A DNA stretch of 64,000 bases from Azorinus chamasolen (lineage: Eukaryota > Mollusca > Bivalvia > Cardiida > Solecurtidae). Made by a program: the position numbers and the translations under genes. A model generated the notes under the pieces. That model was not told the origin of the DNA, did no database searches, and was given only the letters and a program-made list of their open reading frames with translations. Shown here piece after piece: positions 1 through 64,000 of this stretch (its first letter is position 1; each line of letters starts with the position of its first letter). The stretch is taken from the NCBI GenBank assembly GCA_963576725.1, contig OY755237.1:65335269-65399268 (forward strand), written 5' to 3'.

Positions 1-234
1 GAGTAGACCCAGATTATACGGGTTCTATAGGAGCCTTCTGGTCAGGGTATGCTCTGTTTGCTAGTTGAAATCGAAAGATATGTTTCTTTACTTTCTAAAA
101 TGGCTACAATTTTCCACCTTCCACATTTTACTATAACGATTTTGTCCATGAATATTCAGTAGGTATTGGAATTTGGAATAAACATGGAACAAGGAAAGCG
201 TTAGGCAGACATGATTTTTTTCACAGCTGTTTAA

Positions 235-447
235 TCCTTTCCTCCATAAATACGCCCTTCTACGCCTCTGAAAAAGTCACATTCTGAAACTATTGTGATG
301 AATACAGCATTTGATCCTATAGGAGCAAATGCTTTATTTATCGCAATGGTTTCAGAACTACACAATTCTATTTGTTTCCTTTTCTTTAGTTAATTCTCTT
401 TTCGGTAGATTTATTCAAATTGGAAAAATAGCCTATGAGGGAATGGG
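235..447. mobile_element. MITE, TTAA-flanked (family P2)
   Basis: A 213-bp non-coding element lies between TTAA at 231-234 and TTAA at 448-451. Its ends are imperfect inverted repeats (left TCCTTTCCTCCATA, right TATGAGGGAATGGG). The centre carries a short palindrome around CCTATAGG. A homologous copy in the opposite orientation sits at 18533-18750 between TTAA sites. TTAA duplication is typical of piggyBac-type transposition, so I infer a non-autonomous piggyBac-like element. Confidence 0.7.
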
Positions 448-451
448 TTAA

Positions 452-2640
452 TGAATGAACCGGAACATAAATGGATTATGTAATAAAACGTAGCTTGTAC
501 CCATGTTGATTTCTAATATTAATGATCAAGAAAAAAGCCATGCTCAACTGAAGTGTGTATATATGTAGTTTTATGTGGCTGAAAAAAAAATGGAGAAGAG
601 GGCCTATATAGAAGAATGACCTCATAGTCGAAACTTTACATGGGAAGTTAAAACGGATGTAAGATAAGATTCAAGAAAAGCATTAACGCAAGCATCAAAT
701 ATATCGGGCCAAAGCGGACGTTCAAAGAAAAAAGATATTGTAAACTGAATCAGTGCCCATCATTGAGAGGATGGCTGAAGTAAAATATGAAAGCCCTATC
801 AAAATTACTTCAGAAATTACAGACTAAATAAATAAAGTGTGACGGACATCGGGAAAAATAATCTAAGGAGAAGTATCCCATAAAGAGAAACGAACCCCAA
901 TACACCAATGATCCTCATTGAGGGGAAGGCACATGTGTAAATAAGAAGGAGAATAAAGAACGGAGGGAATAAACAAACTTATGACATTTGCATAAAAATG
1001 CATTTTATCAACCCTCGTCAACTGCTGATTGATTCCCAATGTCGACCGAAACGACCAAGACCGAAACGACCGAAAAGGCCGAAAGGGATTGGAACCGAAA
1101 CGACCATATATTCTTGCTTCTGCTCGGATGCTTGATAAAAGGTTGGAGCTGAGTGCGTCTTGTTGAACGAGACTACAGCACTGTCATTCCGCAGATAATT
1201 GTATTCTTTATTAATTCTTACGGAAAAAATGAGCATATCTCTCAGAAAGATGATAACTTCCATCATTCTTTACATACACAATATTCACTTGAAACATTTA
1301 AAAAACCGGTTTACATGTTACCAAAATAAGCAGGCCGAAACGCATATTTCCAAACCCGCATAAGAGACGAGTCGTCCCCTGACGGCCCGCCAATGGCATA
1401 TGACGGATAATGATTTGCTGAAATTTTATAATAGTAATTCTAATGCAATATTTTTGTAGCATACATTCTGATTGGTCGACGTGACACAATTTGTGACATA
1501 TAAAATCTATGATATACTGTCGGAAACCGAATATACTGCCGGAGACAGTTTTACTAGGAAATTTACTACGAACTATTCATACGCGCATTCGTAGTAAAAG
1601 TGAATGAATGGGCCTGAATAAATGAAGACCCTGACTGAATGTATACAGTGCAGACATATATCAGATGGTCCTAGGAGCATTCTGACCAGAGTCTGCACTG
1701 TCTACCATTCAAATTTCTCTCACAAAGTATACCTTTCCATACCAATTGTACTCAAATCATTAATAAAACCCAACAAATTCTGAACTATTCCACTTTGAAA
1801 GCTTAGCATTCAAATGGCTAAACAAAACTTATAATCATTTAGCAGACTTCACTTTAGACAAACTATTCCATTTGTTTGTTTTTCCCATTTTTGTGTTTTA
1901 ATCAATTGGATTTTTACAATCAAATTTTCACAAAAGCAAGTGGTTGTTTTTTAAATATTACTGAAAGGTACTGAGAGTTACATGGGTATCAGCCCACATC
2001 ATTTTATTTCTTCGGATTAAAAACTCCTTTCTCTTAACCGTCTACTCCATGAATGCTCATTTAAGAATCAATGAAATGTACACAATAGGATTTTCCAAAC
2101 AATGACACATGGGAAACTTCAACTACAGGCCTATGTAATTCCATTAGCAAAAGAAAGCAGATCCAATTCCAAAGACTCCCGAAGTAGCAATCCGGTCCGG
2201 TTCTACTTGGCTCGCAAAGGCATTGAATTAGTATCTTTGTCGTAAAGGGTTATGCTTTTTATGCATAGTTCATATCACTTACCCCCTCCATATTGAACAC
2301 TTAGGCATAAACTGGCTACATCATAAATATACTTTTAAACTTATTGTCTACAACATGTCCTTTCAAAGAGAAACTCTGGTCAAGACAAAGACTGTAAATT
2401 CTAATAACCACCAGAGCCGACCCCGATCAAACAGTTCCACAGCAGCCTTTTGATCGGGGTCTAGTCCGTTTGCAAAGCCGCGAAAAAGAGGGAAAGGGAT
2501 ACTGAATATTAATTTTTCTTAGCATTCGTTTTGATGTTTCATTTGGTATATCCCATCATAATAAGCAAAACATAGGTTGTCACATTATATATTCCCAACA
2601 TGCTGTTTGATGTGGAATTGTTCTGTTTGATTATAGCTCT
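452..2640. other. non-coding stretch, no gene seen
   Basis: AT-rich DNA with only short chance reading frames and no recognisable domain. A near-palindromic segment at about 2400-2465 (GACCCCGATC...GATCGGGGTC) looks like a fragment of a hairpin repeat. Confidence 0.5.
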
Positions 2641-2641
2641 A

Positions 2642-2964
2642 CAGTGCTCCCTCTCTACAACGACACCCTTTGGGAAACGAACATTGTATGTGTTGTTCAG
2701 AGGGAGTTGTTATAGGGAGGGAAAATCAAACACAATTAGCTTGTTTGCAGATCCCCAGATAAGGTGTATTTCGAAAACTAAAAGCGTTATGCCTCTATCA
2801 AACTCTGTGTTGTGACCACTCTTTAGAATCGTCACAAAGTGACGATTCTAAAGAGTGGTCACAACATAGGGTTTGATGGAGGCATAAAGAAAATACGACG
2901 GTGACATGCGTTGTTGTAAGGAGGGAATCGTTATTGAGAGGGTCGTTGTAGGGAGGGAGCACTG
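2642..2964. mobile_element. MITE with TA target duplication and 47-bp internal palindrome
   Basis: Terminal inverted repeats of about 22 bp (CAGTGCTCCCTCTCTACAAC on the left, its complement ending in GCACTG on the right) are flanked by TA at 2640-2641 and 2965-2966. This fits a Tc1/mariner-type non-autonomous element. A nearly perfect hairpin occupies 2790-2884. The small reading frames here lie inside the repeat and are not genes. Confidence 0.75.
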
Positions 2965-2966
2965 TA

Positions 2967-4554
2967 TATGAGTCTATTTGAGGAACACTGACACTTGTTT
3001 TGAAACAATGAAAAGTAGCAGATGGCAATTCTTATACAGATACAATAAAATTACTTCGTTATTAAAGGGTTAGCCATTTTATGCGGTACATGCAATTCAA
3101 TGACATTTGCAAATCAATGTATATCCAGATCTGTAGTACTCATAGAGTAGTCCTCTGATCAGGATGTGCACCGTTTGTCATTGAGAGGGAAAGCATTAAT
3201 GCACATTAATACATTTTAATGTGTTATCAGGTAGATCAGATTTTTATCCCTCAATAATTTATATGTCCAACCCGCATTTTGACGTGGATCTAGACATTAT
3301 CTGATACTTAATTGCTTTTAACCCTTGACATGCTAGCAGCAGATTTTCATGTAATTTTTAATGTGCAAAATAATTTGGACCAGGATTAGGTTCCACAAAA
3401 AGTGGGACCTGATATAAGATCCTAAGTGTGTGACACTTACGATCAACTTCTGCAAGCAAAAACTGGAACCTAGATATTTTCTAGAAAATGTTGCCGACAC
3501 CAATTTAGCAGCAGATGTTATTTGAGCAGACCACACATTTACTTATTAAACAAAGAGTTCAAATTGAAACGTAGCAGATAATAATTCTTATATACATATC
3601 AATATCAAAGGCCTGAAGAGCCATAATTGCTTTCGGGTTTCATATGGATGTTAAGTGTAAGGAAAGAAGTTGCTGCACATGTTAATCACCATTTTTGACG
3701 CCATGGAATTGTTTAATGTAATACTAAAAATATGACAGACTGTAACAACAGTCAAACCATAAGCAAAGTGGTTATTAGTGACACCTAGACAGCCCTTGAC
3801 CTCAACAAGTCAAAAATGCAATGTTGAGCGACAGTGTCTATCTTTCAATTCATATCAAAGCAATATCAAATGCTGTTGTGTATTTCAAAGTACTACCCTC
3901 GTTATTAATTCCAAAGCCTAGAATTTTAACTGCTGTTTTGACAATGAAGTATGAATTTTTGGTTAAATTTTGTTCAAGGATATATATGCAAACACACACA
4001 CATTAATCCAAAATCTTGGTTGATTCATAATGAACAACCACATTATGGTCGGAATAGACACTGTTTTGAACCTTTTTTTTAAAAAAAAAACTTCATTTCC
4101 ATCAGGATGTCGATGGCCAAGAATGATATCATCTGTGGCTATTTCATATCAAATTTGTTGTCAAATGTACTTTGCTGTGACATCTCCAAGGGTATTTCTT
4201 TGATTTTGGAGGAAAAACCCTGGCCTTACCGAAGGGGAAAATAAGCGCGGAATGAATGATTTAGAGGAAAAGTCAGAAAATATCAACATAACATTTAGCA
4301 TGTTCATATTGTCTCTATCAAATGACAGTACAATTCATCTAGGAGCATTTCATGCAGTTCTGATAGTTTAATTGTGTTTTTCTTGTGTGTTTTGTCTACA
4401 ACTGCATAACTCTTACTCTAAAACTATAAACATGTCATCTATGAGTTTCCATAAAACCCCATTATAAATCAGAAAGGCCTACATGTACGTCTCGCATTTT
4501 TGCGATGACAATGGCATGAATGGCAAGATCCATTTTAGTTTGTGGAAAAACTAA
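2967..4554. other. non-coding stretch, no gene seen
   Basis: No coding domain or structured repeat was recognised. Short open frames (for example at 3333-3536 and 3821-4006) have no similarity that I recognise. Confidence 0.5.
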
Positions 4555-4558
4555 TTAA

Positions 4559-4800
4559 CCCTTCGCTTGCTGAATTTTAAAATACATTTCTCCTTCTTAA
4601 CCCATGCCCTGTTGTATAATTACATATATCTTCACGGTGTACAAGAATATTGCTGTGCCATCACTGCTGTGGAGTGCACTGGTTGCACAATCAACTTGTA
4701 AATAGTGCAGACCCTGATGAGACAGCTCCTGCAGGAGCTGTCTCATCTGGGTCTTCACTATTTACAGGTAGGTATATTGACGTGAATAGCAAGCGAAGGG
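4559..4800. mobile_element. MITE, TTAA-flanked, 242 bp (family P1)
   Basis: Exactly 242 bp between TTAA at 4555-4558 and TTAA at 4801-4804. The ends are inverted repeats (CCCTTCGCTTGCTG on the left, AGCAAGCGAAGGG on the right). A central hairpin is built on GAGACAGCTCCTGCAGGAGC. Two further copies of identical length lie at 18287-18528 and 52033-52274. I infer a piggyBac-like MITE. The 106-codon frame at 4650-4970 is an artefact of this element. Confidence 0.85.
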
Positions 4801-4863
4801 TTAAATCCATGGTAGAGAGTAATACGCATTACCCCTTTGCATACAAGCAGCAGAAATCCAAAT

Positions 4864-4947
4864 GCCCAGACCGGGATTCGAACCTCAGCGGTGAGGGGCT
4901 AAGCGATCGTCAGTCGAAGACCGTAACCACTCGGCCACGGAAGTCCC
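4864..4947 (-). repeat. tRNA-derived pseudogene or SINE head
   Basis: Read on the minus strand, the segment has a type II tRNA-like A box (GTGGCCGAGTGGTTA) and a B box (GGTTCGAATCC), with a Ser-like anticodon loop TTCGACT. The T stem and acceptor stem do not pair properly (for example GAGG against CCGG), so it is unlikely to be a working tRNA gene. It sits 60 bp beyond a MITE. Confidence 0.5.
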
Positions 4948-6096
4948 ATCGTACCGTGCAAACCTTTTAGCAAGTTCTAAATTTCGGGCTTGCAGGTACG
5001 CAGTCTATACGGTTACAAGTGCATAGGATACAAATTATGACAACAGAAGCCTTACTGTTTCAGCTTGAACAAGAATATATTAGTGCTCATTCATGGTAGA
5101 ACTTACGTTTACGGTACTTTTAAAGGCGTATGTGACAATGGTTTATGCGCAACTCTGTGCACATGTGAAATATTTTACGCGGGTAATGTAAATAAGAGCA
5201 CCGTGGAAATATTTACCACACACCGAGTAAAGTAATACACAATCACTGTTGAATTGATGTAAAACACAATGTCTAGGTCTAAATCAGGTAACTAGATAAA
5301 GATTTACGGGCGATTCAATGACTGTTTATTTACTGACTTATTCTTTAAACTTGTATACGTAACATGATGAAGTTGATGACATTGCGCGTGTAGGCGTAGG
5401 ATTAGCAGATGACATTTTCAGCAATAGGAATCGGGTTATATACAGTTTAAGGATCATTGTAAAACAAATCTGTATACTTGTTAGTATAATCTTATTTTAT
5501 TTATCAACATTTCTGCATTTTTTCATAAACATAGATGGCTTATAATGGTGCACAATGTTGAGATTTGCACTTCTCATTAGATACAATAGTGCAGTGTCTG
5601 ACTTAACCATGGTATATTGAAAAATATAGCACGGGTAGTTCCCATTTTTATTTCTTTATGTTGATCTGTCTGCTAGAACATTCCTTATTTACACAATTTC
5701 CATTTTTCATTCGTCAAATTACCTCCATTTTGGTATTTGTTTGTCACGAAATAAATGCTTAAAATTTTGTAATTCTGAAACCTAAACATTTATTTTACTT
5801 GTAAGACATAAATGGATGTGTTTCAAATAAAATTATATACATATATATTTTGCAGCTGATTCTTACATATTTGTTGATTCTCCCATGTTGTTTAGAAAAA
5901 CAGGTATTTAGCCACAACCATCCATTAAAAGGACCGTTAATGGCCATGTTCAAAGGATCATATCTCGGAAAAAAGCACGGTGACCCCATAAAATTTAGTG
6001 GCATTTCAATGGGTAAACCATAAACTTCAAGATCGAATTTATACTATTTGAACGTCCGGTTTTATAATACACATGATACCTAGTTCGTATGAAACT
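4948..6096. other. non-coding stretch, no gene seen
   Basis: AT-rich sequence without recognisable genes. A motif at about 5210-5240 (GGAAATATTTACC...GTAAAGTAA) loosely resembles the left end of the satellite region at 13.8 kb. Confidence 0.45.
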
Positions 6097-6294
6097 TTTA
6101 GCCTGCTGAGCAAATTATTTTACAGAATGTATCACCTACATTTTCAAATATCAAGCTATAATCAATTTGTCTACCAAAATTTAATCAGGGTGTCAAACAG
6201 TTTGGATCCTTATGAGACGCCGAGTTACTCGGCGTCTCATCTGGATCCAAATTGTTTGCATACGTAACCACTCATCCGTCCATAGCAGGCTAAA
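6097..6294. mobile_element. hairpin MITE
   Basis: The inverted ends are TTTAGCCTGCTG and AGCAGGCTAAA. The centre is a palindrome (GAGACGCCGAGT/ACTCGGCGTCTC) nested in GGATCC-containing arms at about 6205-6250. No clean target duplication was identified, so the superfamily is not assigned. Confidence 0.6.
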
Positions 6295-6512
6295 GGTTAA
6301 TGACCTAGTTGTCTAATGCCGGCTGTACAAACAATGAGCATATCGATGCCGCAGTTTACCAAAAGTGTGGCCTTAATCAAGACTGAGTATGTTTCCTTTT
6401 GTCTGCCTATATGTTCCAACCATCAGCTATGTATTGTCATACAACGTATACCTTTATAGAAGAAGCAAATTCTAATTTAATGTGATCTAGACAGGTCAAC
6501 AACAACACAAAG

Positions 6513-6606
6513 GAAAGTACATGTATGAGCCATGCAGGAAACAACGCATACAAAACACACAACCGCCCAAACAGCACCACGAAGACAAACAGCAAATGTA
6601 CATGTA
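6513..6606 (-). mobile_element. Naiad-type PLE, 3' terminal fragment (subfamily A)
   Basis: About 94 bp match the extreme 3' end of the subfamily A elements seen at 32.4, 33.2 and 37.3 kb. On the plus strand it reads GCATGTTTCCTG-complement followed by the CGCCC-AACAGCA tract. It contains no coding sequence. Confidence 0.7.
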
Positions 6607-6901
6607 TATACAAGTTTAATTATATTTGAGAAATTGATATTACAAAAGACCGTTATGTAAGATTACTGCATAGTAACTCGCTCTGCAGGAAAGGCTATTA
6701 CAAGACAAAGCTTCACGCAAATGAATAATTAGCATTGACGTCGTAAAAGGATTTCGTATTCACATATAAGTATTAGAAGCGAATGTCGTCAGCATGTCTT
6801 TTATATTAAGACAAAGGACAATCACCAAAAATACTTCTAGTAGGCACTCCAGGAAGATAGGACAATACAAAAAGTGTGTTACAGTCTCAAATGTAATGAT
6901 A

Positions 6902-7134
6902 CAGTATATAGCCGGGTACTAACGACACGTTGTATTAACGAACAATTCAGGACTGTTTAAGAAGGTTGTAGTTTAATGCAGGACGAATGTCATGCAGAAA
7001 GCTCCGAAAGAAACTTTCTGCATGACATTCGTCCTGCATTAAACTACAACCTTCTTAAACAGTTTCGAAATGCGTAAATCTACAACCTTTCTGAAAGACC
7101 GATATTGACACTAATTTAACTAGGGGTTTTACTG
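6902..7134. mobile_element. MITE with TA ends and long internal palindrome
   Basis: TA dinucleotides flank an element that begins CAGTATATAGCC and ends TTTTACTG. Its centre, 6961-7062, is an almost perfect inverted repeat of about 48-bp arms (GAAGGTTGTAGTTTAATGC and complement). Relatives at 12233, 34288, 60175 and 61933 share the GCATTAAGCTGC core. It fits a Tc1/mariner-derived MITE. Confidence 0.7.
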
Positions 7135-7136
7135 TA

Positions 7137-9239
7137 ATAAAATACACCCTCTATACACCCTCTATACAAAGGCCACTAAACGTGTCAAATAGTTGCGTTT
7201 TAAGACGAATGGTAGATCGATCCATTACCTCATGAATATTTATGTAGGGAATAATGAACATTGATTAGATATACATTTATAATTGCATATGAAAGCCTGG
7301 GGTTTGTTTGGCTATGGCAGAAAATAGTCAGATTTATTCAGTTTCATAAATGCAGCTGGTTCCGATTATACGGCCCCATCAGATGTCTGATCTGGGATCT
7401 GATACATGTTTACTGTGACATAAATGCAACAGGAAGACCCTAATAAGATATTGTATTGTAATGTTCTGCTTTAATGTGTGTATCTACTCTGTAACATTTT
7501 ACAGGTCTGATGCCAGTTTTTAAGAAAGAAATAACACTTCAACTGAATTGAATGTTTTCTGGCCCTTTCGTTCGTTACTGAAATGTTTTCCTCCGCCCCT
7601 TTCTGGGATTTGTTTTACAGAATCTATAAATAGTTGTGACCAGTGTGTGTAGCGTGTACTGTGCAGTTAACACTTACCATGTCAGTGGTCGTTGATGAGT
7701 GCTGATCTGATGGTAATGCCCGACTGTTAGTAGTGGGGACAGCGAATTGCCCGCTGAAATCTTAAATTCAATAACCTCTATAATTGTTTTAAATTAGAAT
7801 CTGTCTTCCGTGGTCATCGACAATAGGTCTAAGTATGGATATGTAATACAGGTCAAAAGTAGTGTAAAGAACTCCTATATTAGCTTTTCGCCTTAGTCTT
7901 GTCCTTATGTTTGCCTTATTCTTATTATTTAAGCAACCACCTGCTTATTAAAAATCCTATATTTAATATATGAATGGACGCGTAGGACAGGTTCTACTGT
8001 ATATATAACGTAATTCTATGTAACAAGTATCGATTGTAAGATATATAACCGAATAATATTATGTAAAAATACGTGAATATATGCACCAACGACACAAATG
8101 TTCATGTTTTATTATTCCATTTGTTGTCCTGATAGAATCTCGTTTGGAATATTCAACTACAGTTTTGATCTTGTTATTTTTATTTTAATTTGTAACTGTA
8201 GTTTCTATGTCTCTGAACTAGAAAACACTCACTGCATCGCCTGTTTCAACATTTTATATTTAGTTAAAGCTCTTATAAGTTTGTCCCGTTTTGCGACGTA
8301 AAATGAATATACGTTTTTAGAATTTGATGAAGAGCTCAATGTGCAGTGCACAAATTGATTCAATAATGAAAAAAGTACAAATGAGACACGTTTGAACAGA
8401 AGGAGTCAGAATTGGGAGAGGAGGTCAATTATGTTGTCAATATATGGCCGGACGTCTCTCTTTGATGGGGGTAAGCAAAACTTCGTAACAGTTCTGACAT
8501 CAGTTGTGTTTGGAGTTTCGTGGAGATGTCAAAATACAGTTAAACCTGTCTTAAGCGTCTGTCAAAACGTGGTTTAATTATAGTAGTTTAATACATAAAC
8601 TTCTATATTGCTTGTGCCCTGCATTAAGCAACCACCTGCTGTTAAAGACTCCTATGTTCAATAAACGAATGGCCACTGGGGCAGGTTCGACTATGCAAAA
8701 ACCAACATTGTTGAGAAACCTGTCTTGCAAACTGTTTAGACCAAGAAGACACGCCGTGTAAATCGGCGTCATCGAAACTGTTTGACACCGGTTATGTGTG
8801 TGTAATGAATTAAAGAAAAAAACATTTTGAAACCTGAAACAGCTGATAATTTCGACAGATTAATCTATTTGGCACAGAAAGCGTTGACTGGTGTTGTACA
8901 GTACTATCGTATCAATAGACCGATAGCAAAAGCAATCAAGCAACTTTCGATTATTCATAGAATAAATAAAACATCTGATCATTTATTAACTATAAGCTTT
9001 GTATGGAAGACAATTGTTCTGTTAGACATTCCAAGTAATAAACTTAATATATACATTGTTAACAGCATCAGGACGTACGTTTACTGCGTTTTAGTAATAC
9101 ATGTATTATATAACTAAACATTATCTCTATTGTAGGAAGAATTCACGAAATAGCAGTCTACATTATACACAATTACAAACAACGTGACCATGCGCTTTCT
9201 GTGTAGCGGTATGTAAACACCATTCTAGCCCTCTGATAA
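7137..9239. other. non-coding stretch with decayed MITE pieces
   Basis: No protein-coding domain was recognised. Fragments of the TA-type MITE (AAGCAACCACCTGC) occur near 7930 and 8630. A TATAAATA at about 7626, about 30 bp upstream of a GT-rich stretch, could be a core promoter, but no gene follows that I can identify. Confidence 0.45.
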
Positions 9240-11045
9240 GCTGCATTTGTCTCTGTCTCTTTGTGTGTGTCTCTCTCTCGGTCACTGTGTTTGTGTGTCT
9301 CTCTGTCTCTGTCTGTCTGTATATCTGTATTTCTGTCTGTATGTGTCTCTGTTTCTGTTTCTCTCTCTACCTCTCTCTCTGTTTCTCTCCACCTGTCTAC
9401 TTCTCTGTCCCTGTGTCTCTGTGTCTGTCCCTTTGTCTTTCTGTCTCTTGCTGTCTCCCTGTCCATATCACTGTCTGTCTATCTGTCTCTGTATCTATCT
9501 TTTTTTCTGTCCTGCTCTCTACCTGTGTCTCGATCTCTCTGTCAATTTCTCCCTGTCTATGTCTATGTCTGTGTCTCTCTCCCGGTCTCTCTCGGTATTT
9601 ATACATATATTGTGACACACATGTTGTCACATTTACATATTCCAGATGATTTGAATGTGTGTGTTTGTATCTCTCTCTACCTCTCTCTCTCCCTCTCCCA
9701 CTCTCTCCTTATACATGTCTCTGTCTGACTTTCTCTCTGTATCTATCTGTCTCTCTATGTTTGTCTGTCCCTCTGTGATTCTGTATTTCTGTCTGTCTGT
9801 CTGTTTCTGTCTTTATCTCTCTCTGTGTCTCTCGGTTTGTCTGTCCCCCTCTCTCTCTCGCGCGCTGCGTGTGTGTCTCTCTGTGTCTCTCTCTATCTCT
9901 CAAATTGTCTCTCTGTCTTTCTGTCTCTCTTCTGTCTCTCTGTCCATGTCTCTGTCTGTATATCTGTATCTATCTCCTCTCTGTCCCGCTCTATCTCTGT
10001 GTCTCAATCTCGCTGTCTCTGTCTATCTCACACTGTCTATTTCTCTATCTGTGTGTCTCTCTCTCCCCCGGTCTCTCTCAGTCTTTATACATATATTGTG
10101 ACACACATATTGCCACATTTACATATTCCAGCTGATCTGAATGTGTGTGTTTGTATATCCCCATCTCTATCTCTCCTTCTCTCTCCATCTCACTCACTCT
10201 CTCTCTCCTTGTACCTGTCTCTGTCTGTATTTCTCTCTGTGTGTATCTGTCTGACAGCTTGTCTGTCTCTCTGCGTGTGTGTCTCTCTATGTCTCTCCAT
10301 ATGTCTCTCTTTAATTGTCTATCTGTCTTTCTGTCTCTCGCTGTCTCTCTCTCTCTCTCCGTCCAAATCTCTGTCTGTCTTTTTGTCTCTGTCTCTATCT
10401 CTCTGTCTCTGTATGACTATCTCTCTCTCTCTCTCTCTCTCTATGCGTGTGTGTCTCTCTGTGTCTGTCTGTCTCTCTCTGTCTCTCTTATTGTCTCTCT
10501 GTATTTCTGTCTCTCTTCTGTCTGTCTCTCTCTCTCTCTGTGTCCATGTCTCTGTCTGTCTATCTGTCTCTGTCTCTATCTCCGCTCTGTCCCGCTCTAT
10601 CTGTGTATCTCGATCTCTCTGTCTCTGTCTCTCTCACCCTGTCTGTGTCTGTGTGCGTGTCTCTCACCCGGTCTCTCTCAGTCTTTGTACATACATTGTG
10701 ACACACATATTTTTACATTTACATATTCTAGCAGATCTGAATGTGTGTGTTTGTATATCCCCATCTCTCTCCCTCTCCCTCTCCTTGTACCCGTCTCTGT
10801 CTGTCTTTCTCTCTTTGTGTATCTGTCTGTCTCTCTGTCTGTCTCTATGTGCCTCTGTATTTCTGTATGTCTGTCTGTTTCTGTCTCTTTCTCTGTATCT
10901 CTGTCTCTCTGCCCCCTCTCTCTATGTCTGTCTCCCTCTGTCTCTCTCTGTGTGTGTCTCTCATTCTCTCTGTCTCTCTCTCTGTCTCTCTAATTGCACA
11001 TATATTGTCACACATATACTGTAACATTTACATATTCCAGCTGAT
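9240..11045. repeat. polypyrimidine (TCTCTG/TCTGTC)n array with higher-order units
   Basis: About 1.8 kb of strand-asymmetric CT/TG repeats is punctuated four times by a non-repetitive tag (TATTGTGACACACAT then TTTACATATTCCAG) at about 9605, 10085, 10685 and 11000. This gives units of roughly 480, 600 and 315 bp. The long frames in several registers (up to 399 codons of Ser, Leu, Cys, Val) are low-complexity artefacts. Confidence 0.85.
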
Positions 11046-12230
11046 CTAAATTAGCACATCTAGTAACACCTTTATAAATCTTGAAATCAGTATTTAGTCA
11101 AGATTATATAAAGGATTCATTACAGATGAATGCGAATGTAAGATTCCGTTTATCACACAACCCTTAAAAGTGATTCTTCACACCTTTGTCAACCGAGTTG
11201 AACAATAACAGAGGCTGCTGTATAGGCGCTGTCTGATTTGGGTCAGCTCTGTCTGCGTATGAAATTATAATAGATCTTACTTTATAGATTCTACAAATAC
11301 CATCCGCTCGTGTGTAGATAGGTAATTATACGCATTCATTATTTCTTATATGAATATACAAAAGGGGAATTGATACATTTAAATGTCGCATTCTTTGGTG
11401 ATTTTAACCCTTAGAGCGCTAGGTTCTAATATTTGACGCCTCCCTCTTTGATATTTAGTAACCTAACCATCTACGCAATAGTTTGCCTACATGTCTTTTA
11501 TATTTATCATCTGGGTCTGCACTATTTGAAAATGACTGATATATCTTTCCCCGCATACATAGGGCTAGAATAGGCAGTGGTATTTTTTCGTTTGTTTTGG
11601 GATATAAATTTTATGTAAAGTAACGTAGACTCAGCTCAAAGACTATGAAATTATGTCCCTGATTTAGATCTGCGTTGTTATTGTTCTAAGTGTATTTGGT
11701 TTGCCCAATTTAACATATTTAATGCAATAAAATCATATTTATGTAGACGATACTTAGTTTATCGTGAAATTGAAAATGGATTTATATTCCTTCACCTAGC
11801 AAATGTGAAATATCAAAGTTTTATAAAGTCAGATTATGGTATTACGTTGTATTGAATATCCTAAATGTAAATTCAAACCTTACCTGTATTTATGACGTCA
11901 GAACTTAAGTGTTAAGGTACGAACGATGTATAATATAAAAGCAAATGCTTAATTTAGAATTCGTGGATTAAACAAGACTGGTCCTTATGAACTACATAAC
12001 TGATCCATCGTCCTGCTAATGACACCATAGGGGTTTCTTTGTATGGATCAAAGTGCATTGTTGCGTGCACAGAACACCCGGGTAGAACCACCGACCTACC
12101 GCAAGCCACCTTTTTATAGATTAAGCAAGGCATTTAGTGAGCGCATTCTAAAAAAATACTATAACTTAATATAGCACAAATGTACTTGCAATGTTAAGAA
12201 GTTTCCTCAGTATAATTGTTAGATATTGTA
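11046..12230. other. non-coding stretch, no gene seen
   Basis: AT-rich DNA without coding or structural features that I can support. Confidence 0.5.
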
Positions 12231-12232
12231 TA

Positions 12233-12409
12233 CAGTAAAACCTTTCTATACCGGAATTCTAGGGGAGACTAATTTAGATACTTTTATGTTGGTGGTTGTT
12301 TAATACAGGGTATATGTCATCCAGAAAGCTTCTCTGCATTAAGCTGCCAACTGTCTCCAGGACCGATATTTATACATAATTGAACGTCGGGTTGAGAGAT
12401 TATTTACTG
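12233..12409. mobile_element. MITE, TA-flanked, CAGTAAAACC type
   Basis: It begins CAGTAAAACCTTTCTATACC and ends TTTACTG with TA on each side. The core contains the GCATTAAGCTGCCAAC motif shared with copies at 34.3, 60.2 and 61.9 kb. I infer a non-autonomous Tc1/mariner relative. Confidence 0.7.
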
Positions 12410-12544
12410 TATATGTCATTAGAAAATTGAAGGACTGTCACAAGGAAGTACGATAAAATAAAACAAACTTAGTTTATTGGGTGAACACGAACTAACGAGT
12501 ACATGTAAATGGAAAAGTAGTAAAATCAAGCAGGCAAAGCCACA

Positions 12545-13325
12545 TGCAAGACGCAACCACCACCAAAACACCGATAGACAGCATGACACACACACACACA
12601 CACACACACACAACCACACACCCAAACGCACACACACACACACACACACACGCGCGCGAAATGAACACAGAAAACACCAAAAGACACACAAGAACCAGGG
12701 ACAAACGTTCCACACATGAACAAATCACAAGCACAAAGACGCAAGGCAAACAAAAGGAAGGGTGACAAAGAGAGTACCGCCTTGGCACCGTCAGTAGCAA
12801 AAACACCACTGGGGGTTTAAACCGGTTTACGGACGTCCTAACCTCACACTTCTCTCAAAGTCACCCTAGCTTTACAAATATTGTAAATAAAGGCATCCCC
12901 GCTGGACTTACCCACAACATAGACGACGGTGAACACAGGACAACATGTAAAACATAGCATAATAACTGTGACAATCCGTCAAATATGTACTCAATGACTT
13001 TGCTGAAGTCAGAGCACCTGCAGGTAAGCCGTTAAGGGCACGACAGGGAAAAAGTAATACATGAGTCTGGTAAGCTCCTCCTGTATCCAAGTTTAAGAGT
13101 ATACCATCATAGAGTACTACCCTCGGCCTGTCATCGCGCAAGCAAAGAGGGAAGCGTAGCTACCGACTGTAAAAGGGTCGATAACCAAACATGCAGTGCG
13201 TTGCAATATAATGGGATCATAACCTTTCTTTTTAAATGTTTTAATGCGTTTTATAAACAAATCATGAAAATGGATATGACCCCGAATTTTCCTAAGTTTG
13301 TAGATAACATCCCCATAAAAACCTT
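12545..13325 (-). mobile_element. Naiad-type PLE, 5'-truncated copy (subfamily B)
   Basis: Only the end of the protein remains (about 13325-13118 on the minus strand: a YGDVIYKLRKIRGH-like segment, then GYDPIILQRTACL and a FACAMTGRG terminus). It is followed by a SECIS-like structure at 13054-13120 and the 3' untranslated region. That region includes the conserved CCAAGGCGGTACT element near 12770-12790 and a (CA)n run at 12589-12652. The same tail occurs on the plus strand at 46.9-47.5, 54.5-54.8 and 57.1-57.4 kb. The 77-codon frame at 12908-13141 reads across the SECIS in another frame. Confidence 0.75.
13054..13120 (-). promoter_or_regulatory. SECIS-like element, subfamily B Naiad
   Basis: Minus-strand fold. 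Stem I pairs GUAGUAC with GUAUUAC. AUGA follows, opposite a GA in AGAC. Stem II pairs GGUA with UACC and CUCUU with AGGAG. An AAA run precedes a top helix CUUG/CAGG with loop GAUA. Spacing from AUGA to the AA run is 12 nt. Compared with subfamily A, stem II differs by compensatory pairs (GGUA:UACC versus GGCG:CGUC). Confidence 0.75.
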
Positions 13326-13820
13326 TTTAACGACGATATAAAACTAGAAGAGATGGTTATAAATGTACAAAATATGTTTTCATCGAATTGTTATGTCTAT
13401 TGACCTTATATAGCAGACACGTTCGATTACCAGTTGTATTTTTTCAGTCGCAGAATTGTTTATAAATAGATTGTATCAACTTAATGGCCAAACATAGTTC
13501 TTTCTCGTTCAAAACAATCTAATCCTTCGTTATAGTAAAGTCATTTAAATTCATATTATTTGAACAAAAGACATAGCGTATATCCAATAATTACTTAGTG
13601 CAATAGTAAGAGGTGTATCTGTTGCAATTTTATTTCTACTAGATCAACAATTAAATATCTTGTTAATGGTAGAGTGCTAGTGTGAAGATTAATTCTGATT
13701 TAGACTGAAACTCATCTAATATTATATATGTTCTAACATGAAATGCGCTACGCTGTGTCATTAAATATGTAGGTCAGACGGGCGTACTCTAAAAAATTTG
13801 TGGAAACATTTACCGCTGCA
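13326..13820. other. non-coding stretch, no gene seen
   Basis: AT-rich sequence between the Naiad fragment and the satellite boundary. Nothing recognisable. Confidence 0.45.
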
Positions 13821-13970
13821 GGTGTAACGAAGTAAAGTGACCCCCATTGAATACTTACCCCCGGTAACTATTCTTCAGAAAAATCGACCCATTTTCTGAA
13901 AATACCGACTCCCTCTGAAAATTAGTGACCCCTCTCCGCGATATCTATAGAATATTGACCTCCGCCCCAA
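13821..13970. repeat. left boundary of the GACCGGGGTC satellite region
   Basis: The sequence GGTGTAACGAAGTAAAGTGA opens a run of degenerate GACC/CCCC-rich motifs with TATTCTTCAGAAAAA. The inverse of this opening sequence occurs at 32738-32762, suggesting shared termini of one repeat family. Confidence 0.5.
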
Positions 13971-15199
13971 CTATTACTAACAAATTATCAACCATTGCAA
14001 ATACTTGAATACCTAATATTGCTGTGGCTGCAGCTTTGTTTTTGTTGTTGTCGCTACAGCATCGGGTAGCATTTGTAGGGCGGGTATGTGTGTGTGTGTG
14101 TTTGTGTGTGTGTTTGTGGGGTGGGTCGTTTAAACGAATTTTAACGCATACGCCTTTTTATTTAGAAACTGTGAGTATTTTGAAAAATGTTGACACTAGT
14201 AGAAGAGTGACAGTGGTGTAAAAGTTGTGGTGACTTTTGTTGAAATACTAGAATGAGAAGAAGATGTAAAACAAGAGGAAGAATGAGAAATAGTAGTAGT
14301 TGTATTAGTAGAAGTAGTGGTAGTGGTAATATAACTTATTTTAAGGGGACATCTACAATGCATGTTTAGTATAACGACCTTTTCTATGCGATAGCATAAA
14401 TGGTTCTATATTTCTTACAGCGAATACCCTTACTTGTCAGGGTCAAGTGTTTTAAATCTTTACAGTAAGTAACCTCTTCTTTTTATAAAGGCAAACACTA
14501 TTACTTGTGTATTTTGTTTTGTATCCTTTAGTAATAATTCACAATATAATCGAACTCGAACACAAATTAACTTCAATTGAATATAAAAGGATAAATGTAG
14601 ATGGTTTGGCAGACTGTTTTGAAACTGAACAGGTGCTTTTGTTTTCGATGCCATTCATTTGACTTACTAGGCAGCCACAAATAGGCGACGATCATACAGG
14701 GAAAACCATATTCTCTAGGTTATGTTATGAATAGAATATAACATTCGTCTTTATGATTTACGGATTTATTAAACCCGTCCTTTTAGACAAAAATAAACAT
14801 GCGTCACATCGTGGCTGTTGTCGTTTTCTACAAGGCTCGTTTAAAACAAAAATAAAAACAATTATGAACAACTCAACTGATGTTTATTTATCTGCAGACG
14901 CAAATGGCCTGTTGCAAATGTACAGACTATATTGCTTTGGTATATGCCACACGTGATTGACCTTTTTAAGAAAATCAACAATAACTGACACACTTCTCTA
15001 TAAACGAAATTGTATTTTGATAGGGTGTTGTGAATGCGTAGGTGCGTGCGGTAGGGTTTTAATTTGTGAGTGATTGTGTACTTATGTGTGCACGTGTGTG
15101 TGCGTGCGCGCGCGTGTATGTGATTTTCTGTAGGAACAATGATAACAAGTAGTATTACTTGGCGTCCATGGTTCCAAATATCATGAATTAGGGTCAGCA
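13971..15199. other. non-coding stretch with GT and TAG microsatellites
   Basis: Contains (GT)n-like sequence at 14085-14120, a small (TAG)n patch near 14290-14335 and GT/GC-rich DNA near 15080-15120. No gene was recognised. A 16-20 base G run occurs just downstream at about 15270-15290. Confidence 0.5.
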
Positions 15200-17795
15200 T
15201 TTTTTAAATACTAATTTAGGGTCAATTTTCTTCAGAAAAAACGGTACCATTTCTATAAAGAAAACCGGGGGGTGGGGGGGGGGGGGGGGGGTGGTAAATT
15301 AACATTGCGCGCATTGGTCATGATATCTTAAACGGGGCTCATAATGATATGACTTGGGGACACTACATCTGTAACAACAATGACGGAGGTTAAATATTTT
15401 TCGATTTACCTGAAATCCTTTCTTTAATGTATACTTGAGGTAGATTAAAGTTGCTGGCGTTGTTAAAAATATCACGAACGTGGGCCAAAGCATTATGACC
15501 GGGGTTTAAAAAATACTGACCGGGGTCGATATTCTTCAGAAAAGCTGACCCCCTTCCTTTCTACAAAATACTTGGGTTAAGTACTTTTAAAATTAAGCGT
15601 CGCAGTGTTCATTATACAATAAACAAGGTTCAATAATTCTATGATCGGGGGTCACTACATCTGTAATAATTATGACCAAGGTTAAATCTTTTTTCGATTA
15701 AAATTAACCTTTCTTTAAAATATACTGGAGGTAGATTAAGTTAGGTTAGTTGGAGTTGTTCAAAATATCATGAACGATTGTTAAAGCACTATGATCGGGA
15801 TTTGTTCGAAATATTATGAATACTGGTCAAAATACTACTACTAGGGGTCACTATTTTTGAAAAGTACTGACCGGGTCGATATTCTTCGGAAAAAATGAAC
15901 CCCCTTGCTTATAACAAAATGCTTTGGTTCAAGTAACATTGCGCGTATTGGTCATGATATAATTAATACGGTTCAAATGCCTATGACCGGGGGCCACTAC
16001 ATCTGCAAGGTTAAATATTTTTCGATTCACATGAAATCTTTTCTTTCAAAGTACTGGAGGTTGATTAGGTTTGTGAGTGTTATTAGAAATATCAGGAACG
16101 TCGGTCAAATTACTATGAGCGGGGTGTGTGGGGGTCACTATTGACAAAATACTGAGAGCATTGGTCATGCTGTAATAAACAGCTCAAAATGCTATGAAAA
16201 TTAGGTCAAAGTACCATGATCGGGGGTCAGCTTTTTTCCCTAAAAAAAAGCAAACCCCCAAACCGGGGGTCGATATTCTTCAGAAAAAAGTGACCCCATT
16301 TCTATACTATACCAGTGGTCAAGTAACATTGCGCGCATGATATATGTGATATAACAGGACTCAAAATGATAGACCGGGTGTCACTACATCTGTAACTCTT
16401 ATGACCGAGGTTAAATATTTTCAAAATGACGTGAAGCCTGTTTTTAAAAATCATACTTGAGGTAGATTAAAAATATTTTAAATATCACGAACGTAGGTCA
16501 AAGCAATATGACCGGGGGTCACTAATTTTTAAAACAATAATGACCGGGGATCGATATTCTCCAGAAAAAGTGATCCCCTTTCTACAAAACGCTTGGGTTA
16601 AATTAACATTGAGCGCATTAGTCATTTTACAATAATCAGGATTCAAAATGATTTGAACGTGGGTCACTACTTCTGTTAGAATTAAGACCAAGGTTAAATA
16701 TTTTCCGATGAAGGTTAAACCGTTTCTTTAAAATATACTAGAGGGAGATTCAGTTTGCGGCGTTGTTCGAATTATCAAGAACGTTGGTCAAAGCGACTGG
16801 TGTCACTATTTGTTTAAAATACTGACCTTGGGTCGATATTCTTCATAAAAAATGACCCCATTCTTTTCTACAAAAAAGTTGGGCTCAAATGACATTGCGC
16901 GCATCAGTCATGAGGCACTAAGCAGGGCTCAAATTGCTATGACCGGGGTTCACTACATCTGTTTGAATTATGATCAAGAAAAACCTGTTTTTCGATTCAC
17001 GTGAAACCCTTTCTTTAATAATACTGGAGGTAGATTAAGTTTGCGAATGTTGTTCAACATATGGACGTGGATCAAAGCACTATGATCGGGGCCACTAGCT
17101 TTATAAAAATACTAACCGGGGGTCGATATTCTTCAGAAAAATATGACCCCTTTCTTTTCTACAAAAAAGTTGGGTTCAAACGACATTGCTCGCATAGGTC
17201 ATGATACACTAAGCAGGGTTCATATTACTATGACCGGGAGTCGCTACATCTGTAATAATTATGACCAAGGTTAAATAGTTTTCGATTAAGGTTAACCCTT
17301 TCTTTAAATTATACTGGATGTAGATTAATTTTGCGGGAGTTGTTCAACATATCATGAACGATTGCCAAAGAACTTTGACCGGGGTCGCTATTCTTTAAAA
17401 ATTAAAATTCTTTAAAATAAACCGCTCTAATTGCTATGACTGGGGCTACTACATCTGTAAGAATTATGACCAAGGTTTTTTTTTTCATTTCACGTGATAC
17501 ATTTTCTTTAGAAAATACTGTAGGTGGTATAAGTTTGCGGGAGTTGTTCAACATATCATGAACGTGTGTCAAAGCACTGTAATCGGGGGTTGCTGACCGG
17601 GGTTGATTTTCTTCAGAAAAAGCGACCCCCTATGTACAAAATACTAGGGTTCAATTAAAGTGCGCGCATTAGTCATGGTTTAATAAACACCGCTCAAATT
17701 GCTATGACCGGGGTTCACTACATCTGTAAGAATTATGACCAAGGTTAAATAGTTTTCGTCTAAAGTTAAACCCTTTCTTTAAATTATACAGGAGG
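15200..17795. repeat. degenerate ~300-bp satellite, left array
   Basis: Tandem degenerate units carry, in order: GACCGGGGTCGATATTCTTC, a CCCC-TTTCTACAAAATACTTGGG motif, ATTGCGCGCATTAGTCATGA, GGTCACTACATCTGTAAGAA, CCTTTCTTTAAA, GGAGGTAGATTAAG and TTGTTCAACATATCATGAACG. The CCCC...CTACAAAA landmark recurs at about 15548, 15899, 16283, 16574, 16855, 17148 and 17625, giving 280-480 bp spacing. The unit copies are strongly diverged. No protein is encoded. The array continues at 21.3 kb on the far side of a Naiad insertion. Confidence 0.85.
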
Positions 17796-18286
17796 TAGAT
17801 TAAAATTTCAAAAATGAAACATGCAGGAAACACCACATACAAAACAAACAGTCGCCCGAACAGCAACACAAGGAAATAGCAAATGTACATTACTATAAAA
17901 ATATCAAGAGACGCACAAAGACAAAACAAACATACAATAGGGGAAAGATTGCAGTACCACCTTGGAACGGTCAGTGACAAAAGTCACTGGGGGTTAATTC
18001 GGTTTATGGGCGCCCACCCTCACACTTATTCCATCCCCACCCTAAACGACACACAGTGTAAATAAACGTATCCCCTCTCCGACTAATCTACAACAACCGC
18101 GATGGCAAATACAGTGGTAACGTGCATGTATAACGAAAACATTTAAGTGAACAAACTGTATCAACCTATCGCTAGTGTACTCAATGATTGAGGTGCAAAC
18201 AGAGTAACTGTAGAAAAGTAATAAAGGGTACGACAACAACGAAAAAGTACAGATATCCGACGTTCTCCTTCCGTTTCTGGATTTAA

Positions 18287-18528
18287 CCCTTCGCTTGCTG
18301 TTCACGTCAATATACTTACCTGTAAATAGTAAAGACCCTGATGAGACAGCTCCTGCAGGAGCTGGCTCATCAGGGTCTGCACTATTTACAAGTTGATTGT
18401 GCAACCAATACATTCCACAGCAGTGATTGCACGGCGATATACTTGTACACAATGTAGATATATTTAATTATACAACAGGGCATGGGTAAAGAAGGAGAAA
18501 TGTGTTTTAAAATTCAGCAAGAGAAGGG
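18287..18528. mobile_element. MITE, TTAA-flanked, 242 bp (family P1)
   Basis: Second copy of the 242-bp element, between TTAA at 18283-18286 and 18529-18532. It has the CCCTTCGCTTGCTG left end and a central GACAGCTCCTGCAGGAGCTG hairpin. It shares its right-hand TTAA with the P2 element next to it. Confidence 0.85.
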
Positions 18529-18532
18529 TTAA

Positions 18533-18750
18533 CCCATTACATCATAGGCTATTTTTAGATACAACCTCTTTGAATTAATCTACCAAAAAGGAGCATTAAT
18601 AAGAAAAAAGGAAAATTTTAGAATTTTGTAGTTTGAAACCATTGTGATAGAGCATATGCTCCTATAGGAGCAAATACTCTTATTTATTACAATGGTTTCT
18701 CAAAGTGACTTTTACAGAGTCATCAAAAGTCATCAATATGAGGGAAAGGG
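18533..18750. mobile_element. MITE, TTAA-flanked, 218 bp (family P2)
   Basis: Second copy of the element at 235-447, in inverse orientation, between TTAA at 18529-18532 and 18751-18754. It shares GCTCCTATAGGAGCAAAT and the TATGAGGGAAAGGG end. Confidence 0.75.
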
Positions 18751-20990
18751 TTAAGAGGTCGCCTTCATAGAGTACTAAACATTTCTTGTTGGCGTACATG
18801 CAAAGAGGCCAGCGTGATTGCCAACTGTAAAAAGGTTGACAACCAAACATGCAGTATGTTGTAGTACTACAGGATCATATCCCTTTTTAATGAATTTTTA
18901 ACATATTTGATGAACAAAGTGAGAAAATGGGTATGTCCAATAATTTTCGAAGTTTGTAAATAACATCACCATAAAATTCAGGATGTGAAATACCGTGTCG
19001 CAGAAGCGCCTTGAGATTACATTGGTACTTGCCAATAAGCGAGAGAGTTCGATAGTAAAATTTAGATAAAGGTTTTCTTAGTTTATGGTATCTATATCTT
19101 TGCTTAAGCAGTTTTTCAATTAAAATGAGATTTCGACTGTTAAAATCGTCAATAGATGAACAAGCTCTAGCAACACGAATATGTTGATTAATAAACTCCG
19201 TAAGATGGAGCACGGGGAAATCCCCATCAAGATGAGGAAAATTTACAATATTAAAATCAAAATAATTTTTTTTTCATATGTTTTAGACGAAACAATTCCA
19301 GTATCAATTTTAAGGTCTAGATCAAGAAACGCTGTATAATTGTCGGACGGGTTAGCTTTATTCAATCTGAGTTCTTTAGGATAAATTGTAGGAATCAGTG
19401 CATTAAAGAAAGGGTTATCTAAGTTAAAAATATCATCCAAATATCGACAAGTTTCATTGAAGGCTTTTATAACAACTTCTTGTGATTGAAGATTCAAACG
19501 CAACATGAAATCTCTCTCATAGCAGTACAAAATCAGATCTGGGACAAGTGGTAGTGCAGAATTCGTACCCATAGGAATACCAATTACCTGACGGTATATT
19601 GCATTCCCAAAATGTACAAATATGTTATCCAAAAGAAAGGTTAGTGATTCGCAAACTTCTGAGCACGTCCAATTGGTGTAATATTTCATTTGCTCGTCAG
19701 TAAAGAAAGCTCTTTCAGCATTACATGCCAGGAATGATGTTTTTTTCTCGAGCAAATACTTTCTGGACTAAGTTAGTAAGCTTATCCTTAATTAAAATAT
19801 GAGGAAGAGTTGTTTACAGAGTGGAAAAATTGTACGTGCTTACAGTAGATGCAATATACCTTTTGTTTTTTAAGAGTTCTTACTAGACCAGAAGAGATTT
19901 AATCCAGAAGTTTCACAAGTCTTATCACAGTAGAATTTTACATGTTCCTTTACCTTCGTTAAACAAGAAGTCAAAAGTATAGACCATTTAGTAGTTGTAC
20001 ATGAACAAGGATTTGCAATGAAACGCGCTTTATATGGGTTTTTTATGTAGTTTTGGTAACCAATACATTGCAGGAAGTTTACGTTGTGTAATTTTAATAT
20101 CGGTTCATAGCTGTTCACACTTTTTGACATGGTCTGAAACGATGGTATTTTCGTCAGTAGTGACTGAAATGAATGACTTGGTATTAATAATTTCCTGCAT
20201 CAAGACATCGATATAATGTACTCGTCAAATAATAATCACATTATTCGATGCCTTATCAGCAAGAACAAAAACGTATTTTGAATGGAAACCCTTTTTAAGA
20301 TGTCTAAAAGAAATTCTAGGTTCAGGTAGAAGAAGGTGTTTATTAGAGCTATAAAAGGAAATGCGTTTGTCAATTATATCAAAAAATAGTTTTTTCCAAC
20401 TAGAAAGAGCCTTAGACTCAACATGTTCTCTTCGACACCATTTAATGCTAACATTTTGTAAAGCCTCCGCAATCTGAACACGACAAGAGTTAAAATCTAT
20501 CAAGGATGGTATTCTATTTGAGACCTTTATTCAAAAGAGATCGTAGACGTTTATCTTTAATTATCTAAAAATTACCAGTACTCACATGACCAGCCGGGGA
20601 ATAGCAACATTTTGAGGTGGCGCAATATCAATTATCAGGAATATTATCATTAATATTAAGGTCGGCCACAATTTTATTACAGTTGAAAATTGTATTTCTG
20701 ATGGGTTTGTTATATTTGTAGCTGATGATAGGTGGTTCTGTATTTTTAAAGTATTTAGGAATAGTGTCAATTACATTTCCTGAAAGGATCTGATCTAAAA
20801 ATACTTTTATGGGCTTGCTCGTCAATTTCTTTTAATGAAGATACAGATAAGGAGGAAAGTATAGAAAGCATGGCATGTTTACCAGAAGTTAGACGTAAAG
20901 TATGTAGATCAAGAATAGTCATTTTCAAACGAGATTTTCGTCTAATATTACAATTTTTGCGAATGCCATGTTATCGAGATTTGTGTTTTC

Positions 20991-21325
20991 TTATAGAAAA
21001 ACTTGAAACATATCTATATCAGGTTCTTTCAAAATATTTCCAGTCTGGTAAATATTATCATTCAATCCTAAAGGAAAAGGTGTTTGCAATTTTTTGATCC
21101 AATTTAATTCAGATATAAATCTAGCTTTCGATTTAAAGCTACTAGTAGCATCCTTATTACATGTTATATGCTTAACAATTTGTACTAAAACATCTGAAAA
21201 AGAATGGCCAGATTTCCGAGAGTGTTGGTATAAAATAAAATTTAGTTTACGATTTCGACACTGATATGCATGCTCACGAAATCGAGTCTTCAAAGCACGT
21301 CCTGTTTGTCCTAGGTACTATATAC
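20991..21325 (-). pseudogene. GIY-YIG endonuclease domain, partial, N-terminal to RT
   Basis: About 110 codons in one frame contain YLGQTGR, LKTRFREH, a Cys in HAYQC, and the HSRKSGHSF stretch. These match the second half of a GIY-YIG nuclease with the Cys/His residues typical of PLE endonucleases. The segment runs directly into the SSFKSKARF-ELNWIKKLQTPFPLG linker, which leads to the RT. The first GIY strand is missing because the copy is 5'-truncated. The role would be target nicking for target-primed reverse transcription. Confidence 0.75.
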
Positions 21326-21334
21326 CTAGGTACT

Positions 21335-23730
21335 GTATAAGTTTGCGGGAGTTGTTCAACATATCATGAACGTGTGTCAAGGCACTATGACCCGGGGTCG
21401 CTAGTTTTTAAAAAATACTGACTGGGTCGATATTATTCAGAACATGTGACCCCTATGTACAAAATATGTGGGTTAAATTAGCATTGCGCGAATTTGTCAT
21501 AATATAATAAACAACAGCACAAATAGCTATAACCGATGGTTACAACTACATCTGTAAGAATTATTACCAAAGTTAAATAGTTTTTGATTAAAGTTAAACC
21601 CTTTCTTAAAAATATACTGTTTGCGGGCGTTGTTCAAATATCAAGAACGTTGGTCAAAGCACTATGAATGGGGGCACTATTTTTGTAAAAAATACTGATC
21701 CGGGGTCGATATTCTTAAAAGAAATTACCCCTTCTTTTCTACAAAAAAGTTGGGTTCAAATGACAATGTGCGCATCGATCATGATGCACTAGGCAGGGCT
21801 GAAATTGATATGACCGGGGTTTACTACATCTGTTAGAATAATGACCATGGAAAAAAAATCGATTCACGTGAAAAACTTTCTTTAAAATACTGGAGGTAGA
21901 TTAAGTTTGTGAATGTTGTTCAACATATCATGAACGTTGATCAAAGTATTATGACCAGGGGTCATTATGTTTTACAAAATACAAACCGGGGGTCAATATT
22001 CTTCTGAACAAATGATCTCCTTCTTTTCTACAAAATATTTGGATTCAAATGACACTGCTCGCATCGTTCTGATACACTGAGCAGGGCTCAAATTGCTATG
22101 ACCTGGGTTTTCTACATCTGTAAGAATTATGACCAAGGTTAAATATTTTTCGATTAAGGTTAACCCTTTCTTTAAATTATACTGGAAGTAGATAAAGTTT
22201 TGCAGGAGTTGTTCAACATATCATGAACGAGTGCAAAAGCACTATAGCCGTGAGTCGCTATTTTTTGAAAACTACTGACCGGGGTCGATATTCTTTAGAA
22301 AAGGTGACCCCCTATGTACAAAATACTTGAGGTCAATGAACATTGCGCGCATTAGTCATGGTGTAATAAACAACGCTCAAATTGCTGTGACCGGGGGTCA
22401 CTACATCTGTAAGAATTATAACCAAGGTTAAATATGTTTTAATTAATTCACGCGCCATTAAGAAACCCTTTTTTAAAATTATACTGGAGGTAGATTAAGT
22501 TTGCGGGTGTTCAACATATCATGAACGTGTGTCAAAGCACCATGACCGATGTCGCTGATTTTTAAAAAAAACAACAACAACACCAAACTCTGACCGGGGG
22601 TCTATATTCTTCAGAAAATGTGACCCCCTATGTACAAAATACACTGGTGCAATTAACATTGTGCGCATTAGTCATAATATAATAAAAAAAAACCCAGCTA
22701 AAATGGCTATAACCGACCATGGTTAAATAGTTTTCTATTAAAGTTAAACCGTTTCTTTAAATTATACTGGCGGTAGATTATGTTTGCGGGAGTTGTTCAA
22801 CATATCATGAACGAGTGCCAAAGCACTATCACTATTTTTAAAAGGTCGATATTCTTCAGAAAATGTGACCCCCTTTATACAAAGTACTAGAGTCCAATTA
22901 ACATTGCGCGCATTAGTCCTGATATAATAAACACCACTCAAATTGCTATGACCTGGGGTCACTACATAAGTAAGAATTATAGCCACGGTTAAATAGTTTT
23001 CGTCTAAAGTTAAACCCTTTCTTTAAATTATACAGGAGGTAGATTAAGTTTGCGGGAGTTGTTCAACATATCATGAACGTGTGTTAAAACACTATCATCG
23101 GGGGTTGTTATGTTTAAAAATATTCACCGGGGTCGATATTCTTCAGTAAATGTGACCCCCTATGTACAAACTACTTTGGCTCTATTAAAAGTGTGCGCAT
23201 TAGTCATGGTATTATAAAAAGGGCTCAAATTGCCATGACCGGGGGTCATTATATCTGTTTGCTGGAGTTGTTCAACATATCCTGAACGTGTGTAAAAGTA
23301 CTATGACCGGGGTTCGCTACGTTTTATAAACTACTGACGGGTGGTCGATATTCTTTAGAAAAGGTGACCACCTATGTACAAAATACCTTTGTTAAATCAA
23401 CATTGCGCGCATTAGTCATAATATAATAAACAACCGCTGAATATGCTATAATCGGTTGTCAACACATCTGTTAGAATAATGACGAAGGTAAAACGTGAAA
23501 CCCTTTCTTTAAAAATACCGGGTCAAAGCACCATGACAGCGGTCACTATCTTTTAAAAAATACTGACCGGGGGTCGATATTTTACAGAAAAATGACCCCC
23601 TATATTCAAAATACTTGGATCCAAGTAACATTGCGCACATTCGTCATGATATAATAAATACGGCTCAAATTGCTATGACTGTAAGAATTATAATCAATGT
23701 TAAATATACTACTCAACATTTGCTAGTCAC
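21335..23730. repeat. degenerate ~300-bp satellite, right array
   Basis: Continuation of the 15.2-17.8 kb array with the same ordered motifs. Landmarks of CCCC...TACAAAATA occur near 21450, 21735, 22020, 22310, 22628, 22870, 23158, 23370 and 23600. Units near the right end are shorter. No genes. Confidence 0.85.
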
Positions 23731-23958
23731 CAAATGCTTTAGTGTACATATTTTCGGCAATGATTTGATTACCGTCTTACAAATGGTTTTTAATGTCAAT
23801 TTCATGTTTAATCAATTTGATTGAAGGACAAATTTAACATTTGTTTTACCGATTTTGCAATAGTTATGTGGAAGAGAGGAGGAAGAGCCCCTATATCCAA
23901 TAGTTTTGGACACGCAACTTGTTTTCAAATTTTCACATTCCCATTTATTATTACAAGT

Positions 23959-24120
23959 TTAGACCCAGTAGCATTTATGTGATCCATTGCTAACGACAAC
24001 TGCTTGGCAACGCCTTCTTATGCTCCTTGTGAGATTTCTGATAGTCCTAGCGGGAATGGCGGCCCAGTCTTGCACCAACATGGCCTCTAGCTCCTGGATG
24101 CTTCTAGGTTGCACCTGGCG
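23959..24120 (-). pseudogene. Tc1/mariner-type transposase, C-terminal fragment
   Basis: Read on the minus strand, an open 53-codon segment ends in a stop at 23959-23961. It carries EAMLVQDWAAIP then RTIRNLTRSIRRRCQAVV, followed by NGSHKCY. This matches the last helix region of Tc1-like DDE transposases, where W..IP....R.L..SM..RC..V....GG.T.Y is usual. The DDE catalytic core is absent. Upstream sequence at 24121 onward turns into TAG repeats. Confidence 0.7.
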
Positions 24121-24164
24121 AACTGATATCCGTATCTGAAGCTTAAATTACCTGTGCGCAATTG

Positions 24165-24304
24165 GATTTAGTAGTAGTAGTAGTGGTAGAAGTAGTGGTA
24201 ATAGTAGGTAGGTAGGTAGGTAGGTAGGTAGGTTGGTAGGTTAGTAACAGTAGCAGTAGCAATAGTAGTAGTAGTAGTAGTAGTAGTAGTAGGTAGGTAG
24301 GAGT

Positions 24305-24336
<32 letters not shown>

Positions 24337-24853
24337 TAGTAGTAGAAGAAGAAGTAGTAGGAGAATGAGTAGAAGTAGTAGTAGTAGTAGAAGAAGTAGT
24401 AGTAGGAATAGTAGTAGTCAGAAGAGGATTAATAGTAGAAGTAGTCGTAGTAGTAGTAGAATGAGAAGGAGTAGTAGCTGTTATGGTAGTAGGAATATAA
24501 ATAGTCGTAGGAGGAGGAGGAGGAGGAGAAGGATGAGTAGTATGAGAAGTAGTAATAGTAGTAGTAGTAGTAGTAGAAGTAGTAGTAGTATTAGTAATAG
24601 TAATAGGAGTAGCAGCAGTAGCAGCAGTTGTAGTAGTTGTAAAAGAAGTAAGAGTAGTAGTAGTAGTAGCAGTAGTAGGTAAGTAGGTAAGTAGCTAGGT
24701 AATAGAAAGAGTAGTAGTAGGAGATGGAGCAGGAGGAGTAGGAGTAGCAGTAGATTAGTAGTAGTAGGAGAAGGAGTAATAGGAGAAGGGGTAGTAGTAC
24801 AAGCAGTAGTAGGAGTTGTAGTAGTAGTAAAAGGAGAAGTAGTAGTAGAAGTA

Positions 24854-24884
<31 letters not shown>

Positions 24885-24931
24885 CAGTAGTAGTAGCAGT
24901 AGTAGTACTAGTAGTAGTTGTAGTAGTAGTA

Positions 24932-24962
<31 letters not shown>

Positions 24963-25172
24963 GAGGAGGAGGAGGAGAAGAAGAAGTAGTAGGGGAATGA
25001 GTAGAAGTAGTAGTAGAAGAAGTAGTAGTAGGAGTAGTAGTCGGAGGACTTATAGTAGTACTAGTCGTAGTAGTAAAAGAATGAGAAGGAGTGGTAGCTG
25101 TAATGGTAGTAGGAATATAAATAATAATAGTTGTAGTAGTGGTAGTAGTAGTAGTAGTAGTAGTAGTAGTAA

Positions 25173-25214
<42 letters not shown>

Positions 25215-25454
25215 GAGGAGGAGGAGGAGGAGGAGTAGCAGTAGCAGTAGTAGTAGTAGGAGAAGTAGTAGTAGGAGAATGAGTAGAAATAGTAATAGTA
25301 GAAGTAGTAGTTGTAGTAGGAGTTGTAGTAGTAGTGGAATGATAAGTAGTAGCACAAGTAGTAGTAGTAGTAGTAGTAGTAGTAGAAGTAGTTCTTATAG
25401 TAGTAGTAGTAGTAGAAGCAGTAGGAATAGTAGTAGGATTAGTATTATTATTAT
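24165..25454. repeat. (TAG)n imperfect microsatellite block, left
   Basis: About 1.3 kb of TAG/AGG/AAG/TAGG repeats. Long frames on both strands (poly-Ser, Thr, Leu, Tyr) are artefacts. A segment (GGTAAGTAGGTAAGTAGCTA followed by GGAGATGGAGCAGGAGGAG) at about 24675-24805 recurs in the same orientation at 30790-30925. Confidence 0.9.
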
Positions 25455-25599
25455 ACTCAGGGAGCCAGTAGTGCCTACCGTGCACCCCCCTAGACTTTTT
25501 TTCATGGGTACCAAAATGTTCAGAAAAGTGTCCTGAATTAGAATCGCGAATGTACTCAAACTTAAATTCTTTTAGGCTATGTGTATTTTAACCGTTTCC

Positions 25600-27020
25600 A
25601 TGGCAACCCCCCAGTTTTCGTAATGATGACCCATACCTACAAATTCGCCCATATCACAACCAGTTTTTGTCCTAAAACTATAAAACTGGTACCAAATGGA
25701 ATATAAGACATTGTGCTTTTATTTCTAACTTGTATTTTTAATTACCTTATTTGCATACTCAGGAATATTAATGAGAACATTAAAATTAGTAAAAAAAGTA
25801 TAGAAATAACGTAAACCTTTCATTTTTTTCCCACAAATATCAGAAAAATAACTTCAAATGCAGTTTAACATAATGACGAAACCCTCAGGAAACAAAATAT
25901 CCAACTTGAGGACCATGGCATTAATTTTAAGCACCATTTTCAACGTATCCATGGCAACACCCTAGTTTTCGTAATGATGGTCCGTACCTGCAAAATCGTC
26001 CATATCACAGCCAGTTTTTGTCCAAAACCCATAAAACTGGTACCAAATTGGAGATAGGACATTGTGCTTTTATTCCCAGTTTTTTTTTAAAATTACCTTA
26101 TATGCATACTCATATATATTAATGAGAACATTAAAAATAGTAAAAACAATATAGAAATAACGTAAATAATGTAAACTATTCACTTTTTATCCTACAAATA
26201 TCAGATAACAATTTCAAATGCAGTTTAACCTGATGACAAAATCCTCAAAAAACAAAATATCAAATTTGAGGACCAACAATTTAACTCTAAGTAACTTTTT
26301 AACTGTTTCCATAGTAACCATTCATTTCACTCTGTTCACACAGTTTTGTTAGTCGACACCTACCTGCAAAAATCTTCCATATCACAGGAAGTATTTGTGC
26401 TAACTGCATAAAACTGGTACCAAATTAAAGCTTAGACAGTGTGCTTTGGTTTAAAAGCTATAATTAGGAATTACCTTATTTGCATACACATGAATATTAA
26501 TGAGATTAATTAAAAATAGCAAAAAAATATACGTTATTTCTATTTCTATCATTTGTTACAAACATAGATATGAGGCATTGATTTAATTATAAATATTACT
26601 TTTCTGATATAAACTAATTTGCATATGTATGAATATTTACGAGAACAGTAATAGATGTTGAAATTTTCGACAGACACCAGTCTTTCTCTTATAAAGCAAA
26701 CAAATATGGAAAATTGTTAGCTAAAGTTTACTATGATCACTGAATATCACCAAGATTATTAGATAAATAAACTTGGGACACATTATATAGCACTGCTGGT
26801 GATATATCTGTTTCCTAGGCAACCATTCTAACCTCATTGTTCATATTACAGAGTGTTTACATACCTGCAACATACAAAGATATTGCGGCCTTCTTGGGCG
26901 ATAATTATAAATGATATAAACATATACCCGGTAGTTGATGTATGAATCTTAATGTTAGGTTCACTTTATGCAAATTACCTTATTTGCATCCTCATGAATA
27001 TTAATTAGTGATAAGAAAAC
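25600..27020. repeat. ~350-bp sub-repeats in the left inverted arm
   Basis: The phrase ACCTTATTTGCATACTC followed by GAATATTAATGAGA recurs at about 25743, 26096, 26472 and 26978, with a weaker copy near 26620. Between copies stand CCATGGCAAC, GTTTTCGTAATGATG and AAAACTGGTACCAAA. Mirror-image copies occur in the right arm (28760-30120). Confidence 0.75.
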
Positions 27021-27639
27021 AAAGAGAAACAATATTGAAAAAAACATGTTTGGCAGTATGCCTAGCACAACATTACACCATTCTTCAAATATAGCTTGCA
27101 ATGATAAATGTACCTTTTGGTGATAAATAAATGAATTCCAATTCTAAACCTGTCTAAAAGATGTTAAAGGGCATGTATACATCTAGTAAAGGGTTAATCC
27201 CACTCTCTGCTTTAAAACACCTTTACAGAAAGCTTCTTTGAGTATGCCGACTCAACACAAATAGATGAATGATATCTCACTTAACCCTTTACCAGCTGAA
27301 TATTCATGTTAGAAATAATGACATCATGGGTATTTATCAGCTTATTTATAAATTGAAGGTCTGACTCTCAGAGCATATCTTAATTAGAGGCTAAAATGGA
27401 ACAGTTTATATTGGATCTTCTCAGGTAATACTCAGATAAGAGCTAGGTCAATATGATAACATTGCTGTTGAATGTCTGTGGAGCATACCCTTATTACAGG
27501 CCATAATGTAATCATATCTGTTGATTGACTGTCAGAGTTACATGTTGACAACCATTCTTCTCTAAAACAAGGGGAATGTCTGGGTCGGGAAAGAGATCTC
27601 TTCCAAAGTATCAACTGGTAAATAACTCTTCAGATGTGC

Positions 27640-28225
27640 TGTATTAAGCAGGCCCTACAAGGGGGTAATGTTCCCATATCAGCATTGCGAAGTGCATCTG
27701 TTGGCTTATCTTCACACTTCTCCTTAATCTTAAACAATATCAATTCATTCACAGTGTGAAATCTTAGGTTGCCATACATTGCACTCGTAAATTCATCCAA
27801 GTCTTGCACAAGATTTTCAGACACATCCCAAGAGTTGCCCGAACCTGCTAATGGTTTTATAAACATTGGTTTCTTTTCAATGGTTTTAGTGGGTGTCAAA
27901 TGTTCTCAGCCATTGAATGCACTTGTAGAATCACAGCCACAGTACAAATGGAGACCCAGAAGTGCTGATCGGTAATCTTCTGTGTATGCTTGGGCAACTT
28001 CTCACATGTTTATTATTTTTGATGATTGCCTGAGCCAGTATCAAACAAGACAGTAACACATTCAAACCAGTTAAGGTAATACAGAAGAATGAAGAATATA
28101 TCACTGTCTGGAGTTCGAAGATGAACAGTTTTGTAGCCTTGTTCATTTGCATGCCTGGTGTAAATAATGATCCTTGCTTCAGTTTCTTCCTGTGTTGATT
28201 TCAGGGCATCAAGACTGTTTCTCAC
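27640..28225 (-). pseudogene. broken ORF of a multicopy invertebrate repeat protein family
   Basis: Minus-strand fragments in shifting frames carry QEETEARIIIYTRHANEQG, then TPDSDIFFILLYYL, FDTGSGNHQK, CDSTSAFNG followed by an in-frame stop, KKPMFIKPLAGSGNSW, and a terminal LPPCRACLIQHI. I recognise the pattern (EEAD-I--H, DSD/DTDV--LL, GCDSTSAF-G, LPPC---L--H) from proteins repeated many times in cnidarian and mollusc genomes. Their biochemical role is not known to me. At least one frameshift and one stop show that this copy is dead. It sits in the centre of the long-TIR element and may be its former coding gene. Confidence 0.55.
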
Positions 28226-30274
28226 TGTTGATATACCATAATCTGGCGAGAACTGGTAAGGCCCACCGACATAGATGTGAAATAATATTTCTGCCTTGCA
28301 GCTTCTAATCGTAAGGAATCAAGGAATTGTAGCAATTATTAGTGGTTCACAAAGACCCAATATGCAGATTGATATAGGTGAGACAGACAAATTAATGGGT
28401 CTTAAAACACATCACAGGATTACCAGTTCTCGACAGATGATGGTATATCAAAAGTCGAAACAGTCTTGAAACCCTGAATTCAACACAGGCTTTATGGGCT
28501 TTAAAATCACTGACACTTTAAAAACAATAACAGAAGATTGTTTGGGGTATCATAAGTACTTGGCTTTCAACAGTTACCATGGAAGCAGTACATGGTAATT
28601 TTGGTAACAGTTTTAGACATAAAATTTATTTATTTATCATCAAAAGGTACATTTATTATTGCAAGCTATACTTGGAGCATGGTGTAATGTTGTACTCGGC
28701 ATACTGCGAAACATGTTATTTTCAATATTGTTTCTCTTTGTTTTCTTATCACTTATTAATATTCATGAGGATGCAAATAAGGTAATTTGCATAAAGTGAA
28801 CCAAACATTAAGATTCATACATCAACTACCGGGTGTATGTTTATATCATTTATAATTATCGCCAAAGTAGGCCGCAATATCTTTGTATTTTGCAGGTATG
28901 AAAACGCTCTGTAATATGAGCAATGAGGTTAGAATGGTTGCCTAGGAAACAGATATATCACCATAAGTGCTATATAATTTGTCCCAAATTTATTTATCTA
29001 ACAATCTTGGTGATATTCAGTAATCATAGTAAACTTTAGCTAACCATTTTCCATATTTGTTTGCTTTATAAGAGAAAGACTGGTGTCTGTCGAAAATTTC
29101 AACATCTATTACTGTTCTCATAAATATTCATACATAAAAAAAAAATATGCAAATTAGTTTATATCAGAAAAGTAATATTTACTATTAAAGCAATGCCTCA
29201 TATCTATGTTTGTAACAATTGATTTCATGATTCATCAAAAATAACTGAGATCTAGCGGAGTATTACAGTCGTATGTCAAATTTCCAAACTTTGTGAAAGG
29301 ATCGGTTACCATGGAAACCGTAACAATCTTACTTACAGTTCATTGTTTGGGTATCAATTAAGATGATTACCTTTCTGAGTATTTTGTCATCATTTTAAAC
29401 TACATTTGAAGTTGTTTTCTGATATTGGTAGGATAAAAATTGAGAGGTTTACATTATTTCTGCATTTTTTTTGCTATTTCTTAATTATGCTCATTAATAT
29501 TCATGTTTATGCAAATAAGGATATTTTGTTTTCTGAGGAGTTTGTCATCAGGTTAAACTGCATTTGAAATTGTTTTCTGATTTTTGTAGGATAAAAAGTG
29601 AATAGTTTACATTATTTACGTTTCTTCTATATTGTTTTTACTACTTTTAATGTTCTCATTAATATTTCCTATCTCCAATTTGGTACCAGTTTTATGGGTT
29701 GTGGACAAAAACTGGCTGTGATATGGACGATTTTGCAGGTACGGGCCATCATTACGAAAACTAGGGTGTTGCCATGGAAACGGTGAAAATGGTGCTTAAA
29801 ATTAATGCTATGGTCCTCAAATTGGATATTTTGTTTCCTGAGGGTTTCGTCATCATGTTAAACTGCATTTGAAGTTATTTTCTGATATTTGTAGGATAAA
29901 AAATGAAAGATTTACGTTATTTCTATATATTTTTTTACTAATTTTAATGTTCTCATTAATATTCATGAGTATGCAAATAAGGTAATTAAAAAAACAAGTT
30001 AGAAATAAAAGCACGATGTCTTATCTTCCATTTGGTACCAGTTTTATAGTTTTAGGACAAAAACTGGCTGTGATATTGGCGAATTTGTAGGTATGGGTCA
30101 TCATTACGAAAACTGGGGGTTGCCATGGTAACGGTTGAAATACACATAGCCTAAAAGAATTTAAGTTTCAGTACATTCGCGATTCTGATTCAGGACACTT
30201 TTCTGAACATTTTGGTACCCATGAAAAAAGTCTAGGGGAGGGGGTGCACGGTAGGCACTACTGGCTCCCTGACT

Positions 30275-30330
30275 ATTATCATTAGTAGTAGAAGTAGTAG
30301 GTAGTAGTACTAGTAGTAGTTGTCGCAGTG

Positions 30331-30408
<78 letters not shown>

Positions 30409-31018
30409 AAGTAGTAGTAGTAGTAGTAGGAGGAGGAGGAGGAGGAGAAGTTGTAGTGCTGTAATATAAATATTATTAGTAGTAGTTGTTGTTGTAGTAG
30501 TAGTAGTAGTAGTAGTAATAGTAGTAGCAGTAGTTGATGTAGTAACATGGCCTCAATCTCTGATATCCGTATCTGCAGATTATATTACATGTGCTCGAGA
30601 TAGTTAGGTAGGTAGGTATGTAGGTAGGTAATAGTAGCAGTAGCAATAGTAGTAGTAGTAGTAGTAGCAGTAGTAGTAGTAGAAGTAGTAGTAGTAATAT
30701 TAATAGTAGTAGGAGTATCAGCAGTAGCAGCAGTGGTAGTAGTTGTAGAAGAAGTAAGAGTAGTAGTAGTAGTAGTAGTAGCAGTAGTAGGTAAGTAGGT
30801 AAGTAGCTAGGTAATAGAAGTAGTAGTAGTAGAAGGAGTAGTAGTAGGAGATGGAGCAGGAGGAGCAGTAGGAATAGCAGTAGATTAGTAGTAGTAGGAG
30901 AAGGAGTAATAGGAGAAGGGGTAGTAGAAAAAGTAGTAGTAGAAGTTGTAGTAGTAGTGGAAGGAGAAGTAGTAGTAGAAGTAGTAGTAGTAGTAGTAGT
31001 AGAAGCAGTAGAAGTAGC

Positions 31019-31089
<71 letters not shown>

Positions 31090-31139
31090 AAGTAGTTGCT
31101 GTAGTATTAATATTAGTAGTTGTTGTAGTTGTAATAGTT

Positions 31140-31170
<31 letters not shown>

Positions 31171-31310
31171 AAAGAGGAGTAGTAGTAGTAGAAGAAGTAG
31201 TCAAAGTATTAGTAGTAGTAGGAGTAGTAGTAGAAGGTGTAGTTGTAGGAGGAGGAGGAGTATTGGTAGTAGGTATATAAGTAGTAGTAGTAGTAGTAGT
31301 AGTAGGAGTG
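30275..31310. repeat. (TAG)n imperfect microsatellite block, right
   Basis: TAG-type repeats are interrupted at 30540-30605 by a unique segment (ACATGGCCTC, then CTGATATCCGTATCTG) that also begins the left block at about 24090-24135. The right block therefore looks like the end of one block plus a second, direct copy of the whole block. The 242- and 107-codon frames are artefacts. Confidence 0.85.
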
Positions 31311-31678
31311 GCGGTAGACGAAGCAAACTCAGCAACAACAAATACTATTTCTCACTCCTCATAAATCTGTCAAAAGTCATGATGTCGAACCCCTATGTTG
31401 CCTTACGCCGATGAAATTTATTTCAATTAATTTCAACACGTGATAAATCAGACATGTCCTCAAAATATGCATATAACATAGGGAATATGTACACATATTG
31501 ACCATACGAAACACCACTGCCAAATAATGTTCACTTTTACATTGATTGACACAAATGTCCATCCAAACATATTTCAGCTAGAGCTTGAAATTTTAACAGC
31601 TATTTACTGTTTGTAAAGCGTCCGATAAAAGTCAATACATTTTACAATTGATTAAGCGATATCTTTATATATGTGTCA
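31311..31678. other. non-coding stretch, no gene seen
   Basis: Nothing recognisable between the TAG block and the next MITE. Confidence 0.45.
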
Positions 31679-32143
31679 CAGTCGAAATTGCGATTCAGGA
31701 CAATCGTCGATTCTCCTAGGACAGATTGCTGTCGCAATCTCTACTTGGGCAGACTCAGATCCTAATACATTGTAACTTTTTTGTAAGGACAGTCGACGAT
31801 TCTACTAGTTCAGATTCCAATCACAGTCTGTCCAAGGACAAACTGTAATTCTAGCATGAAAATTTACAATTGTACTGAAAGAATTTAGATTATTAGCATA
31901 CGATATGACATTTTAATTCCTCTAGGAAAATATATAATTCACTTTTTTTAATCTTCAAAGAAAGTCTACAATTCTACTGGAAGAATATTTTAAATAAAGA
32001 TCACAAGTCTATATTCAAAACATGACAAACAACACATAATTGTGAATAATTTTAAAAGAGGGTCGGAGTTTTTCCTAGGAGAGATTGCGATCGCAATATG
32101 TCCTAGGAAAATCGACGATTATCCTGAATCGCAATTTCTACTG
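31679..32143. mobile_element. MITE with 34-bp terminal inverted repeats
   Basis: Ends are CAGTCGAAATTGCGATTCAG and its near-complement ending in AATTTCTACTG. Internally, the phrases TCCTAGGACAGATTG and GTCGACGATTCTACTAG are repeated in both orientations, giving a self-complementary element of 465 bp. No coding capacity. No clear target duplication. Confidence 0.7.
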
Positions 32144-32413
32144 TTAACATATGCATGCTGATACGTGTGCTCCCACGTGCGCGTGAGTGCGTGCGTGAGT
32201 GTTTATGTGCTTGCATGTACGCGAGCGTCTCTAAGTGCATGCGTTCGTGTGTGTAATTGTGTATATACATGCGTGCTGTGTGTGTGTGCGTGTGTGAGTG
32301 CATGCGTGCTCAGGTGTCCGGGTGTATGTTTTGTTGAAACGAAGACAGGGAGTTATTATTCATGGGGTCATAATTCCTCGTAATGGGTCAGTTTTCTTCG
32401 TGTGCAGGGGTCG
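32144..32413. other. GTGTGCG-rich simple sequence, no gene
   Basis: Alternating GTGC/GTGT-rich DNA (32160-32310), followed by short unique sequence abutting a Naiad tail. Confidence 0.5.
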
Positions 32414-32640
32414 TAAAAGTACAAAAATGAGTCATGCAGGAAACACCACATACAGAACAAACACTCGCCCGAACAGCAACACAAGGAAAAAGCAAATATA
32501 CATAAGTAGAAAAAACAACAAGAGACGCACAAAGACAAAACAAACATACAATAGGAGGAAGATGGAAGTACCGCCTTGGAACGGTCAGTGACAAAAGTCA
32601 CTGGGGGGTTAAACCGGTTTATGGGCGCCCAACCTCACTC
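32414..32640 (-). mobile_element. Naiad-type PLE, 3' terminal fragment (subfamily A)
   Basis: About 225 bp matching the last part of the 37.3-kb copy, ending in GTACTTTTA on the minus strand. It includes the conserved hairpin pair of the 3' untranslated region (32563-32608). No coding sequence is retained. Confidence 0.8.
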
Positions 32641-32762
32641 TACTGTAATATTATGACCGGGGGTCAAATACTATGACCGGGGTCGCAATTTTTAAAAATA
32701 TACTGACCGGGGGAGGGGAGGTCAGTATTCTACGGGATCATTTTACTTTGTTACACCGGATC
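32641..32762. repeat. inverted boundary fragment of the GACCGGGGTC repeat
   Basis: GACCGGGGGTC motifs run up to a terminus (ATCATTTTACTTTGTTACAC) that is the inverse of the satellite boundary at 13821-13845. Confidence 0.55.
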
Positions 32763-33225
32763 AAAAAAGTACCCAATTGTCTTTACCATCATTTTTGTCA
32801 TACAGGACGTTCTTTCAAATATGTTTCGGTTCAACCAGAAGAAAAATATCATTATGATTCTAATACTACTAGCAGTTTTAAATCTAAAGCTCGTTTTAAA
32901 GATCCGGTATTGATACTGCCTCACTTATACAAAGTTACACACAGCATGTTCTTCGTTCTCGTATTGATAAAGAATCTGAACATAACTGGTATTTTCTGAA
33001 ACTTCTATTCCTAAATAAAGGTATCGATTTTATTTATATTCAAAGTATATTTCGTGATAAGAATGTAATCGATACTATTCTTAAATATTTCATCAACTTT
33101 GAATCACCCATCGTCTGTTGTAAATAAAGGAATGTTAATTTTAACTACAATAAAACTGTCCCTGATTTTAATATTGACGTCAATACCCCTACTTCTTAAG
33201 ATTGTAGTATTTCAAGCGTTTGCCA

Positions 33226-34275
33226 TAAAAGTACATGTTAAGAGTCATGCAGGAAACACCGCATACAAAACACACACCGGCCCAAACAGCACCACAATAA
33301 ACAGTAAAAAGTACATGTATATAAAAGACACAAAGAGACACACAAAGGCAAAACAAACATACAATAGGGGGAAGATGGAAGTACCACCTTGGAACGGTCA
33401 GTGACAAAAGTCACTGGGGGGGGGGGTTACCGGTTTTTGGGCGCCCAACCTCATACCTATTCCATTCCCACCCTCAAAGACAAACAGTGCAAACAAATGT
33501 ATCCCCTCTCCGACTAAACTAGAACAACCGCGATGGCAAATACAGTGGCAAAGTGCATGTAAATCGAAAACATATTTAAGTGAAGTAACCTATCGCTAGA
33601 GTACTAAATTATTGAGCTGCATTCAGAGAAACTGTAGAAAAGTAATAAAGGGTACAATTATCCGACGTCCTTCCGTTTCCGGATTTAAGAGCTTCATGGA
33701 GTACTAAATCTTTCTTGTCGGCGTACATGCAAAGAGGCCAGCTTGAATGCCAACTGTAAAGGGATTGACAACCAAACATGCAATATGTTGTAGTACCATA
33801 GGACCATATCCCTTTTTAATGAATTTTTTAATGTAATTAGTGAACAAAGTTAGAAAATGAGATGTCCAATGGTTAAACGAAGTTTGTGTATCACATCACC
33901 ATAAAATTCAGGATGTGAAACACCGTGTAGCAGAAGTGCCTTAAAATTACATTTGTACAATAAGTGAGAGATTTCGATAATAAAATTTAGAGAATGTTTT
34001 TCTTAGTTTATGATATCTATAGCCTTGCTTAAGCAGTTTTTCAGTTAAAATGAGATTTCGATTGATAACATTGTCAACAGAAGAGCTAGCTCTAGCGAAA
34101 CGAATAAGTTGAGATGTATAAACCCGGTAAGATGGTGCACAGAGAAACAATCTCCATCAAGGTTAGGGAAATTTACAATATTCAAATCAAAATCATCTCT
34201 TTTGTCATAAATTTAGGAGAAATTATTCCATTGTCAATTTTAAGGTCTAGATCGAGAAAAGCCGCACACCAGTTG
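33226..34275 (-). mobile_element. Naiad-type PLE, 5'-truncated subfamily A copy nested in subfamily B
   Basis: Minus-strand fragment holding the RT C-terminal region (for example LIRFARASSSVDNV, LLKQGYRYHKLRKTFSKFYYRN) and the full 3' untranslated region ending in GTACTTTTA at 33226. Its SECIS region (about 33650-33707) has lost about a dozen bases of stem II. It lies inside the linker/RT junction of the subfamily B element. Confidence 0.8.
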
Positions 34276-34287
34276 GTCATGGCATTA

Positions 34288-34460
34288 CAGTAAAACCTCT
34301 CTATAACGGTCACTAAATTATGTTAATTAGTTGGTATGTTGGGCAGGTGACTGCTTAAAACAAGGTGAAAGTCAAACTTTCATCTTGCTTTAAGCAACTA
34401 CCTGCCTTTAACACATATTACTTGATGTAATTTAGTGGTCGGTATAGATAGGTTTTTCCG
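34288..34460. mobile_element. MITE, CAGTAAAACC type
   Basis: Begins CAGTAAAACCTCTCTATAAC and ends with the imperfect complement. The centre has GCTTTAAGCAACTACCTGCC paired with CAGGTGACTGCTTAAA. Same family as the elements at 12.2, 60.2 and 61.9 kb. Confidence 0.65.
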
Positions 34461-35636
34461 TACTGGTAATTTTGATATCATTAAAGATTAACGTCTCAGG
34501 ACGCTCCTAACTAAAGGACCTAAATATAAATTACATTCCCTTATTGAATTTGACACTTGTAAACATTATTTGAAGATTTATTATGTTGATGTTTTAAAGA
34601 AGGAGCTAACTGGTTCACAAACTTACGCGTATATTACAGTTCAAACGTTACTGTGATAGAATATATGAACATTCTGGTTTTAATGTTTTTTGGTCCATAA
34701 AATAATCGAATAATGTTATTACTAAGCTTGAAAATGAACGGTATAACAATTATTCACTGAGCTCTTATGATTTCTCTACACTCTTTACTCTACCTCACCA
34801 TCTTATAAAGGATAAACCGATTAAATTAATAGAAAAAACCTTTGCCAGAGAAAAGAAAATGCTCCTTGCTTGTAATGTTTAACGTTCATTCTATTCAGAA
34901 GTTGAACATTACACAATGTGGACTTGCTTTGATGTTTGTTGATCTCTTTCCGTTCTTTTAGATAATATAGTTGTGCGTTATTGGGTTATCATAATTATTA
35001 TATCGTCAAATTGTTGGTATACGGTACAAATTATGCCCCTCTTGCTGCAGATTTGTTTTTTGTATTGCTATGCGAGGGATTTTATGCTTAGCTTAAAACC
35101 TGATACACAGGCCGATATTGGTAATGCTTTTAATAAAAATTCAAGGTATTTAGACGATATTTTGAATTTGGATAATACTTATTTTGAATTTATGAATTCT
35201 TAAATTTACTCAAAAGAACTGTCTTTAAACAAAGCGAATCGATCTGATATAATGGCTTCATTTCTAAATTTGAATCTTTCCATCACAAATGATAACATTC
35301 CGTCCAAAATATACGATAAAAGGGAATATATTAATTTCAAAATTGTTAATTATCCTTTTCTAGATGGAGATGTACCCCGTTCTACATCTTATTCGGTTTG
35401 CCCGAGCCTGTTTTTTTTCTAGAATATTTCAACAGTCGTAACTTAGTTATAACTGATAAACTTCTTAAGCAAGGTTACAGATATCACAAACTTCGGAAAA
35501 CGTTTTCTAATTTTTATTATCGTAATTACCACTCATTAGTAAATATAATTGCAATCTACGGACGTTACTACAGCAAGGCATTTCTCAATCAAAATTGTAT
35601 GGGGATTGTATCTAAAAACTTAGGAAAATTCAAGGG

Positions 35637-36063
35637 AGTTGTCCTTGTTTTTAAAACAGAATTTATCTTACACATTTCCTGAATGATTTTACTTTCAAAG
35701 TTTGCTCCTTGATCGGAGTGCAATTTTTCTGGATATCCAAAGTCATTAAAGAATGAAATAAGTGCATCTGCTGTAGTTTTTGCCGTTTGGTTACGTGTAG
35801 GAATTGCATGAGCATATCTGGTAAAATGGTCAGTAATTACCAAAACATTCTCAATTCCACCTTTTGATCTATCCAGAGTAAGAACATCTATACAAACAAG
35901 TTCAAAAGGATGAGTTGAAACTATATTCTTTAGAGGAGCTCTGTCATTTGGAGTTTGTTTGAAACGAATACACCTGTGGCACCGCTCAATATGTTTATGA
36001 ATGTCATTTGTCATACCCTGCCAGAAAAACCTATCCTGAATGAGAGAAACTGTTTTCTCCTTA
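35637..36063 (-). CDS. Ty3/gypsy integrase, truncated
   Basis: Continues from RNase H. It has the paired cysteines of the HHCC zinc finger (ERCHRCIRFKQT), then the first catalytic Asp in VCIDVLTLDR, the segment VLVITDHFTRYAHAIPTRNQ, and the second Asp in LHSDQGANFESKII. The catalytic Glu region is missing: after KTRTTP the sequence becomes the end of a subfamily B Naiad on the opposite strand. The protein cannot be functional. Confidence 0.85.
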
Positions 36064-37313
36064 CCTTAGTGACCAATGTCATCATGAAAAGACTTTAAAA
36101 CTCTATTTACAAATGTTCTGGGTAAAACCAACTGCTGCCTGGGCTCATTATTTACAAGAATATTTCTATATAAGACCCCTCTTTGCAAAAAAAGTTTATC
36201 TTGAGTTCTAAAGAATTCAGCATGTTTCTTAAAATCTGGCAAATCTTTTTTAGTACAAGTGCGCCTATTTGACAGTAACTGAATCCAAAAAAGTAAAATT
36301 GGGTCATCACGTTGTGCTTTTCTCCAGTCGCTTGGTGACATAGTGGACAAACTGGTATATGACTCATGTAGAGAAAGGCTATCACAAACTGAAGGTTCAA
36401 ATACAACAGATTCTATTGTAACTGTTTGCATTGGTTTATACAGTCCTCTAATAGTGGAAGAATTCATTGTTTCAAAATTTTGCAAACGAGATAAACCATC
36501 TGCATCGGCATTACTTTTACCTGGCCGATAAATAATATCAAAATCATAAGCTGAAAGAGCTGCAAGCCAACGATGACCAGTTGCATCCAATTTAGCTGAA
36601 GACAAGATGTATGTTAAAGGGTTATTGTCAGTAAAAACAGTAAAATGTTGTCCATAGAGAAAATCTGAATTTTTTTCAGTAATAGCCCATTTTAATGCCA
36701 AAAATTCTAATCTAAATGCTGAATAGTTTTTCTCTGACTTGCTGAGTCCACGACTAGCATAACTAATGACTCTTTTAACCCCATTCCGTTCTTGATACAG
36801 TATAGCTCCTAATCCAACAGCAGACGCGTCTGTATGCAGTTCAAAGGGTTTTGAAAAATCGGCAAAACCAAGAATAGGTGCTGAAACCAAGGCATTTTTA
36901 ATACAACTGAATGCTTTTTCTTGCTCCTTATCCCAGTTGAAGTCCTGAACAGAAGCTGGTTTGCGTTTCTTATACTTTTTAGAAACTGAAGTAGGGGGAA
37001 GAAGTTTTTTTAGAGGTTGGGCCATAACAGCATAATTGTTTATATATTTCCTATAATACCCTGCAAATCCAAGAAATGATCTTAATTCATCAGCATTTTT
37101 CGGAACAGGCCAATTTTCAATTTTCTCAACTTTTGACGGATCAGTTTCTATACCATCAGAAGAAACAACATGACCAACATATTTAACCTTACTTTTGAAA
37201 AATTTACACTTTTTTGGAGCTAATTTCAGGTTACATTCACGAAGTCGCTGCAAAACTAAATTGAGTCTTTCCAAATGTTCTTCATATGTGCTACCAAATA
37301 TAATGATGTCATC
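36064..37313 (-). CDS. pol: Ty3/gypsy Pol, RT C-terminal part and RNase H
   Basis: Resumes at the second Asp of YYDD (DIIIFGS) and runs through LRECNLKLAPKKCKFFKSKVKYVGHVVS (RT thumb, split here only in description), FLGFAGYYRKYI, the RNase H domain with FELHTDASAVGLGAILYQ, and the FTDNNPLTYILSSAKLDATG motif. It ends in the integrase zinc-binding histidines (SFHDDIGH). A TAA at 36066-36068 stands where related elements have Gln in the GHQG sequence. Apart from that the frame is open for 400 codons. Confidence 0.88.
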
Positions 37314-37459
37314 TAAAAGTACAAAAATGAGTCATGCAGGAAATACCACATACAGAACAAACACTCGCCCGAACAGCAACACAAGGAAACAGCAAATGTA
37401 CATGGGTAGAAAAAAAAACAAGAGACGCACAAAGACAAAACAAACATTCAATAGGAGGA

Positions 37460-37530
37460 AGATGGAAGTACCGCCTTGGAACGGTCAGTGACAAAAGTCA
37501 CCGGGGGTTTAAACCGGTTTATGGGCGCCC
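37460..37530 (-). promoter_or_regulatory. conserved hairpin pair in the Naiad 3' untranslated region
   Basis: On the minus strand AAACCGGTTTAAACCCC precedes a hairpin (GGUGAC-UUUU-GUCACU type), then ACTGACCGTTCCAAGGCGGT, where ACCG can pair with CGGT around UUCCAAGG. The same block is kept in subfamily B (12.8, 47.4 and 57.2 kb) although surrounding sequence has diverged. It may be the RT's recognition structure on its own RNA. That function is inferred. Confidence 0.55.
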
Positions 37531-37760
37531 AACCTCACCCTTATTCCATCCCCATCCTAAAAGACAAACAGTGTAAATAAACGTATCCCCTCTCCGACTA
37601 ATCTACAACAACCGCGACAGCAAATACAGTGGTAAAGTGCATGTATAACAAAAAAACATTTAATTGAACATACTGTATCCACCTATCGCTAGTGTACTCA
37701 ATGATTGAGCTGCAAACAGAGTAACTGTAGAAAAGTAATAAAGGGTACGACAAAAATGAA

Positions 37761-37826
37761 ATAGTACAGATATCCGACGTTCTCCTTCCATTTCTGGATT
37801 TAAGAGGTCGCCTTCATAGAGTACTA
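37761..37826 (-). promoter_or_regulatory. SECIS-like element, subfamily A Naiad
   Basis: Minus-strand fold over 66 nt. Stem I is UAGUAC/GUACUA, then a small internal loop. AUGA stands opposite GGAU (tandem G-A pairs). Stem II is GGCG/CGUC plus CUCUU/AGGAG around a 2x2 mismatch. An AAA run lies 12 nt after AUGA, and a top helix UCCA/UGGA carries a GAAA loop. This is the layout of a type 2 eukaryotic SECIS. Its first three bases are the UAG stop codon of the RT frame. Confidence 0.8.
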
Positions 37827-40375
37827 AACCTTTCTTGTCGGCGTACATGCAAAGAGGCCAGCGTGATTGCCAACTGTAAAAGGGTTCACAACCAAACATG
37901 CAGTATGTTGTAATAATACAGGATCATATCCCTTTTTAATGAATTGTTTTATATATTTGATGAACAAAGTGAGAAAATGGGTATGTCCAATAATTCTACG
38001 AAGTTTGTAAATCACATCACCATAAAATTCAGGATGTGAAATACCGTGTCGCAAAATAACCTTGAGATTACATTTGTACTTGCCAATAAGCGAGAGATTT
38101 CGATAGTAAAATTTAGAGAAAGTTTTTCTTAGTTTATGGTATCTATATCCTTGTTTAAGCAGTTTTTCAGTTAAAATGAGATTTCGACTGTTAAAATCGT
38201 CAATAGATGAACAAGCTCTAGCAAAACGAATAAGTTGAGATATATAAACCCCGTAAGATGGAGCACGGGGAACATCCCCGTCAAGATGAGGAAAATTTAC
38301 AATATTAAAATCAAAATCATCTCTTTTGTCATATATTTTAGAAGAAATCATTCCATTATTAATTTTAAGGTCTAGGTCAAGAAACGCTGCATAATTGTCG
38401 GACGGGTTAGCTTTATTCAATTTGAGTTCTTTAGGATAAATTGTAGGAATCAGAGCATTAAAGAAAGGGTTATCTAAGTTAAAAATATCATCCAAATATC
38501 GACAAGTATCATTGAAGGCTTTTATAACATCTTCTTGTGATTGAGGATTCAAACTCAACATGAAATCTCTCTCATAGCAGTACAAAAACAAATCTGCGAC
38601 AAGTGGTGCACAATTCGTACCCATGGGAATACCAATTACCTGACGGTATATAGCATTCCCATAACGTACAAATATGTTGTCCAAAAGAAAGGTTAGTGCT
38701 TCGCAAACTTCTGAGCAAGTCCAATTGGTGTAATACTTCATTTGCTCGTCAGTAAAGAAAGCTTTTTCAGCATTACATGCCAAGAATGATGTTTTTTCTC
38801 GGGCAAATACTTTCTGGATCAAGTTAGTAAGCTTATCCTTAATTAAAACATGAGGAAGAGTTGTGTACAGAGTAGAAAAATCGTACGTGCTTACAGTGGA
38901 TGCAAGATACCTTTTGTTCTTAAGTTTGTTTAAGACTTCTGAAGAGTTCTTAATAGACCAGAAGAGATTTATTCCAGAATTTTCATAAGTCTTATCACAG
39001 TAAAATTTTAAATGTTCCTTTACCTTCGTTAAGCAAGAAGTCAAAAGTACAGACAATTTAGTAGTTGTACATGAACTAGAATTTGCAATGAAACGCGCTT
39101 TATATGGTTTTTTATGTAGTTTTGGTAACCAATACATAGTAGGAAGTTTATGTTGTGTAATTTTAATATCGGTTCCAAATTGTTCACACTTTTTGACATG
39201 GTCTGAAATGATGGTCTTTTCGTCAGTGGTAACTGAAATGTATGACTTGGTATTAGTAATTTCCTGCTTCAAGACATCGATATAATGTAATCGTCAAATA
39301 ATAATCACATTATTTGATGCCTTATCAGCAGGAACAAAAACGTATTTTGAATGGAAATCCTGTAAACCCTTTTTAAGATGTCTAAATGAAGTTCTAGGTT
39401 TAGGTGGAAGAAGGTGTTTATTAGAGCTGTAAAAGGAAATGCGTTTATCAATTATATCAAAAATTAGTTTTTTCCAACAAGAAAGGGCAGTAGACTCAAC
39501 ATGTTCTCTTCGACACCATTTAATACTAAAATTTTGTAAAGCCTCCGCAATCTGAACTCGACAATAGTTAAAATCTATCAAGGATGGTATTCTATATTTG
39601 GGACCTTTATTCAAAAGAGATCGTAGACGTTTATCTTTAATTATCTCAAAATTACCAGTAATCACATGACCAGCCGGAGAATAGCAAAATTTTGAGGTGG
39701 CGCAATCTCAATTATCAGGAATATTATCATTAATATTAAGGTCGGCCACAATTTTATTGTAGTTGAAAATTGTATTTCTGATGGGTTTGTTATATTTGTA
39801 GCAGATGATAGGTGGTTCTGTATTTTTAAAGTATTTAGGAATAGTGTCAATTACATTTTTGTCTCTAAAAATACTTTGTAGGTCAATAAAATCAATACCT
39901 TTATTAATAAAAGGAATTTTCAAGAAGAATCTTTGGTGTTCAGATAATTTGTCGATGTGCGGTCTGAGAACATGTAGAGTAAAGCTTTGTATCAAACTAG
40001 CAGTTCCTATGAGAGGATCTGATCGAAAAATAATTTTATCGGCTTGCTCGTCAATTTCTTTTAATGAACATATAGATAAGGAGGAAAGTCTAGAAAGCAT
40101 GGCATGTTTACCCGAAATTAGGCGTAAAGTATGTAGATCAAGAAGAGTCAATTTCAAACGAGATTTTCGTTTAATATTACCATTCTTGCGAATGCCATGC
40201 GATCGAGATTTGCGTTTTCTAATAGAAAAAATTGAAAAAATATCTATATCTGGTTCTTTTGAAATATTTCCAGTCTGGTAAATATTATCATTCAGTCCTA
40301 AAGGAAAAGGTGTTTGCAATTTTTTGATCCAATTTAATTCAGATATAAATCTAGCTTTCGATTTAAAGCTACTAG
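37824..40375 (-). CDS. Naiad PLE reverse transcriptase, putative selenoprotein (2 in-frame UGA)
   Basis: One register is open for about 850 codons except for UGA at 39708-39710 (codon ~222) and 39294-39296 (~360). Order: linker (NWIKKLQTPFPLG), a basic region (RKRKSRSHG), NDNIPDN-UGA-Asp-Cys with CATSKFC, then the N-terminal RT region (FVPADKASNNVIII-UGA-RLHYIDVL). The RT core has LPKLHKKPYKAR, YDFSTLYTTLPH (motif A, ~497), GIPMGTNCAP (motif B, ~581) and YLDD (motif C, ~626). The thumb and a conserved tail ending FACTPTRKV follow, stopping at UAG 37824-37826. As I recall, permuted PLEs (Naiad) have a CxC linker motif, and here UGA replaces its first Cys. I infer selenocysteine at both sites because a SECIS-like structure follows. 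The alternative is that these are two inactivating stops shared by descent. The endonuclease is missing by 5' truncation. Confidence 0.85.
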
Positions 40376-41816
40376 TCGTAGTAAATTACACAGATTTTCA
40401 AATTGTATTCACCTAAACATTCTTCCATAAGCCTTTGAAAAGTTGTTGGTGCTGAGCACAAACCGAATGGGAGGCGTTCATATTCATAAAATCCAAGTGG
40501 GCCTACAGTAAAAGCACTTCTTTCCTTATGAGAATCTTCTAGTTCAACCTGGTGGTACCCACTTTTCATATCTTAGACTGAGAAGTAACTATTTCCTGCA
40601 AGAGTATTTAAAATATCATATATTCTGGGCAAAGCATAACTATCTTTCTTAGTTTTATTATTCAACTCTCTAAAATCAACACAAAGTCTAAGTTCGCCAG
40701 TTTTCTTTCGTACCAAAACAACATTAGATGCCCACGGACTATGAGATTTTCGAATAATTCCACAAGCCAAAAGTTTCTGTAAATGTTCTCGAACTTCATC
40801 CAACATTAAAGGAGGAATACTTCTGTATCTTTGTTTAAAAGGAATTGTGTCAAAGAGTTCAATTCTATGTTTCACTAAGTTTGTAAATCCTACATCTTCA
40901 TCGCCTTTGGAAAATATATCTTCAAAAGAAGAAAGAGCATGTATGGCTGAATGAACTTGACTCTCTGTTAAATTTGCCCTATCAATCTCAATTTCATCTA
41001 AAAATGATTTCTTATCAGTTGCATTGGTTGACTGTCCTGAACTCAATACTTTATTTTCAATAGAGACAGGTTGAAGTTGAGCTATTGTACTCCTTGCCTG
41101 CAAAGTGATAGTCTGAGATGACAAATTTGAAACAGACACAGTAATTGGCAAAGCCCTCATGCCATAAGATATAACAGTAGGACAAATATCCAAAATTAAA
41201 TCTGAGTTTTCATCACAAGGTTGAATTATTGAACAGGTATCTCTAAAAGGTAATGACTTTTCACAAAAACAAGTAATGTCAACTGTTTTGTTTGGCAAAA
41301 TGGTAACAGCATTTGCACATTTCAAAAGTCCAAGTCTATTGTGTTTCCTTTTAAGAGACTTTGCTTGAAGTACCAAACACCTAAAAGACAAAAACCATGG
41401 TGTGTGAATAGGTGCTCTTTGCAGAAACTGTTTGCCATATTTCTGCTGACAACAATCTTGCAGATAATCTAAAATGTTTGTGCCAATAAGAACAGGCGTC
41501 TTAGAATTGAAATGACTTTCTGGAACTATTAAAAATAATCCTTGAATATTCCTGTCTAAAGGCAAACCTACTGTTTCAATATCAACATTTATGAAACCTT
41601 TATATGGCAATGACTGTCCATCTGCACATTCGATTTGCAAAATATCACTAAGTGGTTGGATCTGTATGAGAGATAAATATTTTGAATGAAAAGAATCTGA
41701 AATGGTGCTAACTGTACTTCCAGTATCCAGTAAAGCTCTAGTTTCAATATTATGAACCTTGATATCAGTAATATTTGAACTTCCAACTAACTTGGGATCA
41801 GTATCACTATCATCAC
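40376..41816 (-). CDS. pol: Ty3/gypsy Pol, protease and RT N-terminal part (interrupted)
   Basis: The frame overlaps the end of gag in the -1 register (GEGSAVGDDSD). The aspartic protease has ALLDTGSTVSTIS (about 41722-41690). A spacer follows, then the RT with RSIPPLMLDEVREHL, ACGIIRKSHSPWASNVVLVRKK (palm entry) and LRLCVDFRELN (motif A). One TAA at 40573 replaces what is normally Leu in FSVLDMKSGYHQV. The frame proceeds to LPFGLCSAPTTFQR (motif B) and stops being gypsy at the first Asp of YYDD, where a Naiad begins at 40375. The rest of RT is at 37313. Confidence 0.85.
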
Positions 41817-43228
41817 CTACGGCCGACCCCTCTCCATAGGCATTCTGTAGTTTAAATGTGTGTTTGATTGTGTTCTGTTGTTATAGTGGTCCAAAATTAC
41901 TCTACACCCTATCTGCATGTGTCCTCGCTGGCCACAACGCCAACAAATTATTTGTGAAGGTGTATTCGATGTTTGAGGTCTACACTGTTCGCTAAAGGTG
42001 CCTTGTGGTGGTGGTGTATAAGTATTTTGTTGTCCAGGTGTGTAAGTGTTTTGATGTCTTGGCGTGTAAGTGTTTTGTTGTCTTGGTGTGTAAGTGTTTT
42101 GCTGTCTTGGTATGTAATTGTTTTGCTGCCTTGGTGTAAAATGCTGTCTAGGGGTATAAGAAGGATCTTGATTCCTTGGAGTAAACTGTTGCTGTTTATT
42201 ATGTTGTTGTTGATTACGTTTCAATACATCTACATCCTCCTTTAAGGAGTGTAACACCTTTTCAATATTTGTAAGTTTATCATCAGACTGACTAACCATG
42301 TGTGAATGAGTAATATGAACTTTATCAAATTTTTGTTGCTGCTCAATTTTCCGGATTTCTATCCTAAGTACATCAAAATCAAAAATAGCATCAAATTTAT
42401 GACCACTCACATCTTTCAAACCTTTCCTTAAACCAGTGAAAAATTGATTACGAAGCATGTGATTAGAGTTCTCTGACTTAGCTTGTCCTAACTCAACAGC
42501 CTCTGAAAGAATTTGTTCTAATCTTAGTGACCAAGAAGAAACATCTTCATCCTCATTCTGCCTAGCTGAATAAAATTTGGAAAGAACAGTAGATTCACCC
42601 TCAACGGATCCATAAACTGAATTAAATTTCTCTATGATTTTATCAAGTGAGGGATTGTAGCCCAACCGCATCACAATATTTTTGGCTTCACCTTTCAAAG
42701 ACCTTCTAATTGCCTCATGTAAAGAACTAGTAGAATATTTACCCTCATTAATTAAACATTTCAATTCATATCTCCATTGCCAGTATGTAGCCTCTCCTTT
42801 ATTTGTATTATCACCATAAAATATAGAGAGTCTGGGAATATGTGAAGGCTTTATATCATCAGTTGGTGTATTCGATCTGGATCTACTAGGCAAAGGGTCA
42901 GAGTCATCGGATCTGGATCTACTAGGCAAATGATCAGAGTCAGGATGAGTTACAACTGTTTTCAATTACAACTCAGGAACATTAACATCTGGATCCTGCT
43001 TTGGTTTAAGAGGATAACTACCTGGAGTAGGCGTTTCAGGCCGAGGAAATCAGATGTAACACTTTTCATCCAATACAATAAATCTGCAGTAGAGGTAAAG
43101 TCGGGCCTTAATTTTAACTTATTCAAGGCATCAATCAACTTCATTTGTTCCGCAGGTGTCATGCCATCATCCTCAACAGGTGGATCAGCAACCTTATCTT
43201 CAAAATCACTAGGATACTTTGAAGCCAT
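41817..43228 (-). CDS. gag: Ty3/gypsy Gag (one frameshift, one stop)
   Basis: Structural nucleocapsid polyprotein of the gypsy element. It starts at a Met at 43228 (MASKYPSDFEDK). A one-base shift near 43035-43045 and a TAA near 42970 separate this short N-terminal part from the 382-codon main body. The body has a capsid-like helical region (RRSLKGEAKNIVMRLGY, then SVYGSVEGESTVL), a Gln-rich tract with seven or so copies of TPRQQNTY, and one zinc knuckle CWRCGQRGHMQIGC (CX2CX4HX4C) near the C-terminus. The stop TAG at 41817-41819 overlaps the protease frame, which is reached by a -1 shift. The lesions probably inactivate this copy. Confidence 0.85.
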
Positions 43229-43997
43229 TGTCAGTATTTATAAGTAATGACTAAAGTATTGAACCAGTAAAGGCTATATATTAACCTAAGATACAAGTCT
43301 AATTTCAAATAGCTGCAAGTATTTACATCAAAGGTTCAAAATCAAACATCAGCACTCCAAATGCCTATTAAAGCATAATAGATGCAATTGAATCAATACC
43401 TCAAAGATATTAAAGAACCATGAATTGGATCCAATAGACCCAACCAACCTGCTACCTATAACTCATTTATATAGGCCTGTCAATAAATGAGCGAATTTAA
43501 ACCGACTAAGGTACCTATTAATTATATCAAACTGATCTGGATCCAAAGTGTTTATGCACACTGGCACACATGTATATTCAAAGTGTAAACAAGTCACTAT
43601 TTACAATCTGCTGTGTCAACACATCACCTAATACACCTTTGTTTCAATTTCCAACTAAAGAATAGCCATGGACATGCTTCAGTTAACAGCCACTAGTATT
43701 GGTCAACAGGTAAATAAAAGAACCGTTTGCTAGAAACCTGGGGTCAGCATTTAAGGTCAATATCTAGGATACTTGCAAACTATATACACCTAGACCATAC
43801 TGCATCATAGACCAAATCAAGTATAACTATCATCACATCGCATGATACTGATGTCTGTCAATAATAGAATTATTTTTTCCAGCAGAAATACTGAAACACT
43901 AAAAGAAACAATCATCTGCAAATATATGATTCAGTGAAATTATCCTATATATGCTGAGACACTGAAAATTTAGTATAAAAGTATCCATACAGCTACC
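43229..43997. other. gypsy leader or unrelated spacer, no gene seen
   Basis: Non-coding DNA upstream of gag. No domain or repeat recognised. Confidence 0.45.
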
Positions 43998-44059
43998 ATA
44001 TCATCATTATCATCATCATCAGATCATCATCATCATCAGATCATCATCATCATCATCAG

Positions 44060-44092
<33 letters not shown>

Positions 44093-44130
44093 TAATCATC
44101 ATAATCATCATCATTATAATCATTGATCAT
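43998..44130. repeat. (ATC)n microsatellite
   Basis: Imperfect ATC/TCATCA repeats with interspersed AGATCATC units over about 130 bp. Confidence 0.9.
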
Positions 44131-45015
44131 CATATTTGATTAGAATGACAAACCATGGGACATATCTGTAATCATGAGCTGCAAACAAAAGTCATGAGCT
44201 GCAAACATCTAACAAAATCACAATAATATAATACAAATGTGACAAAATCTTTCCTTCAGAAAAAATAACGCGATCTATACAAAACACCGGTATCGAAGAC
44301 TATTCGGTAATAAATGCCGAAAAACCCGTTTCACTATTCGACACGAGGCCTCATTCAGTGATGCATATGATTACACAGGTACATGTACATGTCTAAGCAA
44401 ATGCACGATTTTAACACGTGTATACTTTTTGTACCGGTATAAAATGTATTTATAACATAGATCCTTGTTCAAACAATGCGATAGAACCCCAAACTTTACT
44501 GTGTGTCAGTTCTTACAACTGATATTTGAATATGTGACTACATGTATTTGTGAATGGATTGGGTCATGTATTTGTCAAGGAACTAGCAAATTTTAAGGGA
44601 CAGAAAATATATTTAGGGATCTGCTAGAAAATTGAAGATAGGGAGAAAAAAATTGGTAATTTAAGGATCAAACAGAATTGGTAATTTAAGGATCAAACAG
44701 AAGGCAATTTAAGATAGGGAGAAAAATATGACAGTGCAAGAGAGACAACTCTGATATAAACACAGACCAACTACTCAGAATGTCTCAACCCTTAACTACA
44801 TAACAGTGGTCAAGTACACATATATTACTAATCACACTTTTCACATGGTAATAAAAAGCCAAAAATATACTCTTAAACTAGTAATTCCTTCAATTAACTG
44901 TTCTGCACATTGCAAATGAAACTAATATAATTTAGAATACAGCTTTGGGAATACAAAATATTAAATAAATAGTATGTAAGAATAGTTAACTGCTAAATAA
45001 ACAGCATGCAAGAAT
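44131..45015. other. non-coding stretch, no gene seen
   Basis: AT-rich sequence. A short direct repeat (GGTAATTTAAGGATCAAACAG) occurs twice at about 44655-44700, and another (AAGAATAG-TAA-CTAAATAAA) at 44970-45030. Confidence 0.5.
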
Positions 45016-46160
45016 AGCTAAATAAATAGTTTGCACTGTGCAGAGACTGCGAATTGTAGAAAGAAACAAGAGATGTCACAGTCACGTAACAAATGCCCCC
45101 AAAAATTATACCCTGTGACCTTGACCTTTGACCCATGGACCAGGGAGTTGACACATCGTTTTTGTGTGGTTAAAATTTGTGCCAGGTTCCTTTGAAATCC
45201 ATTCACAGATAAACAAGTAATTGTACCCTGTGACCTTGATCTTTGACATATGGACCAGGGAGCTGAACGCGACACGTCATCTTTGTCTGGTGAACATCTG
45301 TGCCAAGTTATATTGAAATCCATTGACAGATTAAGATGTTACACACCGGACACGAAATTTGTGACAAAGTAATTGTACCCTGTGACCTTGACCTTTGACA
45401 TATGGACCAGGGAGTTGAAAGCGACACATCATCTTTGTGTGGTGAACATTTGTGCCAAATCATATTGAAATTCATTGATACATAAAGAAGTTACAGACCG
45501 GACACAAAATTTGTGACAAAGTAATTGTACCCTGTGACCTTGACCTTTGACCCATGGACCTGGGAGTTGAACGCGACACATCGTCTTTGTGTGGTGAACA
45601 TTTGTGGCAAGTTATATTGAAATCCAGTGATAGATGAAGAAGTTACAGACCGGAAACGAAATTTGTGACAAAGTAATTGTACCCTGTGACCTTGACCTTT
45701 GACCCATGGACCAGGGAGTTGAACGTGACACATCGTTTCTGTCTGGTGAACATTTGTGGCAAGTTATATTTAAATCCAGTGAAAGATGAAGAAGTTACAG
45801 ACCGGACACAAATTTGTGACAAAGTAATTGTACCCCGTGACCTTGACCTTTGACCCATGGACCTGGGAGTTGAACGCGACACATCGTCTTTGTGTGGTGA
45901 ACATTTGTGGCAAGTTATATTGAAATCCATTGATACATGAAGAAGTTACAGACCGGACACGAAATTTGTGACAAAGTAATTGTACCCTGTGACCTTGACC
46001 TTTGACCCATGGACCTGGGAGTTGAACGCGACACATCGTCTTTGTGTGGTGAACATTTGTGGCAAGTTATATTGAAATCCATTGATAGATGAAGAAGTTA
46101 CAGACCGGACACGAAATTTGTGACAAAGTAATTGAACCCTGTGACCTTGACCTTTGACCC
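45016..46160. repeat. 152-bp tandem repeat with nuclear-receptor-like half sites
   Basis: Seven or eight units, each containing ACCCTGTGACCTTGACCTTT-GACC at about 45107, 45222, 45375, 45527, 45679, 45831, 45983 and 46136. The central units are spaced by 152 bp and the first by 115-153. Shared phrases include GACACATCGTCTTTGTGTGG and AAGTTACAGACCGG. The sequence type is common in bivalve genomes. Frames of 80-100 codons across it are repeat artefacts. Confidence 0.9.
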
Positions 46161-46481
46161 ATATATATATGGCTTACCAGATCCTATATAGCGTCCAATA
46201 AAACAAACTATATCCTATCTATACACATATACACACACTAAAACACTACACAGTTCTGTACACAATGTCCTGGTCCTGGTCCTAGTGGTTCCGGTAAAGT
46301 TCACAGATAGTTTTGGCCAAAAAAAATCACTGAAGTATATTCACCGCGCGATATATATTGAAACAAAAATGTCCAGCTGGTAAAATGAGAATATTAGTGT
46401 CCCGGGTAAAAAATGTCGACTGCTATTGATGTGAAGATACTGTCGTCTGCCTGGTCTGCTACTCCCTGTCCAAAAATTGGT

Positions 46482-46496
46482 CCACTTGGGGCTCCA
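46482..46496 (-). promoter_or_regulatory. candidate gypsy primer binding site
   Basis: Minus strand TGGAGCCCCAAGTGG begins 4 nt after the putative LTR end ACATTACA. Its complement ends in CCA as a tRNA 3' end would. Which tRNA is not known to me. Confidence 0.5.
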
Positions 46497-46500
46497 TTGT

Positions 46501-46850
46501 TGTAATGTGGTACAATAGGGGTTTATATATGAACCGACCACGAAGTTGTTCGATATTCCAATTTATTTGGACACAGGAGATATACGAAAGGCTCTAAACT
46601 ATGGGTCTAAAACCTGGAACAATTCAAAATGGCTGGATATATTTATGTCTTGATTCAAACGAAATAGCGAACAAAGTGAATAAGACCAAGAAAAGAGCGG
46701 GAAAGAAGTGGTCAAGCCGTTGGACACTATAATTAGAAAGTATACAAGTTTTCATTGGTTAATTAGTTCATGGTGTGCATTGAAGCATGAAAACTGACCA
46801 GGTAAAGTGTAAGTGATATATTTGTTAAATGCATCTGTATTGAACAGAAC
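46501..46850 (-). repeat. candidate gypsy 5' LTR
   Basis: Minus strand ends in CCACATTACA just before the primer binding site. A TATATAA box lies at about 46523-46529, about 25 nt before the LTR end. The outer border is uncertain (possibly near 46845 where (GAACA)n begins) because no partner LTR is present in the window. Confidence 0.4.
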
Positions 46851-47520
46851 AGAACAGAACAGAACTCATAAATGTTATGCTTTGCACAGCATTTATTCAC
46901 TATACTACAATATCCATTTTCATGATTTGTTTATAAAACGCATTAACACCTTTAAGAAGAAAGGTTATGACCCCATTATATTGCAACGCACTGCATAAAA
47001 AATTATGTGGTTATTGATTCATTTACATTCGGCAGCTACGCTTCCCTCTTTGCTTACGCGATGACAGGCCGAGAGTAGTACTCTATGATGGTATACTCTT
47101 AAAATCAGAAACGGGATGAGCTTACCAGACTCATGTATTACTTTTTCCCTCTCGTGTCCTTAACGGCTTCCCTGCAGGTGCTCTGCTGTCAGCAAAGTCA
47201 TTGAGTACATATTTGCTTGATTTTCACAGTTGTTATTCTATTTGTTACATATTGTCGTGTGTTTACCGTCTTCTATTGTGTAGGTAAGTCCGGTGGGGAT
47301 ACCTTTATTTACACTATTTGTAAAGCTAGGGTAACTTTGAGATAAGTATGAGGTTAGGACGTCCGGAAACCGATTTAAACCCCCCAGTGGTGATTTTGTT
47401 ACTGACCGTGCCAAGGCGGTACTCTCTTACTTTTGTTTGTCTTGTGTCTTTGTACTTGTGCTTTTGTTCATGTATGGAATGTGTCACAAAAATGTGATTC
47501 TTTTAAATATTAAATGACCT
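46851..47520 (+). mobile_element. Naiad-type PLE, 5'-truncated subfamily B copy
   Basis: Begins after a short (GAACA)n microsatellite. It contains the RT end (HDLFIKRINTFKKKGYDPIILQRTA), a SECIS-like element at 47075-47141 and the B-type 3' tail with GGTTTAAAC then CCAAGGCGGTACTCTC. Insertion next to a microsatellite agrees with the bias reported for these elements. Confidence 0.75.
47075..47141 (+). promoter_or_regulatory. SECIS-like element, subfamily B Naiad
   Basis: GUAGUAC/GUAUUAC stem I, AUGA with GA opposite (AGAC), GGUA/UACC and CUCUU with GAUGAG-side pairing, AAA run at the 12-nt position, and a short top helix with loop GAAA. Sequence and length match the copies at 13.1 and 54.6 kb. 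Confidence 0.7.
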
Positions 47521-47560
47521 CAGGTGAATATGTATCAACAGCATCTAACTACTATTCATA

Positions 47561-47653
47561 AGTTTTATTTTCTACCCAAACATCTAACATTATACCGACT
47601 AACTATACTAGCATTACAATATGGTGCTAAAGAGTGTCCACTAAGTTAATACT
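47561..47653. repeat. 93-bp direct repeat flanking a Naiad fragment (left)
   Basis: Matches 48185-48277 with about five mismatches (phrases ACATCTAACATTATACCGAC and GGTGCTAAAGAGTGTC). The right copy is continuous with the gypsy copy 2 integrase region. Confidence 0.75.
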
Positions 47654-48184
47654 TCGCATGTATAACGAAAACATTTAAGTGAACGAACTGTTTACACCTA
47701 TCGCTAGTGTAATCAATGATTGGGCTGCAAACAGAGTAACTGTAGAAAAGTAATAAAGGGTACGACAAAAACGAAACAGTACAGATATCCGACGTTCTTC
47801 TTCCGTTTCTGGATTTAAGAGGTCGCCTTCATAGAGTACTAAACATTTCTTGTTGGCGTACATGCAAAGAGGTCAGCGTGATTGCCAACTGTAAAGGGTT
47901 GATAGCCAAACATGCAGTATGTTGTAGTACAATAGGATCATAATTATCCCTTTTCAATGATTTTTTAATATATTTAATGAACAAAGTGAGAAAATGGGTA
48001 TGTCCAATAATTTTTATAAGTTTGTAAATCACATTACCATAAAATTCAGGATGTGAAATACCGTGTCGCAGAAGCACTTTGAGATTACATTGGTACTTGG
48101 CAATAAGTGAGAGATTTCAATAGTAAAATTTAGAGAATGTTTTTTCTTATTTTCATGGTATCAATAACCTTGCTTAAACACACG
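47650..48184 (-). mobile_element. Naiad-type PLE, 3' fragment of subfamily A
   Basis: Holds the RT C-terminus (LLRHGISHPEFYGNVIYKL), the SECIS-like element at 47779-47841 and part of the 3' untranslated region. It lacks the terminal 300 bp. It is bracketed by the 93-bp direct repeats. Confidence 0.75.
47779..47841 (-). promoter_or_regulatory. SECIS-like element, subfamily A Naiad
   Basis: Nearly identical to the element at 37761-37826: UAGUAC/GUAC stem, AUGA, GGCGACCUCUU stem side, AAA and UCCAGAAA. One changed base in stem II (AGAAG in place of AGGAG). Confidence 0.7.
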
Positions 48185-50180
48185 TTTTATTTTCTACCAA
48201 AACATCTAACATTATACCGACTAACTATACTAGCATAACCATATGGTGCTAAAGAGTGTCAACTGAGTTAATACTTTGTACTTAAATAGTTCACCAACCA
48301 ATGTGTCATAAACTTGTCTCCACTAAGAAAAGACTTGTGGTCTTCCTCAATGGTACCCAGCATACGAGGTAAAGTTGTGTTGAACATTTCGGCAGAGGGA
48401 TTCATATAATGAGATTGAGTAGTCCGTGTCTTACGAACATTGGCAATGCGGCACAATTCCTTTATCACAAGACTTTCGAAACCAACCTCTTTACCTCTGC
48501 TCCATCTAAGGATGCGGCTCGATAAACAATACCATTGTCAAAACTGAGAGAAGGCAAATTGCAAAGAAGAATTTTGACATCTTTGCCAAGCTCTTCCCCT
48601 TATGGACGACAACCGGATCGTAAGGTGGATATTACCACAGATATGTCTGGATACATGGACTGCTCATTTGCGCAATCGATTGCAGACACAACAGGGATGG
48701 ATCTCTCTATGGTTTGAACATCTGTGTCGCCAGACAAACACTCTACTGCCGAAACAGAGGCTGACGTACCAAAACAGATGGCATTGACAGCGTCAAAAAA
48801 CAGACTGAGTTGGACTCGCCAGACTTGTAAACAATATCAAAATTATACGTCGACAGCGCTGCAAACCAACGGTGACATGTAGCATCCAATTTAGCAGATG
48901 TTAACACATAGGTCAGCGGATTATTATCCGTGAACACTGTAAACGTGTTGCCAAACAAGTAATCGTAACACTTTTCTGTCACAGCTCATTTGAATGCAAA
49001 CAAATCAAGATTGTGTGCTGGATATCTGCGCTCGCTAGTCCGAAGCCCTCGACTAACATACGCTAACATGTTGAATTTCATCATCTTGTTCCTGCAAAAG
49101 AATTGCACCTAATCCTGTGCCACTTGCATAAGTGTGCACAATGAATGACTTGAGAAATCTGCAAATGCCAAAACAGGAGGTGAAGTAAGCTTTTCTTTGA
49201 GAAGATCAAAAGATTGTTGTTTCGTTTCACCCCCAAAAAAGTAACAGGTAAAGATTTGTCATCCTACACTTCTTGGACTTTGATTTTGTGGTGCCATGAC
49301 CTTCAAGAAGATGATTAAGAGGCTGTGCAATTTTGGCGTAGTTCTTTATAAAGCGGTGGTAAAAGCCTGTGGTGCCAAGAAGTGTTCTAAGCTCCGAAAT
49401 GTTGGAAGGAACAGTCTAATTTGATATAGCAGATGTCTTGGTCGGGCCAGTAGCCACACCTTGCCCAGAAATTATATGACCCCAATAAGACAGCGAAGTC
49501 TTAAAGAATTCACGTTTTGAACCTTTAAATCTGTGACCATGAGATAAACGCCGTTGAAAAACGTTCTGTAAACGGATCAGATGTTGGTCAAGTGTTTCTG
49601 AAAATATCAAGATGCCGTCTATGAAAGCAAGACACTCGTGGTGCAATAGACCTCCAAGAGATTTCTCCATGGACCTCTGAAAAGTTGCACCGGAGTTCAT
49701 CAAACCGAAGGGGAGGCGAACAACATATTCCAATTCACACATTAGTACCAAGAATAACTGGATTGTATTTATCATGAGTTTTGTCAGGGACAACCAGTAC
49801 TGGCACGGGCAACTCGATGTTGAAAATTGAAACAATAGAGACTTCAATGTATCCTAAGATATATAAGTAAATGATGTCATTTAACTACAGATGCAGTGAG
49901 ATCTATGCCACAGTCTTTCAACTGTAACAAAGGAGGTTTGTTGGGCGAAGAATCATGGATTTTGGACACTGTAGACACCATAGACCCAGAATCTAATAAA
50001 GCTAGGGTCTGTACATGATGGAAAAGTATAGGTGAAACATTAGAATGTCTAATCATGCTTCTATGTAGCGATTAACCACTATTGATGACCGCCTTCAGTT
50101 GGCCACTGCCAGAAGCGGTTACAAGTTTGGGTTACCGGCGTGGTTGCTATATCCGCGAATGGGGTATCGTCTACCTTTAC
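48185..50180 (-). pseudogene. Ty3/gypsy copy 2, decayed pol
   Basis: Minus-strand remnants in order: RT (LPFGLMNSGATFQRSMEKSL, then the catalytic motif degraded to FIDGILIFS instead of YVDDILIFS, 49850-49415), RNase H (FTVFTDNNPLTYVLTSAKLD, 48985-48745) and integrase (RKTRTTQSHYMNPSAEMFNTTL, 48470-48268). It is a different, older subfamily from copy 1, with many frameshifts. A protease region with TLALLDSGSMVS-like sequence lies near 49960-50020. Confidence 0.8.
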
Positions 50181-50184
50181 CTAA

Positions 50185-50525
50185 TTAATTACGACGGTTG
50201 CCTTGGAGTATTTCCATTTGCATTATATCCTGGTTGAAAAGAAGGAATGGTGTAGGAATGGGCGGAAGAGGGTTGGGAAAAATAATTAGTACCAGTAGCG
50301 GATGTAAGGATAGAAAGGGAATCAATACGGTGAAGTATAGCTGACAGCCTTTTATCCACGCCTGACTGCAGACGGCTGAACTGTGACTGCATGCAGTCAA
50401 TCAGCTGTTAACCAAAGTTATCAGCTGAGAAAATCTAGATATGTTGAGAAGAATATGTCTTGTGATACTTTGTGTTTGATAAACTCACTTCCTTAAGCTC
50501 ATTGCGATCAGTACCCGGAAACCCG
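50185..50525 (-). pseudogene. gypsy copy 2 Gag fragment (downstream part)
   Basis: An open segment with MQSQFSRLQSGVDKRLSAIL and a Gln/Pro/Ser-rich tail continues upstream to 50525, where a subfamily A Naiad begins. The missing upstream part of Gag is at 53125-53335. Confidence 0.55.
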
Positions 50526-52032
50526 GAAATATTCCTGATAATTGAGATTGTGCCACCTCAAAATTTTGCTATTCTCCGGCTGGTCACGTGATTACTGGTA
50601 ATTTTGAGATAATCAAAGATAAATGTCTACGATCTCTTTTGAATAAATGTCCCGAATACAGAATACCATCCTTGATATATTTTAACTTTTGTCTAGTTCA
50701 GATTGCGGAGGCTTTAAAAAATGTTAGTATTAAATGGTGTCGAAGAGAACATGTTGAGTCTAATGCTCTTCTAGTAATAACTAATTTTTGATATAATTGA
50801 TAAACGCATTTCTTTTTATAGCTCCAATAAACACCTTCTTCAACCTAAACCTAGAATTTCTTTTAGATATCTTAAAAATGGTTTACACGATTTCCATTCA
50901 AAATACGTTTTTGTTCCTCCTAATAAGGCATCGAATAATGTGATAATTATTTGACGATTACATTATATCGATGTCTTGAAGCAGGAAATTATTAATACCA
51001 AGTCATACATTTCAGTAACTACTGACGATAAGACCATCGTTTCAGACCATGTCAAAAATTGTGAACAACTTGGAACCTATATTAAAATTACACAACATAA
51101 ACTTCCTACAATGTATTGGTTACCAAAACTACATAAAAACCATATAATGCGCGTTTAATTGCAAATTCTAACTCATGTACAACTACTAAATTGTTTATAC
51201 TTTTGACTTCTTGTTTAACGAAGGTAAAAAACATGTAAAATTCTATTGTGATAAGACTTATTAAAATTCTGGAATAAATCTCTTCTGGTCTATTAAGAAC
51301 TCTTCAGAAGTCTTAAACAAACTTAAGAACAAAAGGTATATTGCATCCACTGTAAGCACGTACGATTTTTCTACTTTGTACACATCTCTTCCCATTATTA
51401 TAATCCAGAAAGTATTTGCCCGGGAAAAAACATCATTCCTGGCATGTGATGCTAAAAAAGCTTTCTTTACTGACAAGCGAATGAAATATTACACCAACTG
51501 CACTTTCTCAGAAGTTTGCGAATCACTAACATTTCTTTGGATAACATATTTGTACGTTATGGGAATGCTATAAACCGTCAGGTAATTTGTATTCCTATGG
51601 GTACGAATTGTGCACCATTTGTCGCAGATTTGTTTTTGTACTGCTATGAAAGAAATGTCATGTTACGTGTGAATCCACAATCACAGGAAGATATTATAAA
51701 AGCCTTCTATGAAACTTCTCGATATTTGGATGATGTATTTAACCTAGTTAACCCCTTCTTTGATGCTCTGATTCCTAAATTCTTATCCTAAAGAACTTAA
51801 ATTGAATAAAGCTGACCCGTCCGACAATTATGCAGCGTTTCTTGATCTAGACCTTAAAATTGATAATGGAATTTCTTCTAAAATATATGAAAAAAGAGAT
51901 GATTTTGATTTTGATATTGTAAATTCCCCTTATCTTGACGGAGATGTTCCTCGTGTCCCATCTTACGGGGTTTATTTATATATCTCAACTTATTCGTTTC
52001 GCTGGAGCTTGCTCGTCTATTGACGATTTTAA

Positions 52033-52274
52033 CCACTCGCTTGCTGAATTTTAAAATACATTTCTCCTTCTTTACTCATGTCCTGTTGTTTAATTACATA
52101 TTTCTTCACTGTGTACAAATATTTCGCTATGCAATCGCTGCTTTGGATTGAACTGACTGCACAATCAACTTGTAAATAGTTCAGACCCTGATGAGACAGC
52201 TCCTGCAGGAGCTGTCTCATCTGGGTCTTCACTATTTACAGGTACGTATATTGAAGCGAATAGCAAGCGAAGGG
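52033..52274. mobile_element. MITE, TTAA-flanked, 242 bp (family P1)
   Basis: Third copy of the 242-bp element, with TTAA at 52029-52032 and 52275-52278. Removing it and one TTAA restores the surrounding Naiad sequence exactly as in the copies at 19.1 and 38.2 kb, which proves the target duplication. Confidence 0.9.
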
Positions 52275-52637
52275 TTAACAGTCGAAATATCATTTTAACT
52301 GAGAAGCTGTCAGGCACGTATATAGATACCATAAACTAAGAAAAACTTTCTCTAGATTTTACTATCGAAATTTCTCACTTATCGGCAAGTACCAATGTAA
52401 TCTAAAGGCGCTTCTGCGACATGGTATTTCACATCCTGAATTTTATGGTGATGTGATTTACAAACTTTGTAAAATTATTGGACATACCCATTTTCTCACT
52501 TTGTTTATCAAATATGTTAAAACATTCATGAAAAGGGGATATGATCCTACAGTACTACAACTACAAGTTTGGTTGTCAACCCTTTTACAGTTGGCAATCA
52601 CGCTGGCCTCTTTGCATGTACGCCGAAAATAAAGGTT

Positions 52638-52702
52638 TAGTACTATATGAAGGCTATCTCTTAAATCCAGAAATGGAAGGAAAACGTCAGATATATGTAC
52701 TA
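52638..52702 (+). promoter_or_regulatory. SECIS-like element, subfamily A Naiad (eroded)
   Basis: UAGUAC/GUACUA stem I, AUGA, CUCUUAAAUCCAGAAAUGGA apical part, and CAGAU on the 3' side. Several stem II bases differ (GGCUAUCUCUU/AGGAAAACGUC), weakening the lower pairs. Confidence 0.6.
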
Positions 52703-53124
52703 TTTCGTTTTTAATGATAACAGCTCAATCATTGAGTACACTAGCGACAGGTGGCTACAGTTTCTGTTTGTTCACTTAAATGTTTTCGTTATACGTGCAT
52801 TTTACCACTGTATTTGCCATCGCAGTTGTTGTAGATTAGTCGGAGAGGGGATACGTTTATTTACAATGTTTGTCTTTTAGGGTGGTGATGGAATAAGTGT
52901 GAGGTTTGGCGCCCAAAAACCGGTTTACCTCCCCTCCCCCCCCCCAGTGATTTTTGTGACTGACCATTCCAAGGTGGTACTTTCATCTTCCCCCTATTGT
53001 ATTGTTTGTTTTGTTTTTGTGCGTCTCCTGATGTTTTTATAGTTATGTACATCTGCTGTTTCCTTGTGTTGCTGTTCGGGCGGCTGTTTTTTCTGTATGT
53101 GGTGTATCATTCTTGTACTTGTTC

Positions 53125-53335
53125 CTAAATACGTTTATGTCTACAGACAAATGCATTTACAGACACATCGGGCTGTTGAACACAGGATAATAGATTCATA
53201 GTCATACCCTTTGTGGACGGTTCTCCAAAGTTGCCTTCCAATTTTTTTAGGACTGGGTCTATAGAAATGGATTTGCCCAGTGATACCATAAGCTTTCGAG
53301 CAGTGTCTTTCAGACATAGTCGAATAGCCTGTAAA
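53125..53335 (-). pseudogene. gypsy copy 2 Gag fragment (upstream part)
   Basis: Minus-strand segment AIRLCLKDTARKLMVSLG, then KKLEGNFGEPSTKG, resembling the copy 1 capsid segment IRRSLKGEAKNIVMRLGY...FNSVYGSVEGEST. It is cut on both sides by Naiad elements. Confidence 0.6.
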
Positions 53336-54830
53336 ACTAGCAGTTTGAAATATAAAGCTCGTTTTATCACAGAGCTAGACTGGATAAAGAAGTTACAAAC
53401 ACCTTTTCCTTTAGGCCTTAATGATAACATTTTCCAAAGCGGCAATATTTCTAAAGATCCAAGCATCGACATTTTCTCTATATAGTTGTCTAACATTTAT
53501 ATATAACCTTTAGTATGTATAACATTTCTTCACTGAGCTCTTATGATTTCTCTACACTCTATACTACTCTACCTCACCATATTATAAAGGATAAACTGAT
53601 TACATTAATAGAAAAAACCTTTGCCAGAGAAAACAAAATGTTCATTGCTTGTAATGTTCAACGTTCATTCTTTTCGAATTCAGAAGTTAAACATTACACA
53701 ATGTGGACATTCCTTGATGTTTGTAGATCTCTCTTACCTTTCTTTTAGATAATATATTTGTGCGTTATGGGGGTACCATATATCGTCAAGTTGTTGGTAT
53801 ACACATGGGTACAAAGTGTGTCCCTCTTGTTGCAGATTTGTTTTTGTTTTGCTATGAGAGGGATTTTATGCTTAGCTTAAAACCTGATACACAGACCGAT
53901 ATTGTTAATGCTTTTAATAAAACTTCAAGGTATTTAGACGATCTTTTGAATTTAGATAATCCTTATTTTGAAACTATGATTTCAATTCACCCAAAAGAAC
54001 TGTCTTTAACAAAAGCGAATCAATCTGACATTATAGCTTCATTTTTAGATTTGAATGTTTCTATTACAAATGATATAGTTTCGTCCAAAATATACGATAA
54101 AAGAGAAGATTTTAATTTTAAAATTGTTAATTATATGTTATTTCTAGATGGAGATGTGCCCCGTTCTACATCTTATGGGGTTTATATTTCTTAAATTATT
54201 CGGTTTGCCCGAGCCTGTTCTTTGCTTGAAGAGTTTAACAGTCATAATTTAGTTATAACTGATAAACTTCTTAAGTAAGGTTACAGATATCACAAACTTC
54301 GCAAAACATTTTCTAAATATGATTATCGAACTTTGCCACTCATACGTAAATATAATTGCAATCTACGGACGTTACTCTCAACCAGACTTTTATGGGGATA
54401 TTATCTACAAACTTAGGAAAATTCGGGGTCATATCCACTTGCATGATTTGTTTATTAAACGCATTAAACATTTAAGAAGAAAGGTTATGATCCCATTATA
54501 TTGCAACGAACTGCATGTTTGGTTATCGACCATTTTACAGTCGGTAGCTACGCTTCCCTCTTTGCTTGCGCGATGGCAGGCCGAGGGTAGTACTTTATGA
54601 TGGTATACTCTTAAACTCAGATACGGAATGAGCTTACCAGACTCATTTATTACTTTTTCCCTGTCGTGCCCTTAACGGCTTCCCTGTAGGTGCTCTGACT
54701 TCAGCAAAGTCATTGAGTACATATTTGACGGATTGTCACAGTTATTATGCTATGTTTTATATGTTGTCTTGTGTTCACCGTCGTCTATGTTGTGTGTAAG
54801 TCCAGCGGGGATACCTTTATTATACCCCCC
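53336..54830 (+). mobile_element. Naiad-type PLE, subfamily B copy, plus strand
   Basis: Starts ACTAGCAGTTTGAAATATAA, the position homologous to the 5' end of the 37.3-kb copy. The linker (DWIKKLQTPFPLG) is followed by a large internal deletion, then the RT from SLSSYDFSTLYTTLPH (53530). It continues through VVGIHMGTKCVPLVADL and RYLDDLLNLDN (about 53930-53962), the thumb, and a FACAMAGRG end. SECIS-like element at 54587-54653. Frameshifts at about 53745 and 54195. It ends near the next repeat at 54830. Confidence 0.8.
54587..54653 (+). promoter_or_regulatory. SECIS-like element, subfamily B Naiad
   Basis: GUAGUAC/UUAUUAC stem I, AUGA, GGUA/UACC lower stem II, CUCUU opposite AUGAG, AAA run at 12 nt, GA in CAGAC. 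The UAG stop codon is again part of stem I. Confidence 0.7.
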
Positions 54831-55625
54831 ACAACGATGTTGGGGGGGGGGGTATACTGGAATCAGGTTGTCCGTCCGTCCATCTGTCCGTCCGTCTGTC
54901 CGTCTGTCCGTCCGTGGACACAATTTTGTCCGGCCTTCTTCTTCTACAGTTTTGCTTCAATTCTGTTGAAAGTTCATGTATAGCCATATGACCATATAAA
55001 CCTGTGCACCGCATATTTCCATTATGATCACACCACTACTTCATGAGTTATCTCCCCTTTTTAGTCCCCTATCAATGTTTTCCGGTTTTCTGGACTTTTT
55101 ATAGAAGTGACTCGAGATATCAACTCTATATTTAGTACAAAACTAAATCTAGATAGGTTACAGATTATGTTATAATCTCAGACAGGTTGAATAATTATTT
55201 CCAGAGTTATTGCCCATGAACTTTAATTTTTTACTTCAAATTTTGGATTTTCCAGACTTTTTTTGGAAGTGGTTGCAGATATTAACTTTATATTTGGCAT
55301 AAAACTAACTCTATATGAATTACAGCTTTATTGACAATCTCAATCTGGTTGAATAATTTTTGATAGAGTTATGGCCCTTGAACTTTATTTTTTTGTCAAA
55401 TTTGCAATTTTCCGGGTTTTTTTTGGAAGTGGTTAAAGATATTAACTTCATATTTGACAAAGAGCTAAATCTAGATGAGATACAGCTTAAGTTCAAATAT
55501 GGGTCTGGTTGAATAATTTTTGTCAGAGTTATTGTCCTTGAACTTAATGTTTTTCTGAAAAGGTACCTAGCTTTAGAACTTTGGATTTGACAAAAACCGC
55601 ATGAAAGGGTCTTGTTTCTCTGAAT
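54831..55625. repeat. mollusc-type repeat with GTCCGTCC head
   Basis: Begins TATACCCCCCACAACGATG, a G run, TATACTGG, and (GTCCGTCY)n at 54870-54915. Then come phrases repeated about every 175 bp (TTTTCCGG-TTTTTGGAAGTGG and GATATTAACTT-ATATTTG). No protein was recognised. Confidence 0.75.
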
Positions 55626-56945
55626 TATGTCTCCCCCCATATTTATATGGGGGAGACATATTGTTTTCGTGAGAGTTGTCTGTCTGTCTGTCCGTCTGTC
55701 CGTCTGTCCGTCTGTCCGTCCGTCCGTCTGTCCGTCTGTCTGTCTGTCCGTCACACTTTGTCCGGATGATAACTTCAATATGTCTGATGCCAGTTGATTG
55801 AAACTTCATATATGGAAAGACCATATTGAGAGGAAGTGTCATGCACAAGGTCCATAACTCTGGCTTCACTAATATAGGAGTTATTGCCCCTTGTAAAAAA
55901 ATAAACACTTTTTTGTCCGGACGATAACTTCAATATGCCTGATGCCAGTTGATTGAAACTTCATATATAGAAAGTGCATAATGAGAGGAAGTGTCATGCA
56001 CAAGGTCCATAACTCTGGCTTCACTAATATAGGAGTTATTGCCCCTTGTAAAAAATGCACACTTTTTTGTCCGGACGATAACTCCTATATTGCTCATGCC
56101 ATTGGATTTAAACTTCATATATGGAAAGATCATGACGAGAGGAAGTGTCATACACAAGGTCCATAACTCCGACTTCACTAATAATGGAGTTATTGCCCCA
56201 TGTATTTTTTTTCACAATTTTTTGTCCGGACGATAACTCCTATATGGCTCATGTCATTGGATTGAAACTTCATACATGGAAAGATCATGATAAGAGAAAG
56301 TGTCGTGCTTAACGTCCATAACTCTGGCTTCACTAGTATATGAGTTATTGCCCCTTGTACATTTGTTTAATGCTTTCTTGTCCGAACGATAACTCTTACA
56401 TGGCTCTTGCCATCGTATTGAAATTTCATTCATGGAAAGAGCATGGTGAGAGAAAGTGTCATGAACAAGGGCCATAACTCTGGCTTCAATACTTTTGGAG
56501 TTATTGCCCTTTGTTACATTTTTTGTCAGGATGATAACTCCTATATGGCACATGTCATTGGAGTGAAACTTCATACATGGAAAGATCATGATAAGAGAAA
56601 GTGTCATGCATAAGGTCCTTAACTCTGGCTTCAATAAATTGAGAGTTATTGCACCTTGTACATTTGTTTAATGCTTTCTTGTCCGGACGATAACTCTTAC
56701 ATGGCTCTTGCCATCGTATTGAAACTTCATTTATGGAAAGAGCATGGTGAGAGAAAGTGTCATGAACAAGGGCCATAACTCTGGCTTCAATACTTTTGGA
56801 GTTATTAGCTGTTATCATTTTCTTCTTGAAAAATGTGGTGTGGAAAGCGCATAATGAGAGGAAGTATCAATCAAGTCCATAACATTTTTAGTGATTTCCA
56901 TTTACATAATTGTTGCTTTTATTAGAGGGAGACATCCGTTTTTGT
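55626..56945. repeat. ~155-bp tandem repeat, TCCGGACGATAAC type
   Basis: Preceded by a palindrome (GTCTCCCCCCATATTTATAT / GGGGGAGAC) and (GTCTGTCC)n at 55678-55752. About seven units follow with TTGTCCGGACGATAACT, GATTGAAACTTCATA-ATGGAAAG, GGTCCATAACTCTGGCTTCA and GGAGTTATTGCCC, starting near 55757, 55914, 56069, 56221, 56379, 56524 and 56680. Frames across it are artefacts. Confidence 0.88.
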
Positions 56946-57107
56946 GACAAAAACCTCTAGTTATTCTTCATTTTTATTACATTAATTAGGTTGGGGCATG
57001 TATTGTTTTTAAATCTCTTCATGTTTCTGTATGTACATATGTTCAGATTGATGATAGGTGGACATGTGGGGTGTATTCGTTAGCCTTTGACTTACAGTTC
57101 TAGTTTA

Positions 57108-57405
57108 CTTTGAGAGATTTGGAGGTTAAGACGTCCGTAAACCGGTTTAAACACCAAGTGGTGTGTTTGCTACTGACGGTGCCAAGGCGGTACTCTCTTT
57201 GTCACCCTTCCTTTTGTTTGCCTTGCGTCTTTGTGCTTGTGATTTTGTTCATGTGTGGAGTGTTTGTATCTGGTTCTTGTGTATATGTTGATGTTTTCTG
57301 TGTTTTCTGTGTTCATCTCGTGTGTGAGTGTTCGTTTGGGTGTGAGGTTGTGTATATGTGTGTGTGTGAATCAGTCTTTCGGTGTTTTGGTGGTCACCTC
57401 ATGAC
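57108..57405 (+). mobile_element. Naiad-type PLE, 3' tail of subfamily B
   Basis: Matches the subfamily B untranslated tail, including GTAAACCGGTTTAAACACC, the hairpin AGUGGUGUGUUUGCUACU and CCAAGGCGGTACTCTC. It ends near TCGGTGTTTTGGTGGT as in the 12.5-kb copy. The 115-codon frame here reads the untranslated tail. Confidence 0.7.
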
Positions 57406-58117
57406 ACCACTCGTAAAAAGAGATTTCCGAATTTGGTGTTGGTTCATCACCAGCTAAATTAGGGATCTTTGTTGCTTTTGTATTAACAGGGGATATCCCG
57501 AATGCTAGCGGTCTATGGTTTGGTGGGGGTCAACAACTGGCATGTGGGCGGGTGAGGGATCTAACCCTGTCAAAGGTTTCTTTTCAAAAAGGTCAATAAT
57601 AGTTTTTATACGCCAATCTAGTAAAGGGAGTCGTATATTAGCGTGGCCTTGTCCGTCTGTCCGTCCGTTCGTTCGTTCGTTTGATTTTTCGTCTGTCAAA
57701 ATTTTGTTTGTCCGCTGTTTTCTCGGAAAACTTTACACAAATGTTAAATGCATCAAGATCTGAAGCTGATTCGACTCTGTGGTTCATTTGATTTGTCGTC
57801 TGAGTTATGACCCTTGTACTTATAAACAATAATGCAAATATATGCAAATATGAGGATGGCCGTAGCTTTTTCATTTTAAATGATATTTACTTCAACGTTT
57901 TTATAAGATACTACCTTAATATCTATTACACATATATTTCGGGTCATTTTATTTTAAACTGTTTTTCATTCTGTTTGTTCATTGCTTTGTTTGTCAGTCA
58001 ACTTTTAGTTTGTGTGTTGTTTTCTGGGAAAACTATTAAAAGATATTCACTTCGTTTTTATATAATATCATTTTAATATGGATGTCAAGATCTGAAGCAC
58101 AAATTAGAAATTACAAT
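57406..58117. other. non-coding repeat with GTCCGTTCG head
   Basis: Another copy-type of the GTCTGTCCGTCC repeats at 57645-57690, followed by AT-rich sequence. No gene. Confidence 0.5.
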
Positions 58118-58166
58118 CCATTCTATAGACCCAGTCCTAACGAAATGGGAAGGCAACTTTGGAGAA
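58118..58166 (+). pseudogene. small gypsy Gag fragment
   Basis: The plus strand matches the reverse complement of 53213-53265 (ATAGACCCAGTCCTAA, then GGAAGGCAACTTTGGAGAA), i.e. codons of a Gag DPVL-KWEGNFGE segment. Confidence 0.55.
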
Positions 58167-59502
58167 ACACATACATACACGTACATTTCGTATAATACAC
58201 CAATACGACACGGAGCTACAGATAAAGCTGCGCGTACTCAAATACCAGAATGGTCATTTCTTCCCTAAAGGGTGGTCAAAAATAGGGTTTGGCTGAGAAA
58301 TAAAAAAATATTCTTAAAAATGTTTTAATTTACGCATTTTATCTGGACCTCTGAATACGAACTATTCGTGACATTTCAATACCTTGCATATCGTTTGACA
58401 TATCACTATGAAATTAATCTTAAAAGAAGAAGTTTTCTAGTCATGAAAACTAAAAGTTACAGAATGTCCGAAAAGTATAGGAAGCGGTTTTAGATCAAAT
58501 AATCGTGTAGACCTAATCCTGTTGTTTGTTTGCAAATACATTGTTAATTTTGCATTGAATCATTTAGTAAATCAGCAGTTTTATTATTAATAGTAATAAG
58601 TGACGGTTAAGTCCGTAGCCTGCCGTCACTAATCGGAATTCTGCTAGATGGCAGCATCACTCGCTGCATCATAAAACACTTGCTGTTAAGTATTTCTCGC
58701 ACTTCTACACCAAACGTCATGAATTGATCACATAATAGTACCTACTGAAATGTTTAGGCATATACAATTGAAAGTACATTTCATTCCCTATTAAGGAAGT
58801 CCCGCTTTATTGAAGGGTGAGAATCAAGCTATCAGTCTGAATCGTAGTTGTTCTGTTAGAAGATATATAACTTCAAAGTAGTTGGTTTCACAGGAGGCAT
58901 AGGTTGGTCTTTAAGAAGTTTCATTGAAGGTCTGGTACTTAGACCTCAGAATGACTTTATAATTTAGGCTTCAGTGACGGACCTCCGGAAGGCTTTAAAC
59001 GTTATGCTTTTCAAAGTGACAGGCGATCATTACTGTATATATTTGATTCGATTTGTGATAAAAATTTATAAGCACAATGTTTGTACCTTTCTCTGCAGTG
59101 ACATTGAAATTGAATATATTGCAAAGCCGTCTAAAGTGACCAACTAATGAACTCATTGGTGTCTTTGAATGCGGGTAGTTGATTATTGCAGGAAAAAAGT
59201 ATTACAGAGTTTTCTGTATAACTGTATTAAGCTACCAACTGGCTAGAAATCCTTGAAGTATGCCGCTCTAATATAGTAGCTCGTGAGTGGACTTACTGTA
59301 TATATTGAAGACTATATGTCATCAGTGCGATCCACATTCATGATATAGCTAAATTTGTATGAAATTATTTGCAAATGGACAAAGCATGAAAAACTGACAT
59401 TGAATATGTAAGTTCATGTGCGCATTTACTATCTTCAGAGATAAATATAAAGATAAATAGACATACACACATACATACACGTATCAACACACCGAAAGAG
59501 AA
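58167..59502. other. non-coding stretch, no gene seen
   Basis: AT-rich sequence. Partial TA-MITE sequence (GTATTAAGCTACCAACTGGC) near 59224-59245. Otherwise featureless. Confidence 0.5.
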
Positions 59503-60095
<593 letters not shown>

Positions 60096-60174
60096 ATTAC
60101 AATGGTAAAATAGGATAGAAGCATATAGATACGAGTTACAAAAGTATAACAGTCGTTGAAATAAAGTAAATCGT

Positions 60175-60345
60175 TAAACCGGAATTCTAGTAGAGAAGAA
60201 TTTAGATACTTTTATCAGGTGGCTGCTTAATGCAGGGTGAAGATCATGCAGAACGCTGACTTTCACCCTGCATTAAACTGCCACTTATCTCCAAGTCTGA
60301 TAATTATACTACAGTTAACTTCCGGTTAAGAGGGGTTCACTTTAG
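60175..60345. mobile_element. MITE, TA type, GCATTAAACTGCC core
   Basis: Starts ACCGGAATTCTAG, contains GGTGGCTGCTTAATGCAGGG with its complement CCCTGCATTAAACTGCCAC, and ends near CTTCCGGTTAAG. Same family as 12.2 and 61.9 kb. Confidence 0.6.
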
Positions 60346-60349
60346 ATAC

Positions 60350-60548
60350 TGAAAACTTAAACATTTCGAACTTAAGAATAATTTAAATCCTTTTATACAA
60401 GTGGATGCTTACTGCAGAGTAGAATTTAAATAGAAAACGCCCAAAGTAGCTTCCTGATCACTTTCACCCTGTATTAAGCTGCAACCTGTCTTAATGATCA
60501 ATTCTGATATGGATTTGAATTTTCGAATAATCGCGATTTTATTGCATG
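60350..60548. mobile_element. MITE overlapping the 5' end of the LicD-like gene
   Basis: The right end (TTCGAATAATCGCGATTTTA) matches the right terminus of the MITE at 61933-62120 (TTCGCATAATCGAGATTTTA). The centre has GTATTAAGCTGCAACCTGTC. The left end, near 60350 (TTCGAACTTAAGAATAATTT), matches less well. Both candidate ATG codons of the downstream frame lie inside it. Confidence 0.65.
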
Positions 60549-61511
60549 TTAATAAATATCATTTATTTCCATACTTTGCAGTTGTAGCACTCTTCAACGT
60601 CGTTTTATTTATTGCTACGTGGTACTACGTCCATCTTTACGAACACCCTTCGTTCAATTTAACCATGGATTACAAGACAGGAATCCAGTGTTACCCTAAA
60701 GAACCTAGGTTTTCTTGGCTGCGCTGGTGGAAGAACAGAGGAAGTAAACAGGCACTGGACCTCCCGCAAAACTTAGCATCCTTTCAAACCACGCTGAGTC
60801 TCGATGATCAAACCATTTTGCGAAAACTATTTTTCAAAACTACCCAAATATTTCAAGACAATAACATTACGTACCATTTACAATTTGGTAGTCTGGTTGG
60901 AGCTTATCGACACTATGGGATAATACCATGGGATGATGATATAGATCTTTTCGTCAATATTACGTATCATGATACCATACGTGAATTGTTCAATGAAAAC
61001 AGCCCAGTCATGCTAGACAGTTTTCAATTAACCTTTATACCAACTCCTTATGGTTTTAGTAAAGTACAGATGGAATATATTAGATGGAAAAACAATACCC
61101 GTGAAAAATCTCACATGCGCTATCCATTTATTGATGTATTTTTTTTTCACAGACAACGGGAAATTTATTTCGGAATATACTCATGGGGCCTTTAGGAATG
61201 ACATGATTTTTCCATTGCAACAACGTTTATTTGAGGGAACGCTTCAACCGGTGCCACGTAGCATCGCATACGCAACAAAAATGGTTAGCAAAAGAAACGT
61301 ATTACATGAATGCTGTAGTAAACAAAAACACCATAACAAATTTAACAAGAAAATTAGATATGTATGTGTTCCATGCTCCGCACTCTATCCGTATTACCCA
61401 TTTGCAAGTAGGACACATAGTGAACAGGTTATAAGAATCGGGGCTGTTAACCTATCGCTTGAAAACAACGACGCCAAACAAAATTTCTCAGAAACGGTAT
61501 TCTGTCCTTAA
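60494..61511 (+). CDS. LicD/fukutin-family nucleotidyltransferase-like membrane protein (one frameshift)
   Basis: Likely a type II Golgi/ER membrane glycosyl- or phospho-sugar transferase. One hydrophobic segment at residues ~27-46 (FAVVALFNVVLFIATWYY) follows a short basic N-terminus. The LicD motif FGSLVGAYRHYGIIPWDDDI ends in DDDID (residues 147-151), the acidic metal-binding site of this family (fukutin, FKRP, bacterial LicD). The frame shifts at a run of nine T (61139-61147): one T fewer would continue FFF-TDNGKFISEYTHG. After the run, the second frame gives DMIFPLQQRLFEG and VPCSALYPYYPF, typical of the C-terminal half, to a stop at 61511. Total about 338 codons, single exon as seen. 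The first ~18 codons lie in a MITE. Alternatively an exon starts after the acceptor-like TTTGCAG ending at 60581. Substrate unknown. The T-run may be a sequencing error or a true pseudogene lesion. Confidence 0.75.
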
Positions 61512-61631
61512 CAGTACGGACAAGAATATACATTACCAGTGGGATAAACATTATTGAAATATATATTACTTAGTAATGTTATGATAGCTACAGTGGTTGT
61601 GTTTTTTAAAGAACAAAATGATGTCTACATG

Positions 61632-61920
61632 TGAAAATCGATATCTCGAACTCGGATAACTCGAACTTCTGGATGACTCGAATAAAAATTTCAATCCTTC
61701 CATAACAAACAATACAAAATTGCTCTAAAATGTATCGCTACAGTTATCTAGAAACACGTGTGACAGCTTAATACATATCTATAGTAATGCTGAAAGATCC
61801 CACATTATGACCTGACTTAAGCTGTGGACACAGAGATTGTTCATACTATAAAGCGGATAAATCGAACTTCGGTTATCTCGAAATGATTTGCATAGTCCCT
61901 CGAAGTTCAGTATATTGAAG
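61632..61920. mobile_element. MITE with TCGAACTTCGGATAACTCGA-type inverted ends
   Basis: The left end carries ATCTCGAACTCGGATAACTC and GAACTTCTGGATGACTCGA. The right end carries CGAACTTCGGTTATCTCGA and CCCTCGAAGTTCAG, the inverse orientation. Non-coding. Confidence 0.6.
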
Positions 61921-61932
61921 CTCAAGTGTATA

Positions 61933-62120
61933 CAGTAAAATCTCGATTATTCAGAAGAATTTAGAATCGTTTAGCAGATGGCTGCTTAATGCATGGTGAA
62001 AGTCATACAGAAAGCTCATAGAGGAGCTTTCTGTATGACTTTCACCATGCCTTAAGCTGCAACCCGTCTTAAAGAACGATAATGATTCGTATTTTAGTGT
62101 TCGCATAATCGAGATTTTAC
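61933..62120. mobile_element. MITE, TA-flanked, CAGTAAAATC type with long palindrome
   Basis: CAGTAAAATCTCGATTATTC at the left and the complement AATCGAGATTTTACT at the right, with TA flanks. A nearly perfect palindrome fills the centre (GCATGGTGAAAGTCATACAG / complement at 61990-62055). Confidence 0.75.
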
Positions 62121-63376
62121 TATATATACATGTTTATGAGACGAATGCCTGTGATCTGGAGTAAAGCACAATGCAGTAAGTACAGTGGGACCTTTTAGGC
62201 TGTTACCTCGTAAATACTTGATAAGGTAAATGACTGTATAAATGTAAATTTACCTATTTCTTACAATGGCATTTTAAGCAAGATAATATCTTACTGTGGC
62301 GGAAACAGAGCGATCCGATCTGTGTCTACTCTGTTTGCAAATGCGTGAAAATGCTTGTATTTGATTGAAAGGTTTGATCGACCACTTTTAAGAGGTGTGC
62401 CATTCAGGTGTTCAATCCAGTATCCACACAGGAGTTTTCTGTGCCCCTCTCGTTCTGCATCAAGCAGTTTAAAGTTACACATGCTTCATTATCTTTTGAT
62501 TAAGTGATCGCTTAATTCGGGGGACTTTACTGTAGATAGTGTCACAAGTCACATGTGTACCTCCTGTCCTCGAAGGATGTTATATCAAAACGGGCTAAAT
62601 AGTTGCCGTCCGTATTTTAAACTATTTTTAAGTATAAGACAAGTATCCCTAATTAATTAGCCTTATCCTTCATAAACATGCCTTTGTAAACAATGTATTT
62701 TCCAGAAAAAAAACACACCTCATGTATGAACTGTCTCATCTGAGTCTGCTCTAGTTGTTTATTGAATGATATACATGTAAATCTACAATTCTACAGGTTC
62801 TGCAGTAGCTAAACTTCCCTGTGTTAACATGTCACATACTTTCATTATTAATGTTCATAATGCCATTGTTTTACATGAAGTAAATACGTTAAAGATAAAA
62901 CATATATTAGCCAGTCTTTATTAAAATCGTTATATGATACGATCAAACCAGAAATCCAAGTTATGACATGTATCCAACGTCCATCCTCTACCACCTTTTA
63001 TAAAAATATTGCATGACAGACAGACAGACATAAATCAGAGAGAATGGGATGAGTGTTTGAGGTTATATGCACTACATAAACACAGGGTTTATTATCCTGC
63101 CTGCTGAACAAACTTGTGTCAGAAGAAACTGTCATCCTCTACAGTTGTCGATGGTCTTGCATTTCCTTTCAATAACACGACCAGAGTAGCAAACAGCTAC
63201 TCGGAATCTCATCTGGATCCAACTTGTTTTATGGGCAGTAGGTTAGAGATTAATGCTGTGACTGTTTTATGTTTGATCCAGGATCATCCTGTATAAGTGT
63301 AGGAGCTTTCTGGAAATGTATTCGTACTGCAATGAGCTACGACCTGTCATATACCTTTACTTGCTGGAGATCTGAG
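62121..63376. other. non-coding stretch with MITE fragments
   Basis: No gene recognised. At about 63190-63235 a GAGT-AGC-ACTCGG-ATCTCATCTGGATCCAA segment is a decayed relative of the hairpin MITE at 6.1 kb. Confidence 0.5.
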
Positions 63377-63512
63377 CCCATGCTTATAAAGCTTTTTAGT
63401 TTAGTCTCAAGCTTTTGATTGGTCAGATTTGAGCCAAAGGCTAAAAAATCTGACCAATCAAAAACTAGAGAACGAACTCAAACTCAACTAAAATGTTTTA
63501 TAAGCATGGATA
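63377..63512. mobile_element. short palindromic MITE
   Basis: The whole element folds on itself: CATGCTTATAAAGC and GATTGGTCAGATTT pair with AAATCTGACCAATC and TTTTATAAGCATG. About 135 bp, no coding capacity. Confidence 0.75.
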
Positions 63513-63881
63513 CTGAACACAGAGTTAGCGAGCACGGAGTGTACTGCCTGTCACCACTGTCGCAGTTTGAATTTGTATAAAACAGCATTCTTATCTCTGC
63601 ATCGAGATCGTTTGTTTAAACTTTTGCCATGCTGAAGTTTTAACCTTTATTCTCTGGATCAATATGGAAAAATAGTCAAACAGGGAGAGCCACACACGAA
63701 ATGACACCGCACCAAACACCATCAAACAAGAAACGGTAAAGCCACAAGACAAAACATAACAGGACGCATATCAAGACGAAAAACATTAAACATTTAGCAT
63801 ATTAAACAACATTGAATGGGTTATTTGCATGCGGTTCGGAATCTGATACTGCAAATATTACGTAACTCGTCTGATCATGTG

Positions 63882-63943
63882 GTGTGCGGTGGTCAAGTGG
63901 TAACGCGCTTGACTACCAATCCGAAAGTCCGGGGTTCATTTCG
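63882..63943 (+). repeat. tRNA-derived SINE head or tRNA pseudogene
   Basis: A-box-like TGGTCAAGTGGTAACGCG, CTTGACTACCAATCCGAAAG in the anticodon region and a B-box-like GGTTCATTTC. The T loop has lost the usual GGTTCGANTCC bases, and no acceptor stem closes it. Most likely a SINE head. Confidence 0.5.
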
Positions 63944-64000
63944 TTTTTATCAGAATTCAAACTGGCTTTACCTCATAGCGATATGCTTAATTACGATAAT

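Follow-up and report, generated by a model that had tools for sequence, protein, structure and literature searches.

A probable type 2 SECIS element at the end of the reading frame of a Naiad-type Penelope-like retrotransposon in Azorinus chamasolen

The RNA encoded at 37826-37761, on the minus strand of a 64,000-nucleotide stretch of the Azorinus chamasolen genome (the window; contig OY755237.1, positions 65,335,269 to 65,399,268), is very probably a real eukaryotic selenocysteine insertion sequence (SECIS) of the type 2 kind. We put at roughly 93% the probability that a Naiad-clade Penelope-like retrotransposon has this type 2 SECIS in its mRNA and encodes, as its single protein, a selenoprotein made by decoding of in-frame UGA codons. 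The features read from the DNA that point to this are a structure that shows covariation, UGA codons at columns that hold cysteine in relatives, the position of the stop codon, the copy number and a tRNA-Sec gene. Craig, Yushenova, Rodriguez and Arkhipova reportedly described selenoprotein-coding Naiad Penelope-like elements in spiders and clams in 2021, and the present element thus belongs to a kind that is already known. Those elements reportedly resemble the present one in having an N-terminal GIY-YIG endonuclease, a CxC linker and a C-terminal telomerase-like reverse transcriptase (RT), as well as several in-frame UGAs and a very high copy number.

Eukaryotic SECIS elements have AUGA/GA core pairs and an unpaired apical AA approximately 10-13 nt from the core. 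All parts of such a fold that the preliminary description had claimed for 37761-37826 were present in this copy, A1, when it was read on the minus strand: stem I, UAGUAC/GUACUA (37826-37821/37767-37762); the core, AUGA (37817-37814) opposite GGAU (37775-37772), a quartet that may be written UGAA/GGAU; stem II, composed of GGCG/CGUC and CUCUU/AGGAG; an apical AAA (37801-37799); and, above it, the mini-helix UCCA-GAAA-UGGA. The AUGA/GA quartet, the AAA 12 nt further on, the two helices and the mini-helix are also the features of type 2 SECIS elements as modelled by the Rfam family SECIS_1 (RF00031). The minimum-energy fold of A1 was the SECIS structure itself, at -19.4 kcal/mol (z -3.12), and none of 200 shuffled sequences equalled it. 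In a scan against 4227 Rfam families, SECIS_1 spanned A1 end to end and gave the top score listed, 26.0 bits, with SECIS_5 the second family by bits. The E-value of this match was 0.94 for 4227 families and the whole 64 kb, approximately 2e-4 if only SECIS_1 is counted (our own division of the 0.94), and 0.0026 for a 181-base query.

The curated cut-off of SECIS_1 is 35 bits. Four window copies scored 19.5-26.0 bits, all below this value, which we counted against the SECIS reading and which leaves some doubt if the window is taken alone. A descriptor that we made ourselves found two places in the window, A1 and a second copy, B1, compared with a mean of 0.35 and a maximum of 4 in 150 shuffles, a result that supports a SECIS but is only suggestive. 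The Infernal SECIS model proposed in the preliminary description identified A1 as best matched by SECIS_1 among the Rfam families, though below the cut-off. The description's proposal of a type 2 SECIS-like structure at the end of the Naiad frame was borne out by the fold, by SECIS_1 as the best family and by the overlap with the UAG stop codon described below.

The window copies fall into two subfamilies, A and B. In subfamily A, SECIS_1 also matched A3 (47779-47841, minus strand; 21.1 bits at 47840-47778) and A4 (52638-52702, plus strand; 19.5 bits at 52639-52701). A further copy, A5 (33650-33707, minus strand), has deletions in stem II and was absent from the earlier list. A2, likewise missing from that list, is split at TTAA by an insert into a 5' half (18751-18777, minus strand) and a 3' half that lies past the insert at 18229-18286 on the same strand. 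The insert itself (18750-18287, approximately 464 bp) sits exactly in the TTAA of the A2 SECIS, has TTAA on both sides and the ends CCCTTT.../...AAGGG, and looks like a piggyBac-type MITE. In subfamily B, B1 (13054-13120, minus strand) is intact, and SECIS_1 was the best of the 4227 families for it, with 23.2 bits at 13118-13056. B2 lies at 47075-47141 and B3 at 54587-54653, both on the plus strand and both with a broken apical helix; neither had a SECIS_1 match at E<=10. The fold of B1 had a z of -3.15, with 1 of 200 shuffles as good, and that of A4 a z of -2.78, with 2 of 200 as good, although the best fold of A4 pairs part of the core otherwise. Folding was not clear of chance for A3 (z -0.75), B2 (-1.50), B3 (-0.86) and A5 (-0.22), and these four copies look decayed. 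The top helix was complete in many of the A and B copies fetched from elsewhere in the genome.

Several details of the preliminary description had to be narrowed for the individual copies. The subfamily B top helix, CUUG-GAUA-CAGG, was found as described in B1 but is the helix broken in B2 and B3, and the stem I said to be kept throughout subfamily B has lost one pair in B3. The GGAU of the 3' side of the core does not hold in subfamily B, which has AGAC there; the outermost quartet position is U-C there versus U-U, a difference that we also counted against the SECIS reading. The 12-nt spacing between AUGA and AAA is kept in A1 and in the genome-wide pattern matches reported below, but is shorter in the deleted copy A5. 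The claim that the fold has undergone compensatory evolution fared better. Among seven window copies, 89.9% of the cells were paired and 5 of 19 pairs showed double changes. When 15 copies of subfamilies A, B and C (the last described below) were aligned, leaving out seven of the 15 C copies, 85.9% of 306 cells were paired and both sides had changed in 8 of 21 pairs; pair 21-51, for example, occurred as G-C, A-U and U-A, and pair 6-66 as G-C, G-U and A-U. None of the 15 showed any change in AUGA, in the apical AAA or in the 3' GA. In the covariation check that had been suggested, carried out as pair counts, none of 500 shuffles reached the covariation score and none had as large a share of paired cells; all slides of the counted structure scored lower. 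The number of double-changed pairs was reached by 18 of the 500 shuffles and the number of pair types by 277, which was counted against the reading. RNAalifold placed the upper stem one base off the counted structure, in a region where two C copies are gapped, so the count depends on the structure that we named. Moreover, the copies within a subfamily are close and there are three subfamilies only, so that the independent covariation events are few.

We searched the organism's own genome assembly (1.72 Gb) with SECIS_1, using no Naiad query. This search gave at least 15 matches at E<=1e-3, with scores of 39.9-45.2 bits, all above the cut-off; since scores were computed for 150 of the 67,113 candidates, 15 is a lower bound. 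The same model matched in none of 14 prokaryotic control genomes. All 15 of the listed matches belonged to one third element type, subfamily C, with the same core. Relative to SECIS_1, the window copies differ in scores below the cut-off, which the C copies exceed, and, in subfamily B, in the U-C of the quartet. By tblastn, a Naiad frame ended within 120 nt before the C element in eight of the 15, and in six C copies the frame ended five nt before the element, at residue 852; in one further C copy (L004) a broken C-terminal frame was visible by eye. No Naiad frame was found by tblastn just before the element in seven of the 15, which was counted against the reading; apart from L004, these copies may be 3' pieces. 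The 18-base core pattern TACTCTATGAN7CTCTTAAA had 16,912 exact matches in the genome, compared with 0 for a reversed control and 14 for the same pattern with one extra base between the blocks. The fixed AUGA-AAA spacing partly reflects common descent. Of 44 genomic loci that were fetched with their SECIS core, 35 had the end of a Naiad frame no more than 40 nt to the 5' side of that core.

The RT frame that ends at the A1 element (37824-40385, minus strand) has 853 codons, is 5'-truncated and lacks the GIY-YIG part. Its only in-frame stops before the terminal UAG are two UGAs, at codons 226 (39708-39710) and 364 (39294-39296). Two further RT parts in the window belong to A2 (18751-20778, minus strand), with the corresponding UGAs starting at 20630 and 20227, and to A4 (50528-52033, plus strand), with UGAs starting at 50543 and 50952. 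By its features, the A1 frame is a Naiad-type Penelope-like protein. Its structural model had a mean pLDDT of 88.4, and the best 15 Foldseek matches in the PDB were telomerase RTs (E 5e-10 to 7e-6), with modest TM-scores of 0.28-0.38 by query length. A Pfam scan of the A1 frame itself found no domain, and phmmer against the PDB returned only a weak match (E 2.6). Among the protein relatives, P0109 has an N-terminal GIY-YIG followed by an RVT_1 match below its cut-off, and P0126 has a GIY-YIG part, also below cut-off; the window contains endonuclease fragments, though A1 itself has no endonuclease. Between the two domains lies the CxC motif, which is C-x-C in the Cys-type relatives and U-D-C in A1. 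Canonical Penelope-like elements of the Penelope/Poseidon group, as outlined in PMC11167929, have a central RT and a C-terminal GIY-YIG endonuclease. They share the GIY-YIG endonuclease and the telomerase-like RT with the relatives of the present element, in which the endonuclease is N-terminal instead.

For DNA relatives outside this genome, viral contigs gave none, and contigs of other genomes gave none with a single-protein query. An alignment query found two contigs of other genomes with more distant Penelope-like elements, neither with a match to the end region; both are probably contaminants of symbiont or MAG assemblies. Since close outside relatives were lacking, the DNA comparison was drawn from the window and the organism's own genome. 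In one protein relative (P0089), a Penelope-like RT frame continues without a shift into a ubiquitin hydrolase (UCH) domain (PF00443, 8.7e-31). The same arrangement of Penelope-like RT and in-frame UCH was seen by tblastn at L001:4-2637, in a contig assigned to a Gammaproteobacteria MAG that is probably a contaminant.

The two UGA codons occupy defined positions in the protein and recur among copies. Codon 226 is the first position of the CxC motif, and codon 364 ends a predicted strand (356-364), after VPADKASNN. Both were UGA in all three window copies that cover both. In seven upstream fragments, representing A (90-97% identity to A1) and B (approximately 70%), codon 226 was TGA in 5 of 5 and codon 364 in 7 of 7, and the Naiad frames read contained no further stop. 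Among the 44 fetched loci, column 364 was TGA in all seven that cover it; six loci are common to the two sets, giving eight separate loci at this column. These 44 loci contained 68 in-frame stops in total, 36 TAA, 21 TGA and 11 TAG, which we counted against the selenoprotein reading; column 364 stands out among them with 7 stops, the next column having 3. Three older copies of the third type had TGA (two) or TGC (one, L021) at 364, and all three frames had other stops; the TGC was likewise counted against the reading.

At these positions, protein relatives in databases for the most part carry Cys or have predicted ORFs that break off exactly there. The N-terminal relatives ended exactly at residue 363 in 73 of 120 cases and at 225 in 26 of 120. 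In another set of 120 relatives, 70 had their start beyond column 364, and for 28 of these it was precisely 366. Since the database relatives were compared as proteins, the type of stop codon at these breaks is presumed, a point counted against the reading. Residue 226 was Cys in 71 of the 73 relatives ending at 363, with one Ser and one Leu, and column 364 was Cys in 40 and Trp in 10 of the 50 of 120 that span it. Trp also occurred at 226 in 15 of 120 N-terminal relatives, and at both columns it probably represents TGA read by code 4. By parsimony, a minimum of 18 exchanges of Cys and non-Cys took place at column 226, although the starred branches force only 4 changes in this weakly resolved tree (118 rows, 130 columns, 51 of 115 inner branches open); three of 121 rows with fewer than 90 filled columns had been dropped, and four of the kept rows had no state. 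Thus, the upstream in-frame UGAs align with cysteines of relatives, and the reading frame suggests that they lie in the same transcript as the hairpin.

UGA codons at cysteine columns were also found in the endonuclease part. A decayed N-terminal GIY-YIG fragment of a Naiad (13557-13780, plus strand), with one frameshift and one TAG at another column, carries TGA at 13706-13708 and 13739-13741; at both columns Cys-type relatives have Cys. The first column was Cys in all eight aligned Cys-type relatives; the second was a gap in seven and Cys in the two that aligned, one of them a fragment. An end just before the first column was seen in 84 of 120 endonuclease relatives, and one before the second in 2; 21 others read Trp at both. 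Taken with the UGAs of the RT frame, these codons bring the probable number of UGA sites in a full-length element to four.

The stop codon of the frame overlaps the SECIS. In A1 the terminal UAG (37824-37826, minus strand) forms the first three bases of stem I, and a second in-frame stop, UAA (37800-37802, minus strand), supplies with its AA two of the three apical A residues. The frame likewise stops at the first codon of stem I in A and B generally (UAG) and in most of C (UAA). The codon before the core was TAG in 40 of the 44 fetched loci, TAA in 2, TAC in 1, TTG in 1 and TGA in 0. In the 15 C copies, the frame-end codon was TAA in ten; four had a sense codon there and one (L025) had TGA, which was counted against the reading. 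A different ending was seen in 34 of 120 relatives, which run on to DSMM(V/A)PT or near it; in one that ends DSMMAPT (P0009), the last residue aligns to the codon just before the apical UAA, and in such relatives the SECIS probably overlaps the coding sequence. From the stop in stem I and these run-on proteins, it follows that the SECIS touches or overlaps coding sequence, unlike usual type 2 SECIS elements, which lie further down the 3' UTR. In a speculative and rather unlikely proposal, the overlap is a control device: every ribosome ending on the first codon of stem I, or in the other lineage in the apical loop, would have to open the SECIS, and selenocysteine supply, termination and refolding would jointly meter the amount of full-length RT. 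If it were true, retrotransposition would be selenium-dependent and self-limiting, and the approximately 17,000 mobile SECIS cores would be a reservoir from which host genes might gain selenocysteine decoding.

The host appears to be equipped for such decoding, as checked by its tRNA-Sec: the genome contains a tRNA-Sec gene scoring 80.7 bits, with anticodon tca. Weaker matches of the tRNA-Sec search were unspecific, since all 14 control genomes also gave matches, five of them above the cut-off. Clustered tRNA-like matches to this model, at 41-46.5 bits, were observed at G000:C8:93460576-93511959 and C1:60683786-60699209; these are probably ordinary tRNA arrays. In the mechanism that we propose, the hairpin at the frame end would recruit the host SECIS-binding protein (SBP2) and eEFSec with tRNA-Sec, and selenocysteine would be inserted at the UGAs approximately 1.5 kb and 1.9 kb upstream, at codon 364, probably in the RT fingers, and at codon 226 in the CxC linker. 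Full-length elements would have two further sites in the endonuclease domain. Translation would end at the UAG or UAA that is the first codon of stem I and, in the other lineage, probably at the apical-loop UAA. Our best guess is that selenocysteine replaces cysteines with a redox or metal-binding function in three places, namely the endonuclease, the CxC linker and strand 356-364.

Could the hairpin have another role, for instance as a 3' signal bound by the RT to prime cDNA synthesis, with its likeness to a SECIS due to chance and the UGAs read otherwise? Some retroelement RTs recognize 3' RNA structures, and every copy with the element carries it at the 3' end. However, the bases invariant in the 15 aligned copies include the SECIS bases, and the UGAs recur at the cysteine columns of relatives, so we regard this explanation as very unlikely; the hairpin may nevertheless have a dual role, as a SECIS and as a 3' signal for the RT. 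It is also highly improbable that UGA is translated as an amino acid throughout the host, by a variant code or a suppressor tRNA, making a SECIS unnecessary. The Trp of some database relatives at these columns is what a code-4 gene caller gives and would fit such a code, but the predominance of Cys among the relatives spanning column 364, the canonical tRNA-Sec gene and the lack of UGA at other columns of the seven fragments speak against it.

We find it scarcely credible that the copies are dead, with UGAs that arose as ordinary inactivating mutations and a hairpin that is a relic or a chance fold. In favour of this view, truncations and frameshifts occur in many copies, and the folds of four window copies are hardly better than those of shuffles. 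On the other hand, A1 is open over its 853 codons apart from the two UGAs, the same two codons are UGA in fragments of both A and B with no other stop in the frames read, and the hairpin shows compensatory pair changes. The selenoprotein reading, in which the hairpin acts as a SECIS for these UGAs, would tie the mobility of a retrotransposon to a scarce trace element and a costly decoding process through its polymerase. With thousands of copies, both selenocysteine and cysteine states and a covarying SECIS, questions of selenocysteine retention and exchange become testable in this genome, among them how near a stop codon a SECIS may lie and how frequently cysteine and selenocysteine are exchanged. 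Judged by titles and passages, none of the papers retrieved in a literature search dealt with selenocysteine or SECIS in Penelope-like or Naiad elements; a TE library paper names Penelope-like and Naiad elements together.

Other repeats and a few isolated features were noted in the window. The two flanks of A1 suggest that this copy sits inside a gypsy-type element (36066-42965, minus strand), with RT/RNase H, a weak dUTPase match and a PNMA-like gag, which the Naiad copy interrupts. The miRNA families returned by the Rfam scan of the window were rejected as inverted repeats below cut-off. Strong inverted repeats at 6963-7052 and 63394-63482, whose miRNA precursor scores fell below the Rfam cut-offs, are probably palindromic transposon pieces. 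Of the domains identified in the scanned frames, just one, a LicD-family domain (1.8e-13) at 60434-61195 on the plus strand, looks like that of a host gene. Naiads reportedly favour microsatellites, and long, degenerate arrays of (TAG)n, each of approximately 1 kb, occur at two places, 24169-25444 and 30283-31309.
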